A DNA stretch of 59,526 nucleotides from a virus: IMG/VR virus record IMGVR_UViG_3300008108_000206, positions 1 to 59,526 of that record. One strand, written 5' to 3'. The position numbers were made by a program, and so were the translations under genes. Every line of letters begins with the position of its first letter. The first letter of the stretch is position 1. Of the stretch, positions 1-59,526 are shown piece by piece. The notes beneath the pieces are model-generated. The model was given only the letters and a program-made list of their open reading frames with translations. It searched no databases and had not been told where the DNA came from.

Positions 1-156
1 CGTGAAGAAAACGACAAAGAGTATGAGAAACGGATGAAGCAACTGGAGAAAGAAAAAGTAGAAAAAGCAAAAGCAAAGGAACGAAAACTTCAACAACTCA
101 AGAAAGACCTTGCTAATCTAACTGAAGACGAACTCAAACAACTTGGAGTAAAATGA
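1..156 (+). CDS. C-terminal part of an unknown protein (cut by window edge)
   Basis: An open frame runs from the first base to a TGA at 154-156, giving 51 residues without a visible start. The fragment is very rich in Lys, Glu and Gln, and reads as a charged helix or coiled coil ending in QLGVK. Its stop overlaps the next start as ATGA, so the two genes are probably translated from one message. The function cannot be judged from this fragment. Confidence 0.7.
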   Translation, partial: REENDKEYEKRMKQLEKEKVEKAKAKERKLQQLKKDLANLTEDELKQLGVK

Positions 157-338
157 TTGAACGAGTAAAATTCACACACGTCACACGAGTGATTGACCCA
201 AAGACACGCATTCATTATCTGGATGCTGTTGATGAGAATGGACGACACTGGACTGCTCAGATGACACATACAGAAGAGCCGTGGATTATCTACAAAGAAG
301 TTTGGAAAGAAGACCCACAACAACCATATATGCTATGA
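153..338 (+). CDS. Small hypothetical protein, 61 aa
   Basis: The ATG lies in the ATGA overlap with the upstream stop, and the gene ends in another ATGA with the next one. The sequence (RVIDPKTRIHYLDAVDENGR, then HWTAQM) looks like a small beta-rich domain. There is no signal peptide or membrane segment. I do not recognise a family. Being locked between two overlapping genes in the same direction supports it as real. Confidence 0.7.
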   Translation: MIERVKFTHVTRVIDPKTRIHYLDAVDENGRHWTAQMTHTEEPWIIYKEVWKEDPQQPYML

Positions 339-589
339 CTGATATATCCCGAGAACTTATGGATAAAATAGTTGATAAGTTAATAAAAGAACATAAAGCA
401 CAAAAACTTTTCAATAGATTATACGATGAGCTTGGTTATGATTTTGAAACTTGTGAAAATATTGTAGAATTGGTGGAGGATTGGCTCCCTGAACCACAAT
501 CTGCTGCTGGATCACAGAATGTAAACACTGAACTACTTGTTGAGGGTTTCAACCACTGCCTTGAAAAAATTAAGAGGATGCTACGATGA
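335..589 (+). CDS. Small acidic hypothetical protein, 84 aa
   Basis: An in-frame start exists at 281, but ATG 335 overlaps the preceding TGA and is preferred; the longer form would overlap the upstream gene by 58 nt. The protein is mostly helical, with segments MDKIVDKLIKEHKAQKLF and ETCENIVELVEDW and a C-terminal basic helix. It has no recognised domain. It ends in an ATGA overlap with the next gene. Confidence 0.7.
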   Translation: MTDISRELMDKIVDKLIKEHKAQKLFNRLYDELGYDFETCENIVELVEDWLPEPQSAAGSQNVNTELLVEGFNHCLEKIKRMLR

Positions 590-774
590 CTGAACGCAAT
601 TTTACCAAAGAACTTTGCCATCACCGTTATATTGATATGGAGGATGGGAATGATACTGAAACCATTTGTTATCCTTCTTTGATTTGTATTATCACCGAGT
701 TGTGTGATAGGATTGAGAAACTTGAAAGAAAGTTAGAACAGCAGGAAGAGTATGCTATGGAGCAAAATGACTGA
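586..774 (+). CDS. Small hypothetical protein with coiled-coil C-terminus, 62 aa
   Basis: Starts in an ATGA overlap. The N-terminal half has Cys and His residues (CHHRYIDMEDG, ETICYPSLIC). The C-terminal half is a heptad-like helix (LCDRIEKLERKLEQQEE) that could mediate dimerisation. The spacing of Cys and His does not form an obvious zinc finger. The function is unknown. Confidence 0.65.
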   Translation: MTERNFTKELCHHRYIDMEDGNDTETICYPSLICIITELCDRIEKLERKLEQQEEYAMEQND

Positions 775-1009
775 AGACGATAAGTACGCACTCAAAGAGT
801 TTCTCCGTGCTGTTGGTGTTACCGCTGGCACCCTTGGTGCCTTCTGTATAATCTGTCTTGTGATTATTAATCTTTCCACAAGTGATAAACCAATCAACTC
901 TGCATCATTTGAAGTGGTTGATAAGTACAAAGAGTGTGATGTAGTAAGATATGCACCACATCAAGTTGCAGAGTACAAGTATTTCCTTTATTGTGAGAAG
1001 AACAAATGA
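767..1009 (+). CDS. Small single-pass membrane protein, 80 aa
   Basis: ATG 767 overlaps the previous stop and is preferred over the in-frame ATG at 752. After about 18 polar residues there is one strong transmembrane helix (GTLGAFCIICLVIINL), followed by a polar tail with three Cys (KECDVVRY, FLYCEKNK). It is probably a host inner-membrane or thylakoid-membrane protein. The position within a run of coupled small genes suggests early or middle expression. The role is unknown. Confidence 0.7.
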   Translation: MTEDDKYALKEFLRAVGVTAGTLGAFCIICLVIINLSTSDKPINSASFEVVDKYKECDVVRYAPHQVAEYKYFLYCEKNK

Positions 1010-1527
1010 ATGAAGACATGCCATGGGTAAATCTCACACAAGAGGAAGTTGATGAACTTCGTACCAAGAAACATGAACTTACAGAGTATGGTAAACAGAG
1101 GTTGAAAGAACTTATGAGAAACCAAGAACCCTATCCTGATGCTATGTTTGAAGAAGCAGAGCGTCGTGAGAAAGAACGCAAAGCACTTGATGCTCTTGAT
1201 AAACTTTATGATGAAAATGGTGATGCACTTCAACAACTTGCAGCAATTGAAAAAGAAGAATGGGAACGCAAAGAACGAAGTGAAACTGTTCTTCGACGAT
1301 ATAATCACTTCTACAATGAAGAATGTTCTGGAATGCCACATGGCACACCAATCACACCAGAACATATGCAAGCAATGGCATTGGAATGTATGGTTGACGC
1401 ACTCATCTGTGAAAACATGAATGTAGAGTATAATACGATTGCAATTGATGACATCAAGGATTTGATTACAGGATTATATAAACAGAGTGATGAGTTTCTT
1501 GCAAGAGTGAGGAAGAACAATGAGTGA
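1006..1527 (+). CDS. Hypothetical protein, 173 aa, highly charged
   Basis: Starts in an ATGA overlap. Residues 10-110 are almost entirely charged helix (EEVDELRTKKHELTEYGKQR; EEAERREKERKALDALDKLY), which suggests a long coiled coil. The C-terminal third (PITPEHMQAMALECMVDALI) looks like a compact helical domain. No enzyme motif is visible. The length and start are well supported because both ends overlap neighbouring genes. Confidence 0.75.
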   Translation: MNEDMPWVNLTQEEVDELRTKKHELTEYGKQRLKELMRNQEPYPDAMFEEAERREKERKALDALDKLYDENGDALQQLAAIEKEEWERKERSETVLRRYNHFYNEECSGMPHGTPITPEHMQAMALECMVDALICENMNVEYNTIAIDDIKDLITGLYKQSDEFLARVRKNNE

Positions 1528-1813
1528 CAAACCATTCTATCGGTTTTTTGTGATTGATTATTGTGCCACTGGCGAAGGTCGTTCTATTTGGTTGCAGATC
1601 TGTCGTTATAATCTCGATCAAGAGCGAGATTATGAATTTGTAAAGTTTGCAAATTTTGTGAATAGTGATTATTATCTACGTGGTTGTGATGAACTTACAG
1701 AGCGAGAGTTTCTGGACAAGTATACGAGGTTTATGCCAAACCTGATTGCTGATATGTTACAAAAGAAAACTATTGGCACATGGAAAACTCATTTACATTT
1801 TAACCTATCATGA
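1520..1813 (+). CDS. Hypothetical protein, 97 aa
   Basis: Starts 8 nt before the end of the previous gene, downstream of a purine-rich stretch (GAGGAAGAAC) that can serve as a ribosome site. The protein is rich in aromatics (PFYRFFVIDYC, SDYYLRGCDE) and probably forms a single alpha/beta domain. There is no membrane segment. It ends in an ATGA overlap with the next gene. Function not recognised. Confidence 0.7.
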   Translation: MSDKPFYRFFVIDYCATGEGRSIWLQICRYNLDQERDYEFVKFANFVNSDYYLRGCDELTEREFLDKYTRFMPNLIADMLQKKTIGTWKTHLHFNLS

Positions 1814-1995
1814 GCAGATTCACTGAAAACCCAGACGAGATTGTAATGCAAGACATTGCTATGTTTCATCTTGAAAGCATGAATGATCGAGCACTATGGA
1901 TTGGTGTTTATACTGAAGGTGATGACATTTACCACTTGAATATTCATGCAGACGGTGATAAACTGAGATACTATTGGAGTAAAGAAACACCATGA
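1810..1995 (+). CDS. Small acidic hypothetical protein, 61 aa
   Basis: ATGA overlaps at both ends. A His- and Asp-rich body (DRALWIGVYTEGDDIYHLNI) suggests a short beta meander. No family recognised. Confidence 0.65.
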   Translation: MSRFTENPDEIVMQDIAMFHLESMNDRALWIGVYTEGDDIYHLNIHADGDKLRYYWSKETP

Positions 1996-2222
1996 GTTGG
2001 AAAGAATACTGGCAGATGACCAAATGGGAATGGTTTTTTGAAGGTTTTCGTCACATTGAATATATTATTGACTGTCGTGTTACGATGGATCATTTTGGAT
2101 ATGATGACTTCTGGGAGGCATTATCATGGGGTTGGTGTTGCGAATACATCTATCCTTATGATGATCCTTATGATCCTCGTATTTCACCTGAACGCAAGTT
2201 GAGGTTGGGTAGATGGACTTAA
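1992..2222 (+). CDS. Trp/Tyr-rich hypothetical protein, 76 aa
   Basis: Starts in an ATGA overlap. It is unusually rich in Trp and Tyr (MSWKEYWQMTKWEWFFEGF; EALSWGWCCEYIYPYDD) and ends ISPERKLRLGRWT. The pattern of FGYDDFW, then a helix, then GW..EYIY, then PER recurs in the gene at 2349-2690, so the two look like diverged tandem paralogues. Function unknown. Confidence 0.65.
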   Translation: MSWKEYWQMTKWEWFFEGFRHIEYIIDCRVTMDHFGYDDFWEALSWGWCCEYIYPYDDPYDPRISPERKLRLGRWT

Positions 2223-2374
2223 AATCAGGATTTGAATCAATTCAAGATGCAATCTATTTTCGTTTCACTTTAGAAGATAATATAGATAGATGTGCGTTCT
2301 TTGAGAGTTTATCCAAAGGATGGTATGAAATGTATGTTTGGGATGCAGATGAACTTTCCAGTGTTTTTAAATAA
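2213..2374 (+). CDS. Small hypothetical protein, 53 aa
   Basis: A frame of 54 codons from ATG 2213 to TAA 2372 bridges what would otherwise be a gap between two genes, overlapping the upstream gene by 10 nt. The product is acidic and aromatic (MDLKSGFESIQDAIYFRF; WYEMYVWDADELSSVFK). The overlap pattern is the main support for it. No family recognised. Confidence 0.55.
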   Translation: MDLKSGFESIQDAIYFRFTLEDNIDRCAFFESLSKGWYEMYVWDADELSSVFK

Positions 2375-2690
2375 ATGGATCATCGGATTTAAACCGATTA
2401 AGTATACACCATTCTGGTGGTGGTATCGTTTGATGTGTCATGAAGGATTTCGCTTTGATGATTATGGAATCTGGGGTGAGTTCTGGCACTCATTAAATAG
2501 TGGATGGCAACACATGGAATATGTGTATAACTTTGAAAAGTTCTGGGGAGAAGGTTCTTATCCGCCAGAACGTATTATAGTATCAGAAGAGGCATATGAT
2601 CAACTGATGGAGCGTATTATTGCTCCACCAGATCCAGAAGTCATGGAAAAAATTCGTAGAGTATTGGAGAAGAAAGCACCATGGGAATGA
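2349..2690 (+). CDS. Trp-rich hypothetical protein, about 113 aa
   Basis: The frame is open from 2292, but ATG 2349 gives the smallest overlap with the upstream gene; ATG 2343 and 2331 are alternatives. The core (PFWWWYRLMCHEGFRFDDYG, then EFWHSLNSGW and MEYVYNFEKFW, then YPPERI) matches the layout of the protein at 1992-2222, which suggests duplication and divergence. The C-terminal helix is charged. The start is uncertain and the reading frame is not. Confidence 0.65.
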   Translation: MNFPVFLNKWIIGFKPIKYTPFWWWYRLMCHEGFRFDDYGIWGEFWHSLNSGWQHMEYVYNFEKFWGEGSYPPERIIVSEEAYDQLMERIIAPPDPEVMEKIRRVLEKKAPWE

Positions 2691-2848
2691 ATTTTACTGA
2701 CGAACAATACAAACTGATCTACAATGCCGTCAGGCGTTATCAAATTGAAAAAACTATTCTCAATTCAGAAGAATATAATGAATGTGATGTGATCCTTACG
2801 GATCTATTTCCTTATGTTTACACTCAACAACAGGAGCAAGCAACATGA
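2687..2848 (+). CDS. Small hypothetical protein, 53 aa
   Basis: ATG 2687 overlaps the upstream TGA (ATGA), and the gene ends in another ATGA. An in-frame ATG at 2681 would add two residues. The protein is helical (MNFTDEQYKLIYNAVRRYQI) with a hydrophobic segment LTDLFPYVY and a Gln-rich end. Function unknown. Confidence 0.65.
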   Translation: MNFTDEQYKLIYNAVRRYQIEKTILNSEEYNECDVILTDLFPYVYTQQQEQAT

Positions 2849-3021
2849 TACAATGCTTTGAAGAGGATGATGGATCTCTCACCATAACATGGGATGATAC
2901 TGATCCTGTTGAATCAGTTCTTAACACATGGACTGAGCAGGACTTTATTGATGCTATCATGGAGAGAGCAAATCAGGTGCTTGGCGAGACCGCTTGCCAA
3001 ACTGACCAGGATGTGCTATGA
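2845..3021 (+). CDS. Small acidic hypothetical protein, 58 aa
   Basis: Starts in an ATGA overlap and fills the space up to the next promoter. The N-terminus (CFEEDDGSLTITWDDTDP) is a typical short beta-hairpin with acidic loops, followed by an amphipathic helix (EQDFIDAIMERANQVLG). The -35 and -10 boxes of the next gene lie inside its last codons. Confidence 0.65.
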   Translation: MIQCFEEDDGSLTITWDDTDPVESVLNTWTEQDFIDAIMERANQVLGETACQTDQDVL

Positions 3022-3022
3022 T
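2994..3022 (+). promoter_or_regulatory. Sigma-70-type promoter for the gene at 3051
   Basis: TTGCCA at 2994-2999, a 17-nt spacer and TATGAT at 3017-3022, with TGC just before the -10 (extended -10). The ATG lies 28 nt after the -10. The promoter overlaps the end of the preceding coding sequence. No 24-nt palindrome is found upstream, unlike the promoters at 5.1-15.1 kb. Confidence 0.6.
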
Positions 3023-3050
3023 GTCTACGAACCACACAAGGAGCTAAATT

Positions 3051-3743
3051 ATGGCGACCGAAGGGTATGTGAAATTTGAATACTTTAGTAAAGGTGTGCC
3101 TCCATACTACGGTACTGGTGGGTTTCCTGAACTTCTTGATGATGAGAAGATTACGATTGAAACTCCTAACATTGAGATGAGTTATTATCAATATGTTGGA
3201 CTGTTCAAGAAGTTTTTGATGGCAGTTGGATTCGATCAAAAGAATCTCATTCAAGCAGGTTGTTCTCTTGCATTTAGTGAGATGAATGATGAGAAACTCA
3301 TGCGTGAGGTTGCAGAAGAATATGAACTGATTATGTCTGAGGATTTACCAAAGATCCTTGAAGATAGTAAGAAAAAAGATTATGAATGGATTGAGAAGCA
3401 CAACGAATCGTGGGAGCAACGCTATTGGGCATTGTATAGGAGATTCAGTAAACTTGCTCATCTGACGGATGATGATCTTGAAGAAACTGCTGTCAAATAT
3501 AGAGAGCGAAACGAAAGTGCATATTATACTGAAGACACTAGCAATAAAGATATGTGGGATCAAGGTGTGATGAAAATCACTACTAACATTCCTGGTCTTG
3601 CTTGGAATGGTCTTGTGCCTGGTTCACCTGAAGCACGAGCAGCAGGATGTATTTGTCCTGTACTTGATAATGAAGAAATGCCTGATGATAAAAAATGGAT
3701 CGATGTAGCATGTCCTATTCATGGTAAGAAAAACAAAACCTAA
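3051..3743 (+). CDS. Conserved-type phage hypothetical protein with Cys-rich tail, 230 aa
   Basis: A good ribosome site (AAGGAG) precedes ATG 3051, and a promoter lies just upstream. Residues 40-190 are a charged helical domain. The C-terminus (NGLVPGSPEARAAGCICPVL, then DVACPIHGKK) has the GSPEA-AAGC-CP ... CP-HG pattern I know from the ends of many phage hypothetical proteins. Its Cys and His residues may bind zinc, but that is inference. The gene overlaps the next one by 23 nt. No catalytic activity can be assigned. Confidence 0.8.
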   Translation: MATEGYVKFEYFSKGVPPYYGTGGFPELLDDEKITIETPNIEMSYYQYVGLFKKFLMAVGFDQKNLIQAGCSLAFSEMNDEKLMREVAEEYELIMSEDLPKILEDSKKKDYEWIEKHNESWEQRYWALYRRFSKLAHLTDDDLEETAVKYRERNESAYYTEDTSNKDMWDQGVMKITTNIPGLAWNGLVPGSPEARAAGCICPVLDNEEMPDDKKWIDVACPIHGKKNKT

Positions 3744-3996
3744 AGCAAAAACATTTGAAGCATTCAAATTTCCATATGAAAGTCACCCCATTTGCTTACA
3801 GCATTATGATGGAGATGATCTAAAGACCTGTTGGTTTGAATGTGAAGAACACTTTCAAAAGTACATTAAACGCTATCAATTGTCAACAGATGAAATTAAG
3901 TTCAAACATAAAGAGAGTTTGGAGGTGGTGGTCGAAAGCACTGGGGGAAAAAGCGTCCGAGTGCGATCACGAAGCAGACAAAGTAGCGGTGATTAG
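3721..3996 (+). CDS. Basic hypothetical protein, 91 aa
   Basis: Begins inside the last 23 nt of the upstream gene. The N-terminus is Lys-rich (MVRKTKPKAKTFEAFKFPYE), the middle has a Cys/His cluster (HPICLQHYDG ... CWFECEEHFQKYI), and the tail is Arg/Ser-rich. The CWFECEEHFQKYI segment is like ones I know from cyanophage small proteins. It could be a nucleic-acid-binding protein, but only the charge supports this. The last 107 nt overlap the next gene in another frame. Confidence 0.65.
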   Translation: MVRKTKPKAKTFEAFKFPYESHPICLQHYDGDDLKTCWFECEEHFQKYIKRYQLSTDEIKFKHKESLEVVVESTGGKSVRVRSRSRQSSGD

Positions 3997-4228
3997 AACA
4001 TTTATATTTGTCACATATTTAATCACTAATGGTTTTATTGTGGCAAATGCCGTTAGACATTGGAATGACCGAGAAATTAATGTAGAGGTACAAATCTATG
4101 AAAATCCAAACTATTCAGAAGAATTACACACAAAAGGATGGGACCGTGTGGGAATGGAACGAAACGCCAGAATTGAGGGCGTATATCACTCAGGCACAGT
4201 CCGTAATTACACTGGAGAATTTGAATGA
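3890..4228 (+). CDS. Single-pass membrane protein, 112 aa
   Basis: The frame is open from 3836, but ATG 3890 places the first residues at the basic segment IKRVWRWW that precedes SKALGEKASECDHEADKVAV and a transmembrane helix (IRTFIFVTYLITNGFIVANA). Proteins with this RVWRWW ... GEKASE ... VIRTFIFVTYL layout occur in cyanophages, with unknown function. The long overlap with the upstream gene is unusual. The C-terminal 50 residues are polar. It ends in an ATGA overlap. Confidence 0.65.
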   Translation: MKLSSNIKRVWRWWSKALGEKASECDHEADKVAVIRTFIFVTYLITNGFIVANAVRHWNDREINVEVQIYENPNYSEELHTKGWDRVGMERNARIEGVYHSGTVRNYTGEFE

Positions 4229-4461
4229 ACCCCCCAAACGAGCATCCTGAGATTGCAGAGCATGAATGGATTGATGATACTTTCCGTGTTGAAGAAACTC
4301 GGTTTAAAGTTTGGAAAAGTTATCACAAAGATGGTAGGTCGCTCATCATGTCACTACACAGACAATCTTGTATTGATGCAACCAGATTTTACCTTAAAGG
4401 ATGCCAGGAAGGCTGGACTGATTCCAAAACATATGAAGGAACAGTAGGAGGGAAACTATGA
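4225..4461 (+). CDS. Small hypothetical protein, 78 aa
   Basis: ATGA overlaps at both ends. The sequence (EHEWIDDTFRVEETRFKVW, then HRQSCIDATRFYLKGCQEGW) suggests a mixed alpha/beta domain with two Cys. No family recognised. Confidence 0.65.
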   Translation: MNPPNEHPEIAEHEWIDDTFRVEETRFKVWKSYHKDGRSLIMSLHRQSCIDATRFYLKGCQEGWTDSKTYEGTVGGKL

Positions 4462-4658
4462 GTGAGTATGCTTTTGAATACGAAAGTATTATGGATCGTA
4501 TCTCTGCTCTTGAAGGAGAGATAGATCGTTTGAAAGATGAAAACATTGAACTGACTAATGAATTGTATGCAGTTCAAAATCGTATTGATACTATCTTATT
4601 CAGCAAGATAGATTTAATTTTAAAGGAGAATGAAAATGGCACTATCGGATTCAGTTGA
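4458..4658 (+). CDS. Coiled-coil small protein, 66 aa
   Basis: Starts in an ATGA overlap. Nearly the whole chain is a heptad-patterned helix (MDRISALEGEIDRLKDENIE, LTNELYAVQNRIDTIL). It is probably an oligomerising small protein of unknown partner. Its 3' end overlaps the ribosome site and start of the next gene by 23 nt. Confidence 0.7.
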   Translation: MSEYAFEYESIMDRISALEGEIDRLKDENIELTNELYAVQNRIDTILFSKIDLILKENENGTIGFS

Positions 4659-4854
4659 AACTAGTTTGAAAGAAGCAGAACAAAGTTTGCGTAATGCATT
4701 ATCATTTGCTGCTCGTCAAGAACGTCCACTGGTATGTAAAACCATTTCTACTCTCATTGCTGACATCGATCAGTTGATGAAGTTTGACAGTTTGATTGAC
4801 AAACTGGAAGAGCGTATGGAAGGAGATAAAGGCAAGTGGGGTCCATTCAGTTAG
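4636..4854 (+). CDS. Conserved-type cyanophage hypothetical protein, 72 aa
   Basis: AAGGAG at 4622-4627 is 8 nt from ATG 4636 but only 2 nt from the in-frame ATG 4630, so 4636 is chosen. The protein is helical (VETSLKEAEQSLRNALSFAA) and ends DKGKWGPFS. I recall cyanophage small proteins with the same EAEQSLRNALSFAAR stretch and a GPF-type end; their function is not known. Confidence 0.75.
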   Translation: MALSDSVETSLKEAEQSLRNALSFAARQERPLVCKTISTLIADIDQLMKFDSLIDKLEERMEGDKGKWGPFS

Positions 4855-4947
4855 TAAACATTTGTAACAACAGTATAAAACAAATATTAAGAAGCAGCAC
4901 AACTGCATTAAATAGTGTTAGCATATGGACACATTCACAATCCCAGC

Positions 4948-5109
4948 ATGACTCTTCCCCACAAACCAGAAGTCCTGACAGACCAGGAATGGAAAGAAAT
5001 GGATGCACTTAAACGTGCTATTAACTATCGTCCTCAGTCAGTATCTCCTCACAAAATGGAAGAATTTACAGAGTATCTTGTTCGTAGTTTAAGAGAGAAA
5101 GGTGGATGA
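4948..5109 (+). CDS. Conserved-type hypothetical protein, 53 aa
   Basis: ATG 4948 gives MTLPHKPEVLTDQEWKEMDA followed by a helix ending RSLREKGG. The frame extends upstream to 4915, but the MTxPxKP-type start resembles related cyanophage small proteins. The stop codon at 5107-5109 lies inside the palindrome of the next promoter region. Function unknown. Confidence 0.65.
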   Translation: MTLPHKPEVLTDQEWKEMDALKRAINYRPQSVSPHKMEEFTEYLVRSLREKGG

Positions 5110-5163
5110 CACCTGAATAACTGTCACAAGGGGAGCACCACGCTCCCCTTTTTCATGTATATT
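5105..5163 (+). promoter_or_regulatory. Palindrome-type promoter, copy 1
   Basis: A 24-nt imperfect palindrome at 5105-5128 (arms GATGACACC and ACTGTCACA) is followed after 29 nt by a -10 box TATATT at 5158-5163. There is no convincing -35, because the gap is filled by a terminator hairpin. The next ATG is 25 nt after the -10. A 15-mer GAGTCGTCAGGGATC at 5168-5182 covers the likely transcription start and recurs at the same position in copy 5 (12282-12296). Confidence 0.6.
5128..5153 (+). terminator. Rho-independent terminator
   Basis: The stem AAGGGGAGC (5128-5136) pairs with GCTCCCCTT (5142-5150) around a 5-nt loop, and the stem's last two T continue into TTTC. It follows the stop at 5109 and sits between the palindrome and the -10 of the next transcription unit. 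Confidence 0.8.
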
Positions 5164-5188
5164 AGATGAGTCGTCAGGGATCGCTTCA

Positions 5189-5377
5189 ATGCTCTCCTAT
5201 CCATCCAGAGCACACCACATCGCTGCTGTCTACGATGCGTGTAAAGTGCTTGTAGAAACTTATTGCCATAGTGATGTGCTCGATATTTATGAAGAGCATA
5301 AACTTGGCGATGCTTATCAACTTCAACTCACATGTCGTGAGATCCTTCGTCTTATTTCTGAAGGTGACATCAAATGA
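5189..5377 (+). CDS. Small helical hypothetical protein, 62 aa
   Basis: First gene after the promoter at 5105-5163. It is a helical protein (HHIAAVYDACKVLVETYC ... CREILRLISEGDIK) with three Cys. ATGA coupling to the next gene. Function unknown. Confidence 0.7.
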   Translation: MLSYPSRAHHIAAVYDACKVLVETYCHSDVLDIYEEHKLGDAYQLQLTCREILRLISEGDIK

Positions 5378-5523
5378 GAACCACTTACATTTTCTTTGCA
5401 TTTATTGCCATTCTCATGTATAATGGTATGCTCGCTAAACGAGATGCAGAATTGTTCAAAGCATATGATAAAGTATGTGCTGAACTACCTAAGTCGCATT
5501 CTGATTGTAAATACGCAAAATGA
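5374..5523 (+). CDS. Small protein with N-terminal membrane segment, 49 aa
   Basis: Starts in an ATGA overlap. The N-terminus (MRTTYIFFAFIAILMYNGML) is either a membrane anchor or an uncleaved signal, followed by a polar tail with two Cys (KVCAELPKSHSDCKYAK). The two Cys could form a disulfide if the tail is exported. Very short membrane-anchored proteins are common in phage early regions. Confidence 0.6.
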   Translation: MRTTYIFFAFIAILMYNGMLAKRDAELFKAYDKVCAELPKSHSDCKYAK

Positions 5524-5666
5524 AAACATTTAATGTAATACTTGAGCATTGGCAGACCAGAAAACTTAAGTTCATCACAGTTGAAGAATGTAAAGACATG
5601 GATGAGTGTATCACCCATGTCAAGGAAACTGAACCAGATTTTGAGATCATTCAGATCACACCGTGA
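5520..5666 (+). CDS. Small hypothetical protein, 48 aa
   Basis: Starts in an ATGA overlap. Its pattern (FNVILEHWQTRKLKFITVEE, then DMDECITHVKETEPDFEIIQI) is a beta-beta-alpha-beta layout, as in many small phage proteins. Its stop lies within the palindrome of the next promoter. Confidence 0.6.
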   Translation: MKTFNVILEHWQTRKLKFITVEECKDMDECITHVKETEPDFEIIQITP

Positions 5667-5720
5667 CAGTTTCCAAAGTGGCACACTGCACTGGCAGGTG
5701 CCGCCCATCCACCCTATACT
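5662..5720 (+). promoter_or_regulatory. Palindrome-type promoter, copy 2
   Basis: A 24-nt element at 5662-5685 (left CGTGACAGT, right AGTGGCACA; the right arm fits the consensus exactly) is followed after 29 nt by TATACT at 5715-5720. A weak -35 (TGGCAG, 5692-5697) has a 17-nt spacer. The ATG of the next gene is 24 nt after the -10. Confidence 0.6.
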
Positions 5721-5744
5721 AAGCAAGTCAACCACACAGGACAC

Positions 5745-6206
5745 ATGAGCACCAACTCTCGCATCGGTTATGAACTTCCAGACCACTCTGTTGTTTCTGT
5801 TTTTTGCCATTGGGATGGTTATGTTAGCAACAACGGTTGTATCCTGGCTACTTATTACACCAACCGTGATGCAGTGAAAGAACTGATTGACGGTGGTTCT
5901 ATGTCTTCTCTTCGTACCACACATCTTTGGGAAACCAAAGCAGTGCGTGATGAAGATGGTGAAATTGTCAAGAATGCAGATGGTAGCTGGGTGATGACTC
6001 CTGTTCGTGACCCTCAGCCACTGTACCACACTGAGCGTGGTGATGAACTGGAGGTTGATCACACTAGTTTCGATGAGTTTATCTCTGGTGATTCTGGTGA
6101 AGAGTATTGCTACCTGTATGACCTGAACGGCAACTGGAAAGCATACAAGATCGGCTGGTCCACACCAGTTGAGCAAGTTGAAATCCCTAACTACGTTACT
6201 GCCTGA
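5745..6206 (+). CDS. Conserved-type hypothetical protein, 153 aa
   Basis: First gene after promoter copy 2. The N-terminus (SRIGYELPDHSVVSVFCHWD, then GYVSNNG) matches a protein type I know from cyanophages and other phages: IGYELxDGSVVSVYCHWDGY, followed by a DGG segment (KELIDGGSMSSL). The protein is acidic and soluble, has no catalytic motif I can name, and ends 2 nt before the next start. Its function in the family is unknown. Confidence 0.8.
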   Translation: MSTNSRIGYELPDHSVVSVFCHWDGYVSNNGCILATYYTNRDAVKELIDGGSMSSLRTTHLWETKAVRDEDGEIVKNADGSWVMTPVRDPQPLYHTERGDELEVDHTSFDEFISGDSGEEYCYLYDLNGNWKAYKIGWSTPVEQVEIPNYVTA

Positions 6207-6208
6207 TC

Positions 6209-6427
6209 ATGAACGAAAACGACATCACTGTTACACTCACAGAATCTCAGCATGAACTCATCAATGAGATTCTGTGCCATGCTGCTGATGCAATGAATCT
6301 GGCAGCACCTTATGGCGATGGACTGTGGGATCTGCCACTTGACAATCCTATCATTCAACGCTATGATATGCTTGAGAACATGAAAGATATGTTCTATACT
6401 CTCTGGTCCGATCGCTTTGAAAAATAA
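6209..6427 (+). CDS. Acidic hypothetical protein, 72 aa
   Basis: Starts 2 nt after the previous stop. It is a helical protein (ESQHELINEILCHAADAMNL) with a short loop (APYGDGLWDLPLDNP). No membrane segment. No family recognised. Confidence 0.7.
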   Translation: MNENDITVTLTESQHELINEILCHAADAMNLAAPYGDGLWDLPLDNPIIQRYDMLENMKDMFYTLWSDRFEK

Positions 6428-6428
6428 A

Positions 6429-6617
6429 ATGAAAACTTCTACTGCTATTGGTGTTGCTTTTGGTGTAATTGTCCTTGCTGTTGCTGGACTATTTTTTGAA
6501 GCAGCACTTCTTGGATTGATTCTGTCTTGGTTTAGTGTGAACTTGACTATCTGGCAGAATCTTGCTATTGTATTCCTTGCTAACCTCATCTTCAAATCTA
6601 ACGTATCTACAAAATGA
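6429..6617 (+). CDS. Small two-helix membrane protein, 62 aa
   Basis: ATG 6429 follows the upstream stop by 1 nt; an in-frame TTG at 6417 is less likely. Two transmembrane helices are visible (IGVAFGVIVLAVAGLFFEAA and NLTIWQNLAIVFLANLIF) with a short loop. The length is within the range of phage holins, but there is no lysis gene nearby, so I leave the role open. Confidence 0.7.
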   Translation: MKTSTAIGVAFGVIVLAVAGLFFEAALLGLILSWFSVNLTIWQNLAIVFLANLIFKSNVSTK

Positions 6618-6778
6618 TTGAAATTCTACTTGCAAGCATGGTTGCCACTACCCCCATGGACAAATCAGAACAGATTAATCGCTTCTGTGCTTATGTGGTT
6701 GGTATTCCATATGCTAGTGATAATTTTAATGATGAAGAATGGGAACGATTTAAATTCTGTAGAGAACATCTAAAATGA
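6614..6778 (+). CDS. Small hypothetical protein, 54 aa
   Basis: ATGA overlaps at both ends. The N-terminus (MIEILLASMVATTP) is mildly hydrophobic and the rest is acidic with two Cys (FCAYVVGIPYAS; FKFCREHLK). It might be exported, but the hydrophobic part is short. Function unknown. Confidence 0.6.
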   Translation: MIEILLASMVATTPMDKSEQINRFCAYVVGIPYASDNFNDEEWERFKFCREHLK

Positions 6779-6957
6779 TAACCAAAGATGGATATGCTAC
6801 GGTCCCCTGGGGGGACCGTTTTGTTTTAATATACAATGGGTATCAATTGAGTGATCATAAAACATATGAGGATGCTGTTGATGCACTAAAGAAACATCGT
6901 AAACAAACGAAACAACCAAAGAGAAAAACCACATCGAAGGCTAAACTACCTATCTAA
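6775..6957 (+). CDS. Small basic hypothetical protein, 60 aa
   Basis: Starts in an ATGA overlap. Residues 1-40 (GYATVPWGDRFVLIYNGYQL, then SDHKTYEDAVDALKKH) look like a normal short domain, and the tail is strongly basic (KQTKQPKRKTTSKAKLPI), consistent with nucleic-acid binding. Oddly, codons 9-18 encode a strong terminator hairpin, so many transcripts may end inside this gene. Confidence 0.6.
   Translation: MITKDGYATVPWGDRFVLIYNGYQLSDHKTYEDAVDALKKHRKQTKQPKRKTTSKAKLPI
6799..6827 (+). terminator. Terminator hairpin inside a coding sequence
   Basis: A 9-bp perfect stem (ACGGTCCCC 6799-6807, GGGGACCGT 6811-6819) with a 3-nt loop TGG is followed by TTTGTTTT. It has all the features of a rho-independent terminator, but lies within the 60-codon frame at 6775-6957. 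Confidence 0.7.
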
Positions 6958-6958
6958 A

Positions 6959-6966
6959 AATAAATA
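6959..6966 (+). promoter_or_regulatory. T4-type late promoter octamer
   Basis: AATAAATA, 22 nt before ATG 6989. It fits the NATAAATA late consensus of T4-like cyanophages, recognised in T4 by the gp55 sigma factor with gp33 and gp45. Confidence 0.5.
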
Positions 6967-6988
6967 GTGTTACTAGACACACAATGCC

Positions 6989-8851
6989 ATGGCATCGACC
7001 TCTCTAAACGAATCATTATCATGTATTGCATTGGGTTACATTGCAAATGATAATGATCATACTTTAGAGGGGTTTCGTTCTTTGATTACAGAATCAAGTG
7101 CTGGATTGTGGAATCAAATTGTTGCTCGTTGTGAAATACCAGATAAATCCATTGGAACATATAGAAAAGAATATGCAGACATTGGTAATAATATGAATCC
7201 ATGGATATATACATCTTACATGACTGCTACCACAATTGAACAGACATTAAAATTGAAAGGCAAACTTAAAGATTATACATTCTCTAAAGTAGAAAGGAAT
7301 TTATCATTCAAATCATATTGGTTGAAGCAAAAAGCAACATCTGCTATTAAAAAGCATAGTAAAGAAGTATTAAAAAGTCCAGGTATACTAGCAACATTAA
7401 ACGCAGATAAGGTAAACATTGGCGATATTTTCATTATTCATAATAAATCAAAGAAATATAAGCAACTTCATAAACTAATTGATTCTACTGATGTCTCTTC
7501 TACAAAATTAAAGAAGAATATATTGAATAATAAAGATACATTGGATATGCCAACATATCGTAATTTAATGATTGAAGCGTGGAAAGAGGGGGAAATCTAT
7601 TCTGTATCATTAAAAGCATTGGATGTAAAAGCAGAATCAGTTCCAGTTAAAGTTCATAACCTACCTACATCATTAGCACAATCATTTAGTGAGACAGAGC
7701 AAGATAGATTTGCGGTTTTCCTTTCATATCTCGTCAGGGTTGCCCAAAGGAGTGGTAACACCTTCAGTGAATTTAAAAAGGCACTGGATGAATTTGTGGA
7801 CATCAAACCAGTATTATTCACTGCTGCTGATAGATTAAATGTCTATTTTGACTTTGTATATGATGCTGGATCACCAGAAGAACTGAGAAAGAAATATCAT
7901 ATATTCACTAACTTTGGCACTGGTAATGCTATCCACTTTGTGCCAGAGGGTTCTAAATCTGCTAGTGGTGAAGGTGGAATCACTATACAATACTTCTACA
8001 CACTTGTCAAACAATTTCCAGAAATCAAAACTTTTTTTACTGAACTATCTAACATTAGATTAGATATATTTCAAGCAGCATGTGACAAATATAATGTTGA
8101 TTCAACTAAGATATTTGAATCACTTGGTAATAGATCAATGAAGAGTGGTATATTTAATTCATCGTTCTACTTAGCAAAAGATTATGCTACTTTAATTGAT
8201 ACAATGCTTGGGGAAAAGAATATATTTCGAATAGGACAAGTTACACGAAGAGGTAATGATTATTATGCAAAGATAAATGATAAGACAGAGAAAATAGATG
8301 AAGATGGCAACATTGTAATGAATGCAAAAGGTAAACCAGTGATGATACATGTGGTTGATGAAAAGAAAATCTTAACTCCAACTAATCTATTAGTATTACA
8401 AGAGTTCTTTGATAACTATACTGCATATCTATCAAAAACTCGTGGATCAATGGGTAGATTTCTTGGTATATCTGAAAAGGGTAAAACTGATATGAGAAAG
8501 AAATATCAATCCATTGCCAATAAGATTGAAAATCTCTCAAAGAAAGCAAATAAAGCATCTAATCCAACACAAACAAAGAATCAGATCATTCGTGAAGTAT
8601 TGAATGATGTTAAATACTCTCAACCAACATATAAAAAATCATTTGCTCTTTTAACCAATGCTGAGTTTGGTTATCTATTTGCAAAATACCAAAATCATAT
8701 TGAAGAGATACTAAAGAAGCAAATCTTACTATCATTCTATTCTGCTGCAAGCGGCAGAGGATATATTATATTTGATGGCAAGAGATTCTCCGCAGATGAT
8801 TATTATGAAAAGAATGTATCGCCACCACCTTTCCTTAAGGTAGGCAAGTAG
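6989..8851 (+). CDS. Large hypothetical protein, 620 aa, probably late
   Basis: This is by far the largest gene before 17.9 kb. It starts MASTSLNESLSCIALGYIAN and shows no signal peptide, membrane helix or motif I recognise. It is Lys- and Asn-rich, mostly soluble helix with some beta stretches. Visible segments include ESSAGLWNQIVARCEI, VNIGDIFIIHNKSKKYK and, near the end, SFYSAASGRGYIIFDGKRFS. Its AT-rich codon use (AAA, ATA, TTA) is like the structural genes after 17.9 kb, and it has a late-type octamer 22 nt upstream. From this I infer a late product, perhaps a virion or injected protein. The downstream gene has its own promoter and a terminator follows, so it is a single-gene unit. Confidence 0.85.
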   Translation: MASTSLNESLSCIALGYIANDNDHTLEGFRSLITESSAGLWNQIVARCEIPDKSIGTYRKEYADIGNNMNPWIYTSYMTATTIEQTLKLKGKLKDYTFSKVERNLSFKSYWLKQKATSAIKKHSKEVLKSPGILATLNADKVNIGDIFIIHNKSKKYKQLHKLIDSTDVSSTKLKKNILNNKDTLDMPTYRNLMIEAWKEGEIYSVSLKALDVKAESVPVKVHNLPTSLAQSFSETEQDRFAVFLSYLVRVAQRSGNTFSEFKKALDEFVDIKPVLFTAADRLNVYFDFVYDAGSPEELRKKYHIFTNFGTGNAIHFVPEGSKSASGEGGITIQYFYTLVKQFPEIKTFFTELSNIRLDIFQAACDKYNVDSTKIFESLGNRSMKSGIFNSSFYLAKDYATLIDTMLGEKNIFRIGQVTRRGNDYYAKINDKTEKIDEDGNIVMNAKGKPVMIHVVDEKKILTPTNLLVLQEFFDNYTAYLSKTRGSMGRFLGISEKGKTDMRKKYQSIANKIENLSKKANKASNPTQTKNQIIREVLNDVKYSQPTYKKSFALLTNAEFGYLFAKYQNHIEEILKKQILLSFYSAASGRGYIIFDGKRFSADDYYEKNVSPPPFLKVGK

Positions 8852-8904
8852 ACACTGCTACCAGCGGCACAGGGGGTTGACACCCCCTTTTTTTGTGCTA
8901 TGAT
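8848..8904 (+). promoter_or_regulatory. Palindrome-type promoter, copy 3, with strong -35/-10
   Basis: A degenerate 24-nt element at 8848-8871 (left GTAGACACT, right AGCGGCACA) is followed by TTGACA at 8877-8882, a 16-nt spacer and TATGAT at 8899-8904 with TGC before it. The gap from palindrome to -10 is 27 nt. The next ATG is 29 nt after the -10. The -35 box is also part of the terminator loop and stem. The element overlaps the stop of the 620-aa gene. Confidence 0.7.
8872..8894 (+). terminator. Rho-independent terminator overlapping a -35 box
   Basis: GGGGGT (8872-8877) pairs with ACCCCC (8882-8887) around the loop TGAC and is followed by a T run to 8894. It ends the 620-aa gene's transcript, and the same bases carry TTGACA for the next promoter. 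Confidence 0.75.
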
Positions 8905-8933
8905 ATGGGGGTAGTCAAGGGAGAGACCCTTCT

Positions 8934-9134
8934 ATGACCAAACCAGTTTTCGTAAAAAAGAAGCCTTTTCCGCAAGGCTCCGCAATGCCATACCTTGTGC
9001 GTGGTATTGTAAACTCAAATCGTGTCGAATTGATCGACCGTCGTACCAGTTTCCGCATCGGCATCTATCCTAATGAGGAATGTGCGTATGAAGCACGTCG
9101 TTTTCAACTGATGAGGGAAGGTTATGAAGTGTGA
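8934..9134 (+). CDS. Small basic hypothetical protein, 66 aa
   Basis: First gene after promoter copy 3, with a GGGAGAGA leader. The protein (MTKPVFVKKKPFPQGSAMPY, LVRGIVNSNRVELIDRRTSF) is basic with a beta-rich centre and ends in a helix. It could bind nucleic acid. It overlaps the next gene by 11 nt. Confidence 0.7.
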   Translation: MTKPVFVKKKPFPQGSAMPYLVRGIVNSNRVELIDRRTSFRIGIYPNEECAYEARRFQLMREGYEV

Positions 9135-9267
9135 AGTGCAGCTCTATGTCTCTGGTACAGTATTTTATGAGACTGTGATTGCCAGAGATTATAAAGAAGC
9201 AAAAGAGGTTGCTCTTGCTCGTAATCCTAATGCTAAAGTAATTGCTGTCACTGCTAAATTTCAATGA
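9124..9267 (+). CDS. Conserved-type small protein, 47 aa
   Basis: The sequence runs KCEVQLYVSGTVFYETVIAR, then DYKEAKEVALARNPNAKVIA. This beta-beta-alpha-beta layout with EAKxVALARNPNA is one I know from cyanophage small proteins of unknown function. ATGA overlap with the next gene. Confidence 0.7.
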   Translation: MKCEVQLYVSGTVFYETVIARDYKEAKEVALARNPNAKVIAVTAKFQ

Positions 9268-9428
9268 ATCTATCACCACAAGAAATTACTTACCTTATGA
9301 CTGCTATGCAGAATGTAAGTACAAAACTTGAAGCAATGTTTCAACAACAATGTCAATGTGATTCGAGGCAACTCTATGCTAAACTATATGATGCTTGGGA
9401 AACTCTGGTATTCGATCATGCAAACTGA
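9264..9428 (+). CDS. Small hypothetical protein, 54 aa
   Basis: ATGA start overlap. Helical and Gln-rich (MQNVSTKLEAMFQQQCQCDS), ending in an aromatic segment LYDAWETLVFDHAN. The last 11 nt overlap the next gene. No family recognised. Confidence 0.6.
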   Translation: MNLSPQEITYLMTAMQNVSTKLEAMFQQQCQCDSRQLYAKLYDAWETLVFDHAN

Positions 9429-9540
9429 ATCTACACCACAAGAAGAACTACCCATTGATGATCTATTCATGATGGCATTAGAAGAAAAAGCTGCAGAGCT
9501 TGAAATTACTGTGGATTATTACATGGCTGAATTCATGTAA
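9418..9540 (+). CDS. Very small acidic protein, 40 aa
   Basis: ATG 9418 lies within the end of the previous gene. The product (MQTESTPQEELPIDDLFMMA, then a helix ending YYMAEFM) is acidic and amphipathic. The tight overlap is the main support for it. Small acidic phage proteins often act as inhibitors, but nothing here proves that. Confidence 0.5.
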   Translation: MQTESTPQEELPIDDLFMMALEEKAAELEITVDYYMAEFM

Positions 9541-9571
9541 TCTAAATACTAGTTGTCCCTACTATTCTCAC

Positions 9572-9724
9572 ATGGCAGCGAACATTGATCAAGCAAATGC
9601 TCTTATTGGTGAATTAAAAGAAACCATAAAGCAATTGCAACAAAAGAATACTGAACTCCAAGAACAAATCACTATGCTAACTGATGAATTAGATCACAAC
9701 CACGATAAATTCTATGATGTCTGA
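9572..9724 (+). CDS. Coiled-coil small protein, 50 aa
   Basis: ATG 9572 begins MAANIDQANALIGELKETIK, and almost all of the chain is a leucine-rich heptad helix (QQKNTELQEQITMLTDELDH). The frame is open upstream to 9500, but that would overlap the previous gene. It resembles the coiled-coil protein at 4458-4658 in type only. Confidence 0.65.
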   Translation: MAANIDQANALIGELKETIKQLQQKNTELQEQITMLTDELDHNHDKFYDV

Positions 9725-9977
9725 TTTAATTGTTGATCTCGATAATCATCTAAAACATGGTCATGTCTATCTGGTTGAACTAGAAACTGAATGGCAAGAT
9801 CATCCAGATGAAGCACCAGGCAGTATTACTGTTGATGTTTATGTAATTGCTTCTAATTGGCATTTAGCACAACACATTGCTGCCTCTATGTACCCTGACG
9901 CCATTAATCTTTATACTCATGAAGATCCAATCACCGAATACGCATATGCTGCCCGAAGGAACAGAGGTATATTATAA
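9714..9977 (+). CDS. Conserved-type hypothetical protein, 87 aa
   Basis: The double ATG at 9714 overlaps the previous gene; 9717 is also possible. The core (VYLVELETEWQDHPDEAPGS, then ITVDVYVIASNWHLAQHIAA) follows a pattern seen in cyanophage small proteins: beta strands, then LAQHIA, then a terminal HEDPI. Unknown function. The last 32 nt overlap the next gene. Confidence 0.7.
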   Translation: MMSDLIVDLDNHLKHGHVYLVELETEWQDHPDEAPGSITVDVYVIASNWHLAQHIAASMYPDAINLYTHEDPITEYAYAARRNRGIL

Positions 9978-10137
9978 TGGTATGTATGGTGTAGTTCGCT
10001 TTACCTGCGAACAATACATGACTGTATGTGTTCGCAAATTTCCTGATGATCCACGTAGAGATGTGTGTATCCTCGTGTATCCTACTCAAACTGATCTAAT
10101 TGAACTTGTAAACGGTAACCATTCCCACGAACGATGA
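9946..10137 (+). CDS. Conserved-type small protein, 63 aa
   Basis: ATG 9946 gives MLPEGTEVYYNGMYGVVRFT; the frame is open upstream, but this start fits the typical LPxGTxVYYNGMxG N-terminus of related cyanophage proteins. It is a beta-rich fold similar in feel to small SH3-like barrels, which is inference. ATGA overlap with the next gene. Confidence 0.65.
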   Translation: MLPEGTEVYYNGMYGVVRFTCEQYMTVCVRKFPDDPRRDVCILVYPTQTDLIELVNGNHSHER

Positions 10138-10337
10138 CTTATTTTTCTGATTTTGAATCAACTGAATACTATTATAATGATGAACAACTGAGGAAATCTA
10201 TCCTGCAACAAGCAGATGATATGTACCTTGAACCCAGTTTGGAAACTGTCCCAGATGACCTCTTCGATGAGCTTGATCTACCCTATTATATTGAAGCTCA
10301 TAACAACTCTTGGCTTACAGCAGAATCTATCGCATGA
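10134..10337 (+). CDS. Small acidic hypothetical protein, 67 aa
   Basis: ATGA overlaps at both ends. Very acidic and Tyr-rich (FSDFESTEYYYNDEQLRKSI; DDLFDELDLPYYIEAHNNSW). No family recognised. Strong negative charge may mimic DNA, but that is speculation. Confidence 0.65.
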   Translation: MTYFSDFESTEYYYNDEQLRKSILQQADDMYLEPSLETVPDDLFDELDLPYYIEAHNNSWLTAESIA

Positions 10338-10495
10338 AAGCACTCCACGATCTTACAATTAAATTAGATACAACTCTACAGCACACTACTGAATCAATTA
10401 AAGATCGTGGATACGAATACTCCTATGGCTATCTACAAGCACAACTGCAAGAGACCAACGCTATCCTGAAAGCACTCTTGACACTTTCCAAATAA
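10334..10495 (+). CDS. Small helical protein, 53 aa
   Basis: ATG 10334 is in the ATGA overlap and is preferred over the in-frame ATG at 10310. The chain is one or two amphipathic helices (LHDLTIKLDTTLQHTTESIK; YLQAQLQETNAILKALLTL). Function unknown. Confidence 0.6.
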   Translation: MKALHDLTIKLDTTLQHTTESIKDRGYEYSYGYLQAQLQETNAILKALLTLSK

Positions 10496-10531
10496 TCTGC
10501 TAAACTCTTACTACATCATTGGAGATTCAAC

Positions 10532-10762
10532 ATGAACACCGAACTTATGTACGTTGTCATTGACAACACTGCTATCGCTATCGATTTCACTGGTACTCCC
10601 GTTCAGTGTCAACTCATTCATCAAGATGACATTGAATACGTTGATTGGGATTCTGCTGACCCTATTGACTGGTTGGACCTTACCCCAGATCAATATCAAG
10701 TCTACAAACAAACTGTAGATTTCCTCCATCAGTTCACCCAACAACCAATGTACATCAAATGA
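10532..10762 (+). CDS. Acidic hypothetical protein, 76 aa
   Basis: GGAG is correctly spaced before ATG 10532. Beta-rich N-terminus (LMYVVIDNTAIAIDFTGTP) and acidic centre (DDIEYVDWDSADPIDWLDLT). ATGA overlap with the next gene. Confidence 0.65.
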   Translation: MNTELMYVVIDNTAIAIDFTGTPVQCQLIHQDDIEYVDWDSADPIDWLDLTPDQYQVYKQTVDFLHQFTQQPMYIK

Positions 10763-10998
10763 CTAAACTCTCCAAAGTTGTAGTAACTCACGCTAAACAA
10801 CTCCTTACCATAACAGAAGATCTTAAAGTAATCCCTAAACAAAATATTACACCAAGAGAATATCAACTCTTCTGGACTTATCATGGTAAGTTCCCACAAG
10901 AATTTACTCAAGCTATTATTGATTCCCTCCCTCCAGATTATGATTTCGTTTCCTATAACCATCTCACTAATACACTGGAGGTCCACCCTCATGTCTAA
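10759..10998 (+). CDS. Hypothetical protein, 79 aa
   Basis: ATGA start overlap. Sequence segments KVVVTHAKQLLTITEDLKVI and YQLFWTYHGKFPQEFTQAII suggest a small globular alpha/beta protein. It ends 8 nt into the next gene. Not recognised. Confidence 0.65.
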   Translation: MTKLSKVVVTHAKQLLTITEDLKVIPKQNITPREYQLFWTYHGKFPQEFTQAIIDSLPPDYDFVSYNHLTNTLEVHPHV

Positions 10999-11215
10999 TA
11001 AAAGAAAAACTAAAGAAGAAAAAGAATTTGAATCTGTATCTAAACAATCAGATAACATACTAGAATACATGCAAGATAGATTCCATACTCTCATGCAAGA
11101 AGATCGTATGGATGATGCTATCGCTATTGGTGATGAATTCATTGAATGGATGAAAGGTGATGATGATGAAATCTACCTATACTACAATGAACATGAACTA
11201 AAAGAACTACTATAA
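10991..11215 (+). CDS. Charged helical protein, 74 aa
   Basis: ATG 10991 follows GGAGG at 10978 and gives a strongly charged N-terminus (MSNKRKTKEEKEFESVSKQS) and an acidic helical tail. It is the last gene of the closely packed run, just before the DnaA-box cluster. Function unknown. Confidence 0.65.
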   Translation: MSNKRKTKEEKEFESVSKQSDNILEYMQDRFHTLMQEDRMDDAIAIGDEFIEWMKGDDDEIYLYYNEHELKELL

Positions 11216-11220
11216 TCATA

Positions 11221-11266
11221 GTTTTCCACAGGATACGGAACAATTGTGGAAAAACCTGTGGAAAAC
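11221..11266. other. Candidate replication origin: three DnaA boxes in an inverted repeat
   Basis: TTTTCCACA occurs on the + strand at 11222-11230 and on the - strand at 11245-11253 and 11257-11265, the last two 12 bp apart. GTTTTCCACAGG (11221-11232) and CCTGTGGAAAAC (11255-11266) are a perfect 12-bp inverted repeat. TTTTCCACA is the DnaA box form used by cyanobacteria. An AT-rich tract follows directly. An origin or a DnaA-titrating site are the two readings. Confidence 0.5.
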
Positions 11267-11429
11267 TCTTATATTAATAAATGTTTAAAAAAATATACTT
11301 GTGTTTTGTATTCAACACATTATACTATGAGTAAATTACCTTTATTTCGAGTTTGACAGTGGAAATGTTCTGAAATGTACGGAGGTGTTGTTGTCTTAGC
11401 ACGCCTGCTACCGAATTGTCAAGTCATTA

Positions 11430-11544
11430 TGTGCCAGTCCTCAAAGTGTCACAGAGCCCCTTGACAACACACTGTCAACCTCTCTTGTGCCAGTTTTATC
11501 AGTGTCACAGTGGGCTTGACAACCTCCAAGATCTCGGATATACT
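11430..11544 (+). promoter_or_regulatory. Palindrome-type promoter, copy 4, with a second upstream palindrome
   Basis: 24-nt palindromes at 11430-11453 and 11486-11509 share TGTGCCAGT left arms and AGTGTCACA right arms, with starts 56 nt apart. The downstream one is followed by TTGACA (11516-11521), a 17-nt spacer and TATACT (11539-11544), the best -35/-10 pair in the window; the gap from palindrome to -10 is 29 nt. A TTGACA with a facing TGTCAA also follows the first palindrome. The first long gene downstream is at 11690. Confidence 0.7.
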
Positions 11545-11689
11545 GTGTGTATGGAAATGAGGGAATTCCCAAATTTCCAAAAACTCAAAAAAAGCAAAAA
11601 ACGAGAAAATCAAAAAAGTCAAATTTTAAGATTTTTAAGTTTTTGAGTTTTTTGAGAAATGTAAATCTTAACCTTTAACCATTAACCTA

Positions 11690-11926
11690 ATGACTAACAT
11701 CACAAACATTGATTCTTCTGCTATTGACAATATCACTGTTAATGAAGGTATTGTAAGTATTACCTATAAGAGCAGTGGTAAAGAGTATAACTATGCTCTT
11801 AATGGTATTACTGTAGAGGATTTTGTAAATACTCTGCAGAATGTCATTGAAACCAACCAAAGTGTTGGTCGTTTTGTGAACAAAGCGATCCGAGAGGATC
11901 AAACTCTGCAAATTATGGCAGTTTGA
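11690..11926 (+). CDS. KTSC-like domain protein, 78 aa
   Basis: The layout SSAIDNITV, then VSITYKSSGKEYNYAL, then a helix, then SVGRFVNKAIREDQTLQIM follows the KTSC family pattern: SS-x-I start, a FxSG-x-Y-x-Y hairpin, a helix and an SxGxxVNxxIR end. KTSC domains are short, found in bacteria and phages, and have no firm function. The gene at 16005-16277 is a diverged paralogue. It is preceded by a 145-nt AT-rich leader from promoter copy 4. Confidence 0.7.
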   Translation: MTNITNIDSSAIDNITVNEGIVSITYKSSGKEYNYALNGITVEDFVNTLQNVIETNQSVGRFVNKAIREDQTLQIMAV

Positions 11927-11975
11927 ACCTAAATATTACAAAAAAGTAACAAAAAGGAATCGAAACTGATTAAAA

Positions 11976-12140
11976 ATGGCAAAGAGCACTCGTAAGTATA
12001 CAGAATCTTTCAAAGATCTGAACCTTGAGGATGATTATGAGGACTTCGGATATGAAGTTCAGAATCAGAAACGTTATTCCACAAGGAACAAACGTCAATC
12101 CAAATTCAAGGACTACGATGAACACGTTGACTGGGATTGA
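11976..12140 (+). CDS. Small charged protein, 54 aa
   Basis: AAAAGGAATCG precedes ATG 11976 as a plausible ribosome site. The protein has an acidic centre (LNLEDDYEDFGYEVQNQ) and a basic part (KRYSTRNKRQSKFKDYDE). It probably has little fixed structure. A terminator follows 10 nt after the stop. Confidence 0.65.
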   Translation: MAKSTRKYTESFKDLNLEDDYEDFGYEVQNQKRYSTRNKRQSKFKDYDEHVDWD

Positions 12141-12149
12141 ATAATATTT

Positions 12150-12173
12150 GGGAGCAGAGATGCTCCCTTTTTT
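12150..12173 (+). terminator. Rho-independent terminator
   Basis: GGGAGCA (12150-12156) pairs with TGCTCCC (12161-12167) around GAGA and is followed by six T. It ends the transcription unit from promoter copy 4. Confidence 0.85.
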
Positions 12174-12218
12174 ATTCACTTTCCATTGTATATTAAATGC
12201 TGTCTGGTGGGATGACAC

Positions 12219-12277
12219 CTGGACAGTTCCAGAGGTGGCACAGAGGGGCTTGTAGGGGGCTCTGGTGGCTGTATTGT
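12219..12277 (+). promoter_or_regulatory. Palindrome-type promoter, copy 5
   Basis: The 24-nt element at 12219-12242 (left CTGGACAGT, right AGGTGGCACA) is close to copy 2. TATTGT follows after 29 nt (12272-12277); a weak -35 TTGTAG has a 16-nt spacer. The 15-mer GAGTCGTCAGGGATC at 12282-12296 starts 5 nt after the -10, exactly as in copy 1. The ATG is 29 nt after the -10. Confidence 0.6.
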
Positions 12278-12306
12278 AAGGGAGTCGTCAGGGATCAAAC
12301 CCCTCA

Positions 12307-12480
12307 ATGGACAACTACTTCAACACCAGCATCATTGCCCGCCACGAGCATCGTATTGAGCTGATGAATGGCATGGCTGAGTTTGCCAATTTTATGATGT
12401 CTCTCACCTGCATACTGTCAGAATCTGACAAGGTGTGGTATGATGAGATGAAGAAATCCAACATTTGTTACGACGTATGA
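12307..12480 (+). CDS. Small helical protein, 57 aa
   Basis: First gene after promoter copy 5. Met-rich helices (RIELMNGMAEFANFMMSLTC) and a charged end (DKVWYDEMKKSNICYDV). ATGA overlap with the next gene. Not recognised. Confidence 0.65.
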   Translation: MDNYFNTSIIARHEHRIELMNGMAEFANFMMSLTCILSESDKVWYDEMKKSNICYDV

Positions 12481-12605
12481 CAGTTGACACTTTAGGCTTT
12501 GGTGGTGACGCCATCACCATGGTAGGCTTTGTGGGGGTGGTTGCCACCCTCTTTATCCTCGTTACAATCTTTCGATCCTACAACAATTCACCACTTCGGA
12601 AATGA
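12477..12605 (+). CDS. Tiny single-pass membrane protein, 42 aa
   Basis: ATGA overlaps at both ends. The chain is mostly one transmembrane helix (MVGFVGVVATLFILVTIF) with a short polar N-terminus and a basic end (RSYNNSPLRK), so the C-terminus should be cytoplasmic. Size and topology match other tiny phage membrane proteins. Function unknown. Confidence 0.6.
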   Translation: MTVDTLGFGGDAITMVGFVGVVATLFILVTIFRSYNNSPLRK

Positions 12606-12775
12606 ATCGCAAAGAACTTCAAGATGCTATGGTTCAGCAAATGCTGGATGACATGGATCTCAAGACAATGACCTGCCTTTGTTATGATTATCTGATGGAG
12701 GGTTATGATAAGTACAGTGACAACGAACTTAGGAATGAGGTAATTGAGTATTATCCTGAATTGTTGGATAATTGA
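12602..12775 (+). CDS. Conserved-type acidic protein, 57 aa
   Basis: ATGA start overlap. NRKELQDAMVQQMLDDMDLK, then a helix and YSDNELRNEVIEYYPELL. I know cyanophage small proteins with the same DDMDLKT and tail pattern (helix, YTDDEL, PELL end); function unknown. Confidence 0.7.
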   Translation: MNRKELQDAMVQQMLDDMDLKTMTCLCYDYLMEGYDKYSDNELRNEVIEYYPELLDN

Positions 12776-12794
12776 AAAACTGAAAAAGTAAGAA

Positions 12795-12875
12795 ATCTCA
12801 AAAAGTCAAATTTTTAAAAAACTTAATTATTTGACTTTTTGAGATAATTAGAATAGTTAATTTTTAAAAATTAAC
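12795..12875. repeat. 17-bp perfect inverted repeat plus 20-bp perfect palindrome
   Basis: ATCTCAAAAAGTCAAAT (12795-12811) and ATTTGACTTTTTGAGAT (12829-12845) are perfect complements with a 17-nt spacer. Next, GTTAATTTTTAAAAATTAAC (12856-12875) is its own reverse complement. The block ends in repeated ATTAACC heptamers just before ATG 12904. A weaker version of this arrangement precedes the gene at 11690. Confidence 0.8.
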
Positions 12876-12903
12876 ATTTAACCATTAACCATTAACATTC
12901 TTT

Positions 12904-13029
12904 ATGGAAGAGAATCAATTCATTGATTATTACAATCAAGAACTACTATACTATAAAGAATACAATCAAGAATATGAATATGATGACTATAGTATAGGAG
13001 AGAGTATAGAATATACTACAGCAGAGTAG
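12904..13029 (+). CDS. Tiny Tyr/Glu-rich protein, 41 aa
   Basis: ATG 12904 after the AT-rich leader. The product is almost only Glu, Tyr, Asp, Asn, Gln and Ile (NQFIDYYNQELLYYKEYNQE), low in complexity and very acidic. It may be real, because the gap and leader fit, but the composition leaves doubt. Confidence 0.45.
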   Translation: MEENQFIDYYNQELLYYKEYNQEYEYDDYSIGESIEYTTAE

Positions 13030-13070
13030 TATATTACAACAAACCACTGTTCTTTATTCAATTTGAGCCA

Positions 13071-13250
13071 ATGAATGACACCAAACTGATGATTTCAACT
13101 CTTCGTCAAGGTAAAACTGGTGAAGAGATTCTTCGAATTCTTGATGCTATCACTGACAATCCTGTGGAATCAGTGATGCAAACTGTTGTGGCAGTTGGTG
13201 ACACAATCAGTTCAAGTGTTCATCCTACACTAGAAGAGATCGCATTCTAG
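13071..13250 (+). CDS. Small hypothetical protein, 59 aa
   Basis: LMISTLRQGKTGEEILRILD, then a helix and an acidic tail ending LEEIAF. The RQGKTGEEILRILD segment resembles a short helical repeat seen in small cyanophage proteins. The stop is 6 nt before the palindrome of promoter copy 6. Confidence 0.65.
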   Translation: MNDTKLMISTLRQGKTGEEILRILDAITDNPVESVMQTVVAVGDTISSSVHPTLEEIAF

Positions 13251-13256
13251 TTACTG

Positions 13257-13315
13257 TGTGCCACTTCTTTTAGTGGCACATTAACTTACCATTTCGATCT
13301 GTGGGGTGGTATTGT
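13257..13315 (+). promoter_or_regulatory. Palindrome-type promoter, copy 6 (perfect palindrome)
   Basis: TGTGCCACT (13257-13265) and AGTGGCACA (13272-13280) are perfect 9-bp arms around a 6-nt loop. TATTGT follows after 29 nt (13310-13315), preceded by TGG (extended -10). No good -35. The GTG start of the next gene is 50 nt after the -10. Confidence 0.65.
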
Positions 13316-13365
13316 AGTTGTGTGGTTGAGAAAACCACATTTTTCACCCCAATCTTTTTCCACAA

Positions 13366-13689
13366 GTGAACAGCTACTCTTTCCCTCCTGCTGATGATCT
13401 GGTTTCGGTACTTTCTGAAATAGATTATCAGAAACACTTCAACAAATACATGGACATTGTTGAAACTGTTGTGATGTACATTGCAGCAATTTGTGTAGTT
13501 ATCTGGGAGCGTCTTCAAACTATGAAATTCAAGACACCAGATCTTATCACAAACTGGTTTTACTTTAGTGTTAATTTTATTGGTGAGCCTGGTGATGAGA
13601 TCATCGGTCTTTCTGTGAAAGATTATTACATTGGGCTCTACGACAATTCTATCACCTGGGGCGTCCTAGATGAGCATGGTTGCCTATAG
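13366..13689 (+). CDS. Hypothetical protein with a hydrophobic segment, 107 aa
   Basis: GTG 13366 is the best start (NSYSFPPADDLVSVLSEIDY); no ATG exists until about residue 29. A hydrophobic helix (VVMYIAAICVVIWERL) is probably a membrane segment. The C-terminus is beta-rich (DYYIGLYDNSITWGVLDEHG). Not recognised. Confidence 0.65.
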   Translation: MNSYSFPPADDLVSVLSEIDYQKHFNKYMDIVETVVMYIAAICVVIWERLQTMKFKTPDLITNWFYFSVNFIGEPGDEIIGLSVKDYYIGLYDNSITWGVLDEHGCL

Positions 13690-13691
13690 TT

Positions 13692-13749
13692 TGTGACACT
13701 TGTTTTAGTGGCACAGTAAATGAGCACTGTGCCACAGATCTGGTATTGT
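13692..13749 (+). promoter_or_regulatory. Palindrome-type promoter, copy 7
   Basis: The palindrome at 13692-13715 (TGTGACACT, AGTGGCACA; one mismatch) is followed by TGAGCA, a 17-nt spacer and TATTGT (13744-13749). The gap is 28 nt. The leader TTCTTTCTGTTGAGACA is shared with copies 8 and 9. The ATG is 27 nt after the -10. Confidence 0.65.
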
Positions 13750-13776
13750 TCTTTCTGTTGAGACATTTACAACACC

Positions 13777-13926
13777 ATGGAAACTAAACTCTGGGTTGTT
13801 ACACTTGAGATCGAGATTGATGCTAACTCTCACCCTCGAAAGTTTGTTCCTGATGCTATCAATGAGTGTTTGAATCTTGATCAAGGTGAAGACATTATTG
13901 ATTACAAATTTGTCTGCCTTGATTGA
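13777..13926 (+). CDS. Small acidic protein, 49 aa
   Basis: First gene after promoter copy 7. Beta-strand start (METKLWVVTLEIEIDANSHP), helix, then a beta-strand end (EDIIDYKFVCLD). A ferredoxin-like half fold is possible. Unknown function. Confidence 0.65.
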   Translation: METKLWVVTLEIEIDANSHPRKFVPDAINECLNLDQGEDIIDYKFVCLD

Positions 13927-13952
13927 TACCAACTCCATCACAAACTAACACA

Positions 13953-14162
13953 ATGACCCTTGCATTTGTCACACCTAAGAGTAACAAAGCAAAGAACCGT
14001 TTTGCTAACTTAATGGACAAACATCCTGAGTGTATTGTAGAACAAATCAAGGGAAATCGTGTGTTTTTGAGATCAAAGAATGGAAAGAACTTTTTCTGGG
14101 TTGATGTAAACAATAATGATGAATGGGGGGTGCTATTTGAGAAGATGGTGTGCCACAAATAG
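13953..14162 (+). CDS. Small basic protein, 69 aa
   Basis: ATG 13953 (MTLAFVTPKSNKAKNRFANL). Basic N-terminal half, then ECIVEQIKGNRVFLRSKNGK and an aromatic end (NFFWVDVNNNDEWGVLFEKM). Could be a nucleic-acid-binding small barrel. Its last codons lie within the palindrome of promoter copy 8. Confidence 0.65.
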   Translation: MTLAFVTPKSNKAKNRFANLMDKHPECIVEQIKGNRVFLRSKNGKNFFWVDVNNNDEWGVLFEKMVCHK

Positions 14163-14206
14163 AAGTGGCACACTAAATGAGCACAGCCCCCAAAATCTGT
14201 TATTGT
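14149..14206 (+). promoter_or_regulatory. Palindrome-type promoter, copy 8 (perfect palindrome)
   Basis: GTGTGCCAC (14148-14156) and GTGGCACAC (14165-14173) are perfect arms. TGAGCA (14178-14183), a 17-nt spacer and TATTGT (14201-14206) follow; the gap from the 24-nt core is 28 nt. The leader to the ATG at 14232 is identical to that of copy 9. Confidence 0.7.
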
Positions 14207-14231
14207 TCTTTCTGTTGAGACACATCACCCC

Positions 14232-14975
14232 ATGACTCTCACCTTCACCCACGGCAACGCTAAACTTAACAAGGGTACAGTTATCTTTAGTTTGCCTGCA
14301 GGATTCACCTGCCCTGGTGCTCTCGATTGTCTCTCTATGGCTGTCATAGGTGACAATGGCAAGCGTACAATTAAAGATGGCGAATTCACCAAGTTTCGCT
14401 GTTTTGCTGCATCGTCTGAAGTACAATACGATGCTTGCTATAACAATCGCCAAAACAATTTCAAAACAATTGTTCATGCTCTTCGTGAAGGTAATTGTGC
14501 TGTTGTTATCAACGAAGCACTCCAGAAAGCTCGCAAAAAATCTACAAAACTCGTTCGAATTCACGAGTCAGGAGATTTCTTCAATGCCGCCTATTTGGAG
14601 GCGTGGCTTATGGTTGCTTTGCACAATCCTGATCTGAAGTTCTACTGCTACAGCAAGAATCTCCCCCTATTTGTTAATCTTACTCTGCCTGAGAACTTCT
14701 ACCTTACTGCCAGCTATGGTGGCAAATTCGATCACATGATCGACGAAGGTGTGTTCACTCGCTATAGCAAAGTGTTCATGAACGATGATGATGCCAATGC
14801 TGCAGGGTTAGAGGTTGATCACGACGATTCTCACTGTTTTGGTGACAAACCGTTTGCACTGTTAGTGCATGGAACTCAGCCTAAAGGTAGCGAAGCAGGA
14901 AAGGCAATTAGTGCCCGTCGTAAGATTAACAAATTCGGAGGATACAATAAGAATAACAAACTGGTTGAGGTGTAA
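14232..14975 (+). CDS. GP88-family protein, 247 aa
   Basis: The N-terminus (VIFSLPAGFTCPGALDC), then FRCFAASSEVQYDA, LVRIHESGDFFNAAYLEAWL, LKFYCYSKNLPLFV and NFYLTASYGGKFDHMIDEG follow, in order, the blocks of the phage GP88 family (Pfam 'gene product 88'). Four Cys sit in the first 75 residues (CPGALDC, RCFAAS, DACYNN). The full set of expected blocks is present, so the gene looks intact. Members are found in actinophages and cyanophages and have no assigned reaction; the Cys set and a conserved H-x-SGDFF block suggest metal binding or an enzyme, but that is inference. It has its own promoter and a G/C hairpin after it. Confidence 0.8.
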   Translation: MTLTFTHGNAKLNKGTVIFSLPAGFTCPGALDCLSMAVIGDNGKRTIKDGEFTKFRCFAASSEVQYDACYNNRQNNFKTIVHALREGNCAVVINEALQKARKKSTKLVRIHESGDFFNAAYLEAWLMVALHNPDLKFYCYSKNLPLFVNLTLPENFYLTASYGGKFDHMIDEGVFTRYSKVFMNDDDANAAGLEVDHDDSHCFGDKPFALLVHGTQPKGSEAGKAISARRKINKFGGYNKNNKLVEV

Positions 14976-14986
14976 CTAACAACAAT

Positions 14987-15006
14987 GGGGGGAAAGAATT
15001 CCCCCC
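14987..15006 (+). terminator. Strong hairpin, probable terminator without T run
   Basis: GGGGGGAA (14987-14994) and TTCCCCCC (14999-15006) form an 8-bp stem with loop AGAA, 12 nt after the stop of the GP88-like gene. No T run follows, so it may protect the 3' end after processing. Confidence 0.5.
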
Positions 15007-15018
15007 GTCAAGTTACCT

Positions 15019-15076
15019 TGTGACACTTATCTTAGTGGCACACAAAATGAGCACAGCAGCTCAGATCTGGTATTGT
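15019..15076 (+). promoter_or_regulatory. Palindrome-type promoter, copy 9
   Basis: TGTGACACT (15019-15027) and AGTGGCACA (15034-15042), then TGAGCA (15048-15053), a 17-nt spacer and TATTGT (15071-15076). The gap is 28 nt. The -10, the leader and the first bases before the ATG are the same as copy 8. Confidence 0.7.
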
Positions 15077-15101
15077 TCTTTCTGTTGAGACACATCACCC
15101 C

Positions 15102-15278
15102 ATGTTTGCTATCACCTCCACCGAAACCTTCAATGAGGCAAATGCTGAAATCTTTGCTGATTTCGATGATGCAAACGATGCTGCATTTGACTGGTCGGTT
15201 GAACTTAGCGGGCGTCCCGTTGTTATCTGGAAGATGACCCGAACTGCACCCATTAAGTGGATGAAAGTCACCGCCTGA
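15102..15278 (+). CDS. Small hypothetical protein, 58 aa
   Basis: First gene after promoter copy 9. Acidic helical N-terminal half (ETFNEANAEIFADFDDANDA) and a basic beta-rich end (VVIWKMTRTAPIKWMKVTA). Not recognised. Confidence 0.65.
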   Translation: MFAITSTETFNEANAEIFADFDDANDAAFDWSVELSGRPVVIWKMTRTAPIKWMKVTA

Positions 15279-15311
15279 TTGTTTACACAAACCCACTCAC
15301 TTTTCTCTCAA

Positions 15312-15485
15312 ATGTTCATCACCAACGATTTCGCTAAGAAAGACCTTGCCTGCCAAATAGCAATGGCAAACTATCAGAAACAGTTGCAACGTGAGCAACA
15401 CTATCAACAGCAAGTTCGTGATGGTTTGATACCTGCACCGAACTGGAATGATACACAATCCTGGAACATTTCAGATCGGGACTAA
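15312..15485 (+). CDS. Small Gln-rich protein, 57 aa
   Basis: ATG 15312 (MFITNDFAKKDLACQIAMAN) is preferred over an in-frame upstream start at 15279. The middle is a Gln-rich helix (QKQLQREQHYQQQVRDG). A strong terminator follows 8 nt after the stop. Confidence 0.6.
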   Translation: MFITNDFAKKDLACQIAMANYQKQLQREQHYQQQVRDGLIPAPNWNDTQSWNISDRD

Positions 15486-15493
15486 CACGAATT

Positions 15494-15516
15494 GGGGGCA
15501 ATTTGCCCCCTTTTTT
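15494..15516 (+). terminator. Rho-independent terminator
   Basis: GGGGGCA (15494-15500), loop ATT, TGCCCCC (15504-15510), then six T. Nearly the same hairpin recurs at 15964-15980 without the T run. Confidence 0.85.
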
Positions 15517-15608
15517 ATTATACAAACTCCCCTGGTGTGCCAATTCTCGAACTGTCCCGATTTTTCGGTTTTGTATCACCACGAACTACACAGCATCCTC
15601 AGATCCGT

Positions 15609-15647
15609 TATTGTATGTTCAACGAGGTGAGAGATCCACACCTCGTT
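15609..15647 (+). promoter_or_regulatory. -10 box and 5'-terminal leader hairpin
   Basis: TATTGT at 15609-15614 sits in a TCAGATC context shared with copies 7 and 9. The RNA should start near 15621, exactly where AACGAGGTG (15621-15629) begins; it pairs with CACCTCGTT (15639-15647) as a perfect 9-bp stem. A degenerate palindrome (TGTGCCAATT..., 15536-15559) lies 49 nt upstream of the -10, about two helical turns further than in the other copies. Confidence 0.5.
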
Positions 15648-15668
15648 ATCACTAACCCCCACGGAGTT

Positions 15669-15947
15669 ATGTTCACTTCCACCCGCTTCTTCGTCCTCAC
15701 TGGTAACAGCGAAGCCCTCGCAGTTTCGCTCATCAAGAACCCGAAAGTGATAGGACCGAAGCGTGCTCAAATGCTGTTCAATCTGGCAGCAGTTGATAAC
15801 AACAAGATCGGTCGTGATGCACTCAAACTGTGTGCCAAAGCTGCTAACCGTCACCATGTGGACGGTTTGATTAACGATCGGGTGTTCAACAAAGCATCAA
15901 CAAAGCGTCTGCAATTCTGGGCACAAAATAAGAACACCCCCGTCTGA
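15669..15947 (+). CDS. Basic hypothetical protein, 92 aa
   Basis: The frame is open from 15492, but the promoter at 15609 and a ribosome site (CGGAG) point to ATG 15669 rather than the ATG at 15615. The product (MFTSTRFFVLTGNSEALAVS, then LIKNPKVIGPKRAQML and a basic helical end) is strongly basic. It probably binds nucleic acid. No family recognised. Confidence 0.65.
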   Translation: MFTSTRFFVLTGNSEALAVSLIKNPKVIGPKRAQMLFNLAAVDNNKIGRDALKLCAKAANRHHVDGLINDRVFNKASTKRLQFWAQNKNTPV

Positions 15948-15963
15948 GTTAGCATCACAAACT

Positions 15964-15980
15964 GGGGGCAATCTGCCCCC
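15964..15980 (+). terminator. G/C hairpin, terminator-like
   Basis: GGGGGCA (15964-15970), loop ATC, TGCCCCC (15974-15980), 16 nt after a stop codon. Copy of the stem at 15494 but followed by TCCACA, so it may only slow the polymerase or protect the RNA end. Confidence 0.5.
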
Positions 15981-16004
15981 TCCACATTCTCACTTTTTCC
16001 TCAA

Positions 16005-16277
16005 ATGTCCGTTTCCTTCGATATCACGAATTCCATGCTTTTTCGTGAATTTAGTGTAGACGAATCCTCTGCAATTCACTGCATCTCGGTGTTAGGCAAC
16101 AACGTCACAATTGCGTTTCAAAGCAACACTGAAAAGCAGTACATCTTCGCCGCTTCAGATAGATTTATCGCCCACATTCGTGCCGTGGTTACTGACTTCA
16201 ACCCCACCGAACATAGCCTCGGTTCGATAATAGCAAAGGCACGCAAATCTGGCGACCTTGAGATTATTAACATCTGA
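16005..16277 (+). CDS. KTSC-like domain protein, 90 aa (paralogue of 11690-11926)
   Basis: After a 22-residue N-terminal extension, SSAIHCISV, VTIAFQSNTEKQYIFAA, a helix, SLGSIIAKARKSGDLEII line up block by block with the protein at 11690-11926: the same SSAI start, the K-x-Y-x-F/Y hairpin, the S-x-G turn and a final LxII/M. It is more diverged from the KTSC consensus than its paralogue. Function unknown. A terminator follows. Confidence 0.65.
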   Translation: MSVSFDITNSMLFREFSVDESSAIHCISVLGNNVTIAFQSNTEKQYIFAASDRFIAHIRAVVTDFNPTEHSLGSIIAKARKSGDLEIINI

Positions 16278-16317
16278 AACATTTCAGATAATTACTAATA
16301 CTCAAAAATCACAGATA

Positions 16318-16347
16318 GCAGGTAATTATTATTACCTGCTTTTTTTA
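16318..16347 (+). terminator. Rho-independent terminator
   Basis: GCAGGTAAT (16318-16326), loop TATT, ATTACCTGC (16331-16339) and a run of eight T. A second small hairpin (TCTGAAA, CA, TTTCAGA; 16273-16288) overlaps the stop codon. This closes the small-gene region. Confidence 0.85.
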
Positions 16348-16584
16348 TGTTTTTCTATAAAATATAAAATAACGATTTGCTATGTATTATTAATACTTTA
16401 CAAATTACAAAATATAATTATATTTTGCATTTACGATTGCACAGTATTATTAATACACAGTAAATACGATTACAAAGGTATTAGAATTAACAGTTAATCG
16501 TAATCGTTCGTTAATTATAATTAACGATAAGCGTCCCCCCAAAAAAGTACCTTCTTTCTAAGCTATAAACGTTTCCCAGAGCCC
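16348..16584. other. AT-rich non-coding region with perfect palindromes
   Basis: No gene is visible. The region holds CAAAATATAATTATATTTTG (16408-16427) and TCGTTAATTATAATTAACGA (16508-16527), both perfect 20-bp palindromes; two copies of GTATTATTAATAC (near 16384 and 16443), itself an inverted repeat; and facing ACGATTAC and GTAATCGT motifs. It separates the small-gene region from the late structural genes. It could be a regulatory or replication site. Confidence 0.7.
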
Positions 16585-16592
16585 GATAAATA
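16585..16592 (+). promoter_or_regulatory. T4-type late promoter octamer
   Basis: GATAAATA, 76 nt before ATG 16669. It matches NATAAATA and is the first octamer of the structural module. Confidence 0.5.
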
Positions 16593-16668
16593 TTAAAAGG
16601 AAATCGAAAACTCCAAACCTCGAATTCCAAAAAAATTTCCCAGAAAATTTTTAGCCAAAAAAGTCGCC

Positions 16669-16881
16669 ATGAAACAACGAGTAACTTACAAAACCAAGGA
16701 TGGTTCATTAAGAGAACAAGTATTTGATGATTTCAATGAATTTGCAGATCTCATCCAAGACGCCGCCATGGATTACTATACTGGTGGACAACCTGAGATG
16801 AGTGTAGAGACGATGTATAGTAATATGGTAAAGAAGGAGAAAGTAACAAATAATGAATCAAGACCTGAACTCCTTGATTGA
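16669..16881 (+). CDS. Small acidic protein, 70 aa
   Basis: First gene of the late module. VTYKTKDGSLREQVFDDFNE, then FADLIQDAAMDYYTGGQPEM; a beta-hairpin then helix. It overlaps the next gene by 29 nt. Not recognised. Confidence 0.65.
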   Translation: MKQRVTYKTKDGSLREQVFDDFNEFADLIQDAAMDYYTGGQPEMSVETMYSNMVKKEKVTNNESRPELLD

Positions 16882-17014
16882 GAGGATTGAGAGATTAGAG
16901 GCGTCCCTCTACAATCTCAGATTAATGTACAGACCTCCAGAAAGGGAGGAGCATGTAAGTATAACTGAATACTTAGATGAAGTAGAGAATAGGATAAAAA
17001 ATTTAGAAAATTAA
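16853..17014 (+). CDS. Small coiled-coil protein, 53 aa
   Basis: ATG 16853 to TAA 17012, overlapping the previous gene by 29 nt and ending 5 nt before the next. Heptad helix (LNSLIERIERLEASLYNLRL), a linker and a second helix (EYLDEVENRIKNLE). The position next to the spike and baseplate genes hints at a structural or assembly helper. Confidence 0.6.
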   Translation: MNQDLNSLIERIERLEASLYNLRLMYRPPEREEHVSITEYLDEVENRIKNLEN

Positions 17015-17019
17015 GAGTT

Positions 17020-17400
17020 ATGCCATTACTTGTAGGACCAGACACTCCAGATAGTTCGAGTATCAATGGACCATGTTTATTTCCTGCAAAGCCTGTAACA
17101 TCACCACAGGTATCCCCAAATATTTTCATTAATGGGGAAGCGGTGAAGTACATACATAATGCGATACCACCTGATAGTGTGGAGGGTCAACCAAACAACC
17201 CTCTAGTGCCTTGTGTAGCCCCCCTGACGCCCGCTCTAAGGCAAGTTGTGACATCTGTGAACACTTCGGTGTATTTTAATAATTTATTACCAGCAGTGCA
17301 GGGGGATGCCACAGAATTAACGAGTTTACCTGGGACTAAGCGAGTATTTGTCGCACCATTTCAGCATCCAAACGTGATCATTGGTGGAGGGGTTGCGTGA
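17020..17400 (+). CDS. PAAR-like protein, candidate spike tip, 126 aa
   Basis: Lies directly upstream of the baseplate genes. The sequence has two matching halves: SPQVSPNIFINGEAVKY early and TSVNTSVYFNNLLPAVQGD later, the V/I-F/Y-x-N-G/N beta-turn pattern of PAAR-type proteins, and a PxxPxVPC segment. PAAR proteins form the sharp tip on the gp5 spike trimer of contractile tails. The His and Cys metal ligands of classical PAAR tips are not clear here, so this is by layout and position. The last bases carry the -35 of the next promoter. Confidence 0.5.
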   Translation: MPLLVGPDTPDSSSINGPCLFPAKPVTSPQVSPNIFINGEAVKYIHNAIPPDSVEGQPNNPLVPCVAPLTPALRQVVTSVNTSVYFNNLLPAVQGDATELTSLPGTKRVFVAPFQHPNVIIGGGVA

Positions 17401-17421
17401 TTGGTTGGGGTGTGGTATAAT
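17393..17421 (+). promoter_or_regulatory. Strong sigma-70-type promoter
   Basis: TTGCGT (17393-17398), 17-nt spacer, TATAAT (17416-17421) with TGG before it (extended -10). The ATG is 26 nt later. No palindrome is found upstream. It drives a single small gene with its own terminator, inside an otherwise late region. Confidence 0.75.
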
Positions 17422-17447
17422 AGGTGGGTAATCAACCGAGAGGTCTT

Positions 17448-17588
17448 ATGGCAAAGCGTCCTTCGCTGACTGGCAATCAAATCGAATCCAAGCCCAAGAA
17501 AACCCGTCAGGGTATGGGAGCACATACGAAGTATGCCGCTACGAGTCGTAACGGTGCTCGTAAGCGTTATCGTGGTCAAGGTCGATGA
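17448..17588 (+). CDS. Small very basic protein, 46 aa
   Basis: GAGAGG before ATG 17448. MAKRPSLTGNQIESKPKKTR, then GAHTKYAATSRNGARKRYRG. Proteins of this type (KKTRQG, HTKYAATSRN, RKRYRGQGR) are familiar from T4-like cyanophages. The high Lys/Arg content fits nucleic-acid binding. With its own host-type promoter and terminator it is an independent, probably early or constitutive unit. Confidence 0.75.
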   Translation: MAKRPSLTGNQIESKPKKTRQGMGAHTKYAATSRNGARKRYRGQGR

Positions 17589-17595
17589 ATATTTT

Positions 17596-17620
17596 GCGAT
17601 CCTTCGGGGTCGCTTTTTTT
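17596..17620 (+). terminator. Rho-independent terminator with TTCG loop
   Basis: GCGATCC (17596-17602), tetraloop TTCG, GGGTCGC (17607-17613), then seven T. The UUCG loop is very stable. Confidence 0.9.
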
Positions 17621-17707
17621 ATGTGTGTAAATAGTTTTGAGTGTGTCTCTGAAGGCAGGGATAGCAACCCCTTAAAAAGTTCTGTTCAACCTATATGGAG
17701 AAAACAG

Positions 17708-17884
17708 ATGGCTAATGTTGATAAAAGTAGAGAGTTTGTCCAATCGGGGATGACTCTGATATCAGAACAGGCGAGTGATCGCCTGTTAAAAAAGGTGAAA
17801 TACCAAATTCCAGAAAATCGATATAGTAGACCGTGTGGTGGTGCTGGTGGATTTGATGATTTTGTTGAGAGGTGGCATGAGTGA
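17708..17884 (+). CDS. Small hypothetical protein, 58 aa
   Basis: GGAG precedes ATG 17708 (MANVDKSREFVQSGMTLISE). A helical N-terminal part, basic centre and a Gly-rich end (RPCGGAGGFDDFVERWHE). Just upstream of gp25 but probably on a separate message. Not recognised. Confidence 0.6.
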   Translation: MANVDKSREFVQSGMTLISEQASDRLLKKVKYQIPENRYSRPCGGAGGFDDFVERWHE

Positions 17885-17885
17885 C

Positions 17886-17893
17886 TATAAATA
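17886..17893 (+). promoter_or_regulatory. T4 late promoter, perfect octamer
   Basis: TATAAATA, one base after the previous stop and about 20 nt before the gp25 start. It is the exact T4 late consensus. Confidence 0.75.
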
Positions 17894-17915
17894 ATAACAA
17901 ACGTTTTTGTCTACT

Positions 17916-18308
17916 GTGCCACAGTTTCAAACATTTAAAGATTTAAATGTTACATTCAAGCCACATCCTGTAACTGGTGATTTAATTGTCAGTAAGGATG
18001 TGGCTGCTGTCAAACAGGCTATTATTAATCTTTTGTTAACCAACAAAGGTGAGCGTTTATTTAATTCTCAGATTGGATCAAATATTTCTAGATTATTATT
18101 TGAACAATTAGATTATGGCGTAGCAGCACTGGTTCAATCTGAGATTAAAAATGTATTAAATGACTATGAACCAAGAATTAATATTCTATCGTTAGAGGTT
18201 ATACCAAATTTTGATGATAATGGATTTGATGTTGGAATGGAATTTGAGATTATAGGTAGAGACGATATTCCACTCAACGTAGAATTCTTTTTAGAGAGAA
18301 CTCGATAA
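17916..18308 (+). CDS. 25: Baseplate wedge protein gp25
   Basis: A 130-residue protein of the gp25/GPW family. After KDLNVTFKPHPVTGDLIVSK it shows the family core: AIINLLLTNKGERLFNSQIG followed by SNISRLLFEQLD, the GER ... P/S ... LLFE signature. gp25 binds gp6 and gp53 in the wedge and primes sheath contraction near the tail tube. The length is as in T4 (132). GTG 17916 gives MPQFQTF; a TTG at 17907 in the same frame would add three residues. No strong ribosome site is seen. Followed directly by gp6 and preceded by a perfect late promoter. Confidence 0.9.
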   Translation: MPQFQTFKDLNVTFKPHPVTGDLIVSKDVAAVKQAIINLLLTNKGERLFNSQIGSNISRLLFEQLDYGVAALVQSEIKNVLNDYEPRINILSLEVIPNFDDNGFDVGMEFEIIGRDDIPLNVEFFLERTR

Positions 18309-20102
18309 ATGCCATACACACAAGTAGCAAATTTAGATTATAATGACATAAAAATTGCTTTAAAAGAATATTTAAGATCTCAATCAGATTTTACTGATTA
18401 TGATTTTGAAGGTTCTGTATGGAGCACGTTACTTGATGTATTGGCTTATAATACGTATTATACAGCGTTTAATACAAATTTAGTTGTCAACGAATTATTT
18501 TTAGATTCAGCAACATTGAGAGATAATGTTGTTGGAATTGCTAAGCAATTAGGGTATTCGCCAAAGTCAGTTACTTCACCTGTTGCTTACATTAGTTTTG
18601 ATGTTAATTTTACTAATACAACGCCAGATGTAGCTATTTTAAGAACTGGTTCTGCATTTACTACAATATTTGATTCCGAATTATATCAATACACTACATT
18701 AGATGATGTATCAGCATCAGTAGAGAATGGTGTTGCTAGTTTTATTAATGTACCTATTTACGAAGGCTCATTAGTCAAGAATTCTTATACTGTTAATACG
18801 GCATTAAAATCACAACGGTTTACTATTCAAAACCAAGGCGTTGATGCAAGTAGTATTAAAGTAAAGGTATATCCTTCTCAGAATTCATCTGCTTATGAAT
18901 TTTACGATAAAGCAGAGAATATCTTAGATGTTAATTCAACAACTAAATCATATTTCTTAAATGAAATTGAAGATGAGAATTATGAGTTATTTTTTGGTGA
19001 TGGTGTTTTGGGCAAAAAGTTAGAAAATAATCAATTTATTGAAGTTAGTTATCTTGTTACTAATGGTCCTTCTACAAATGGAGCTAAAACATTTGTATTC
19101 AATGGTATTATAGATGATAAAGATAATGCAGTTTATCCTTTATCAGTATCAGTAACTGATGTTACTCCAGCATCAGGTGGAGAGAACATCGAAAGCATTG
19201 ATAAAATTAAATTCAATGCTCCCAGGTATTTTGGCACACAGGACCGTGCAGTGACCGCACAGGACTATGCAGCGATCGTTAGAAACATTTATCCAGCAGT
19301 TGCAGATATTATTACTTTTGGTGGGGAGTTAGCAAGTCCTCCTGAATATGGAAAGGTAAAGGTAGTTATTAAGCCCTCTAATGCCAATTTACTTTCTTCT
19401 TTTACTAAACAAGAAATTATAAGAAAGTTAAGATCATATATGGTTGGATCGGTTACTGTTGATATTATTGATCCATCAATTTTATATGTCGAATTAACCA
19501 GTAAGATTTATTTTAGTAGAGCAAAGACAAATTTACCTCCAGCAGAGATTGTTAAAAAAGTAAAAACTTCTATTCAGCAATATATTGAGCAATCTGACAC
19601 AGAAAAGTTCAATGGCAAATTTAGATATAGTAAATTTATTGGTGTCATTGATGATTCTGATAGATCAATCAATTCGAATCAAACTAGCGTAATGATGAGA
19701 AAGGATTTTTATCCTGCAATCAATTCAAGCTTCTTTTATGAAGTATGTTTTCAAAATACTTTTGACAAAGATTGCGAAGGACCAACATTGCATTCAACTG
19801 GGTTTGTAGTAAGCGAATTTCCGCAGTATACCTCGTATCTCGAAGATAGGAATGGTAGAATCGTCCTATATAGAATAGATGATTTAACTGGACTAAAAAT
19901 AGTTCTAAATGACTCCGTTGGAGACATTAATTATGATAAAGGTGAGATTATGTTATATGATTTAACTATTATTCGTGGTTCTTTTGAAGATAATCGTATT
20001 GAATTAAGAGTAAAACCTTTAAGTAATGATATTAATGCAGTAAGAGAGGTTTTCCTAGACGTTGATATGTCCACAAGTAAGTTCACTGCTTATCCCGAGT
20101 AG
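18309..20102 (+). CDS. 6: Baseplate wedge protein gp6
   Basis: A 597-residue gp6/Baseplate J-like protein. The N-terminus (NLDYNDIKIALKEYLRSQSD, then FEGSVWSTLLDVLAYNTYY and TNLVVNELFLDSATLRDN) is typical of T4-like gp6. Later blocks (RYFGTQDRAVTAQDYAAIVR) belong to the J-like ring domain. gp6 forms the continuous iris-like ring of the baseplate by dimerising through N- and C-terminal parts. T4 gp6 is 660 residues, so this is near full length. The start overlaps nothing: ATG is 1 nt after the gp25 stop. Confidence 0.9.
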   Translation: MPYTQVANLDYNDIKIALKEYLRSQSDFTDYDFEGSVWSTLLDVLAYNTYYTAFNTNLVVNELFLDSATLRDNVVGIAKQLGYSPKSVTSPVAYISFDVNFTNTTPDVAILRTGSAFTTIFDSELYQYTTLDDVSASVENGVASFINVPIYEGSLVKNSYTVNTALKSQRFTIQNQGVDASSIKVKVYPSQNSSAYEFYDKAENILDVNSTTKSYFLNEIEDENYELFFGDGVLGKKLENNQFIEVSYLVTNGPSTNGAKTFVFNGIIDDKDNAVYPLSVSVTDVTPASGGENIESIDKIKFNAPRYFGTQDRAVTAQDYAAIVRNIYPAVADIITFGGELASPPEYGKVKVVIKPSNANLLSSFTKQEIIRKLRSYMVGSVTVDIIDPSILYVELTSKIYFSRAKTNLPPAEIVKKVKTSIQQYIEQSDTEKFNGKFRYSKFIGVIDDSDRSINSNQTSVMMRKDFYPAINSSFFYEVCFQNTFDKDCEGPTLHSTGFVVSEFPQYTSYLEDRNGRIVLYRIDDLTGLKIVLNDSVGDINYDKGEIMLYDLTIIRGSFEDNRIELRVKPLSNDINAVREVFLDVDMSTSKFTAYPE

Positions 20103-20107
20103 ATTAA

Positions 20108-23100
20108 ATGGCTGCAAAGACAAGAAATATCTCCACCTTAATTGAATCTCAACTACCTGGGTTTATAGTTTCTGAATACGAGAACTTTTCCAAGTTTGTA
20201 GAGAAATACTACGAGCATTTAGAAAATCAAGGTCAACCACTTGATATTATCTCAAATGTTACGAAATATCGTGACATCAATTTTTATGAGAAAAATTTAC
20301 TGAATCAATATACAGAATTATCTTCAAGTATTACGGAAACTGATACTACTATTACAGTAGAAGATGCGTCTTCATTTCCAGAAAAGAATGGTTATATTAA
20401 AATAGGTAATGAACTGTGTTTCTATAAGGAAAGAACTGAAACAGAGTTTCTAGAGGTTTCTAGAGGGGTTAGCGGCAACACTACGTTAGGTGATCTATAC
20501 GAAAGCACGAACTTTGTTACTACTCAAGCAGAACCACACTATACTAACGATATAGTATATAATGTAAGTAATCTATTTTTATATGCTTTCGTAAAAAGCT
20601 TCGAATCTCAGTACCTTGGTGGATTTCCTGAAGCATACCTTAAAGGTGATGTAGATAAGCGTGTTCTAATTAAAAATATTAGTGACTTTTACAAAGCAAA
20701 AGGAACTGATAAATCAATTAAGTTTATTTTTAATTCAATTGTTTCAAAAAGTGCTGAAGATACTCCAGAAACATATAATCCAAAAGATTTTACTCTAAAA
20801 GCATCTACTTCAGATTGGACTAGTAATTATTCCATCAAAGCAAAAATTTTAACAGGAGATGTTAATAAATTAATCGGAACCAAAATTATCCAAAAAACAG
20901 GAACTTCATATGCATCTGCAGTTATTGATGCAGTAAATTATGGTGGTTCCGATGGAATTTTTGAAATTATATTATCTCCCAGTTCTATTAATGGCAATTT
21001 TAAAATTGCTGCCCAAACAACTTTACGTACAGATATCTCAGTAAATGATACTACTGGAGATAGAATTGATGTTTATTCGACTTTAGGATGGGACCAGAAA
21101 GGAGAATTAATTGTAAATTCTGAACGCATTTCGTTTGTTGAAAAAAATGTAAACCAATTTGTAATTTCTGGTCGATCAAATCCAAATACAACTCATGTTG
21201 CTGGTACTCCTGTTTATAGTAATGATATTATTACTGCATTTTATGATGGTGGTTCTGCTACTATACTGAGTTTAGGTCTTTTATACAATTTAAATGTTTA
21301 TAGTGGAGAGCCATATTCAAATTCTGGAGATAAGGTACAAATTTCAGAATCTGGATTTATAAGTGATCATCCAGTAATTGAAGGAGCAAATTGGTTTTTA
21401 AATACTAATTTCAGAAAAGCATTTTCTCCATTAAATTCTCAAGTAGCACAAGCTGTTGGAGATTTAAATTCAGATGTTTCTGCAATTTATGAAGATGATC
21501 AATATTTTTATATTTGTTCATCTGGTTATCCACATCATGCTTTATTAAAAGAATCTTCTCCAGTAAATTTAGAAGATCAAAAGTTTTTAAAATTAATTAG
21601 AAAATATCCAACTAACACAACCGAAATATATTCAGTATCAAATAGAGATATTGGTATTTTAGTTGATGGATCTATTGCATTTAGTAATAAAGATTTTGAA
21701 GTAGTAAAATATGGAAAAATAACAACTACTCTCGTAGAAAATAAAGGAGTTGGTTATCAAGCACCCCCATTTGTTTTGATAAACAACGAACCAAATAAAG
21801 CTAGATGTTTTCTTTCAGGAGAAGTTGTAGACAGAATCGAATTATTATCTGATGATATCTACGAAGAAGATCCAGAAATAACAATTACATCTGGAAGAAA
21901 TGCTACGTTAAAACCAGTTGTAACTAATGGAGAAATTACTAGTATTAGAGTTATTGATCAAGGAGAATATTATTCATCACCTCCTTTAATTAGAATTTTT
22001 GATGCTTTAGGTAAAGGAGCATTTGCAGAATATCAAGCTATTGTATCTCCAGAAGGAAAACTTGTAAGATGTCAAAAAATAAACGGAGGGCGTTTTTACA
22101 ATAGAAATAGTCTAGTAGTAGAAGTAATTTCTGTTGGTTCTGGTGCTTTTGCTTCTGCTAAAATTAGAGAATGGACTAAAGATAGATTTAATAAGTACAG
22201 ACTTGATTTAGATTCTAATTATTCTTATGTTTTTCCAAATTTCAATCAAAAAATTGGGTTAGGTTATGGAGTTGTTGCAAGTCCAGCAAATTTACGATTT
22301 AGATTAGGAGATAACATTAATAGTGTATTAGGAGAAAATCCTGGAACTAAAACCCACTCCCCAATTATTGGATTTGCTTATGATGGCAATCCAATTTATG
22401 GTCCATATGCATTTTCCGATCCAGGAAATCCAAATTCATCTATTGTAAAAATGAATAGTGGGTATCAATTAAAAAATTCTAGAGAAAATGGACCTTCAAT
22501 TTTAAATTATGCTTTAGGAACATTTGTCGATGATTATATTTGGGTTCCTTCAGTTAATAGCGGAAAAACTGAACTTGATGAAAATAACGGCAGATTTTGT
22601 GTAACTCCAGAATATCCAAATGGAACTTATGCATATTTCGCAACTATTAATTCTTCTGGACAACCAGTTTTCCCTTATATCATAGGAAAAAATTTCTATT
22701 CTTTACCAGTAGATTCAAATTATAATTCAAATATATCACAAGATGACTTACCAAAAAATTTAAAGAGATTAAGAACTAGTGATATTGACAATAATGGAGT
22801 AAATTCTTTTGCTCTTATTGGAGATGTAACAAATGGAAATGTTTCTGCAGCATATGCAGATTATTCCACAGAAACTTTTTCTATCGGTTCTGAATTGTTT
22901 GTAGATAATTTAAATACGCAAGGTTTTGGAGCAAAAGCATTTGTTTCTGAAATTAATGGAAAAGATGTAGCATCACTTGAATCTGTTCAAGAAAAAGCAG
23001 TTGTGATCGATTTAATCGAAAACGCTTATTTATTTGAAGGAGACATTTTATTCCAAGGAGAAGGAGTACTATTAAATCAAATTATTGTAGATAATACAGA

Positions 23101-26100
23101 AATTAGTGATTTCCAATTTTCGGAAGCTCCTAATGTAAAAATTGTTAACGATTTAGCTATCGGTCCAGATGGATCATTTAGAGTTATTCAAGATTTATCT
23201 TCTGATTTAGTACAAGGACAAATTATTGGAGATGTAATTAACAGCAATCGAGTAGTATTAAGATCAGTACAAAATACATTTAATTCTTCGTTGCCAGTAT
23301 TTGCTACTATTAAAGTATTGAATTTATTAGTAAATAAAAATGGAACATACACAAAAGACTCTATAATATCTTTTATTAGAGAAGATGATGGTGTTATTTT
23401 TGGAACTGCATTAGTACTAGAAGGTACATTAAAACAAAATGCTTTGAAAGTTAGAGTTATTACTGGAGATATTTTTACATCGGATAATTTTATTTTGAAA
23501 AGTAGTACTTTATCTGATACTACAAATGCAAAAGTAATTTCTACTACATCTTTAAGTGAAAATTTAACAATTAATACTATAAATGATCAGGTTGCTATTT
23601 TACAAACAAATGAAGATCATAATTTGGCAATAGGTGATAAAGTATTTGTTAATATTTTTCCAGATGATTCTATTACACAAACAACATATTATGTAAGAAA
23701 AAGATTATATCAAAAAGCTGTTTTACAAGAATTAACCTTTAATGGTAAAATTACCGATACTGGCATTGGAAGATTTGAAATTTTAAATAGTGGTGCTGAT
23801 TATGAAAGTGGAACTTACAATAATGTAGAATTAATTTTTGTTGACTCTACAAAAGCAAGAAAAAATATTGGCAAGCCAGGAGACCCAGGAAATGCTAGAG
23901 CAAATATAGAAGTATTTAATATTGGAGGTGGATTTGGTAGAGTTTCTTCTATTACTTTAACTAAAAAAGGTTATGGATATAAAAAATCTGATATCCTTAC
24001 AGTTTCGGATGATGATTTACAAAGATTAGGAATTTCTACTAGAACTGCCAGATTAAATTTATTTGTTGACCATGTAGGATTTTCTGCAGAAAATACCGAA
24101 TTATTTTTAACTAATATTAATGACTTGTCTGTAAATGACTACTTAAATGTTGGCAACGAAGTTGTTAAAGTATCATCGATAAACAAATCATCAAAATCAG
24201 TTATTGTAGAAAGAGCACAAAAAAATACTCCAATTACAGATCACTTTGATGATCAAAAAATTACTTTTAATCAAACATCATACAAATTTCAAAAGGGATA
24301 TAGAATATTAGGAGATTCTCAAAATTCTCCTTATGTTATTGAATATGATTCATTAACAAGAGAATTATTAATTGCTTATGATTATTCAGTAACAAATCCA
24401 ACAAAAATTTTACAAAGTAGTATTTTCTTTGATCAAAATATTCCAAATAAATTTGTTAAAGTTGAATCTGTAGAATCTCCTCAATATAAATTAGAATTCA
24501 GTAAAGATCAAATTAATTTTGAAATTAATCCAACAATTAATATTCAAAAGTATTACAAATATAAATTTGATACTAGTCATCCATCAATGCTGGATACTTA
24601 TTTGGATTTTTCTTCTAGTTTAAATTATAATTTATTTACTGAGGAAAAAAATGTTAGTTCCAATTTACCAGGAACTTCTGGATCTTTTGTGTCTATAAAA
24701 TTAGGATTTGGACCAAATATTTCTTCAAATACATACCAAAATAAAACTCCAATAAATTTTAATAATTATTATTACTTTATTAAAGCTACAGCAAATGTAA
24801 ATACCGAAGGATCATTTTTAAAAGTCATTGATGATCCTCTTGCTGGAGAACAGTCGGTAATTTATTCTACTGATAAAAAATTTGTATATAATGTCAAATC
24901 ATTACCTCAATATGATGGTTCTGGAGATATTTCATATACAACTACATCACAATTTGCAATAGGATCTATTGCAAATATTTCTATAAATGACACAGGAATC
25001 AATTATAAGTCCATACCAGTATGCAAAGGAATTTTGCCATCAACATCTTTCGTATCTACTGTAACTGCAAAAATTGATACAACTACTGGGTATCTATCAT
25101 CTATTGTTGTAAACAATCAAGGTAATAATTATTCAAAACCAATTGCAATAATTACAGATGGAGATGGATTTGATTATAAACTAGAATGTGTTGTTGAAAA
25201 TGGTAAAATAAAGACTGTAAATATTTTAAATCCTGGTAAAGGATTTACATATGACCCAACAATAAAAATATTTGAATCAGACATTAAAGTATTTTTAACT
25301 TCTGATAATATTGGTATACCAAAAAATATCAAACTAATTAATAGCGGATTTGGGTATAATTCCGATTATTCAACATTACCTGCTTTTATTTCAACTACAA
25401 CTTTTGTTCTAAAAGATTTTGAAGATGATTCATTTTATATGGGTGAAAAAATTACTCAGTATGAAAATGATATTTTAATTGCAGAAGCAACAGTATCTAA
25501 AAATGGATGGCGAATTGGTAGTAATTTATTAAAAGTAGAAAATATAAAAGGTATATTTAAAAATAATTTACCTATTAAAGGATTTGCTAGAGCAAAAACA
25601 GCAACTTTAATTGCTCAAATTAATACAGTATTTACTCCAGACATCAGAACCTATTCGGATAATTTAGGAAGATTTAATTCTGAACGAGGAAAGTTAAGTT
25701 CAAATTCACAAAAATTAACAGATTCTTATTTTTATCAAGATTATTCTTATGTAATTAAATCGAGAACTTCCATAGAATTTTGGAGAGATTTAATTAGAGA
25801 AACAACTCATCCAGCAGGATTCCAGTTGTTTGGGGAATTAATATTAGAATCAGAAGGTGCGGCTACGATGCCTTCTAGAATCAAAGAAATTGAAACTCAT
25901 TCATTCATTAATTTAAAACCACAAAATATTTCTGTTGTTAATACAAAGAAATATGTAACAGAAAATATTATATCTTTTAATAACACCAATATTGAAAGAG
26001 GCATTGGATCTGTTTCTGTGGATACTTTTGATTCATCGGAAACAATAGCAAGAGAATTAATTTTAGCACGAGCATTTGATGGAGATTTTGATCCAAATAG

Positions 26101-29100
26101 TGGTGTATTATATGGCACTAAAACATTTACATTGTTAGATAAAAGAACTAATACGGCTTATGCTCCATACAATGAAAATTCATTAATTGTAACAATTGAT
26201 GGAGTTTTACAGGAACCTGGGGAATCATTTACCGTAAAAGGAAATTCAATAACATTTACTCAACCCCCATTAGGTGAAAGAATAGTAGAAGGTCAAATTG
26301 TAGAAGCACAAAAGTTTTATTGCAGATCAATAAAGTTTAAAGATAATATCTTAAATTCAACATACATTAGAAAAATACAAAATATTTCAGATCAATTTGA
26401 TGGAAGCCAAACATTATTCGATTTGTATGAAGAAGATGGTTCTATTGTAAAATCTTTACCAAATGAAAAATTTATTGTAGCTTTAAATGGTGTTTTACAA
26501 AATGCTAGATCTACAGAAGAAGAGCCATTTAATAATTCTTATTCTATCATAAGATCTGAAGATGAAAATGTTACTGATAAAATAGTATTTACTGAACCAC
26601 CAATTAGTCATGGCGAATTATACAATAGTACAGATGATATTGTAATTAGAGAAAAATGCTTTATATACAGTATTGGTTCATATAGAAGATTAACTATTGA
26701 TACTAGAACTGTAAAGTATAGAGGAACTGGTCCATTTTTAATCTTAGATGAAGTAGAAAATAAGGTTGTTTCGATTGATGAACCTTTATATGCTGTCGTG
26801 TTTATTGATGGAGTTCTTCAAATTCCAGCTAAGTCATATGATATAGTAGGACCAAATATTACATTTACTTCTCCTTTAAAATATTACGAGGATAAAACTG
26901 GCAAGCAAATATTACAAAAAGTTTCAATTTTACTTTTCTACGGAAGAGACAAAGCAAAAACATTAACTTTTTATGATTTTGAGCCAAATGCATATTATTC
27001 ACAAGCAAATTTGGTTATACAATCCCCAAATATTGCGAATTTTTATTCCTGGTTTGCAAATTATTTGGGATCCAATGTTATTGTTTCTCAAAATGGGAAT
27101 CAAATTGGAAAAATAAAATCATTTGATCCATCTTCGCCTAATCTCAATTTAACTTTGTTGTGTTCGGCTTTCTTTGATGTAACAAATTCTGATTTTTCAT
27201 TTGTGAATCAAAATACAAATGATCAATTTGTATTATCTTCTATCCAATCATCTTCAATTAGTTTCTTACAGGATGAAGATGGCAATAGAAAATTACAAGT
27301 AGATGTTCCATCATGGTTATATGGAACAGAACTTGGTAGATCTGCATATTCAGAAAGAACAAAATTATATGCAAATTTAAATGTAGGCGATTTAATTCAA
27401 ATTGATGGAGAATCATCATTCAGACAAATTGTTTCTATTCCAGAGTTAGTTAATACTAAACAATATAATAAAGAAGAATTTTTACCATCTGACATATATT
27501 CTAGGGTAGAAACAACAAACTATAATGATATTGTTAGAGGTGAAGGATTAAGTATAACTGCCGAGATAGATGAAAACGGAACTATAACAAAATTAAATTG
27601 GAATAGAAGAGATTTAATGCTCTATTTCAATAATAATGTTTTACTACAACCAACTGCATATCAGTATTATACTCCACCAATTATTGATTTTATACCAAGA
27701 ACACAAAATGGAGGTGGAGCAAAAGCAGAAGTAATCGCTGTGGGCGGTCAAATAGTTGATATTGTTTTAATTGATGGTGGTTATGGATATTCGGAACCTC
27801 CTACAGTTGTAGTATCGAAAGGATATAACAAAATAAAGGGAAGATCAAGAAAATTTGATACATCCACAGTATTAAATGTTTCTCCCCCATTAGTATTTTC
27901 TGATAGTTTAATTACAACCAGTGAAGTTACATTAATTGCATATGGACCAACTGGACAAGCAATTTTTTCTTATATTAATTTAAGTGTAGATGGAGGAGTA
28001 AAAGAAGCAGGAGAACAAATTACTGCAATTATAATGCCACAAATGCAAATTGTGACATTTGCAGAAACTCTTGCTCAAAATGAATATGTATTAAATTCTC
28101 CTGTAATTGAAATTAATTATGATATACAATCTATAGGATTAGAATTAATAAGCTCTATAGATGCAAGAGCAAATATTATTTCTTCTTCTTCTATTATCAA
28201 AGTAGATAGACAAGTAACAAAAATTATAAGCAAGCAAATTAATGAAGCATTTGTTCAGTTAGATACTGCTTCTGTCAATGATATTGGTGCTTTCCTTGAT
28301 GCTCCATTATCAGAAACAGATAATATTGTATATATTCCTGATACTAGAAGATTCCCAGATTCTAGTAGATTACTTATTGGTAGAGAAGTTGTATACTATG
28401 AAAAGAAAAAAACTGATAGATTTTTATCAGTAACTAGAGGTGCAGATGGAACAATTGCTCAAACACACAATGCAGGTGATTATTTAAGACATCTACCTAA
28501 GATTGTCAGTGTGGTTCCAGTTGGAACTGCATCTATTCAAACTATTACTTCAATAGAATCTGACCATAACACTTTCACCGAAGTATTGAAAGCTATCAGT
28601 ACCGAAGTAGTTGATCCATCGATTAACCATAATTCTACATTACTAACAGCAGAACAACAAATAAACGTTGATAACACTGATTTTGTTGTGCTTCCATGGA
28701 TAGCAATAATTCCACCACCTTCCTTCAACATAATAACAACAGTACATTCAACAGCTTCGAATGTACAAACTGTTGTTGAAGCAGTCAGAATAGATTCGAT
28801 TAATTCCTTAGTATCATCGATAAAAGAAACAAATATTCAAATTAATTGCGAAAATAATATTGATATTGATGTTTCTAACATATTACTGTCAACAGAGATT
28901 ATTAGCAATCAAGGAACTTCAATTGAATCCTTGTATTCTAATGTAGTATCTACTATTCATTATAATGTATCTATTTTGACCAATAACGTTGATATATTAT
29001 CAAATATTTCTATATCAAATTATTCAACTAACTTTATCATAAAAAATGAAACGAATATAGAATCTTCTACTTCAGTAATAAGTAAATTAGTTTCAATCCA

Positions 29101-29866
29101 GCCAGTTTACCCAGAAAAATCAGAAATTATTACTGTTGTCACAGATTCTTCATATAATACATTCTCGACAATTATAATTTCTACAGTAACTCCAAATAAA
29201 GTAGAGTCAACTATACAAATTGATACTGGAACTGGATTATCTTCGGCTACTTCTAGAGAGATTGAATACAATTTTGGAATTTTAGATTATTTCACAGAAT
29301 CAATTGTATTCGAAAATCCAATTTTGACAAGAGATTATGGATTCTTTAGTTTAGATAGTGCATACAAAATTGTCACATTAAGAAATGGATCTCAAATTGA
29401 AGTAATTAATAGTAATATATTGAAAGATTCTTTCTACGATGGATATAATTTAGGAAATGCTGGCAATAATTTATCATCTTTCGAAAATAATGCTTTTGTT
29501 GATGTTGGTGCTTTTAATGTAAACGGTTCAATTGAAACAGTATCTTTCGCATATCCAGAATTAAATATTTTAGATTTTGAATTGAGAAAAGGATCTTCTA
29601 TCACATCAGCAAATAAAATTTTCAACTTAGCAATTCCTTCAATAAATGAAATTGGCACTATTCTATCCTCATCGATAACGAGTGTAGATACTCAAATGAC
29701 AATCGGTTATGCAAATTCTTTACCAAATTCTGGTAGAATTATTATTAATAAAGAAGTTATTCAATATGCTTCTAAATCTGGCAATACCTTATTTGGATTA
29801 ATAAGAGGTGCAAATAATACTATTGCATCTTCTCATGATGCAAATGATTATTTAAGATCATTCTAG
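20108..29866 (+). CDS. Giant baseplate/tail structural protein, 3252 aa
   Basis: Starts MAAKTRNISTLIESQLPGFI, followed by an N-terminal domain (about 1-270) of the type that follows gp6 in T4-like cyanophages. Positionally it replaces T4 gp7 (between gp6 and gp8), though I see no clear gp7 similarity. A YHYH domain lies at about 748-860 (THSPIIGFAYDGNPIYGPY; NGTYAYFATINSSGQPVFPY). Several beta modules of the G-Y-x-x-P-P type (e.g. DGGYGYSEPPTVVVS) are scattered through it. An 'FP-x-x-G-x-I-x-I-x-x-E-x-I-x-Y ... RG' module occurs near 70-125, 315-370, 2730-2800 and 3180-3252. Residues about 2800-3060 are low-complexity Ser/Thr/Ile/Asn. Strongly AT-rich codons. Surely a virion component of the baseplate or its fibres. 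Confidence 0.85.
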   Translation: MAAKTRNISTLIESQLPGFIVSEYENFSKFVEKYYEHLENQGQPLDIISNVTKYRDINFYEKNLLNQYTELSSSITETDTTITVEDASSFPEKNGYIKIGNELCFYKERTETEFLEVSRGVSGNTTLGDLYESTNFVTTQAEPHYTNDIVYNVSNLFLYAFVKSFESQYLGGFPEAYLKGDVDKRVLIKNISDFYKAKGTDKSIKFIFNSIVSKSAEDTPETYNPKDFTLKASTSDWTSNYSIKAKILTGDVNKLIGTKIIQKTGTSYASAVIDAVNYGGSDGIFEIILSPSSINGNFKIAAQTTLRTDISVNDTTGDRIDVYSTLGWDQKGELIVNSERISFVEKNVNQFVISGRSNPNTTHVAGTPVYSNDIITAFYDGGSATILSLGLLYNLNVYSGEPYSNSGDKVQISESGFISDHPVIEGANWFLNTNFRKAFSPLNSQVAQAVGDLNSDVSAIYEDDQYFYICSSGYPHHALLKESSPVNLEDQKFLKLIRKYPTNTTEIYSVSNRDIGILVDGSIAFSNKDFEVVKYGKITTTLVENKGVGYQAPPFVLINNEPNKARCFLSGEVVDRIELLSDDIYEEDPEITITSGRNATLKPVVTNGEITSIRVIDQGEYYSSPPLIRIFDALGKGAFAEYQAIVSPEGKLVRCQKINGGRFYNRNSLVVEVISVGSGAFASAKIREWTKDRFNKYRLDLDSNYSYVFPNFNQKIGLGYGVVASPANLRFRLGDNINSVLGENPGTKTHSPIIGFAYDGNPIYGPYAFSDPGNPNSSIVKMNSGYQLKNSRENGPSILNYALGTFVDDYIWVPSVNSGKTELDENNGRFCVTPEYPNGTYAYFATINSSGQPVFPYIIGKNFYSLPVDSNYNSNISQDDLPKNLKRLRTSDIDNNGVNSFALIGDVTNGNVSAAYADYSTETFSIGSELFVDNLNTQGFGAKAFVSEINGKDVASLESVQEKAVVIDLIENAYLFEGDILFQGEGVLLNQIIVDNTEISDFQFSEAPNVKIVNDLAIGPDGSFRVIQDLSSDLVQGQIIGDVINSNRVVLRSVQNTFNSSLPVFATIKVLNLLVNKNGTYTKDSIISFIREDDGVIFGTALVLEGTLKQNALKVRVITGDIFTSDNFILKSSTLSDTTNAKVISTTSLSENLTINTINDQVAILQTNEDHNLAIGDKVFVNIFPDDSITQTTYYVRKRLYQKAVLQELTFNGKITDTGIGRFEILNSGADYESGTYNNVELIFVDSTKARKNIGKPGDPGNARANIEVFNIGGGFGRVSSITLTKKGYGYKKSDILTVSDDDLQRLGISTRTARLNLFVDHVGFSAENTELFLTNINDLSVNDYLNVGNEVVKVSSINKSSKSVIVERAQKNTPITDHFDDQKITFNQTSYKFQKGYRILGDSQNSPYVIEYDSLTRELLIAYDYSVTNPTKILQSSIFFDQNIPNKFVKVESVESPQYKLEFSKDQINFEINPTINIQKYYKYKFDTSHPSMLDTYLDFSSSLNYNLFTEEKNVSSNLPGTSGSFVSIKLGFGPNISSNTYQNKTPINFNNYYYFIKATANVNTEGSFLKVIDDPLAGEQSVIYSTDKKFVYNVKSLPQYDGSGDISYTTTSQFAIGSIANISINDTGINYKSIPVCKGILPSTSFVSTVTAKIDTTTGYLSSIVVNNQGNNYSKPIAIITDGDGFDYKLECVVENGKIKTVNILNPGKGFTYDPTIKIFESDIKVFLTSDNIGIPKNIKLINSGFGYNSDYSTLPAFISTTTFVLKDFEDDSFYMGEKITQYENDILIAEATVSKNGWRIGSNLLKVENIKGIFKNNLPIKGFARAKTATLIAQINTVFTPDIRTYSDNLGRFNSERGKLSSNSQKLTDSYFYQDYSYVIKSRTSIEFWRDLIRETTHPAGFQLFGELILESEGAATMPSRIKEIETHSFINLKPQNISVVNTKKYVTENIISFNNTNIERGIGSVSVDTFDSSETIARELILARAFDGDFDPNSGVLYGTKTFTLLDKRTNTAYAPYNENSLIVTIDGVLQEPGESFTVKGNSITFTQPPLGERIVEGQIVEAQKFYCRSIKFKDNILNSTYIRKIQNISDQFDGSQTLFDLYEEDGSIVKSLPNEKFIVALNGVLQNARSTEEEPFNNSYSIIRSEDENVTDKIVFTEPPISHGELYNSTDDIVIREKCFIYSIGSYRRLTIDTRTVKYRGTGPFLILDEVENKVVSIDEPLYAVVFIDGVLQIPAKSYDIVGPNITFTSPLKYYEDKTGKQILQKVSILLFYGRDKAKTLTFYDFEPNAYYSQANLVIQSPNIANFYSWFANYLGSNVIVSQNGNQIGKIKSFDPSSPNLNLTLLCSAFFDVTNSDFSFVNQNTNDQFVLSSIQSSSISFLQDEDGNRKLQVDVPSWLYGTELGRSAYSERTKLYANLNVGDLIQIDGESSFRQIVSIPELVNTKQYNKEEFLPSDIYSRVETTNYNDIVRGEGLSITAEIDENGTITKLNWNRRDLMLYFNNNVLLQPTAYQYYTPPIIDFIPRTQNGGGAKAEVIAVGGQIVDIVLIDGGYGYSEPPTVVVSKGYNKIKGRSRKFDTSTVLNVSPPLVFSDSLITTSEVTLIAYGPTGQAIFSYINLSVDGGVKEAGEQITAIIMPQMQIVTFAETLAQNEYVLNSPVIEINYDIQSIGLELISSIDARANIISSSSIIKVDRQVTKIISKQINEAFVQLDTASVNDIGAFLDAPLSETDNIVYIPDTRRFPDSSRLLIGREVVYYEKKKTDRFLSVTRGADGTIAQTHNAGDYLRHLPKIVSVVPVGTASIQTITSIESDHNTFTEVLKAISTEVVDPSINHNSTLLTAEQQINVDNTDFVVLPWIAIIPPPSFNIITTVHSTASNVQTVVEAVRIDSINSLVSSIKETNIQINCENNIDIDVSNILLSTEIISNQGTSIESLYSNVVSTIHYNVSILTNNVDILSNISISNYSTNFIIKNETNIESSTSVISKLVSIQPVYPEKSEIITVVTDSSYNTFSTIIISTVTPNKVESTIQIDTGTGLSSATSREIEYNFGILDYFTESIVFENPILTRDYGFFSLDSAYKIVTLRNGSQIEVINSNILKDSFYDGYNLGNAGNNLSSFENNAFVDVGAFNVNGSIETVSFAYPELNILDFELRKGSSITSANKIFNLAIPSINEIGTILSSSITSVDTQMTIGYANSLPNSGRIIINKEVIQYASKSGNTLFGLIRGANNTIASSHDANDYLRSF

Positions 29867-29870
29867 ATTT

Positions 29871-29884
29871 TATAAATATAAATA
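29871..29884 (+). promoter_or_regulatory. Two overlapping T4 late promoter octamers
   Basis: TATAAATA at 29871-29878 and again at 29877-29884, sharing two bases. The gp8 ATG is 37 nt downstream. Confidence 0.7.
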
Positions 29885-29921
29885 AATCAGGCAAAACGTT
29901 TTTACTAGAGAGATTAATTAA

Positions 29922-31751
29922 ATGGCTGCTATTATCTCAGATAAGTTTAGAATTTTTAATGCTAAACAGTTTTTAGAATCTCTATCTGAAGGATCGACCG
30001 ATAACGGTACTGAGCGTACCAGAATGTACTTTTTCGTTGGTCGTCCACAAAGATGGGATTCATACGTAGAAATTTACAACAAGAATTCAACTGCTTTTGT
30101 TGCTGGTAACGAAGTTTATGTTGGTGCTAGCTATGCAGCAGCAACTTTCAAAGCAACTATTAGACAGGTTTATGCAGATAGTTTACTCCTTTTTGGAGTT
30201 GGACCTTCAACTTCATCTGTTCCTCCTGCTGGCTCAACTTTAAAAGCTTGGAATGGAACTGCTGATACTGGTGCTACTGCAGTAACTGGTGTTTACAGAT
30301 ATGCATCAGAAGATGTACCACCAGTTCCACTAGATAACCAAAAAGAGAAGTTTGATCTTTATGATGACATTATTGCAGCAAAAAGAATTACCGCTGACTT
30401 TGCTCGTGCAGTAATCCGTCGTTATAATTGGGATTTAGTTGCTAATCCTAAGTATGATATGTGGAAACCTGATTATTCTGCTACTCCTGGTAGTGGTGGT
30501 CAAATAGGAAAACAGGCAGCAACTGGAGCCACTTCAATTAGTGATGCTAAGTTTTATGCTATCAATTCTCAGTATGAAGTATTTAAGTGCCTTTATAATG
30601 GCCAAAATCCAGCTAATCCAACTGGACAAAATGCAACAAATGAGCCAAAGACAACCCCTTCAGCTGGTCAAGGTTCCTATTCAAATGGAATTTTTACAGA
30701 AGAAGCAGGTAATGCTGGTTATGTTTGGAAATATATGTACACAATTCCAACAAATGATGTATTGCGTTTCCTCTCTACTGACTTTATGCCTATTGTAACA
30801 ACATCTGATGTAACTAGACAAGCAACGGAAGCAGCAGCAGTTAATGGTGCAGTTAATGTAGTTCTAGTAGAAAGTGTTGGTGCTAATCTTCCTAACGGAA
30901 CTCATTATGCTCCAATTATTGGCGATGGTTCTGGTGGTATTGTTAGATTAGTTGTAACTTCAGGAGCATTAGTATCAGCAACTGTTACTAATGTTGGTAG
31001 TGGTTACACTTATGCTTCAGTTCCACTTGCAACTGGAACTGGCTCTGGAGCAACTGCTTATGGCTTATTCAGTGATGCTGCTCTAACTTCATCTGTTACT
31101 GTAGGTAGCACTGCTGTAGGAGCTCTTGAACCAGTAATTTCACCACAAGGTGGTCATGGTTCTGATTTCGAATTGGAACTAAATGCTAAGCGTGTTATGA
31201 CAAATATTCGCTTGACCTATGCAGAAGGTTCTGGCGATTTCCCTGTAGATAATGATTTCCGTAGAATCGGTATTCTTAAAGATCCATATGCTTTTGGAAC
31301 GACTTCATTTGCTACTGTAGATACTGTAAACGGTTTGTATGCAGTAAAAATTAGTGGTGCTACAGCAGATTACCAACCTGATGAAACTATTTCACAAACT
31401 GTAACGGGCGGAACTGCATATGGTACAGTAGTTTCATGGACGTTAGATTCTGGAAGCACAACAGATGGAGTTCTTAAATATATCCAATCACCAGATCTTC
31501 ATAAAAATTCTGGTAAGGTAAGAGCTTTTGAGTCTAATGGAGCAAATGCTATCACTGGTTCAATTTCTCTTGCTAGTGGTAATGTTGACATAGCAGATAA
31601 TTCTTCTGTTTTGGGAGTTACTTTTTCTAGTGGTTTAGCAAATCCAGAAATTGCTCAAAATTCTGGAGATATGATTTACGTAGAAAATAGAAGATTGATT
31701 ACGAGAGCTCCAGATCAAATTGAAGATATCAAACTTGTTATCGAATTCTGA
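29922..31751 (+). CDS. 8: Baseplate wedge protein gp8
   Basis: A 609-residue protein with the cyanophage gp8 start (MAAIISDKFRIFNAKQFLES) and FFVGRPQRWDSY, GYVWKYMYTIPTNDVLRFLS, and late GGHGSDFELELNAKRVMTNI, FPVDNDFRRIGILKDPY. In T4, gp8 is a dimer in the wedge that binds gp10, gp7 and gp6. It is longer than T4 gp8 (334), because one or more Gly-rich beta insertions (VTNVGSGYTYASVPLATGTG) are present, as usual in cyanophages. Codon use is less AT-rich than the giant genes around it. Late promoters upstream and a terminator downstream make it a single-gene unit. Confidence 0.85.
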   Translation: MAAIISDKFRIFNAKQFLESLSEGSTDNGTERTRMYFFVGRPQRWDSYVEIYNKNSTAFVAGNEVYVGASYAAATFKATIRQVYADSLLLFGVGPSTSSVPPAGSTLKAWNGTADTGATAVTGVYRYASEDVPPVPLDNQKEKFDLYDDIIAAKRITADFARAVIRRYNWDLVANPKYDMWKPDYSATPGSGGQIGKQAATGATSISDAKFYAINSQYEVFKCLYNGQNPANPTGQNATNEPKTTPSAGQGSYSNGIFTEEAGNAGYVWKYMYTIPTNDVLRFLSTDFMPIVTTSDVTRQATEAAAVNGAVNVVLVESVGANLPNGTHYAPIIGDGSGGIVRLVVTSGALVSATVTNVGSGYTYASVPLATGTGSGATAYGLFSDAALTSSVTVGSTAVGALEPVISPQGGHGSDFELELNAKRVMTNIRLTYAEGSGDFPVDNDFRRIGILKDPYAFGTTSFATVDTVNGLYAVKISGATADYQPDETISQTVTGGTAYGTVVSWTLDSGSTTDGVLKYIQSPDLHKNSGKVRAFESNGANAITGSISLASGNVDIADNSSVLGVTFSSGLANPEIAQNSGDMIYVENRRLITRAPDQIEDIKLVIEF

Positions 31752-31768
31752 TCTAAAATTTTCTTTGA

Positions 31769-31796
31769 ATCTCCCCGAAATGGGGAGATTTTTTTT
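31769..31796 (+). terminator. Rho-independent terminator after gp8
   Basis: ATCTCCCC (31769-31776), loop GAAAT, GGGGAGAT and a run of about eight T. Confidence 0.85.
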
Positions 31797-31805
31797 ATCT
31801 TTGCT

Positions 31806-31813
31806 AATAAATA
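31806..31813 (+). promoter_or_regulatory. T4-type late promoter octamer
   Basis: AATAAATA, 41 nt before the true N-terminal ATG at 31855 of the DUF4815-type gene. Confidence 0.55.
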
Positions 31814-31854
31814 AGATAGGGAAATAGGTTCCAAAGTAGAGAGATTCATTTACG

Positions 31855-31944
31855 ATGCCACAGAAGACAAATCTTAACGTATCACCATATTTTGATGATT
31901 TTGATCCACAAAAGAATTTTAATTCCTGGAGAAATTGGTCTTAA
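31855..31944 (+). pseudogene. Orphan N-terminus of the DUF4815-type gene (29 codons)
   Basis: ATG 31855, placed 41 nt after a late octamer, opens MPQKTNLNVSPYFDDFDPQK-NF, the classic start of DUF4815-type cyanophage proteins. After NF the frame reads NSWRNWS and stops. One base forward, the same DNA reads IPGEIGLNSKLDY, which belongs further into such proteins. About 35-45 codons that normally follow (the FRPG ... RELT ... ILQNQIE part) are absent. Most simply, a deletion with frame change, or an assembly error. Confidence 0.6.
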
Positions 31945-34900
31945 TTCAAAATTAGATTATGTCAAGTTATCTTCTGTTTCTGAAGTAGCTGTAAATGAAA
32001 ATGGATCTATAGTATATAAAAAATATGATATTAAAAATTTAATTGGATCTACTTTACGTGGTATTAACTCTGGTGTAACTGGTGTAATTATTGAAGCTGA
32101 GTATGCTACAACAGAAGAAGCAGATACCATTTTTGTAAATTATTTTAATAGTGGAAATTCTGGAAACGAGTCTACATTTAGACAGGGAGAAACACTTGAA
32201 GTTATTGGTGGAGTAAACACTCCTCTACTTGTTGTTGGAACAGATGGTAGTGTTTTACCAACAACCATTTCTGTTTTTAACCCAGATACTGAAGAAACAA
32301 CTTCTCTAACTAGCCCAGCGATGGGATATGCTACAGCATTGAAAGTGGAAGAAGGAATTTATTTTGTTAATGGTTATTTTGTTAGAAATGAAGAACAATT
32401 ACTGGTAATTAACAAATATTATGATAAGCCTTCTGCGAAAGTTGGATTTAATATTATTGAAGATGTTATTACACCAGAAGAAGATGAATCTTTATATGAT
32501 AATGCCAGAGGATTTTCTAATTATTCTGCTCCTGGAGCACATAGATTAAGAATATCTTTAGATTTAAAAAATTATGCATATGAAGAACTAACAGATAAAA
32601 ATTTTATCCAATTAATTAAAATTAAAAATGGCGTAATTGAAAAGCAAGTTAAACCAGCTGATTATACATTACTAGAAGAAACCTTAGCAAGAAGAACTTT
32701 TGATGAATCTGGTGACTATGTAGTAAAAGATTTTTCAGTTGATATTAGAGAGTATTATCAAAAAGATAGTAACAATGGTCTTTACAAAAAATCATCTTCT
32801 GGATTAGTTAATGGACTTAGTGAAGATGAAGCATCACGTAAAATGATTGCTAGTATTAGTTCTGGTAAAGCATATGTTCGTGGATTTGAAATTGTAAATA
32901 AAGAAACAAAATATTTAGAAATTGATAAAGCAAGAGATACATTAACCAGAGATAATGTAACTATTAAATCGAAAGGAGCAACTACCTTTAAAATTTCTAA
33001 CGTATTTGGTAGTGTTCCTTTAAATAATGTAGCAGGAGATTTGACAGGATACCCAGATGTTTATTTAAGTTGTGTATTTAATGATGGTTCCATCGGATTA
33101 AATGGTCAAGAAGAAGATAGTTACTTCAAACTTACTAAGTCTAGAAGAGCACAAACTTTCACCTTAAAAGATGCAATCAAAACAATTTATGTTCAAGTTG
33201 CAAATACATTACCATCATCTAGAAGCGACTATCCTTCAACATTATGGTATATAAAAACAAGAAGTGGAGGAGAACCTTCTTCCGTTGGTTCTGTTGATGT
33301 TATTGCTGGTTCTATTTGTAAAAGAAATGATGTTTCTACTGCATCTGGACAATTTTTTGTAGAATTTACTATTAAAGGAGATAAGTCAATCTTAGATACT
33401 TATTTCTTAGAATATGACGATGGGGGAGCAGGAAAATTAAAGTTAGTCTATGAAACAGAAGCAGATGCTCTTGAAGGAGGATCAACATACTATGGAACAG
33501 TAGTTGATTATAATTCAACAATTACTCCAGTAATTGGTATCACTAAGCCAAAGAATTTTTCACTTTCTGATAGAGCACTTGGATTCAATTCGGATACTGA
33601 TATTATTATTTCTAAAGGAAGAAGTGGAATTAACTCAAGACCTTATAGTGGTATTTTTAATTTTTCATACTTCAACCCAATTTTCTTCACCAAACTCACT
33701 CTAGAAGAAACACCATCTATTGGGTTTGATATTGGTAAATATATCGTAGGAAAATCAAGTAATGCTTATGGTGTTATTGAATCTGATACTACTGAAAATT
33801 ATAGTAGTGGAAATATTTTGTTTGTTACTGTACTTTCTGGAGAATTTATTTCTGGAGAAACAATTTCAGATGAAGATGGTAATACTCTAAAAATTGCTAA
33901 AGATAATACAATATCCCACTTTATTGTTACTAAACGTGGTAATGGATACACAACCGCATCAAAATTAATCATCGATGGCGATGAAATTAATTCAATAAAA
34001 GTAAGTCCAGAATTAATTGGTGGTTCTATCTATAAAATTGATATTAATGATAGAAATGCTTTAAGAAAAGAATATGCTGCTCCCCCAGTAGTTACAGCAT
34101 CTCCACAACCAGATTCTCCATCAAATTATGCTGTAATTGTTCCTGTTTTATTTAAGAATACTGTTTTAACTTATACCCCGCAAAATGTAAAATCTTTATA
34201 TTCAAATTATAATAATTACGTATTTACGGCAGATATAGATTTTACAAAAACAGAATATTCAAATTATAAGCAAATAACCAATTTTACTTTTTCTGGAAAA
34301 GCTGGAGATCGTTTTATTGAATGTAATGGATTTGGAGCAAATTTGGCGAAGGATCTAGTCCAAGGAGATATTATTCAATTTACCGATGAATTAAATCAAG
34401 TAATTAAAAATATTGTTCAATATACTTCTGACGCACAAGGTGTTTATAAATCAAGAATTTATTTAGATTACAGTTTACCAAATGATATTGTAAATGCAAG
34501 TGTTGTCAGAATTAGACCAATAATCAATAATGTAACATCTTCTTTAGTATATCCAACTGGTAGTAAGCAAGTTGCTTCTTTAGTAAAAGATACATCCGAT
34601 ACGAAAATTAAATGTTATATAAGAAAAGATTTTACAACTGATCTTTCTTCTAGTGGAGGTACATTAACATTTACTGCACAATTAGCAACTGGATTCCAAA
34701 GATTTGTTTCTTATTCAGAAAATGCATTTGTTTTGACAGTTTTGGATAAAGGAGATTCGACCGTAGTAGAAACTGGGGATATTGTTTACATTTCTCCAGA
34801 ATCAGTTTCTATTAATAATCCATCAACAGATTCTACTGGGATAACAACAGGTTCTGCTGTTATTACATTACCAGACAATTATTTTGGATCTGGATTAACT

Positions 34901-37900
34901 AATTATCCAAAATTAAAATTAACTGCAACTGTAGAAATTGATAAAGCAAAACCAAGATTAAAAACTTCAATTACGAATAAACGAATTGTAGTTACTTCAA
35001 GTGGTGATAGAATTATTCCTCTTCGTGGTACTGATTATGATGGAGAAAATATTGAAGTATATTCATATTCAGATGCTTATAAATTACGATATGTTTATGA
35101 AGGCACTTCTACTACTCCACCAGATGTTGATGCAAGTGGTCAATTAATTAGTGGTTCTGATGTATCATATAAATTTACTTTTGATAATGGACAAAGAGAT
35201 ACTTTATATGATGTGTCAAGAATTGTATTGAAACCAGGATTTGATGCCCCAATAGGACAACTAGTTATTGCATTTGATTATTTTGAACATTCTCAAGGTG
35301 ATTTTTGTACAGTAGATTCATATTTACATGAAGCTGGAGTATCAGCAGATGAGATTCCTTCATTCAATTCTGCTTTACATGGTATTGTTTCACTAAAAGA
35401 TGTCATCGATTTTAGACCAAAAGTAGATTCAAATACAACAATTACTGGATTCCAAGATATTTCTATTTTAGCAAATCCAGAAGGAAAAAGTTATATTAAC
35501 TTCGTTGGTGATGGTGGAGTAGTATCTGCAACGCCAGCATCAGATAATAATTTAGAATATACAGTTTCATTTAGTGAAACTCAATATCTAGATCGTATTG
35601 ATGGCATTTTCTTAAACAAAAAAGGAGAATTTGTAGTAAAGTCTGGTAATTCTTCTATTAATCCATCAAAACCAGATATTATAGATGATGCTATTGCAAT
35701 TTGCTACTTACATATTCCTTCATTTACAACTAATAGCAAGGATGTAAGAATTGTTCCAGTTGATAATCGTAGATATACGATGAGAGATATTGGTAAGTTG
35801 GAAAAAAGAATTGAACGTTTAGAATATTATACCACACTCAGTATTCTTGAGCAACAAGCTCTTAATATGCAAGTTAAAGATGAAATTGGTTTGGATAGAT
35901 TTAAAAGTGGTTTTATTGTAGATAATTTTGAATCTCATGGTATTGGCAATATTAAGTCTTCTGATTATAGATGCTCTATTGATACTCAGCAATCGGTATT
36001 GCGTCCACAAGCAAAAGAAAATAGTTTTAATTTAATTGAAATTAATACAAGAGACGATCAACGTTCTATTTCAGGATATAAAAAATCCGAAAATATTATA
36101 ACATTACCATACACATCAGTTAAAGTTCTTGGTAATGAATTTGCTACCAAAACAATTAATCCAAATCCATTTGTTGTTATTCAATATGTTGGTGATTGTA
36201 ATATCGCACCAATAATTGATCAATGGTATGACACAACTATTGCCCCATTAGCAGTAAATAATAATACAAATCACTTTACTATTTTCCAAGCAAAAGATGA
36301 TGTAAAAGAATCCTTATCGAGCATTTACAATTCTTTTGTTATAAATTGGGTAGGAACAAATGCTGCATTTTTAAATATTAATTCTTTTGCATCTGTAGCA
36401 AGTGAAACAGTCAACTCTTCGATTCAACAAGCATCAATTGCAAGTTCTTCGAATGTAAATCCACAAAATAATGAAATCGGAAAAGGAATTAATTCAAAGA
36501 CAGTAAATAATAATAGTGTTTCTTCATCACTACAATTTTTTGCTAGATCAATTCCTATTAAGTTTAAAGTACAAAGATTAAAAGCAAACACTAATCTCAA
36601 TGTTTATGTTGATGGTAGAAATATTAATAGATGGATAGTTCCAGATACAATTTTTACTGGTATTGCAGGAAATTCTTTATCAACATTTAATTCTTCTTTA
36701 TCTACAGATGAAAATGGTAATTTAAGTGGAGTAATTTTATTCCCTTCTGGTTATCCTCCGATTGAAAATTCTAGATGGACAGGAGATGTTAACACAGTTT
36801 CATATGATGAAGGATCTGAAGAAATAAGATTTGCTTCTGGAGAAAAAACAATTACTTTCTCATCATCTACAGATTATTCCGAAAAATTAACTGCAGATAC
36901 TTATGCAGAAATTAAGTTTTATTCTTCTGGTATTATTCCAGAAAATCCACCATCAATTATTTCAACTTCAGTTGCATATTTTAAAGCAAATGAAGGAGTA
37001 CAATTAGTTAATAGTAATACAGATCAAGAATCAAAACCAAATCCATTAGCACAAACATTTAAAATTGAGAATTTTGCAGGTGGTTTATTTACCACTGGTG
37101 TTGATTTATTCTTCAATAAAAAAGATGATTCTGTTCCAATTAGAGTATATCTATCTAATATTGATACAGGAAAACCTGGAAAGTTTATAGTTCCAGGTTC
37201 AGAATCTGTAATGTATCCAGAAACTTATTTAAAAGTTTATCTCACTGGAGATTCTGATACTATTTCTATTAGAAAAGGAGAATTTATAAAAGGTAAGAAT
37301 TCAAATGCTACTGGTCCAGTTTTAAAAGTTTATGATAAAAATAATATTTTAGTTGGAGATGAGAATTCTACTCAATTCCAATTAAATAAAGAACAGGTTT
37401 ATACTTTAGTTTTAAGTAATCACAATGGATCTACGTTCCTTCAAAATGAACCACTAGAAATTCCTTCTGTTACTGAATTCAATAACACTAGAAATAAAAA
37501 TGCAATTTTATTAATTGCAAAAGATTCTGGTAAAGTTATTGACTTGAAAGTTATGAATGTTGGTGATAATTATGAAAGTGCAACTATTACTATAGAAAGT
37601 CCACAACTTCCAGGAGGAAGTACTGCAACAGGAACTGTTAGTGTTTCTGATTTTAAAATTTATAATGCAGAAATTTCACTTAATGGACGTGGTTACACAG
37701 AAGCTCCATCAGTTGTCATCAAAGGAATTGGAAGTGGTGCAGGAGAAGCAATAATAGAATCTGTTATTGAAATTGATACTCCAGCTGTAAGAATGGGAAT
37801 TGCTACAGATGAATACAGTGAAACCAAATCTATTATTCCGACCAGATTTAATTTTAAATATCCTGTATATTTACAAAATAATGCACAATATGCACTCACA

Positions 37901-39787
37901 ATTGAAACTGATTCCATCAACTATGAAATCTGGGCTTCTCGTTTAGGAGAAACTGAAATTGCAACTAGCACTACAGTAAATTCTCAACCTTTACTTGGCT
38001 CTGTGTATAAGTCACAAAATACAGATAATTGGACGGAAGATTTATTTGAAGATATTAAGTTTACTTTATATAGAGCTGAATTTAATATTTCTAGACCAGC
38101 AGAAATTTTACTATCTAATAGTAAATTAGGATATGAATTATTAGATTCAAATCCATTCGAAACTAGTGTTAGATCTTCTACTAATGCTACATCAGATTTA
38201 TTTAAAAATAATAATTCTATTGTTAAGGTAAATCATCGAGATAATGGTTTTGAAGATTCTGGAAAATCTTATGTGTTCTTTAGAAATGCAGAGACAGTTG
38301 GAGGTATTTCTTCAACATCATTAAATTCTTTATTATTTGAAGTTAAAAATTCTGGATTAGATTTTTATAATATTATTTCTCCTAATAGAGCTGGATCAAG
38401 TGTTGTTGGTGGAGGCAAAAAAGTATTAGCTTCTTATAATAGAAAATATGAAAGACTATATGCTCAAATTTCTTACTTACAATTAGAGGGAACTACAATT
38501 GATACTTTTGTAAAAACTACAAATATTACTCCTGTAGATTCATCCTCAACAAATTTCCCATCATATACACAAACTGACTACGAAAGAACTTTCTTAAATC
38601 AAGAACATTTCTTTACAAATCAAAAATTAGTTGCATCCAGAATTAATGAAACATTAAATTCGATTGATAGATCATTAACTTACAAAATTAATCTTTCCTC
38701 TTCGGTATCATATCTATCACCAGTAATTGATTTAAATACTTGTTCGGTTAAAATGTCAACAAATAGAATTGAGAATGCGTCTGGATATGAAAATAGATTT
38801 GGAAAGAGATACCAAGTTCTCAAATTCTTCCCATTATATAACTTAGGATTAATTGTAGTTGGTTCCGATGATGATTTAGTTACTGGAACAGTTTTAACTG
38901 GGCAGACAAGTAAAGCAATTGGAACCATTTTAAATTATAACAATAATATTGCTTTAATTACACTCAATACTTCGGTTGCATTTGAAAATAATGAGCAAAT
39001 TATTGCTACAACTCCAGCAGGAGTAAGAATAACATCAGTAAATTTAAGTGTTTCTTCTTCCGTAGAGCAAATTTATACATTTGCAGAAAATGCAGATTTA
39101 ATTGCATATTATCCACAAAATATTAATGTTGATTATGGAAATATAATTAATGGTAAGATTATTTCTTGGGATTCCAAAGACAAAGAAATAATAGTAGAAA
39201 ATAGTTATCTTCCTATTAATGGAAATTATGTAAGCGAAATAACTAAAGATAGTGCTTTTGTTAGAAAAGAAACTGAACAATCTCAAGATATTTTTAGAGT
39301 TGGTGATATAGTTAAAACTGGTGATAATAGATATGTAGAAGTTGCTGCTATGAATTTTACAACTGGAATTGATTTTACTCCAGAATCAAGCTCTAAAAAT
39401 AGTTCTTCTTTGGCAAAATATGTTTCTAAAGAAGTTACAATTAATAGTCCAGGAACTTCAATTGATGTTAGAATTACTGCCAATTTAAAAGATAGAGAAA
39501 ATGTAAAGATTCTTTATAGAATTAAAGAAGCATCACTTCAATCAAATTTCGAAGATATTAATTGGAAATATTTTAATATTGATGGATCTCCTGATAATGA
39601 CGATTTAGCTACAGCAGAGAATTCAATTTCTGCTATTGTAGAAAAACAATCATCATATCAAGAGTTTAAATATAGTGCTGCGGATCTTCCAGAGTTCACT
39701 TCATTTGCTATTAAAATTGTAATGAAGACAGATGATCCTGCTTATGCTCCAAAAATTCAAGATGTTCGTGCAGTTGCTTCATTCTGA
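31892..39787 (+). CDS. DUF4815-type giant baseplate/fibre protein, 2631 codons, 5' end disrupted
   Basis: The open frame starts at ATG 31892, but its first ten residues (MMILIHKRIL) are an out-of-frame reading of the true N-terminus (see 31855). From IPGEIGLNSKLDYVKLSSVS on it is DUF4815-like: residues about 115-230 contain GYATALKVEEGIYFVNGYFV, VITPEEDESLYDNARGFSNY and SAPGAHRLRIS. Around 1550-1620 the 'IPIKFKVQRLKANTNLNVYV ... DG' block matches the family's fibre part. Later Gly-Tyr-x-x-P beta modules occur (LNGRGYTEAPSVVIKG). Such proteins are large late structural parts of cyanophage baseplates or tail fibres. As it stands it may not be translated from its normal start. Ends in an ATGA overlap. 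Confidence 0.8.
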   Translation: MMILIHKRILIPGEIGLNSKLDYVKLSSVSEVAVNENGSIVYKKYDIKNLIGSTLRGINSGVTGVIIEAEYATTEEADTIFVNYFNSGNSGNESTFRQGETLEVIGGVNTPLLVVGTDGSVLPTTISVFNPDTEETTSLTSPAMGYATALKVEEGIYFVNGYFVRNEEQLLVINKYYDKPSAKVGFNIIEDVITPEEDESLYDNARGFSNYSAPGAHRLRISLDLKNYAYEELTDKNFIQLIKIKNGVIEKQVKPADYTLLEETLARRTFDESGDYVVKDFSVDIREYYQKDSNNGLYKKSSSGLVNGLSEDEASRKMIASISSGKAYVRGFEIVNKETKYLEIDKARDTLTRDNVTIKSKGATTFKISNVFGSVPLNNVAGDLTGYPDVYLSCVFNDGSIGLNGQEEDSYFKLTKSRRAQTFTLKDAIKTIYVQVANTLPSSRSDYPSTLWYIKTRSGGEPSSVGSVDVIAGSICKRNDVSTASGQFFVEFTIKGDKSILDTYFLEYDDGGAGKLKLVYETEADALEGGSTYYGTVVDYNSTITPVIGITKPKNFSLSDRALGFNSDTDIIISKGRSGINSRPYSGIFNFSYFNPIFFTKLTLEETPSIGFDIGKYIVGKSSNAYGVIESDTTENYSSGNILFVTVLSGEFISGETISDEDGNTLKIAKDNTISHFIVTKRGNGYTTASKLIIDGDEINSIKVSPELIGGSIYKIDINDRNALRKEYAAPPVVTASPQPDSPSNYAVIVPVLFKNTVLTYTPQNVKSLYSNYNNYVFTADIDFTKTEYSNYKQITNFTFSGKAGDRFIECNGFGANLAKDLVQGDIIQFTDELNQVIKNIVQYTSDAQGVYKSRIYLDYSLPNDIVNASVVRIRPIINNVTSSLVYPTGSKQVASLVKDTSDTKIKCYIRKDFTTDLSSSGGTLTFTAQLATGFQRFVSYSENAFVLTVLDKGDSTVVETGDIVYISPESVSINNPSTDSTGITTGSAVITLPDNYFGSGLTNYPKLKLTATVEIDKAKPRLKTSITNKRIVVTSSGDRIIPLRGTDYDGENIEVYSYSDAYKLRYVYEGTSTTPPDVDASGQLISGSDVSYKFTFDNGQRDTLYDVSRIVLKPGFDAPIGQLVIAFDYFEHSQGDFCTVDSYLHEAGVSADEIPSFNSALHGIVSLKDVIDFRPKVDSNTTITGFQDISILANPEGKSYINFVGDGGVVSATPASDNNLEYTVSFSETQYLDRIDGIFLNKKGEFVVKSGNSSINPSKPDIIDDAIAICYLHIPSFTTNSKDVRIVPVDNRRYTMRDIGKLEKRIERLEYYTTLSILEQQALNMQVKDEIGLDRFKSGFIVDNFESHGIGNIKSSDYRCSIDTQQSVLRPQAKENSFNLIEINTRDDQRSISGYKKSENIITLPYTSVKVLGNEFATKTINPNPFVVIQYVGDCNIAPIIDQWYDTTIAPLAVNNNTNHFTIFQAKDDVKESLSSIYNSFVINWVGTNAAFLNINSFASVASETVNSSIQQASIASSSNVNPQNNEIGKGINSKTVNNNSVSSSLQFFARSIPIKFKVQRLKANTNLNVYVDGRNINRWIVPDTIFTGIAGNSLSTFNSSLSTDENGNLSGVILFPSGYPPIENSRWTGDVNTVSYDEGSEEIRFASGEKTITFSSSTDYSEKLTADTYAEIKFYSSGIIPENPPSIISTSVAYFKANEGVQLVNSNTDQESKPNPLAQTFKIENFAGGLFTTGVDLFFNKKDDSVPIRVYLSNIDTGKPGKFIVPGSESVMYPETYLKVYLTGDSDTISIRKGEFIKGKNSNATGPVLKVYDKNNILVGDENSTQFQLNKEQVYTLVLSNHNGSTFLQNEPLEIPSVTEFNNTRNKNAILLIAKDSGKVIDLKVMNVGDNYESATITIESPQLPGGSTATGTVSVSDFKIYNAEISLNGRGYTEAPSVVIKGIGSGAGEAIIESVIEIDTPAVRMGIATDEYSETKSIIPTRFNFKYPVYLQNNAQYALTIETDSINYEIWASRLGETEIATSTTVNSQPLLGSVYKSQNTDNWTEDLFEDIKFTLYRAEFNISRPAEILLSNSKLGYELLDSNPFETSVRSSTNATSDLFKNNNSIVKVNHRDNGFEDSGKSYVFFRNAETVGGISSTSLNSLLFEVKNSGLDFYNIISPNRAGSSVVGGGKKVLASYNRKYERLYAQISYLQLEGTTIDTFVKTTNITPVDSSSTNFPSYTQTDYERTFLNQEHFFTNQKLVASRINETLNSIDRSLTYKINLSSSVSYLSPVIDLNTCSVKMSTNRIENASGYENRFGKRYQVLKFFPLYNLGLIVVGSDDDLVTGTVLTGQTSKAIGTILNYNNNIALITLNTSVAFENNEQIIATTPAGVRITSVNLSVSSSVEQIYTFAENADLIAYYPQNINVDYGNIINGKIISWDSKDKEIIVENSYLPINGNYVSEITKDSAFVRKETEQSQDIFRVGDIVKTGDNRYVEVAAMNFTTGIDFTPESSSKNSSSLAKYVSKEVTINSPGTSIDVRITANLKDRENVKILYRIKEASLQSNFEDINWKYFNIDGSPDNDDLATAENSISAIVEKQSSYQEFKYSAADLPEFTSFAIKIVMKTDDPAYAPKIQDVRAVASF

Positions 39788-39984
39788 TGAATTATTTACC
39801 AGTTGACGGTCATCCAAATTTAGTTAGAGATGTTAGTACTGGGGCGATCATAAGTAAAGATCGCCCAACAAAAAGATTAACATCAGAATTTAATGTAATG
39901 CGTGATGACATAAATACTTTGAAGGAAGAAATATCTGAAATCAAACAGCTTCTTAGAGAGATAGTAAGAAATGGCAGTTCTTAG
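39787..39984 (+). CDS. Small structural-region protein, 65 aa
   Basis: ATGA start overlap. MNYLPVDGHPNLVRDVSTGA, IISKDRPTKRLTSEFN, and a terminal heptad helix (DINTLKEEISEIKQLLREIV). Small proteins of this 'Y-L-P-V-x-G-H-x-x-L-x-R-D-x-x-T-x-A' type followed by a coiled coil are common between structural genes in cyanophages. It could be an assembly helper. Overlaps the next gene by 14 nt. Confidence 0.75.
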   Translation: MNYLPVDGHPNLVRDVSTGAIISKDRPTKRLTSEFNVMRDDINTLKEEISEIKQLLREIVRNGSS

Positions 39985-42900
39985 ATCCGTTGCTAAAACA
40001 GACACCTTTGAAAAACAACGTCAAATTATAAATCAAATTGCATCTGATGTTTATAGTGTTCAGACTTCAGTAGGGGAAGGAGCATTTAGCATGAGTGATG
40101 GTTCTGTGCAAGAACCAGCATTGTATTTTACAAATGCAACTGATGTTGGAATTTTTAGAGGTAGTGCAAAATCTTTATACATTGCTTCGGAAGGAAAATC
40201 TGTTGCTAGTTTTGATGCAAATAATTTAACAGCATTACAAAATTTTAAAACTTTAATCTCATCTGTTCCAAATGGAACATCTGGAATTACTTTAGCTAAT
40301 GGAGGATCAGAATATAGTTCTGGTGTATTCAGTTCTATTCCTTTAATAGGAGGTTCTGGATCGGGAATAAAAGCAAATTTAACTGTAACTGCTATTGAAG
40401 GAGATATTGTAGATGGAGGTGGTGGATATGTTGGAGGATCATATGTAAGTGTTCCTATGATTGGCGGATCTGGAACTGGAGCTACCGCCGATATTACAGT
40501 TTCTCCTTTTAGTGGCAGTATTCAAAATGGAGGAACTGGAGGAGATATTGGATCCAACAATTCTCAAATTTTCACTAATGTTTCTTTAACTGGTGGATCT
40601 GGCTCTGGCATGAGAGCAGATATTACACTTACAAATACTGGAGCAAACGTATCTGTTACTGGGGTAACAGTTGTAAATCAAGGTTCTGGTTATCAAACTG
40701 GAGATGTTTTATCTGCCATTTCAAATACTATTGCTGGAGTTACTAACTTTCAATATGTAATTAATGGTGTTGGAAATGTAAGCCAAATTCAAATACTTTT
40801 ATCTGATGGTGGTTATGTAATTGGTGATATACTTACAGTAAATAATTCTAGTTTAGGTGGATCTGGTTCTGGACTTCAGTTTGAAGTAACTGGTGTTGGT
40901 ATTGTTACGGATGCAGCTATAGTAAATGGGGGAGATGGATATTTAATTGGAGATCAATTAACAGTTAATCCAGTTGAACTAGCTCCATCTGAAACTTGGT
41001 ATGTAAGAATGTGGAGAACTCAATTATTTGAGTTTTCGGGAACATTGCCAACTACTGGTTTTAATATTGGAAATACATTAACTTATGCTGGAGAAAATAG
41101 AATAATTGTAAATAGATTTTTAAATGCTCAAAATCAAATAACAGCAGTTGCTGTTAGAGCTGGAGCTGAAGATGGTAATACTATACAATTTTCTCCTGGA
41201 TTATCTGCTTCCGATGGTAATGGAAATACTGGCTTAGTTATATCTTCAGTTTCAGCTCTAAATTATTATTTTTCTTTAAATCAAGCTGGACCATATGAAA
41301 ATATAAGAAATTTTACTTTCCAAAAAAATAAAAGATATATTTTCAACCAAGCAAACTCATCAAATAATACTCACCCTATTAGATTCAGCACAACTCCAGA
41401 TGGTATTCACACTTTATTAAGTGGTCAAGGTGCTCAAGCAGATTTTGGAGATCCTTATGATGGAGATGAAGTAAATTATCAGTATACTTCAGTGGATGTA
41501 TCTATCATCCCAAATGATAATACACCAACCACTTTATATTATTATTGTAGTAATGGTTTTGGAAATCCAATAAATGAACATATTAATGAAGGTGGTTTTG
41601 ATGGAAAAGAAGGAAGCATAACTATAAGTGGGGAAGCTACTGTAGCTGGAGGTAATTTATCAATTACCGTTGCTCAAGTAGATACAGAATCAAATATTAT
41701 TCTCAACAAAGATGGTACTGCTACCCTTGGTACAACTACAGCTTCTTCTTTGACGCTAACTGGAAATATTGCAATTGGTGGTGCAGAAACTCTTTCTGGA
41801 AATTTAACAATAGGATCAAACAAATTTACTGTAGATTCTTTAAATGGAGATACCTTTATCGCAGGATCTCTTACAGTTGATGCAGATCTAGCATTTTTAG
41901 CAGATGCAGAACTTGGATCAACTTTATATATCGATTCCACAAATAATAGAGTATCTGTAAATGTTGATCCAGATATAACACCACTAACAAAATCATTTGA
42001 AGTTCTTGGTGATGCAAAAATTTCCGATAATGTTATTTTGGCTTCTTCGGTACAATCTACTTTAAAAGTTGGTAATAGCAATATTTTATCACAAGGATCT
42101 AGGTTACAAGTAGATGGCAATATTTATTCCAATTCAAAATATTATGCAGAAGCTGATGGAGATGTAACAAAGCCAGTTTATACTTTTGATAGTTTAGAAA
42201 GAGTAGGATTATCTGCAGATCCAACTAGAAATTCTTTATCAGTGACTACAACTACTGGAGAATGTTTAACAGTAGAGCCACAAGTAGTAAACTTTTTACG
42301 AAATGCAGATTTTAATAAATTAGAAGTTTTAACATCTTCTATTATTCCAGGTGAAGGTTATGAAATAGGATCATATTCTGGAGTAGAATTTGTAGGAGGA
42401 ACTGGTTCTGGATTTTTTGGAGATGTAATTGTAGCTTTTGTTGGTAATATATCTAATGTAGGAAGTGGTTATGTTGATGGAGAATATATTGCTAATTTCA
42501 GTGGTGGTTCTGGACTTGGAGCATCTTTATCTTTCACAGTGGTTGATAATGAAGTAGAAAATATTGTTGTGACAAACGGTGGCACTGGATATTTAGTTGG
42601 TGATATTTTAACAATAAATCCAAATACTATTACTAATAATCAAAATCAATTAGTTACATTTACTCCAACTGATGATGCTGAATACACAATAACGTTTTTA
42701 GGGGCAGTAACAGTTGTTAATCCAAATATTTCAGGAGAAGGATATATATCTGGAGATGAATTAACATTTAAATCTAATAGTGATCTTTTTGTAAATCAAT
42801 CTCTGCCATCAAATTATTTTCCGTGGTTACCAGAACAATCTGTTTTAATTGGAGATTTATTATATTATCAAAACAAATTATATGAAGTTACTCTTTCTGG

Positions 42901-44287
42901 AGATACTGCGGAAACTCAATTTCCACCTTCACATATTACTGGAACTCAATTAAATGGAACTAGTGAATTAACATTTGTTAAATATATTAAATTTTCATAT
43001 ATTATTGATACAACAGATACTCTTACTACAGTATCAATTAATAAAGATGATGGGGATGTTTTATCGGAATCTATTACCACAAATTTAATCACTGTAGGAA
43101 ATCAATTATCAATTAATGCTAACCAAATTTCTTCCACACAAAACCAAGATATTGTTATTACTCCAGGAGCAGCATCAAAGTTACTATCAATAGCTGGATC
43201 AGGTGGAGTTAAAGTTCCTGTAGGTAATTCGACAAATAGACCATCTGCATCTACTTTAGGAATTATTAGATATAATTCTCAAACTCAACAATATGAAGGA
43301 TCTAATGGTTCTAACTTTATTTCTCTTGGTGGCGTTAGAGATGTTGATGGAAATACTTATATTATTGCAGAAGAAGAAACTGGAGCTAATGATAATATTT
43401 TATACTTCTTTAATGATGCAGATAATTCTGCAAGATTAAATCGTAATGAGTTGGAGTTGGTAACTGCAACTACTATATCTTCCAAAGATACTGATGGCAA
43501 ATTTAAATGGAAAGAAAATACATCGTATTTACTTAATGCTTTTATTTACTATGATACTAATTTATATCAAGTAACTACAGCAGGAACTACTGGTTCAAAT
43601 GCTCCTACCCACACAGTAGGAATAGAACCTAATGGTACAGCTCAATTAACATATGTCAGTAATACATATGGAGATTTAATATTAAAAGCAAATAATATCA
43701 CATTTGATGGGCAGTTAACTTTAGGTGGTTCTTTACAATTATATACATTAAATAATGCATTAATATTAGAAAATACTTCCGACGCTTTTAAATTTGCTTT
43801 TGGAGACAATACTGGCACACCAAATACATTTGCATCAATTACTGATTCTGGATCATTATTAATTAATAAAAATTACAATACTCTAAATCCAGAAAATAAT
43901 CTTACTGTTTTAGATTATAGCGGTAAATTTATAGAGCTTGAAGATATTAAAATATTAACATTTGATTTATCTTTAGTAAAAGGAGCTACAGAAACTGGAA
44001 ATATTACAGTTTATGATCCAGATTTATGTAAAGGAGCAAAAGTAATTATTGTTGCTGAAAATATTACTTCTGGTGATACTCATATTGTTGAATATAATAT
44101 AATTTCAAAAGGATCTGATATATATGTAAATGAATATGGTAATTTAGATACTGGACTTGAGCAATATCAAGTCGAATGGTTGCTTTCTCCTGGAGGAAAT
44201 ATTCAAGGTAATGTGTCATTATCTTCTGCATTAACAGCAAGTGATATGGTAATTATTACAGCATCAATTACTCAAATTAAGAAATAA
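39971..44287 (+). CDS. Giant fibre-like structural protein, 1438 aa
   Basis: Short helical N-terminus (VAKTDTFEKQRQIINQIASD, VYSVQTS), then many copies of a Gly-rich beta module (about 100-330 and again 780-900) of the form G-x-G-Y-x-x-G-x-x-x-x-V-P-x-x-G-G-S-G-x-G. Around 435-560 lies a cupredoxin-like segment (RYIFNQANSSNNTHPIRFST ... PTTLYYYCSNGFG) in which the usual HSGM end is missing. From about 570 on are repeats as in trimeric fibres (SSLTLTGNIAIGGAETLSGN). It has no membrane parts. Probably a tail-fibre or baseplate-fibre protein. Start overlaps the previous gene. Confidence 0.8.
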   Translation: MAVLRSVAKTDTFEKQRQIINQIASDVYSVQTSVGEGAFSMSDGSVQEPALYFTNATDVGIFRGSAKSLYIASEGKSVASFDANNLTALQNFKTLISSVPNGTSGITLANGGSEYSSGVFSSIPLIGGSGSGIKANLTVTAIEGDIVDGGGGYVGGSYVSVPMIGGSGTGATADITVSPFSGSIQNGGTGGDIGSNNSQIFTNVSLTGGSGSGMRADITLTNTGANVSVTGVTVVNQGSGYQTGDVLSAISNTIAGVTNFQYVINGVGNVSQIQILLSDGGYVIGDILTVNNSSLGGSGSGLQFEVTGVGIVTDAAIVNGGDGYLIGDQLTVNPVELAPSETWYVRMWRTQLFEFSGTLPTTGFNIGNTLTYAGENRIIVNRFLNAQNQITAVAVRAGAEDGNTIQFSPGLSASDGNGNTGLVISSVSALNYYFSLNQAGPYENIRNFTFQKNKRYIFNQANSSNNTHPIRFSTTPDGIHTLLSGQGAQADFGDPYDGDEVNYQYTSVDVSIIPNDNTPTTLYYYCSNGFGNPINEHINEGGFDGKEGSITISGEATVAGGNLSITVAQVDTESNIILNKDGTATLGTTTASSLTLTGNIAIGGAETLSGNLTIGSNKFTVDSLNGDTFIAGSLTVDADLAFLADAELGSTLYIDSTNNRVSVNVDPDITPLTKSFEVLGDAKISDNVILASSVQSTLKVGNSNILSQGSRLQVDGNIYSNSKYYAEADGDVTKPVYTFDSLERVGLSADPTRNSLSVTTTTGECLTVEPQVVNFLRNADFNKLEVLTSSIIPGEGYEIGSYSGVEFVGGTGSGFFGDVIVAFVGNISNVGSGYVDGEYIANFSGGSGLGASLSFTVVDNEVENIVVTNGGTGYLVGDILTINPNTITNNQNQLVTFTPTDDAEYTITFLGAVTVVNPNISGEGYISGDELTFKSNSDLFVNQSLPSNYFPWLPEQSVLIGDLLYYQNKLYEVTLSGDTAETQFPPSHITGTQLNGTSELTFVKYIKFSYIIDTTDTLTTVSINKDDGDVLSESITTNLITVGNQLSINANQISSTQNQDIVITPGAASKLLSIAGSGGVKVPVGNSTNRPSASTLGIIRYNSQTQQYEGSNGSNFISLGGVRDVDGNTYIIAEEETGANDNILYFFNDADNSARLNRNELELVTATTISSKDTDGKFKWKENTSYLLNAFIYYDTNLYQVTTAGTTGSNAPTHTVGIEPNGTAQLTYVSNTYGDLILKANNITFDGQLTLGGSLQLYTLNNALILENTSDAFKFAFGDNTGTPNTFASITDSGSLLINKNYNTLNPENNLTVLDYSGKFIELEDIKILTFDLSLVKGATETGNITVYDPDLCKGAKVIIVAENITSGDTHIVEYNIISKGSDIYVNEYGNLDTGLEQYQVEWLLSPGGNIQGNVSLSSALTASDMVIITASITQIKK

Positions 44288-44292
44288 TTCTC

Positions 44293-44799
44293 ATGGCAAC
44301 TTCAATAAAAACTTTTAATTCGGAAGGTGGATTTGGTGTAAATCAAAAAACAATTATTGATGAAGATTTTAATTTAATCAACGCAAATACTATCGAAGTT
44401 AAAAATTCTAATTATAATGATTTAAATAAAACTGATTATATCTTAAAAGGTTTGAATAGTACTGTTTTAACTTTAGATGGATTACAACCTATTACTTTAC
44501 AATCAAATACAATCAATTTTATAACAGCAAACATAATTGCGGTTAATTCGATTGGAGATGGTCATTATTCGGAAAAAATAGAATCACATGTTACATGTAA
44601 TTCTTCTGGAGATGTTCAAGTTTTATCTGAACTAACTACTATTATTAAAGACAGTATTCCAACTGGTCAAACTTGGACTATATTATCTTATGATAGTGGT
44701 ACAGCAAATCAATTTAGTTATGTTTCTTCGAGAGGTGGAACAACTGATACTATTAAATGGATGGCTTATGTTCAAGTTTCATCCGCACTTTGGACTTAA
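44293..44799 (+). CDS. Structural protein, 168 aa
   Basis: Starts 5 nt after the previous stop. MATSIKTFNSEGGFGVNQKT followed by beta-rich repeats similar in style to the ends of fibre proteins (LQPITLQSNTINFITANIIA), and a C-terminal globular part (SYVSSRGGTTDTIKWMAYVQ). Probably a fibre subunit or fibre tip partner; no family assigned. A weak octamer-like ACTAAATA follows at 44805. Confidence 0.65.
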   Translation: MATSIKTFNSEGGFGVNQKTIIDEDFNLINANTIEVKNSNYNDLNKTDYILKGLNSTVLTLDGLQPITLQSNTINFITANIIAVNSIGDGHYSEKIESHVTCNSSGDVQVLSELTTIIKDSIPTGQTWTILSYDSGTANQFSYVSSRGGTTDTIKWMAYVQVSSALWT

Positions 44800-44844
44800 A
44801 GAGAACTAAATACATTAAGAATAACAAAAGGTAGTAGTTGACAA

Positions 44845-47800
44845 ATGAGTTTAGAATTTAACGCTGATAAGCAAATAATTAAAGGTTCTAATCCGTCAAT
44901 TGTTGGTTCTAACGAATTTACAGTTAGATCTGGAACTGGTGCGAATGAAAAAGAAATTATTCGTGCAATTTTAGATTCATCAACTAATTTACCTAGAGTT
45001 GGTATTAATAGAACTGGAAGAAGAGTAGAAAGTATTTCGGTAAATGAAAACCAAGGTGGAACTGATTATACAATAAATCCTTCTGTTATTTTAAGTCCTC
45101 CAGATTTAGCAAATGGAGTTCAAGCATTAGCATCTGCAGTAGTTTCTAATGGATCTGTAGTTGCAATTATTGTTGATAATCCAGGTGATGGTTACACTTC
45201 AGCACCAACTGTTAGTATTACAGGTGGAGGAGGTTCTGGTGCAGCAGCAACTGCTGTATTAGATACAGTAGATTTTGAACTTGATATTAATGGTGCTATC
45301 AGAACATCTACATCTATCATTTCTGATACTGCCAGAATTCTAAATCTTGATATTGATAATTTTGTTACGCCAGATGCAAATTTCCGTGCTCCTAATTTAA
45401 AAACTTGGGCAAATAATAGTGGTATTCCTTGGGCACCTGGAGTATCTTTACAAAAAGATGATTATAGATATTTTGGACAAAATTTATATCAAGTAATAGA
45501 ATCTGGTATTACTGGAACAACTGGACCCAATCATTTAGATGGATTAAAATTAAATGGCACTGCTTTATTAAAGCATATTGGTTATAGAGTTAGTGATGCA
45601 AATGCACCATATTATAACGAAACTGGAAACTCTGGAGTATTTCCTAGATCGATTACTCCACTTCTAGGAGATAAATCTGATAAAATTGCTACCACTGAAT
45701 ATGTTCTTAACTTAGCAACTAATGACGTAGGTGGTCGTGTATATGTATCACAAGCAATTGGTAATGATGAAAACGATGGTAGATCTGCAGCTGCTCCAGT
45801 AAGAACAATTAAAAGAGCATGTCAAATTGCTTCTCAATCAAAAGGAGTCAAGGAAACTGTTGTAATTTCTGGTGGTGATTATGTAGAAGATAATCCAATT
45901 TCTATTCCAGCAGATTGTTCAATTGTCGGTGACAACTTACGTCTAGTAATTGTAAGACCAGCAAATCCAAAAAAACATATATTTAAATTTGGAGATAAAA
46001 ATTATGTAACTGGTGTTACCTTTAGAGATCAAATTGATTCTAATGGAGATCCAGTTGCTACATGGGATTATGCAATGGTCTTTGATGATAAGCAAAGAAT
46101 TTATTATGATCCAACAACTGGTGGAGATTTTGGAAGAGATTTTACAATTGGACATCAAATTTTTGGACCAGAAAAAATTAGAGTATCTTTTCAAACAAAT
46201 ACAGGATTAGATCAATTAGTATCTGGATTAACTGTAACAGGTGTTAATACTGGTGCAGTTGGTATTATTACTAATGTAACATTCAACGCAACAACTGGTC
46301 CGCAGGCTTACATTAACGGAACAGTGGATGTTGATATTCAAAGTGGTTCTTTTAATAATGGTGAAACATTTTCATATCAAATAGGAACTGCTCCAAATAT
46401 AGATACATATGAATTTGTATCCATCCAAATTAATTCAATTAGAGCAGAAGGAGAAGTTGTAGATGTAGGAACAGATTTAATTACAGCTCTTCCAATTACT
46501 AGAATTGATTTTTCGAAGCAAGGAACTGCAGAAGTAACAGAAGGTGGATTTGGTTATAATGGTTCTCCAGAAGATTTGGGTGGTATTATTTTATATACCA
46601 ATATTCTTTTGGGAAGACAAAATATTCATGACTTTAAAGAAGGTCAAGAAATTGAAATTTCTGGAATGCCAACATCTGCACCAAATTTGTCATTTTTAAA
46701 TGGCAAAACTAGGATTTACAAAATTTTAATTGATGCTGATGGTAGATCAAGAAGATTTGTAATTCCAAAAAAAGTAGATTTAACTGACGAAAATTATATT
46801 CCTCCATCAATAGCAAATGTAAAATCATATTCAAACTATATTACATTAAGTCTGTTAAACTCACCTAATAAATTTCCAATCGCATCTTCAATTTCGAGAA
46901 GATTTCAAGATGCATGTAATTTAATTCGCAATAATATTAATTTTATTGTCGATGAAACTTATTTACAAGTATTGAGTGAATTTAGCAATTTTACTCCACC
47001 AAATGTTTCTAAATGTCGTAGAGATATTGGTCATTTTTTAAATGCTATTATTCGTGATTTGGAATATGGTAGTAATTATAATATAGTTGAAGCAGCAAAA
47101 TACTATGTAGAGAATACTACACAAATTGGTTATGTAGATGGAGAAATTACAGAAACAGTAAGAGCATTTGATATTGCTAGAAGATTAGCAATTATTGCTA
47201 TGAGAAATTGGAGAACTGGAAATGGAACAATTTCTGATCCAATTTATACAGCAGCATATTCATCTTTACCGAAATTTTTTGATAATACAGTTATCACAAC
47301 AACTGCTGGATCTCCAGCATGTGCAGATGTAGCAAGTGCTATTGATACATTAGGTTATCTTTTTACTACAATCATTACTAATAATACTACTGATAGATTC
47401 TTAGATGCTTCATATTTAATTGCTCGTAATGATGATTTCATTGCTTCGGAAGCTTTAGGTTATGCAAAAGCAACATATCCTTCACTAGGGCTTTCTGTTA
47501 ATGATGAAACCAAATGCAAGAGAGATATTAAATATATTCTCAATGCTTTAAGAAGAGATTTATCATTAGGAGGAAATGCTGGGATTGTTACAGCAGCTGA
47601 AGCATATTTTACAGGAACAGAATTAACAGGAATTCCAACTAGTGAACTATCAGCAACAAGATTTGCCTTCCAAAAAGCAAAAGATCTTGCTATTTTAGCA
47701 ATGAGAAATTGGAAAACAGGAGATGGTACTGGTCCTGTTTATACTAGATTATACGAAACTTCAATTGCTTTATTTACAGATAATACAATTGCTGTAGATC

Positions 47801-50800
47801 CATCAACCCCTATTTGTGCGAATGTAGCGTCAGCAATAACAACTTCATTTAGTTTACTTGATGACATATTAAATGGAGTAATTGCTGCTGGAGTAACAAC
47901 AAAAAGTTATGGAACTTTGTATGATCCAACTATTACATATCCAAATAACATAATTTATGATGCTGATAATAAAAAAGTAACCCCACGATTGGAATGGGAT
48001 GATCTTCCATATATCGAAGCATCGCCATACACACAAAACTCTTCAATTATTTCTTTCTTAGGTGGCGGTGGTGCTCTTATTGATGGAAGTAAAGTTGCAC
48101 AGCCAAACTGCCCATTCCCTGGATTAGAACCAGATGGTTCCGCAACTTATCCAAATCAGGGTAAGTCGATGGTTGCTTCGGCATTTACCATTGTATCTTT
48201 TGGTGGTACTGGTTATAAAGTTATCAATGATGGTTACACCCAGTTAGTTTCTGTTTTTGTTATTTTCTGTGCTGATGGAGTTTATGCAGAATCTGGCGGT
48301 TATGCTTCTATCACAAACTCAGCTACAAACTTTGGTATCTACGCTTTAAGAGCAAGGGGATATAATGATTTTGCGTATTCATTTGATATTGGTACTATTA
48401 CCAATGTATCAACAAACCCAGCTGGAAGAACTATTTTTACAATTGATGGTTTAGGAAGAGAACCACTTGAGCATTACATCGTAAAAATTGATGGATATAA
48501 AAATGTAGACCCAAATATAGAATATTTTATTGATACAGTATCTGGAGTAACCGTTGGTCCTCCTTTCTCTGCACAAATTATTTTAGAATCTGGTTCTGGT
48601 GGAGGTGCAGAATTTATTAATATTGAAACAGATCAGGCTGTTTCAACTTCAATTTCTGAATTTTCTGGCAAAACTATAAGATTACATAGACCATCTATTG
48701 TTAACTCTTCATCCCACACTTGGGAATTTGCAGGTTCTGGTACTAACTATAATGCATTACCAGAAAATGGAGGAGTTAAGATTGAAGCAAATGAACAGGT
48801 TCCTCAAGATTATGGTCGTGTATATGTTTCTGGTACAGATGAACTTGGTGACTTTAAAGTAGGTACATTTGCTAAAATTGAAAACAGAACTGGTGCAATT
48901 ACCTTCACTGGTACTGTCACAATTTCTGAAGTTGAGTTCCTTAAATTAAAAGGTGGAGATGTTGTTGTTACTGGTTTCGATGCTTCCAATACTCTTGGTG
49001 GAGCAAATTCAACTGACTCTAAACTACCAACACAAAAAGCGGTCAAGGATTATATTTCAAATAATCTTGGTCCATATATCAATAAACCATACTCCACTAA
49101 CGCTGTTCCTAGAGCACTTGTAGAACTTACAGATAGTGGCAAAATTTCTATTGATCAAATTCCTGCACTTAGACCATTTAATGTATATACAGTAGCAAAT
49201 CAATCAGAAAGGTTATCTATTGAAGGTGCTCTTGCGGGAGATATTGCTATTCAACAAGATACAAATATTTCATATATTTTAAACAATGATTTGTCAAGTT
49301 TATTTGTAACATTTGCAATAAACACAGATTTAGAATTTACATTAAATAATATATTTACTGGTTCTTTGTCTGGTGGTCAAATCCAGGCAACAGAATACAG
49401 AGAAGGTGTAGTATATAGAATTAATATTACAAATCCAGGTTCTGGATACACAGTTGCCCCAACTATTACAATTTCTGGAGGAAATCCAGATGTAGGATAT
49501 GTTCAGGCAACAGCAACCTGTACAATTGCTAATGGTCAGGTTGTAACCATAGAATTAACTGAATTTAATGGCTATATAGGTGGTAAAGGTTACACAACCC
49601 AGCCAACAGTAACATTCAGTGCTCCTGGGGGAGCTGGAATTACAGCTACAGGTTCTGCTTTAATTGAAAGTAGATTGTATGGTGATATTGTAAATAATAT
49701 TAAACTTACAGATACTGATACAATTCAATCCAGTAATTCCCCAGCAGAAACTATTAATATTAATAGAGTAGTAAATACTTCTTCTAGCGATGCTAATAAT
49801 TGGGTATCTCTTTCTACTAATCAAATTTCTGCATCTGATATTACATCTGGTGTTATTGATACAACTAGATTAGCGTTAAACTCAGCTGCTGCTAACTCAT
49901 TTACTTTCTTGAGGGGAGATAAATCATATGCTCCTGTTGTACAATCTGTAAAAGGTGCAGAAACAAGATATTTTGCAATCACAACACAACAATCTAACAC
50001 TGGTTCAAGTCAATTAGTATTTGCAACTAATTCAAATACATTAAAAGGTCATGATGTTGTTAGTAGTGTTAATGGTATTGCAGCAAACACAACAATTGCA
50101 AATGTCCTAACAATTAGTGGAACTACAACAGTAACATTAAATAATCCATTAACAGATATAATTACTGCAGGAACAGTAATTGAATTTAGAAGAGGTGCAT
50201 CTCCATTAGTATTTGAATCATCATATACACAGGGCAATTTTGTTGATAGTATTGTTATTGTTAATGGTGGCAGTGGATTTATCAGTGGACAATATTTTGA
50301 TATCCCATTGACTGGAGGATCTGGAACTGGATTAAAAGCTAATATAATTGTAACTGGTGGAGCAGTTAGTGAAATTTTAGTTACTAGCAGTGGAGTAAAT
50401 TATACTGGAGATTTTAATATTACTTCTGCTCCAACAGAAATTGGAACTGGATCTGGATTAGTATTAGCAGCAAAAATTTCTACTGTAAATAAACAGTATG
50501 CCAATACATCAATTGATATTAGCAGAGTTAGTGACCAAACAATTTCAGCAGATCCATACGGAACTGTTGGCGTATGTAGATTCCAAAAATCACAATTTAC
50601 TTTGGGTGCTGCTGGAAATGGTTCTGTTACGTTAAAGACAGGTCCAGATAGTGGATTAGATGCTGATTTATTAGATGGAGCACAAGGTTCATATTATCTA
50701 AATGCATCAAATTTAAATGCTGGAACAGTATCTGTAGATAGATTATCTGGTACATATAATATTAGTATCTCGGGTCAATCAGGTAATACTCTTCGTTTAA

Positions 50801-52854
50801 TTACATCAGTTAATAACCCAACATCTTCACCAACTCCTAATAATTTCTCGGCTGGTATTATCGCAGATACAAGAAATAATACAGCAGATGGTTTAAGTGA
50901 TGGTGGCTCAAGACATTTAGTACTAACAGCAAGAAACTTTGGTTCTGGTTTTGATGCTACTGGTGGTGGCGTAAGACAACTTGCATTCACTGATAATAAT
51001 AATATGTGGTTGCGTGGTTCTGGTTCCACATTAGATGAATTTGGAACATGGGCAAAAGTTTGGACTTCATTAAATGATGGTGATGGTAGTGGATTAGATG
51101 CAGATAGATTAGCAGGAAGAAGAGGAATTTGGTATCAAAATGCTTTCAATATTAATTATGGTACGCTAAGTGATAATAGATTACCATCCTACCAAACTGC
51201 AAAAACATTAAATAATTCATTAAAAATTAATACTACCACTAATAATCCAAGATATAAAATTTATATTTCAGGTTTATTATTAACTGCATCACCATTCCTT
51301 GCTGGATTGCCAGTAAACTTATATAATTCAAATTCGCAAGGTGTTGGAACAATTCTAATTACTAATGTAGAAACATTTAATGATACTAATGATGATGCAA
51401 ATGATTATACAATCATAACTGGTTCACTACAGACAGGTACATTTACTGGTGCTCTTACCATTGGTACTGCATCCGATAGAGTTGAATTTAAAGACTATAG
51501 TTTAGATATTTCTGGATCATTTGAAACTGCTGAATTGTTTAGTGATACTGGAACTGCTAAGTTAAGACTTGGTAGAAAAGATGGTAACGCATCAAGTCCT
51601 GGTATTTTCTTTAATAGTAGTTCTTCTGCTGCTACATTTAATGCATCGATTGTTGCTTCTGGTGGCACTTCAACAGAAGGTAGTGGAACTTTAAATATTA
51701 CAGTTGCTTCTGTAGATGGAGTAACTATTAATAATAATAAAATTTGGAATGCTGGTAACGTAACGTTTGCTACAAATAATGTTGTTAACACAGCAGTTCT
51801 TCGTGATGCTTCTGGTAACTTTGCTGCTGGTACAATTACTGCTAGTGTGACTGGTGCTGCTTCTCTAAACGTATTAAAAGCAGGCGATAGCATGTCTGGT
51901 GCTTTGAGTATTAATACTACTGGATCTACAGCAGATAGTAATTATGAATTACAATTATCTGGTTCTGCTGGTGGATGGGTTCAATTCCACAACAGATTAA
52001 GTGGAGGAGCATGGAATCCATTAGTATCAACAGATGATAAAGCAATTATATTTACCAATTCAACTGGAACAGAACCAGCAACTGCTAGTGGTAGATTTAT
52101 TATTGCTCCTTGGTCGAGCACAAGTGGTGGTTTGGTTGTTTGGAATAATGGTAATGTCGGCATCAAGAGAAATAATCCTTTAACGCCTCTTGATGTTGGT
52201 CCTTCAGCAGCTCCATTCCAATCTGTAGCAAGATTTGGAACTAATGGCAATGATATTATTTTAACTCATGCTTCCGCTATCATTTCTCACAACGCTTATT
52301 ATAATAATGGATGGATTACCACTGGAGCTGGTGGTGCTTGTTTAGTAGAGTTACAGGGAGGCAAATTCTTCTTCCAGACAACAAACACAACAGCATTAGC
52401 AGCAGGTGCTGCACCAGGATTTAATAAATATCCACTTTCACTTCATAATTCTGGTAGAGTTACTGTTAATACTCAAACTGAAAATACTTCATATGATTTA
52501 TATGTAAATGGTAGCTTTGGTGCTATTTCTAAGTCGTTCGTTATTCCTCACCCAACTAAACAAAATTATGAATTACGTTATGGTTCGTTGGAGGGACCAG
52601 AGCACGGCGTATATGTTCGTGGTAAGTCATCTGGCGTTATTGAGTTACCTGATTACTGGGTTGCTCTCGTTAATGAAAACACCATCACCGTTCAACTCAC
52701 CCCAATCGGCAATCACATGTCATGGGTTGAGAAGATTGAAGATAACAAAATCTTCATTGGTGGTGGTGAGGCATTCTATTTCGTCCAGGCAGAGCGTAAA
52801 GATATTGATAAATTAGAAGTTGAACTTGAGTTGCCTATTGAGGAGGAAGAGTGA
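44845..52854 (+). CDS. Giant tail-fibre-like protein with beta-helix, 2669 aa
   Basis: Order of parts: N-terminal beta module with GDGYTSAPTVSITGGGGSG (about 100-135); a pectin-lyase-type beta-helix start (about 295-380: GGRVYVSQAIGNDENDGRSA, AAPVRTIKRACQIASQ, GGDYVEDNPISIPADCSIVG); two tandem helical modules (about 720-850 and 890-1015) both with C-x-R-D-I ... LAI(I/L)AMRNW(R/K)TG; more beta-helix; Gly-Tyr-x-x-P modules; a DADLLDGAQGSYYLNASNLN segment near 1935; and a C-terminal module (about 2562-2669: PHPTKQNYELRYGSLEGPEH, GVYVRG) found at the end of many phage fibre proteins. Very likely a long fibre or receptor-binding component. Confidence 0.85.
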   Translation: MSLEFNADKQIIKGSNPSIVGSNEFTVRSGTGANEKEIIRAILDSSTNLPRVGINRTGRRVESISVNENQGGTDYTINPSVILSPPDLANGVQALASAVVSNGSVVAIIVDNPGDGYTSAPTVSITGGGGSGAAATAVLDTVDFELDINGAIRTSTSIISDTARILNLDIDNFVTPDANFRAPNLKTWANNSGIPWAPGVSLQKDDYRYFGQNLYQVIESGITGTTGPNHLDGLKLNGTALLKHIGYRVSDANAPYYNETGNSGVFPRSITPLLGDKSDKIATTEYVLNLATNDVGGRVYVSQAIGNDENDGRSAAAPVRTIKRACQIASQSKGVKETVVISGGDYVEDNPISIPADCSIVGDNLRLVIVRPANPKKHIFKFGDKNYVTGVTFRDQIDSNGDPVATWDYAMVFDDKQRIYYDPTTGGDFGRDFTIGHQIFGPEKIRVSFQTNTGLDQLVSGLTVTGVNTGAVGIITNVTFNATTGPQAYINGTVDVDIQSGSFNNGETFSYQIGTAPNIDTYEFVSIQINSIRAEGEVVDVGTDLITALPITRIDFSKQGTAEVTEGGFGYNGSPEDLGGIILYTNILLGRQNIHDFKEGQEIEISGMPTSAPNLSFLNGKTRIYKILIDADGRSRRFVIPKKVDLTDENYIPPSIANVKSYSNYITLSLLNSPNKFPIASSISRRFQDACNLIRNNINFIVDETYLQVLSEFSNFTPPNVSKCRRDIGHFLNAIIRDLEYGSNYNIVEAAKYYVENTTQIGYVDGEITETVRAFDIARRLAIIAMRNWRTGNGTISDPIYTAAYSSLPKFFDNTVITTTAGSPACADVASAIDTLGYLFTTIITNNTTDRFLDASYLIARNDDFIASEALGYAKATYPSLGLSVNDETKCKRDIKYILNALRRDLSLGGNAGIVTAAEAYFTGTELTGIPTSELSATRFAFQKAKDLAILAMRNWKTGDGTGPVYTRLYETSIALFTDNTIAVDPSTPICANVASAITTSFSLLDDILNGVIAAGVTTKSYGTLYDPTITYPNNIIYDADNKKVTPRLEWDDLPYIEASPYTQNSSIISFLGGGGALIDGSKVAQPNCPFPGLEPDGSATYPNQGKSMVASAFTIVSFGGTGYKVINDGYTQLVSVFVIFCADGVYAESGGYASITNSATNFGIYALRARGYNDFAYSFDIGTITNVSTNPAGRTIFTIDGLGREPLEHYIVKIDGYKNVDPNIEYFIDTVSGVTVGPPFSAQIILESGSGGGAEFINIETDQAVSTSISEFSGKTIRLHRPSIVNSSSHTWEFAGSGTNYNALPENGGVKIEANEQVPQDYGRVYVSGTDELGDFKVGTFAKIENRTGAITFTGTVTISEVEFLKLKGGDVVVTGFDASNTLGGANSTDSKLPTQKAVKDYISNNLGPYINKPYSTNAVPRALVELTDSGKISIDQIPALRPFNVYTVANQSERLSIEGALAGDIAIQQDTNISYILNNDLSSLFVTFAINTDLEFTLNNIFTGSLSGGQIQATEYREGVVYRINITNPGSGYTVAPTITISGGNPDVGYVQATATCTIANGQVVTIELTEFNGYIGGKGYTTQPTVTFSAPGGAGITATGSALIESRLYGDIVNNIKLTDTDTIQSSNSPAETININRVVNTSSSDANNWVSLSTNQISASDITSGVIDTTRLALNSAAANSFTFLRGDKSYAPVVQSVKGAETRYFAITTQQSNTGSSQLVFATNSNTLKGHDVVSSVNGIAANTTIANVLTISGTTTVTLNNPLTDIITAGTVIEFRRGASPLVFESSYTQGNFVDSIVIVNGGSGFISGQYFDIPLTGGSGTGLKANIIVTGGAVSEILVTSSGVNYTGDFNITSAPTEIGTGSGLVLAAKISTVNKQYANTSIDISRVSDQTISADPYGTVGVCRFQKSQFTLGAAGNGSVTLKTGPDSGLDADLLDGAQGSYYLNASNLNAGTVSVDRLSGTYNISISGQSGNTLRLITSVNNPTSSPTPNNFSAGIIADTRNNTADGLSDGGSRHLVLTARNFGSGFDATGGGVRQLAFTDNNNMWLRGSGSTLDEFGTWAKVWTSLNDGDGSGLDADRLAGRRGIWYQNAFNINYGTLSDNRLPSYQTAKTLNNSLKINTTTNNPRYKIYISGLLLTASPFLAGLPVNLYNSNSQGVGTILITNVETFNDTNDDANDYTIITGSLQTGTFTGALTIGTASDRVEFKDYSLDISGSFETAELFSDTGTAKLRLGRKDGNASSPGIFFNSSSSAATFNASIVASGGTSTEGSGTLNITVASVDGVTINNNKIWNAGNVTFATNNVVNTAVLRDASGNFAAGTITASVTGAASLNVLKAGDSMSGALSINTTGSTADSNYELQLSGSAGGWVQFHNRLSGGAWNPLVSTDDKAIIFTNSTGTEPATASGRFIIAPWSSTSGGLVVWNNGNVGIKRNNPLTPLDVGPSAAPFQSVARFGTNGNDIILTHASAIISHNAYYNNGWITTGAGGACLVELQGGKFFFQTTNTTALAAGAAPGFNKYPLSLHNSGRVTVNTQTENTSYDLYVNGSFGAISKSFVIPHPTKQNYELRYGSLEGPEHGVYVRGKSSGVIELPDYWVALVNENTITVQLTPIGNHMSWVEKIEDNKIFIGGGEAFYFVQAERKDIDKLEVELELPIEEEE

Positions 52855-53450
52855 TGTCAGTAAAATATGGTCCAGGGGGATATGTTATACGAGCGGCAGA
52901 TGTAAATTCTGTATATACTACTGGTATTACAACAACAATTAATGGTGATGTTAGTGGTAATTATGTTTATCAAGGAACTATAAATCTTGGTGGTTGTGGA
53001 AATCCAAATAGTGCCGTTTTTATTGAATTAAAAGATAATATTTCTTGGTCAAAAATGACGTGTTATTTTGAAATGAATGGAACTGCTGCTTGTTGGGGAT
53101 TTAATGGTGGAGGGAATGCAACTACAAATCCAACATCAAGTTTTCTAGAAGTTTCTCCCCCAACTGCAGGTTTAGTTCCTGGAGGAAATATGGAACGATA
53201 TGATGAAGCATTAGGTGATAGAATTTTTTGGGATTCTAATGCTTTTACGTATAGTCAAACTTTGACACGAAAAGGTAGTGCTTGTGATAATGATGCTGAT
53301 AATTTTTTTAGATTTTCTACCCCATCAAAATCTTTTTGGATGACTTGTAGAAGAAAAGATAAATCAAATGGTTTAGCTGGACCATTTCATTGTAGATCAT
53401 GCAATTCTACTGGAACTTATATATTAATTAAAAACATAATTATATGGTAA
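52854..53450 (+). CDS. Hypothetical structural protein, 198 aa
   Basis: ATG 52854 overlaps the previous TGA; AGGAGGAAGAG upstream is a strong ribosome site. Beta-rich with eight Cys (GGCGNPNSAVF; SKMTCYFEMNGTAACWGFNG; FWMTCRR; FHCRSCNSTG), unusual for a cytoplasmic phage and possible disulfides or metal sites. Coupling to the giant fibre gene suggests a fibre tip or accessory protein. Not recognised. Confidence 0.7.
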   Translation: MSVKYGPGGYVIRAADVNSVYTTGITTTINGDVSGNYVYQGTINLGGCGNPNSAVFIELKDNISWSKMTCYFEMNGTAACWGFNGGGNATTNPTSSFLEVSPPTAGLVPGGNMERYDEALGDRIFWDSNAFTYSQTLTRKGSACDNDADNFFRFSTPSKSFWMTCRRKDKSNGLAGPFHCRSCNSTGTYILIKNIIIW

Positions 53451-53454
53451 TCAA

Positions 53455-54225
53455 ATGGCACTAGGACATTCACCATCAATTGTAATTGATAGTAGCTTAT
53501 ATAGCTGGTTTGATTTTACTAATACAAATTCATATGTAGCTCAAACAAATCAAGCAACAATTTATAGTTTATTAAATAATGGATATAATTGGAGTACTGC
53601 TAATTTTTCTGGAACAGTAAATACCACAACATATGGAACAATAGCAAAAGGATTACTATTTGATGGTAATGCCCAAATGCTTACCCAAAACGGTGGCAAT
53701 AGTTATTACTATGGATGGGATCCAACTGGAACATATGGAACTCCAACATTCACTAATGAGATGTGGGTATATCCATATGAAAGTAGTGGAATGCTTTATA
53801 CTAGACCTTGGAATGGATCTGGTAGATATAATGTTTGGGTATTTCCAACTGGATTATACATAGGATCTGGAGGAACTTCTGGATCATACCCAGCATCACA
53901 ACTTAATTTTGCTATTGATACTTCTACATTAGGAAAACCAGTTCATATTGTTTGCTGGGCAAATCAAACTCAAATGGGATATTATATCAACGGCGGTCAA
54001 TATTCTAGTTCACAAAACCACGGTATAACTGGGGGTGGAGATTTTTATGGTAATGGTATTGGTGCTGGTTATATGACCTTATATCCATATGGTCAAGGAT
54101 GGGGTGGTAATACTGGATTTAGTATTAATGGTGTTTTATATCAAGCAAGAGTTTATAATAGAGTATTAACAGCAAGTGAAGTTCAAAGAAATTTTAACGC
54201 ACACTCAGGGAGGTATGGATACTAA
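53455..54225 (+). CDS. LamG/concanavalin-like adhesin candidate, 256 aa
   Basis: The chain is a jelly-roll: LYSWFDFTNTNSY start, KGLLFDGNAQML, FTNEMWVYPYESSGML, VHIVCWANQTQMGYYINGGQ, and the typical end QARVYNRVLTASEVQRNFNA. This 'W-x-N ... NG ... YNR-x-L-(T/S)-x-x-E-V-x-x-N' pattern marks LamG-like (concanavalin-like lectin) folds that bind sugars. As a late fibre-region protein it is probably receptor-binding. A similar protein follows at 54225. Confidence 0.75.
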   Translation: MALGHSPSIVIDSSLYSWFDFTNTNSYVAQTNQATIYSLLNNGYNWSTANFSGTVNTTTYGTIAKGLLFDGNAQMLTQNGGNSYYYGWDPTGTYGTPTFTNEMWVYPYESSGMLYTRPWNGSGRYNVWVFPTGLYIGSGGTSGSYPASQLNFAIDTSTLGKPVHIVCWANQTQMGYYINGGQYSSSQNHGITGGGDFYGNGIGAGYMTLYPYGQGWGGNTGFSINGVLYQARVYNRVLTASEVQRNFNAHSGRYGY

Positions 54226-54902
54226 TGGCTGTATACGGAGGACCATCATTACCATCTGAAATAATAACTTGTATAGATGTAAGTAATCAAAAAGGTTACT
54301 CTGGTGCAACTGTTTTTAATTTAGGTAATCAATTATTAAATTTTTCGGGAAATTCTGCTTACGTAAATTCCACTAGAATAGCATCAGGATCTTCTTTTGT
54401 CACAGGTTCAACTTCGTTATTAGATATTGATATTCATTCTATATTTTTTAAAATAAGATTTAATTCGACTGTAACATATCCATCAGCAACTAGTGGTAGT
54501 TGGGAAAAGATATTTTCATTTAATGCACCAGGATCGGATAGATCTCCAGGTATTTGGAGATTTCCATCTGAGAGAATATTACATTGGAGATATGATCCAG
54601 GAAACAGTGGTTGTGATTTTGGAAAATCATCAGCTGGAAATAGCACTCCATTCGATTTAGATACTTGGTATTTCGTTGGAGTTACTAAAAATGGAGCATC
54701 TACAGCAATGTATGTAAATGGTGTTCAAGTTGGAACTGGAACTGTTTCTAGTCCAAAAACAGCTGGATCTGCTTCTATTCAAATATTTGAATATTATGGT
54801 GCTTCAGCAGATTTCAATAATTTATATATTTTTAATAAAGCATTATCTTCAACTGAAGTAGCTGAATTTTTTAGAATTATTAGAATACAACTTGGTATAT
54901 AA
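54225..54902 (+). CDS. LamG/concanavalin-like adhesin candidate, 225 aa
   Basis: Overlaps the previous stop (TAATGG). Same fold pattern as its neighbour: SSFVTGSTSLLDIDIHSIFF, FDLDTWYFVGVTKNGASTAM, YVNGVQVGTGTV and NLYIFNKALSSTEVAEFFRI at the end. The two are distant relatives in tandem. The stop codon overlaps the late promoter of the next gene. Confidence 0.75.
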   Translation: MAVYGGPSLPSEIITCIDVSNQKGYSGATVFNLGNQLLNFSGNSAYVNSTRIASGSSFVTGSTSLLDIDIHSIFFKIRFNSTVTYPSATSGSWEKIFSFNAPGSDRSPGIWRFPSERILHWRYDPGNSGCDFGKSSAGNSTPFDLDTWYFVGVTKNGASTAMYVNGVQVGTGTVSSPKTAGSASIQIFEYYGASADFNNLYIFNKALSSTEVAEFFRIIRIQLGI

Positions 54903-54905
54903 ATA
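54898..54905 (+). promoter_or_regulatory. T4 late promoter octamer over a stop codon
   Basis: TATAAATA, spanning the TAA of the upstream gene; the ATG of the fibre gene is 22 nt downstream. Confidence 0.7.
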
Positions 54906-54927
54906 CTAAATAAAAGGCTTGTAAGAA

Positions 54928-57084
54928 ATGGCGAATTCTGATAAGGATATCCTTATAACGCCGAATAAAGGCACAACATCATTACCAGAAGTTAGTTTTA
55001 TTGGTCAATTAAATTCACCAATTAAACTTCGTGTACTCGATGATAACACATTATCTTTTGAAGGTTCTGCTGGTCAGTTATTTTCAATTAACAACAACTT
55101 AACCACAGGAACAATTTTTGCTGCATCTGATGTTTCTGGTGTTCCTTCTATTTCGGTTGAGGCAACTGGTCAAGTTCGCCTTGCTTATTACAATGGTTAC
55201 ACTCAAATTGGCGGAGCATTTTCAACTAATTTAGGAACTCATAAACTTGATGTAGTTGGTAGTATTAGAAGTTCTACAAAATTAGTTACTCAAAATGGAA
55301 TAGCAGCTGATTGGGATGCAACTGAAATTTATTCTGATGGCGTATCATCTAATATTAATGCAAGAGGTGCAGAATTTGGATGGACGCTTCAATTTGATGG
55401 CACTGAAAGAATTAGAGTAGAAACTTCAGGTAAATCAAAGTTTGGTTCTATTAATAGAAATATAACTACAGATTCTAAAATGACCAGTTTAATGGTCAGG
55501 GGTGGTAGTTACTCTGGAACAACTGGAACATCAACTGCTGCTATCAAAATTTTTCCAGCAGATGGCGGACCACTTAGCACTGGAAGAATAGGTAATTTTA
55601 ATGGTGGTATTGCTTGGCAACACTTAGATCCAAATTACAGTGGATGGGGAGAAGCATACTATGGATCACAAACTTGGGTGGGTCAAAGAACCTACGATGT
55701 TCCTGGCCAAGAAAGAGATTACTTTGTAGTTGCAACTAATAGCGGAACTGCAGCTGGATCAGAACCAGATGCAGTTAGATTATCTATTAGTCCATTTGGT
55801 AATGTTTATGTTGGAGATAATTATTATGGAACATCATATAGATTAAGTGTTAGTGGAGATATTAATTTTACTGGTAATTTATATCAAAATGGTTCTATCT
55901 TTAAAACTCTCCCAAACCAAACTGTAGATACAGATGGTGCTGTTTTAAGAACTCGTTGGAATGGATCGCAGTATGAGGCATATTGGACACATGATTTAGA
56001 TTCAAACTATAGATTAGAAAATCCATCACAATGGTCATTCCGTTATATTATTAATAGAGGATATACCGTTGCTGGATATCAAAATGCAAACCCATGGAGA
56101 AACGGCAACAGAACTTCCCATCCATCTGATGTTACCATTTCGCTAGGAGATGTTATTGATTATTCAGCTGCTTATATTGGTGGTTCACACAATGGTGTAA
56201 ATTTATTTGTTTACAACTGTGCTAATTCTTGGTTGCCTGCAGCATCTACAACATGTTCTATGAGCATGATTACAGAAACTAATAGAGGTCTTAATACATC
56301 TTGGAATGACACAAGAGCACGTTCATATTCTGGTGCTTGGATAGATTTTCTTGGTAATCAATGGTATACAAATGGAGGAAGAAACAGGGCATACATTTCT
56401 TCTGGAAATGGCAATACTTCTAGACATGATTTAAATACAGAAGCAATGATTGCAGAAATTGGGGGAGCCATTTCTGTTGTTTCTCATGCAGAAGGAGAAT
56501 ATTATGCATGGGTTTCTCAGGGTAATTATAGATTTGAATTTTCTTCGGAAACTTATGCAGCATGGTCTAATTATGCTCCAGCTCCTGGAAATGATGGATT
56601 CAATAAGCACATGGCAACTCGTATTGGATTCTTCTATGCTTCTGAAGGAGGAAATACTGATAGAAACGTAACGAAGAGAAGAGATAGTGATGCAGTAATA
56701 TTACGAACTGGAATTTCAAAACCAGAAACAGGAGGAGAAGAAAATCTTCATACTGGAATGAATAAAGGTTATTGTGTTTCTAATTATAACTATGCTCAGA
56801 ACAATAATGCTTGGATATATAATTATTATCAGGATGTAATTCGTTTTGCTGATGGTACACTAACTTATCGTAAAGGTATTCCTGGTGCTTCTTCTGGAAC
56901 TGGTCAGGAAGGTGGAGATATGATGGGTGCTGGTACACCACCAAGAACTTATATGACTTATGCAGGTGGACAGCAAACTGCACCTGGAACTGCAACATAT
57001 GGTCAAACAACTGGAGCTTTAGCTCAAGGTGGTGCTGGACTATCAGATGGCACAGGTGTTACTGGTGGCATTGGAACATACTAA
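54928..57084 (+). CDS. Tail fibre protein, 718 aa
   Basis: The start (MANSDKDILITPNKGTTSLP, LRVLDDNTLSFEGSAGQLFS) is the common N-terminal module of T4-like cyanophage fibres. A middle part has ADWDATEIYSDGVSSNINAR and LSVSGDINFTGNLYQNGS. From about 370 a globular domain (NRGYTVAGYQNANPWRNGNR, EENLHTGMNKGYCVSNYNYA) of the type found at fibre ends. The C-terminus is Gly/Ala/Thr-rich (GGQQTAPGTATYGQTTGALA). It probably makes host contact. It has its own late promoter. Confidence 0.85.
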   Translation: MANSDKDILITPNKGTTSLPEVSFIGQLNSPIKLRVLDDNTLSFEGSAGQLFSINNNLTTGTIFAASDVSGVPSISVEATGQVRLAYYNGYTQIGGAFSTNLGTHKLDVVGSIRSSTKLVTQNGIAADWDATEIYSDGVSSNINARGAEFGWTLQFDGTERIRVETSGKSKFGSINRNITTDSKMTSLMVRGGSYSGTTGTSTAAIKIFPADGGPLSTGRIGNFNGGIAWQHLDPNYSGWGEAYYGSQTWVGQRTYDVPGQERDYFVVATNSGTAAGSEPDAVRLSISPFGNVYVGDNYYGTSYRLSVSGDINFTGNLYQNGSIFKTLPNQTVDTDGAVLRTRWNGSQYEAYWTHDLDSNYRLENPSQWSFRYIINRGYTVAGYQNANPWRNGNRTSHPSDVTISLGDVIDYSAAYIGGSHNGVNLFVYNCANSWLPAASTTCSMSMITETNRGLNTSWNDTRARSYSGAWIDFLGNQWYTNGGRNRAYISSGNGNTSRHDLNTEAMIAEIGGAISVVSHAEGEYYAWVSQGNYRFEFSSETYAAWSNYAPAPGNDGFNKHMATRIGFFYASEGGNTDRNVTKRRDSDAVILRTGISKPETGGEENLHTGMNKGYCVSNYNYAQNNNAWIYNYYQDVIRFADGTLTYRKGIPGASSGTGQEGGDMMGAGTPPRTYMTYAGGQQTAPGTATYGQTTGALAQGGAGLSDGTGVTGGIGTY

Positions 57085-57096
57085 TAGGAACTAAAA

Positions 57097-57888
57097 ATGG
57101 AAAGAGTTTACTACTTAACAAAAGATACATCATTATTCTCGATCATTTATGATCTTCGAGTATTGAGATCTATTTTAAATTGGTATGCAATATCAATGCC
57201 AGTTTCTGAAGAATTAATGTTTAAGGAAGTGGTAAAGGGAAAATATTATCCTATGGATCCTATCACAGGATTTAAAGGATTTAAAACCTTTGCTGATATT
57301 CGTGATGAGATTAAAATTGTTAAACAAGAAGCAAATGGCGAAGTAGTTGCCTTTCAATCAGAAGGTATTTACAATGCTTCCGAAAATGATCCAGTAGCAG
57401 GCGTTGAAAAAATGATCATCGTCATGGATGATGAAAGAAGAAATGCTGTTATGAACGCTATGAGATATGTAGCAAAAGCAGTGATTGAGGAAGAGTACGA
57501 TAAAAAATTTATGGAACTTGATACAAATTCTCAAATGGAATCTTTATCATTTGAACTTCAGTATGAAGAAGCAATTGCATATATGAAAGACAATAATGCT
57601 GAAGTTCCTTTGTTAACGGCATTAGCCAATGCTAGAGAAATTTCAGTACAAGAGATGGTACACAAAACTATTAATGGAAGAAAAGCATTTAAGCAAAGTA
57701 TAACAGATCTTTTAGCAAAGATGACTTGGTTAAAAGGTCAGTTTAAAAATGCTGCTACAATTAGAGATCTAAATAGATTATATGAGGATTATTTTGGCAT
57801 TGCGATGCCAGAAACTCAAGCACAAGAAGAGGGAAGAGTTGTCGATTTCAAGAGAGTTGTTCCTGTAAAAATCGGATTACAGTTTTAG
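57097..57888 (+). CDS. Hypothetical protein, 263 aa, near tail fibre
   Basis: 12 nt after the fibre gene. N-terminal hydrophobic helix patch (LFSIIYDLRVLRSILNWYAI), then a soluble, helical body (AMRYVAKAVIEEEYDKKFME). I do not recognise it. Position directly behind a tail fibre gene is where fibre assembly chaperones lie in other phages, but the sequence alone does not show this. Confidence 0.75.
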   Translation: MERVYYLTKDTSLFSIIYDLRVLRSILNWYAISMPVSEELMFKEVVKGKYYPMDPITGFKGFKTFADIRDEIKIVKQEANGEVVAFQSEGIYNASENDPVAGVEKMIIVMDDERRNAVMNAMRYVAKAVIEEEYDKKFMELDTNSQMESLSFELQYEEAIAYMKDNNAEVPLLTALANAREISVQEMVHKTINGRKAFKQSITDLLAKMTWLKGQFKNAATIRDLNRLYEDYFGIAMPETQAQEEGRVVDFKRVVPVKIGLQF

Positions 57889-57906
57889 TATTATTTGGAG
57901 ATTGTT

Positions 57907-58650
57907 ATGTTAAGTAAAGAAACCATTTTGGCAAATGCCATACAGTTTTCCACTGGTCAAACAGATTATCAAAACGAAAACTTTGTCATGAATTCTCATG
58001 TCACAAAGTATCGTCAAATTCGCCAAGCTTTGCTAGAAATAGAAAATAGACATCATGGGTTGAGAAAAATAAAACTTGATATTAGAAGAGATAATATTAA
58101 AATTCAGAAATTAAAAAGAGATCTAGAATCATGCACAGACGAATTGGAAGCAGAACTTATTCGTGTTGATATTGAAGATTTTGAAAGTGATCAAGAAATT
58201 CGTAAAAGAAAATTAGAAAGACAAGAAAAAGAAATAGATTGTTTTGTTAAACGAGTGCAAGAAAATGTAGAAAAAGAAGAAGACATTCAAAAATACTTTG
58301 ATCAAGATCCTGAAGAAGAGAAAAAATATTGGGTTGCTCGTATGGGTAAACAAGCTGCTATGGATATTCTTTCGTTTGGAAGGATTAGCACAGGTAACTT
58401 AGACTCTATTTCTATGCTTCCAGAAGAAGAACAACTTCAAATTCTTTCTATTGGATTCCAGTATTCTAATCTTCTTGGTGGTCAATTAGCAAAGATTGAA
58501 GGAACAACTAGAGAATATACACAACAATTGTTATCAGATAATTCTAATCTTCGTCTACCAACTTTTGATGGTATCGAAGATAACATGGAACTAAAGATGA
58601 TTAATTCACTTAAGCAAATTGTAGAGCAGAAAAAACTAAAAGGCGAATGA
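57907..58650 (+). CDS. Conserved-type cyanophage protein, coiled coil, 247 aa
   Basis: GGAG at 57897 is 6 nt before ATG 57907; an in-frame TTG at 57895 would add four residues. Residues about 35-120 form a long charged coiled coil (QALLEIENRHHGLRKIKLDI; KLKRDLESCTDELEAELIRV), then a compact domain with YWVARMGKQAAMDILSFGRI and SMLPEEEQLQILSIGF. I know this type from cyanophages with no known role. It may be a virion or assembly factor. Confidence 0.75.
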   Translation: MLSKETILANAIQFSTGQTDYQNENFVMNSHVTKYRQIRQALLEIENRHHGLRKIKLDIRRDNIKIQKLKRDLESCTDELEAELIRVDIEDFESDQEIRKRKLERQEKEIDCFVKRVQENVEKEEDIQKYFDQDPEEEKKYWVARMGKQAAMDILSFGRISTGNLDSISMLPEEEQLQILSIGFQYSNLLGGQLAKIEGTTREYTQQLLSDNSNLRLPTFDGIEDNMELKMINSLKQIVEQKKLKGE

Positions 58651-58651
58651 A

Positions 58652-59386
58652 ATGAATAATAATTTTTGGGATTATTCGGTTGAACAATCAAAAACCGAAT
58701 TGAATGATATTCATCACATTTTTCCAACTACATTATTTGAAAGTACTATATCTATTTCAAATACTGAGGAAATATTGAAGGATTTAAATAAAAAATATTT
58801 ATTATCTGATGACTATGATATATCAAAATCTGTAGGTCCATATCTAAGAAATACAGAACAAAGTCTAGAAAAAAATAAAATATCTTTTTATACAGAAGAT
58901 ACTTTACACGAGAATGATATTTATTTTGAGTTAAAATGTCAAATAGAAATTATTGCACAAAAAATATTTGATGCATACTGTTATGAAAATATAACCCCAA
59001 GAGTAGAAACTATGTGGGGGAATGTTCTTGGTTATAATGGATATATTCATCCACATGCCCATAGTAATTCTATGTTCTCTGGAGTATGGTATCCAGAGGA
59101 TCCTCCTCAAGTATCAGAAGGATCTTTGTCAAATTATATAAAATTTATAGATCCAAATAGAATTAAATATTTTTTTATGCCTCAAGTGTCTCAAAAAAAT
59201 CATATTAATTCTGGAGAAATTTTTATTAAACCTAGAAAAGGTATGTGTTTAATTTTTCCATCTTGGTTAGAACATGATACTGTGCCAAACGAAAACCAAT
59301 CAGAAGTCAGATACAGTATAGCATTTAACTTATTCTTTAATGGTTCACTAGGATTTCCAAACTCGCTGAATAGATTAACAATATGA
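58652..59386 (+). CDS. Putative 2OG-Fe(II) oxygenase, 244 aa
   Basis: The C-terminal half has the TIGR02466-type oxygenase layout: TMWGNVLGYNGYIHPHAHSN followed by SMFSGVWYPE (His 133, 135, 137 are candidate iron ligands with the second-strand motif H-x-H), then the second ligand H208 in FPSWLEHDTVPN and a 2-oxoglutarate-binding Arg R220 in SEVRYSIAFNLF. Such enzymes hydroxylate or otherwise oxidise an unknown substrate using 2-oxoglutarate and Fe(II). Cyanophages carry several. ATGA overlap with the halogenase-like gene suggests a shared pathway or message. Confidence 0.8.
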   Translation: MNNNFWDYSVEQSKTELNDIHHIFPTTLFESTISISNTEEILKDLNKKYLLSDDYDISKSVGPYLRNTEQSLEKNKISFYTEDTLHENDIYFELKCQIEIIAQKIFDAYCYENITPRVETMWGNVLGYNGYIHPHAHSNSMFSGVWYPEDPPQVSEGSLSNYIKFIDPNRIKYFFMPQVSQKNHINSGEIFIKPRKGMCLIFPSWLEHDTVPNENQSEVRYSIAFNLFFNGSLGFPNSLNRLTI

Positions 59387-59526
59387 AAAGTGACAAAATT
59401 ATCATCGTTGGCGGTGGTTCTGCTGGATGGATGAGTGCTGCTACGCTCATCCATTTTTTTCCAAATAAAGACATTACAGTAGTAGAGAGCCCAGACCATC
59501 CTATCTCAGGTGTTGGCGAAAGCACA
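59383..59526 (+). CDS. Tryptophan halogenase-like flavoprotein, N-terminal part
   Basis: The 48 visible codons run off the window. They contain the FAD-binding start IIIVGGGSAGWMSAATLI and VVESPDHPISGVGEST; the G-x-G-x-x-G-W-M motif and GVGEST block are the hallmarks of PrnA-type flavin-dependent halogenases. Members often halogenate tryptophan, but related ones act on other substrates. Cyanophages carry halogenase-like genes near fibre genes. The lysine and WxWxIP motifs that would prove halogenation lie beyond the window. Confidence 0.85.
   Translation, partial: MKSDKIIIVGGGSAGWMSAATLIHFFPNKDITVVESPDHPISGVGEST

Follow-up and report, generated by a model that had tools for sequence, protein, structure and literature searches.

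Replication of T4-like phages is taken to start through R-loops and recombination, carried out by the phages' own machinery. On plasmids, the iteron origins of pSC101, RK2 and P1 use the host DnaA. The orientation of DnaA boxes in the basal unwinding geometry is known from Bacillus subtilis. In this geometry, the unwinding element lies on the CACA side of the boxes, and the unwinding modules of oriC allow tandem boxes 3 bp apart (PMC8287927). In cyanobacteria the DnaA box is TTTTCCACA, with binding of DnaA in vitro at the oriC of Cyanothece (PMC4674748). For T4 itself, a review reports no DnaA boxes at oriF and oriG and likens the repeats of oriE to iterons (PMC3016281).

The DNA analysed here (the window) is a stretch of 59,526 nucleotides from the IMG/VR record IMGVR_UViG_3300008108_000206. 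It is a fragment of a cyanophage that is T4-like, as an earlier note on this DNA had said of the phage, with the baseplate genes gp25 (17907-18308), gp6 (18309-20102) and gp8 (29922-31751). These T4-type genes with cyanophage relatives, together with the shared gene order, place it in the Kyanoviridae, and its nearest relative is Synechococcus phage Sf-FR1. An ORF-free gap (11216-11689) contains three perfect copies of TTTTCCACA spanning 11222-11265 (Table 1), at positions that we confirmed exactly; the earlier note had recognized them as the cyanobacterial form of the DnaA box, and they match the published box letter for letter (PMC4674748). Two of the three sit in an inverted repeat, AGTTTTCCACAGG / CCTGTGGAAAACT, which is perfect as described before and measures 13 bp instead of the 12 bp first given; its spaced pattern is present in 11 IMG/VR stretches. 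One further, isolated copy of TTTTCCACA lies elsewhere in the window (13356-13364).

This cluster is confirmed and exceeds by far what chance would give. In 2000 dinucleotide shuffles of the window, three boxes never fell within 36 bp, and two did so in 2/2000. At least two copies of TTTTCCACA within 45 bp occur in 7/7 sequences (the window and six complete cyanophage genomes), a figure that measures the specificity of the 9-mer and not its frequency in the family, since the six relatives were partly picked for matching the locus. By comparison, each of 1259 other 9-mers composed of these letters clusters in at most one of the seven sequences, and triplets, found in 6/7 for TTTTCCACA, are never formed by the permuted-letter controls.

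Table 1. Features of the element and its surroundings (window coordinates, except for the S-RSM4 repeat).
Feature	Position	Strand	Remarks
phrog_4564 gene, upstream	10759-10998		marks the shared neighbourhood together with phrog_4892
Upstream small gene	10883-11215	+	phrog_4892 over residues 48-109; true start may be internal
Perfect inverted repeat, 13 bp, AGTTTTCCACAGG / CCTGTGGAAAACT	11220-11267	.	arms 11220-11232 and 11255-11267
DnaA box 1, TTTTCCACA	11222-11230	+	exact; convergent with boxes 2 and 3
DnaA box 2, TTTTCCACA	11245-11253	-	exact; first of tandem pair
DnaA box 3, TTTTCCACA	11257-11265	-	exact; 12 bp from box 2 (3-bp gap)
AT-rich core, candidate unwinding element	11266-11300	.	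89% AT; conserved part AAATGTTTAAAAAAATATACTT at 11279-11300
Block 3, bipartite motif	11374-11422	.	CTTAGC 11395-11400, GTCAA 11418-11422; probable protein-binding site
Sigma-70-type early promoter candidate, TTGACA-N17-TATACT	11516-11544	+	11 of 12 matches
Downstream small gene, phrog_4357, 78 aa	11690-11926	+	same family after the element in five relatives
GGTTCTCAATA/TATTGAGAATC repeat in S-RSM4	just upstream of about 10254	reverse

Alignment of the locus across Kyanoviridae reveals a three-part non-coding element made of a box module, an AT-rich core and a bipartite motif (block 3). In its most frequent form the box module is TGTGGAAAA-acc-TGTGGAAAA, at a 12-bp pitch; a convergent third box is common, and the equivalent of box 1 of the window is kept in many relatives. 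The stricter pattern TGTGGAAAA-N0-4-TGTGGAAA gave no match in 13 further phages and Syn9, because the boxes there are convergent, overlapping or wider apart, and exact box positions were used instead. The core has the consensus AAATGTnTTAAAAAACATAGG across the aligned relatives. Its composition and low duplex stability agree with the AT-rich stretch that had been noticed beside the boxes: in the window this flank includes a 50-bp stretch whose stability falls in the lowest 0.5%, and in six of seven genomes the core belongs to the 0.2-2.7% of 50-mers with the lowest stability. Syn1 is the exception, with a core that is not unusually unstable (15.9% of its 50-mers are less stable).

Block 3, the more deeply conserved part of the element, has the form TTGTnGnCTTAGCaCGC...GTCAA in the alignment, with the bipartite motif CTTAGC-N16-GTCAA. 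The distance between the two halves is 16 bp in 27/37 sequences and 27-29 bp, about one helical turn more, in four. RNAalifold found no consensus fold for block 3 in the 37 sequences. This spacing, which keeps the helical phase, and the lack of an RNA fold suggest that block 3 is a protein-binding DNA site. Three other identities were rejected. A structured RNA at the element finds nothing convincing in Rfam and no fold in RNAalifold. A minus-strand sigma-70 promoter (TTGAC-N17-GCTAAG) would have a poor -10 box and, in several phages, a spacing increased by 11-13 bp. As for a general early-promoter element, only 0-3 further loose matches occur per genome (two in Syn9, three in DSL-LC03), none of them joined to an AT core.

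The element resembles the dnaN-linked cyanobacterial oriC in using the same 9-mer in several close copies, next to an AT-rich stretch and in non-coding DNA. However, it belongs to a lytic phage and has neither dnaN nor dnaA beside it, its tandem boxes have the AT core on the opposite side, and it carries the additional CTTAGC/GTCAA block; moreover, the phage boxes are exact, whereas the boxes near dnaN of Synechococcus WH7803 and RCC307 are imperfect. Within T4, the nearest analogue is oriE, which likewise lies upstream of baseplate gene 6 and combines direct repeats with an early promoter (PMC3016281); in the cyanophages, gp6 starts 5.6-6.9 kb downstream of the element. In contrast, the T4 repeats are located inside the coding sequence of gene 5, with 24-nt spacing and no DnaA boxes. 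Neither the repeats nor the origin show sequence similarity to the element, and homology with oriE was rejected on this ground. The T4 genome has no box cluster, only two isolated boxes 10 kb apart. The R-loop origins oriF and oriG, from the same virus class, share an AT-rich unwinding element near a promoter, but T4 requires there a MotA middle promoter that directs transcription into the element, while the strong cyanophage promoter is directed away. Finally, iteron plasmid origins also combine DnaA boxes with an adjoining AT-rich stretch and another kind of recognition motif, yet no Rep gene or iteron array is recognised at the phage element, which resides in a lytic T4-like phage with its own replisome.

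A search with the 146-bp neighbourhood of the window gave matches in many cyanophages, mostly in non-coding DNA, and the spaced two-box pattern alone retrieved 109 IMG/VR stretches, in many of which the same AT-rich sequence follows downstream. In all of the first eight complete genomes, the equivalent locus holds a tight box cluster. The element is located at about 19.23-19.35 kb in S-PM2 (NC_006820) and at about 52.55-52.71 kb in Syn9 (NC_008296). A nucleotide profile of the element gives a single match in each of six complete genomes, and it detects the element of S-RSM4 too, a phage without any exact box that was outside the training set. Among 12 further cyanophages chosen by name, six (S-SM1, S-SM2, S-ShM2, Syn19, P-SSM7 and S-SSM5) have a close group of two or more exact boxes in the corresponding neighbourhood. 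S-RIM2 has a box cluster at the element, and in P-TIM68 a box pair and a weak core match are separated by about 300 bp; no convincing match to the element was found in S-SSM7 and P-SSM2. Isolated boxes elsewhere in cyanophage genomes do not keep their positions. The flanking genes are shared as well, phrog_4564 and phrog_4892 upstream in the window and Syn1, and phrog_4357 downstream in the window and five relatives, with a different downstream gene in S-H38 and DSL-LC03.

As an independent test, we scanned IMG/VR with block 3 alone. This yielded 34 non-redundant loci with enough upstream DNA, of which five lacking GTCAA were set aside as chance matches. Within 230 bp upstream of block 3, the remaining 29 loci have at least two exact boxes in 20 cases, one in three and none in six, and at least one box is present in 5/53 loci in the downstream control region. 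The element is a family-wide property of T4-like cyanophages and not the oddity of one of them.

Further box clusters were observed along the way. DSL-LC03 (OR003938.1) has five exact DnaA boxes at 80507-80579, about 380 bp downstream of the conserved element, and second box pairs lie 250-630 bp downstream of it in S-ShM2 and P-SSM7. Four exact boxes occur at 105950-106003 of IMGVR_UViG_3300033273_000282, about 105 kb from the element on the same 200-kb contig. Tandem DnaA-box arrays without AT core or block 3 are also present at several IMG/VR loci (L017, L048, L076, L087 and similar ones) on contigs with a GC content of 0.51-0.66; the other phages or plasmid-like elements behind these arrays may also use host DnaA.

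No DnaA domain IV was detected in 20 cyanophages and T4 by a search that does recover DnaA from control genomes, and also from the marine Synechococcus strains WH7803 and RCC307, one of which is the host of S-PM2. DnaA is thus available in the infected cell, and any DnaA acting at the element of the phages tested would therefore be that of the host. Near dnaN, no exact TTTTCCACA was found in WH7803 or RCC307; both have an imperfect box pair there (TTTTCCACG-TTTTCCCCA in WH7803), with a conserved stretch on its CACA side. A whole host chromosome contains only 8-14 exact boxes. Close exact pairs lie far from dnaN at 1819368-1819420 in WH7803 and 474410-474451 in RCC307, possibly as DnaA regulatory or titration sites. 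The 13-mer TAGTAGTTCTTTT, common to the WH7803 oriC and the minus strand of the window at 11200, is absent from six other phages and was discarded as a coincidence.

The best reading of these sequence features is that the element engages host DnaA and has an origin-like role. More precisely, we favor a replication origin in which host DnaA serves for recruitment or opening, with a probability of about 55%. Host DnaA would bind the two or three perfect boxes early in infection and would help to open the adjacent AT core or recruit the phage replisome, while a second factor would occupy the CTTAGC-N16-GTCAA block; recombination-dependent replication would then take over. DnaA binding, strand opening and a start of replication at this place are what we infer from a consensus box cluster beyond chance and specific to TTTTCCACA, next to a stretch that is AT-rich and, in six of seven genomes, easily melted. 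Also in favor are the occurrence at one place per genome with shared flanking genes, the box counts at the block-3 loci (at least two in 20/29), the expansion of box arrays near the locus in DSL-LC03, S-ShM2 and P-SSM7, and the presence of DnaA in the host but not in the phage. A single theta origin has, in addition, been predicted for Syn9 (PMC2984593), which we count on the same side.

Several observations weigh against an origin. The GC-skew plot proposed in the earlier note, drawn for six full genomes, shows no inflection at the element and lends no support, although the test is weak because nearly all genes run one way and replication is largely recombination-dependent. The polarity is not that of the basal unwinding system, since tandem boxes 2 and 3 turn their AAAA side to the AT core, toward which only the convergent box 1 points. 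Some phages lack exact boxes, S-SSM7 and P-SSM2 lack a convincing match, the Syn1 core is of ordinary stability, and a strong early promoter is close by, in keeping with a role in transcription. Of the DnaA-dependent origin first proposed, what holds is a T4-like phage with cyanobacterial boxes and a meltable stretch in a conserved place and architecture; a skew inflection is absent, the polarity is opposite to that of oriC, and in several phages the core and block 3 persist without exact boxes.

Promoter control by DnaA and DnaA titration are live rivals. In the first, which we consider unlikely, host DnaA and a second factor on CTTAGC/GTCAA would regulate the early promoter and hence the phrog_4357 gene and its followers, with the AT stretch as a promoter-upstream element. 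Indeed, in most of the genomes checked, block 3 is followed after 26-93 bp by a sigma-70-like promoter (10-12 of 12 matches), at 11516 in the window, and the downstream gene family is conserved. However, no strong promoter was found after block 3 in S-PM2, DSL-LC03 and P-HM1, and the gene that follows is a different one in S-H38 and DSL-LC03. Block 3 with an AT core is absent from the other 17-36 strong promoters per genome, and a three-part region of 200 bp is large for one small gene. The conserved promoter is directed away from the core, as is a weaker one (TTGTGT-N16-TATACT) seen by eye just right of the core in the window alone. An origin assisted by the transcript would unite both roles. 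The window also has AT-rich inverted repeats sharing a TCAAAAAGTCAAATTTT-like sequence at 11574-11660 and 12776-12850, each just upstream of a small gene, the former conserved with phage Sf-CH3.

Titration seems quite improbable. The boxes would be a sink drawing DnaA off the host oriC as phage copies build up, halting host initiation, and the perfect phage boxes facing an imperfect pair near host dnaN, together with the few exact boxes per host chromosome, are compatible with this. But two or three boxes per genome make a weak sink, the isolated boxes elsewhere have no conserved position, and a sink would not explain the constant distance from the AT core and block 3, the single place or the synteny. 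We give slightly less credit to a third possibility, that another host or phage protein preferring TTTTCCACA binds the 9-mers and DnaA is not involved. DnaA binding is predicted here from a sequence match, the polarity relative to the core is non-canonical, and a different inverted repeat takes the same place in S-RSM4 and in the IMG/VR loci L381 and L384; against this stand the exact match to the published box (PMC4674748), the 3-bp tandem gap allowed in oriC unwinding modules (PMC8287927) and the trend of the boxes with host genus. A functionless chance cluster, for which nothing more than the low information content of one 9-mer can be said, is rejected as extremely improbable on the shuffle and permutation controls and on the conservation of the element among genera with diverged flanking DNA.

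Returning to the DnaA-assisted origin, the AT core and block 3 are kept without exact boxes in S-RSM4, P-SSM4, P-HM1, P-RSM4, P-HM2, MED4-213, P-RSM1 and P-SSM3, mostly Prochlorococcus phages, and DnaA therefore looks accessory. In S-RSM4, L381 and L384, the inverted repeat GGTTCTCAATA/TATTGAGAATC replaces the boxes beside the same core and block 3, possibly as an alternative initiator module. Some box-less phages have TTCCGCA or TCCGTA motifs that could be diverged DnaA boxes, and S-SSM4 has one exact and several near-exact boxes. At least two close exact boxes are found in 14/17 Synechococcus phages versus 2/11 Prochlorococcus phages (P = 0.0015); seven of the 17 were picked by similarity to the locus, and without them the counts are 7/10 versus 2/11 (P about 0.03). 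Collapsing the Prochlorococcus genera, a control for phylogeny at the genus level only, gives P = 0.01. The scarcity of boxes in Prochlorococcus phages agrees with a remark in the literature that no DnaA box lies near dnaA in Prochlorococcus (PMC4674748). The boxes thus have the appearance of an accessory module, matched to the host and added to a deeper core. With somewhat less than even confidence, we propose one conserved origin with an exchangeable initiator module on a fixed AT core and CTTAGC/GTCAA site, the module being host DnaA boxes in most Synechococcus phages and other repeats or diverged boxes elsewhere.

Literature combining cyanophage with DnaA or origin terms contains no description of the element, in a coverage that mostly excludes subscription papers, and the replication start site of these abundant marine phages is not established in the accessible literature. 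Taken together, the element is real and conserved, and probably a candidate DnaA-engaging origin of a new variety. A single conserved locus with host DnaA sites in most Synechococcus phages makes the start site directly testable in S-PM2 or Syn9. If the reading is true, a lytic T4-like phage borrows the replication initiator of its host, and the host is visible in the phage origin. Through the element, the replication of the phage could be coupled to the cell cycle of its host. Perhaps it could be linked to the host genus too, given that Prochlorococcus phages carry the boxes less often.
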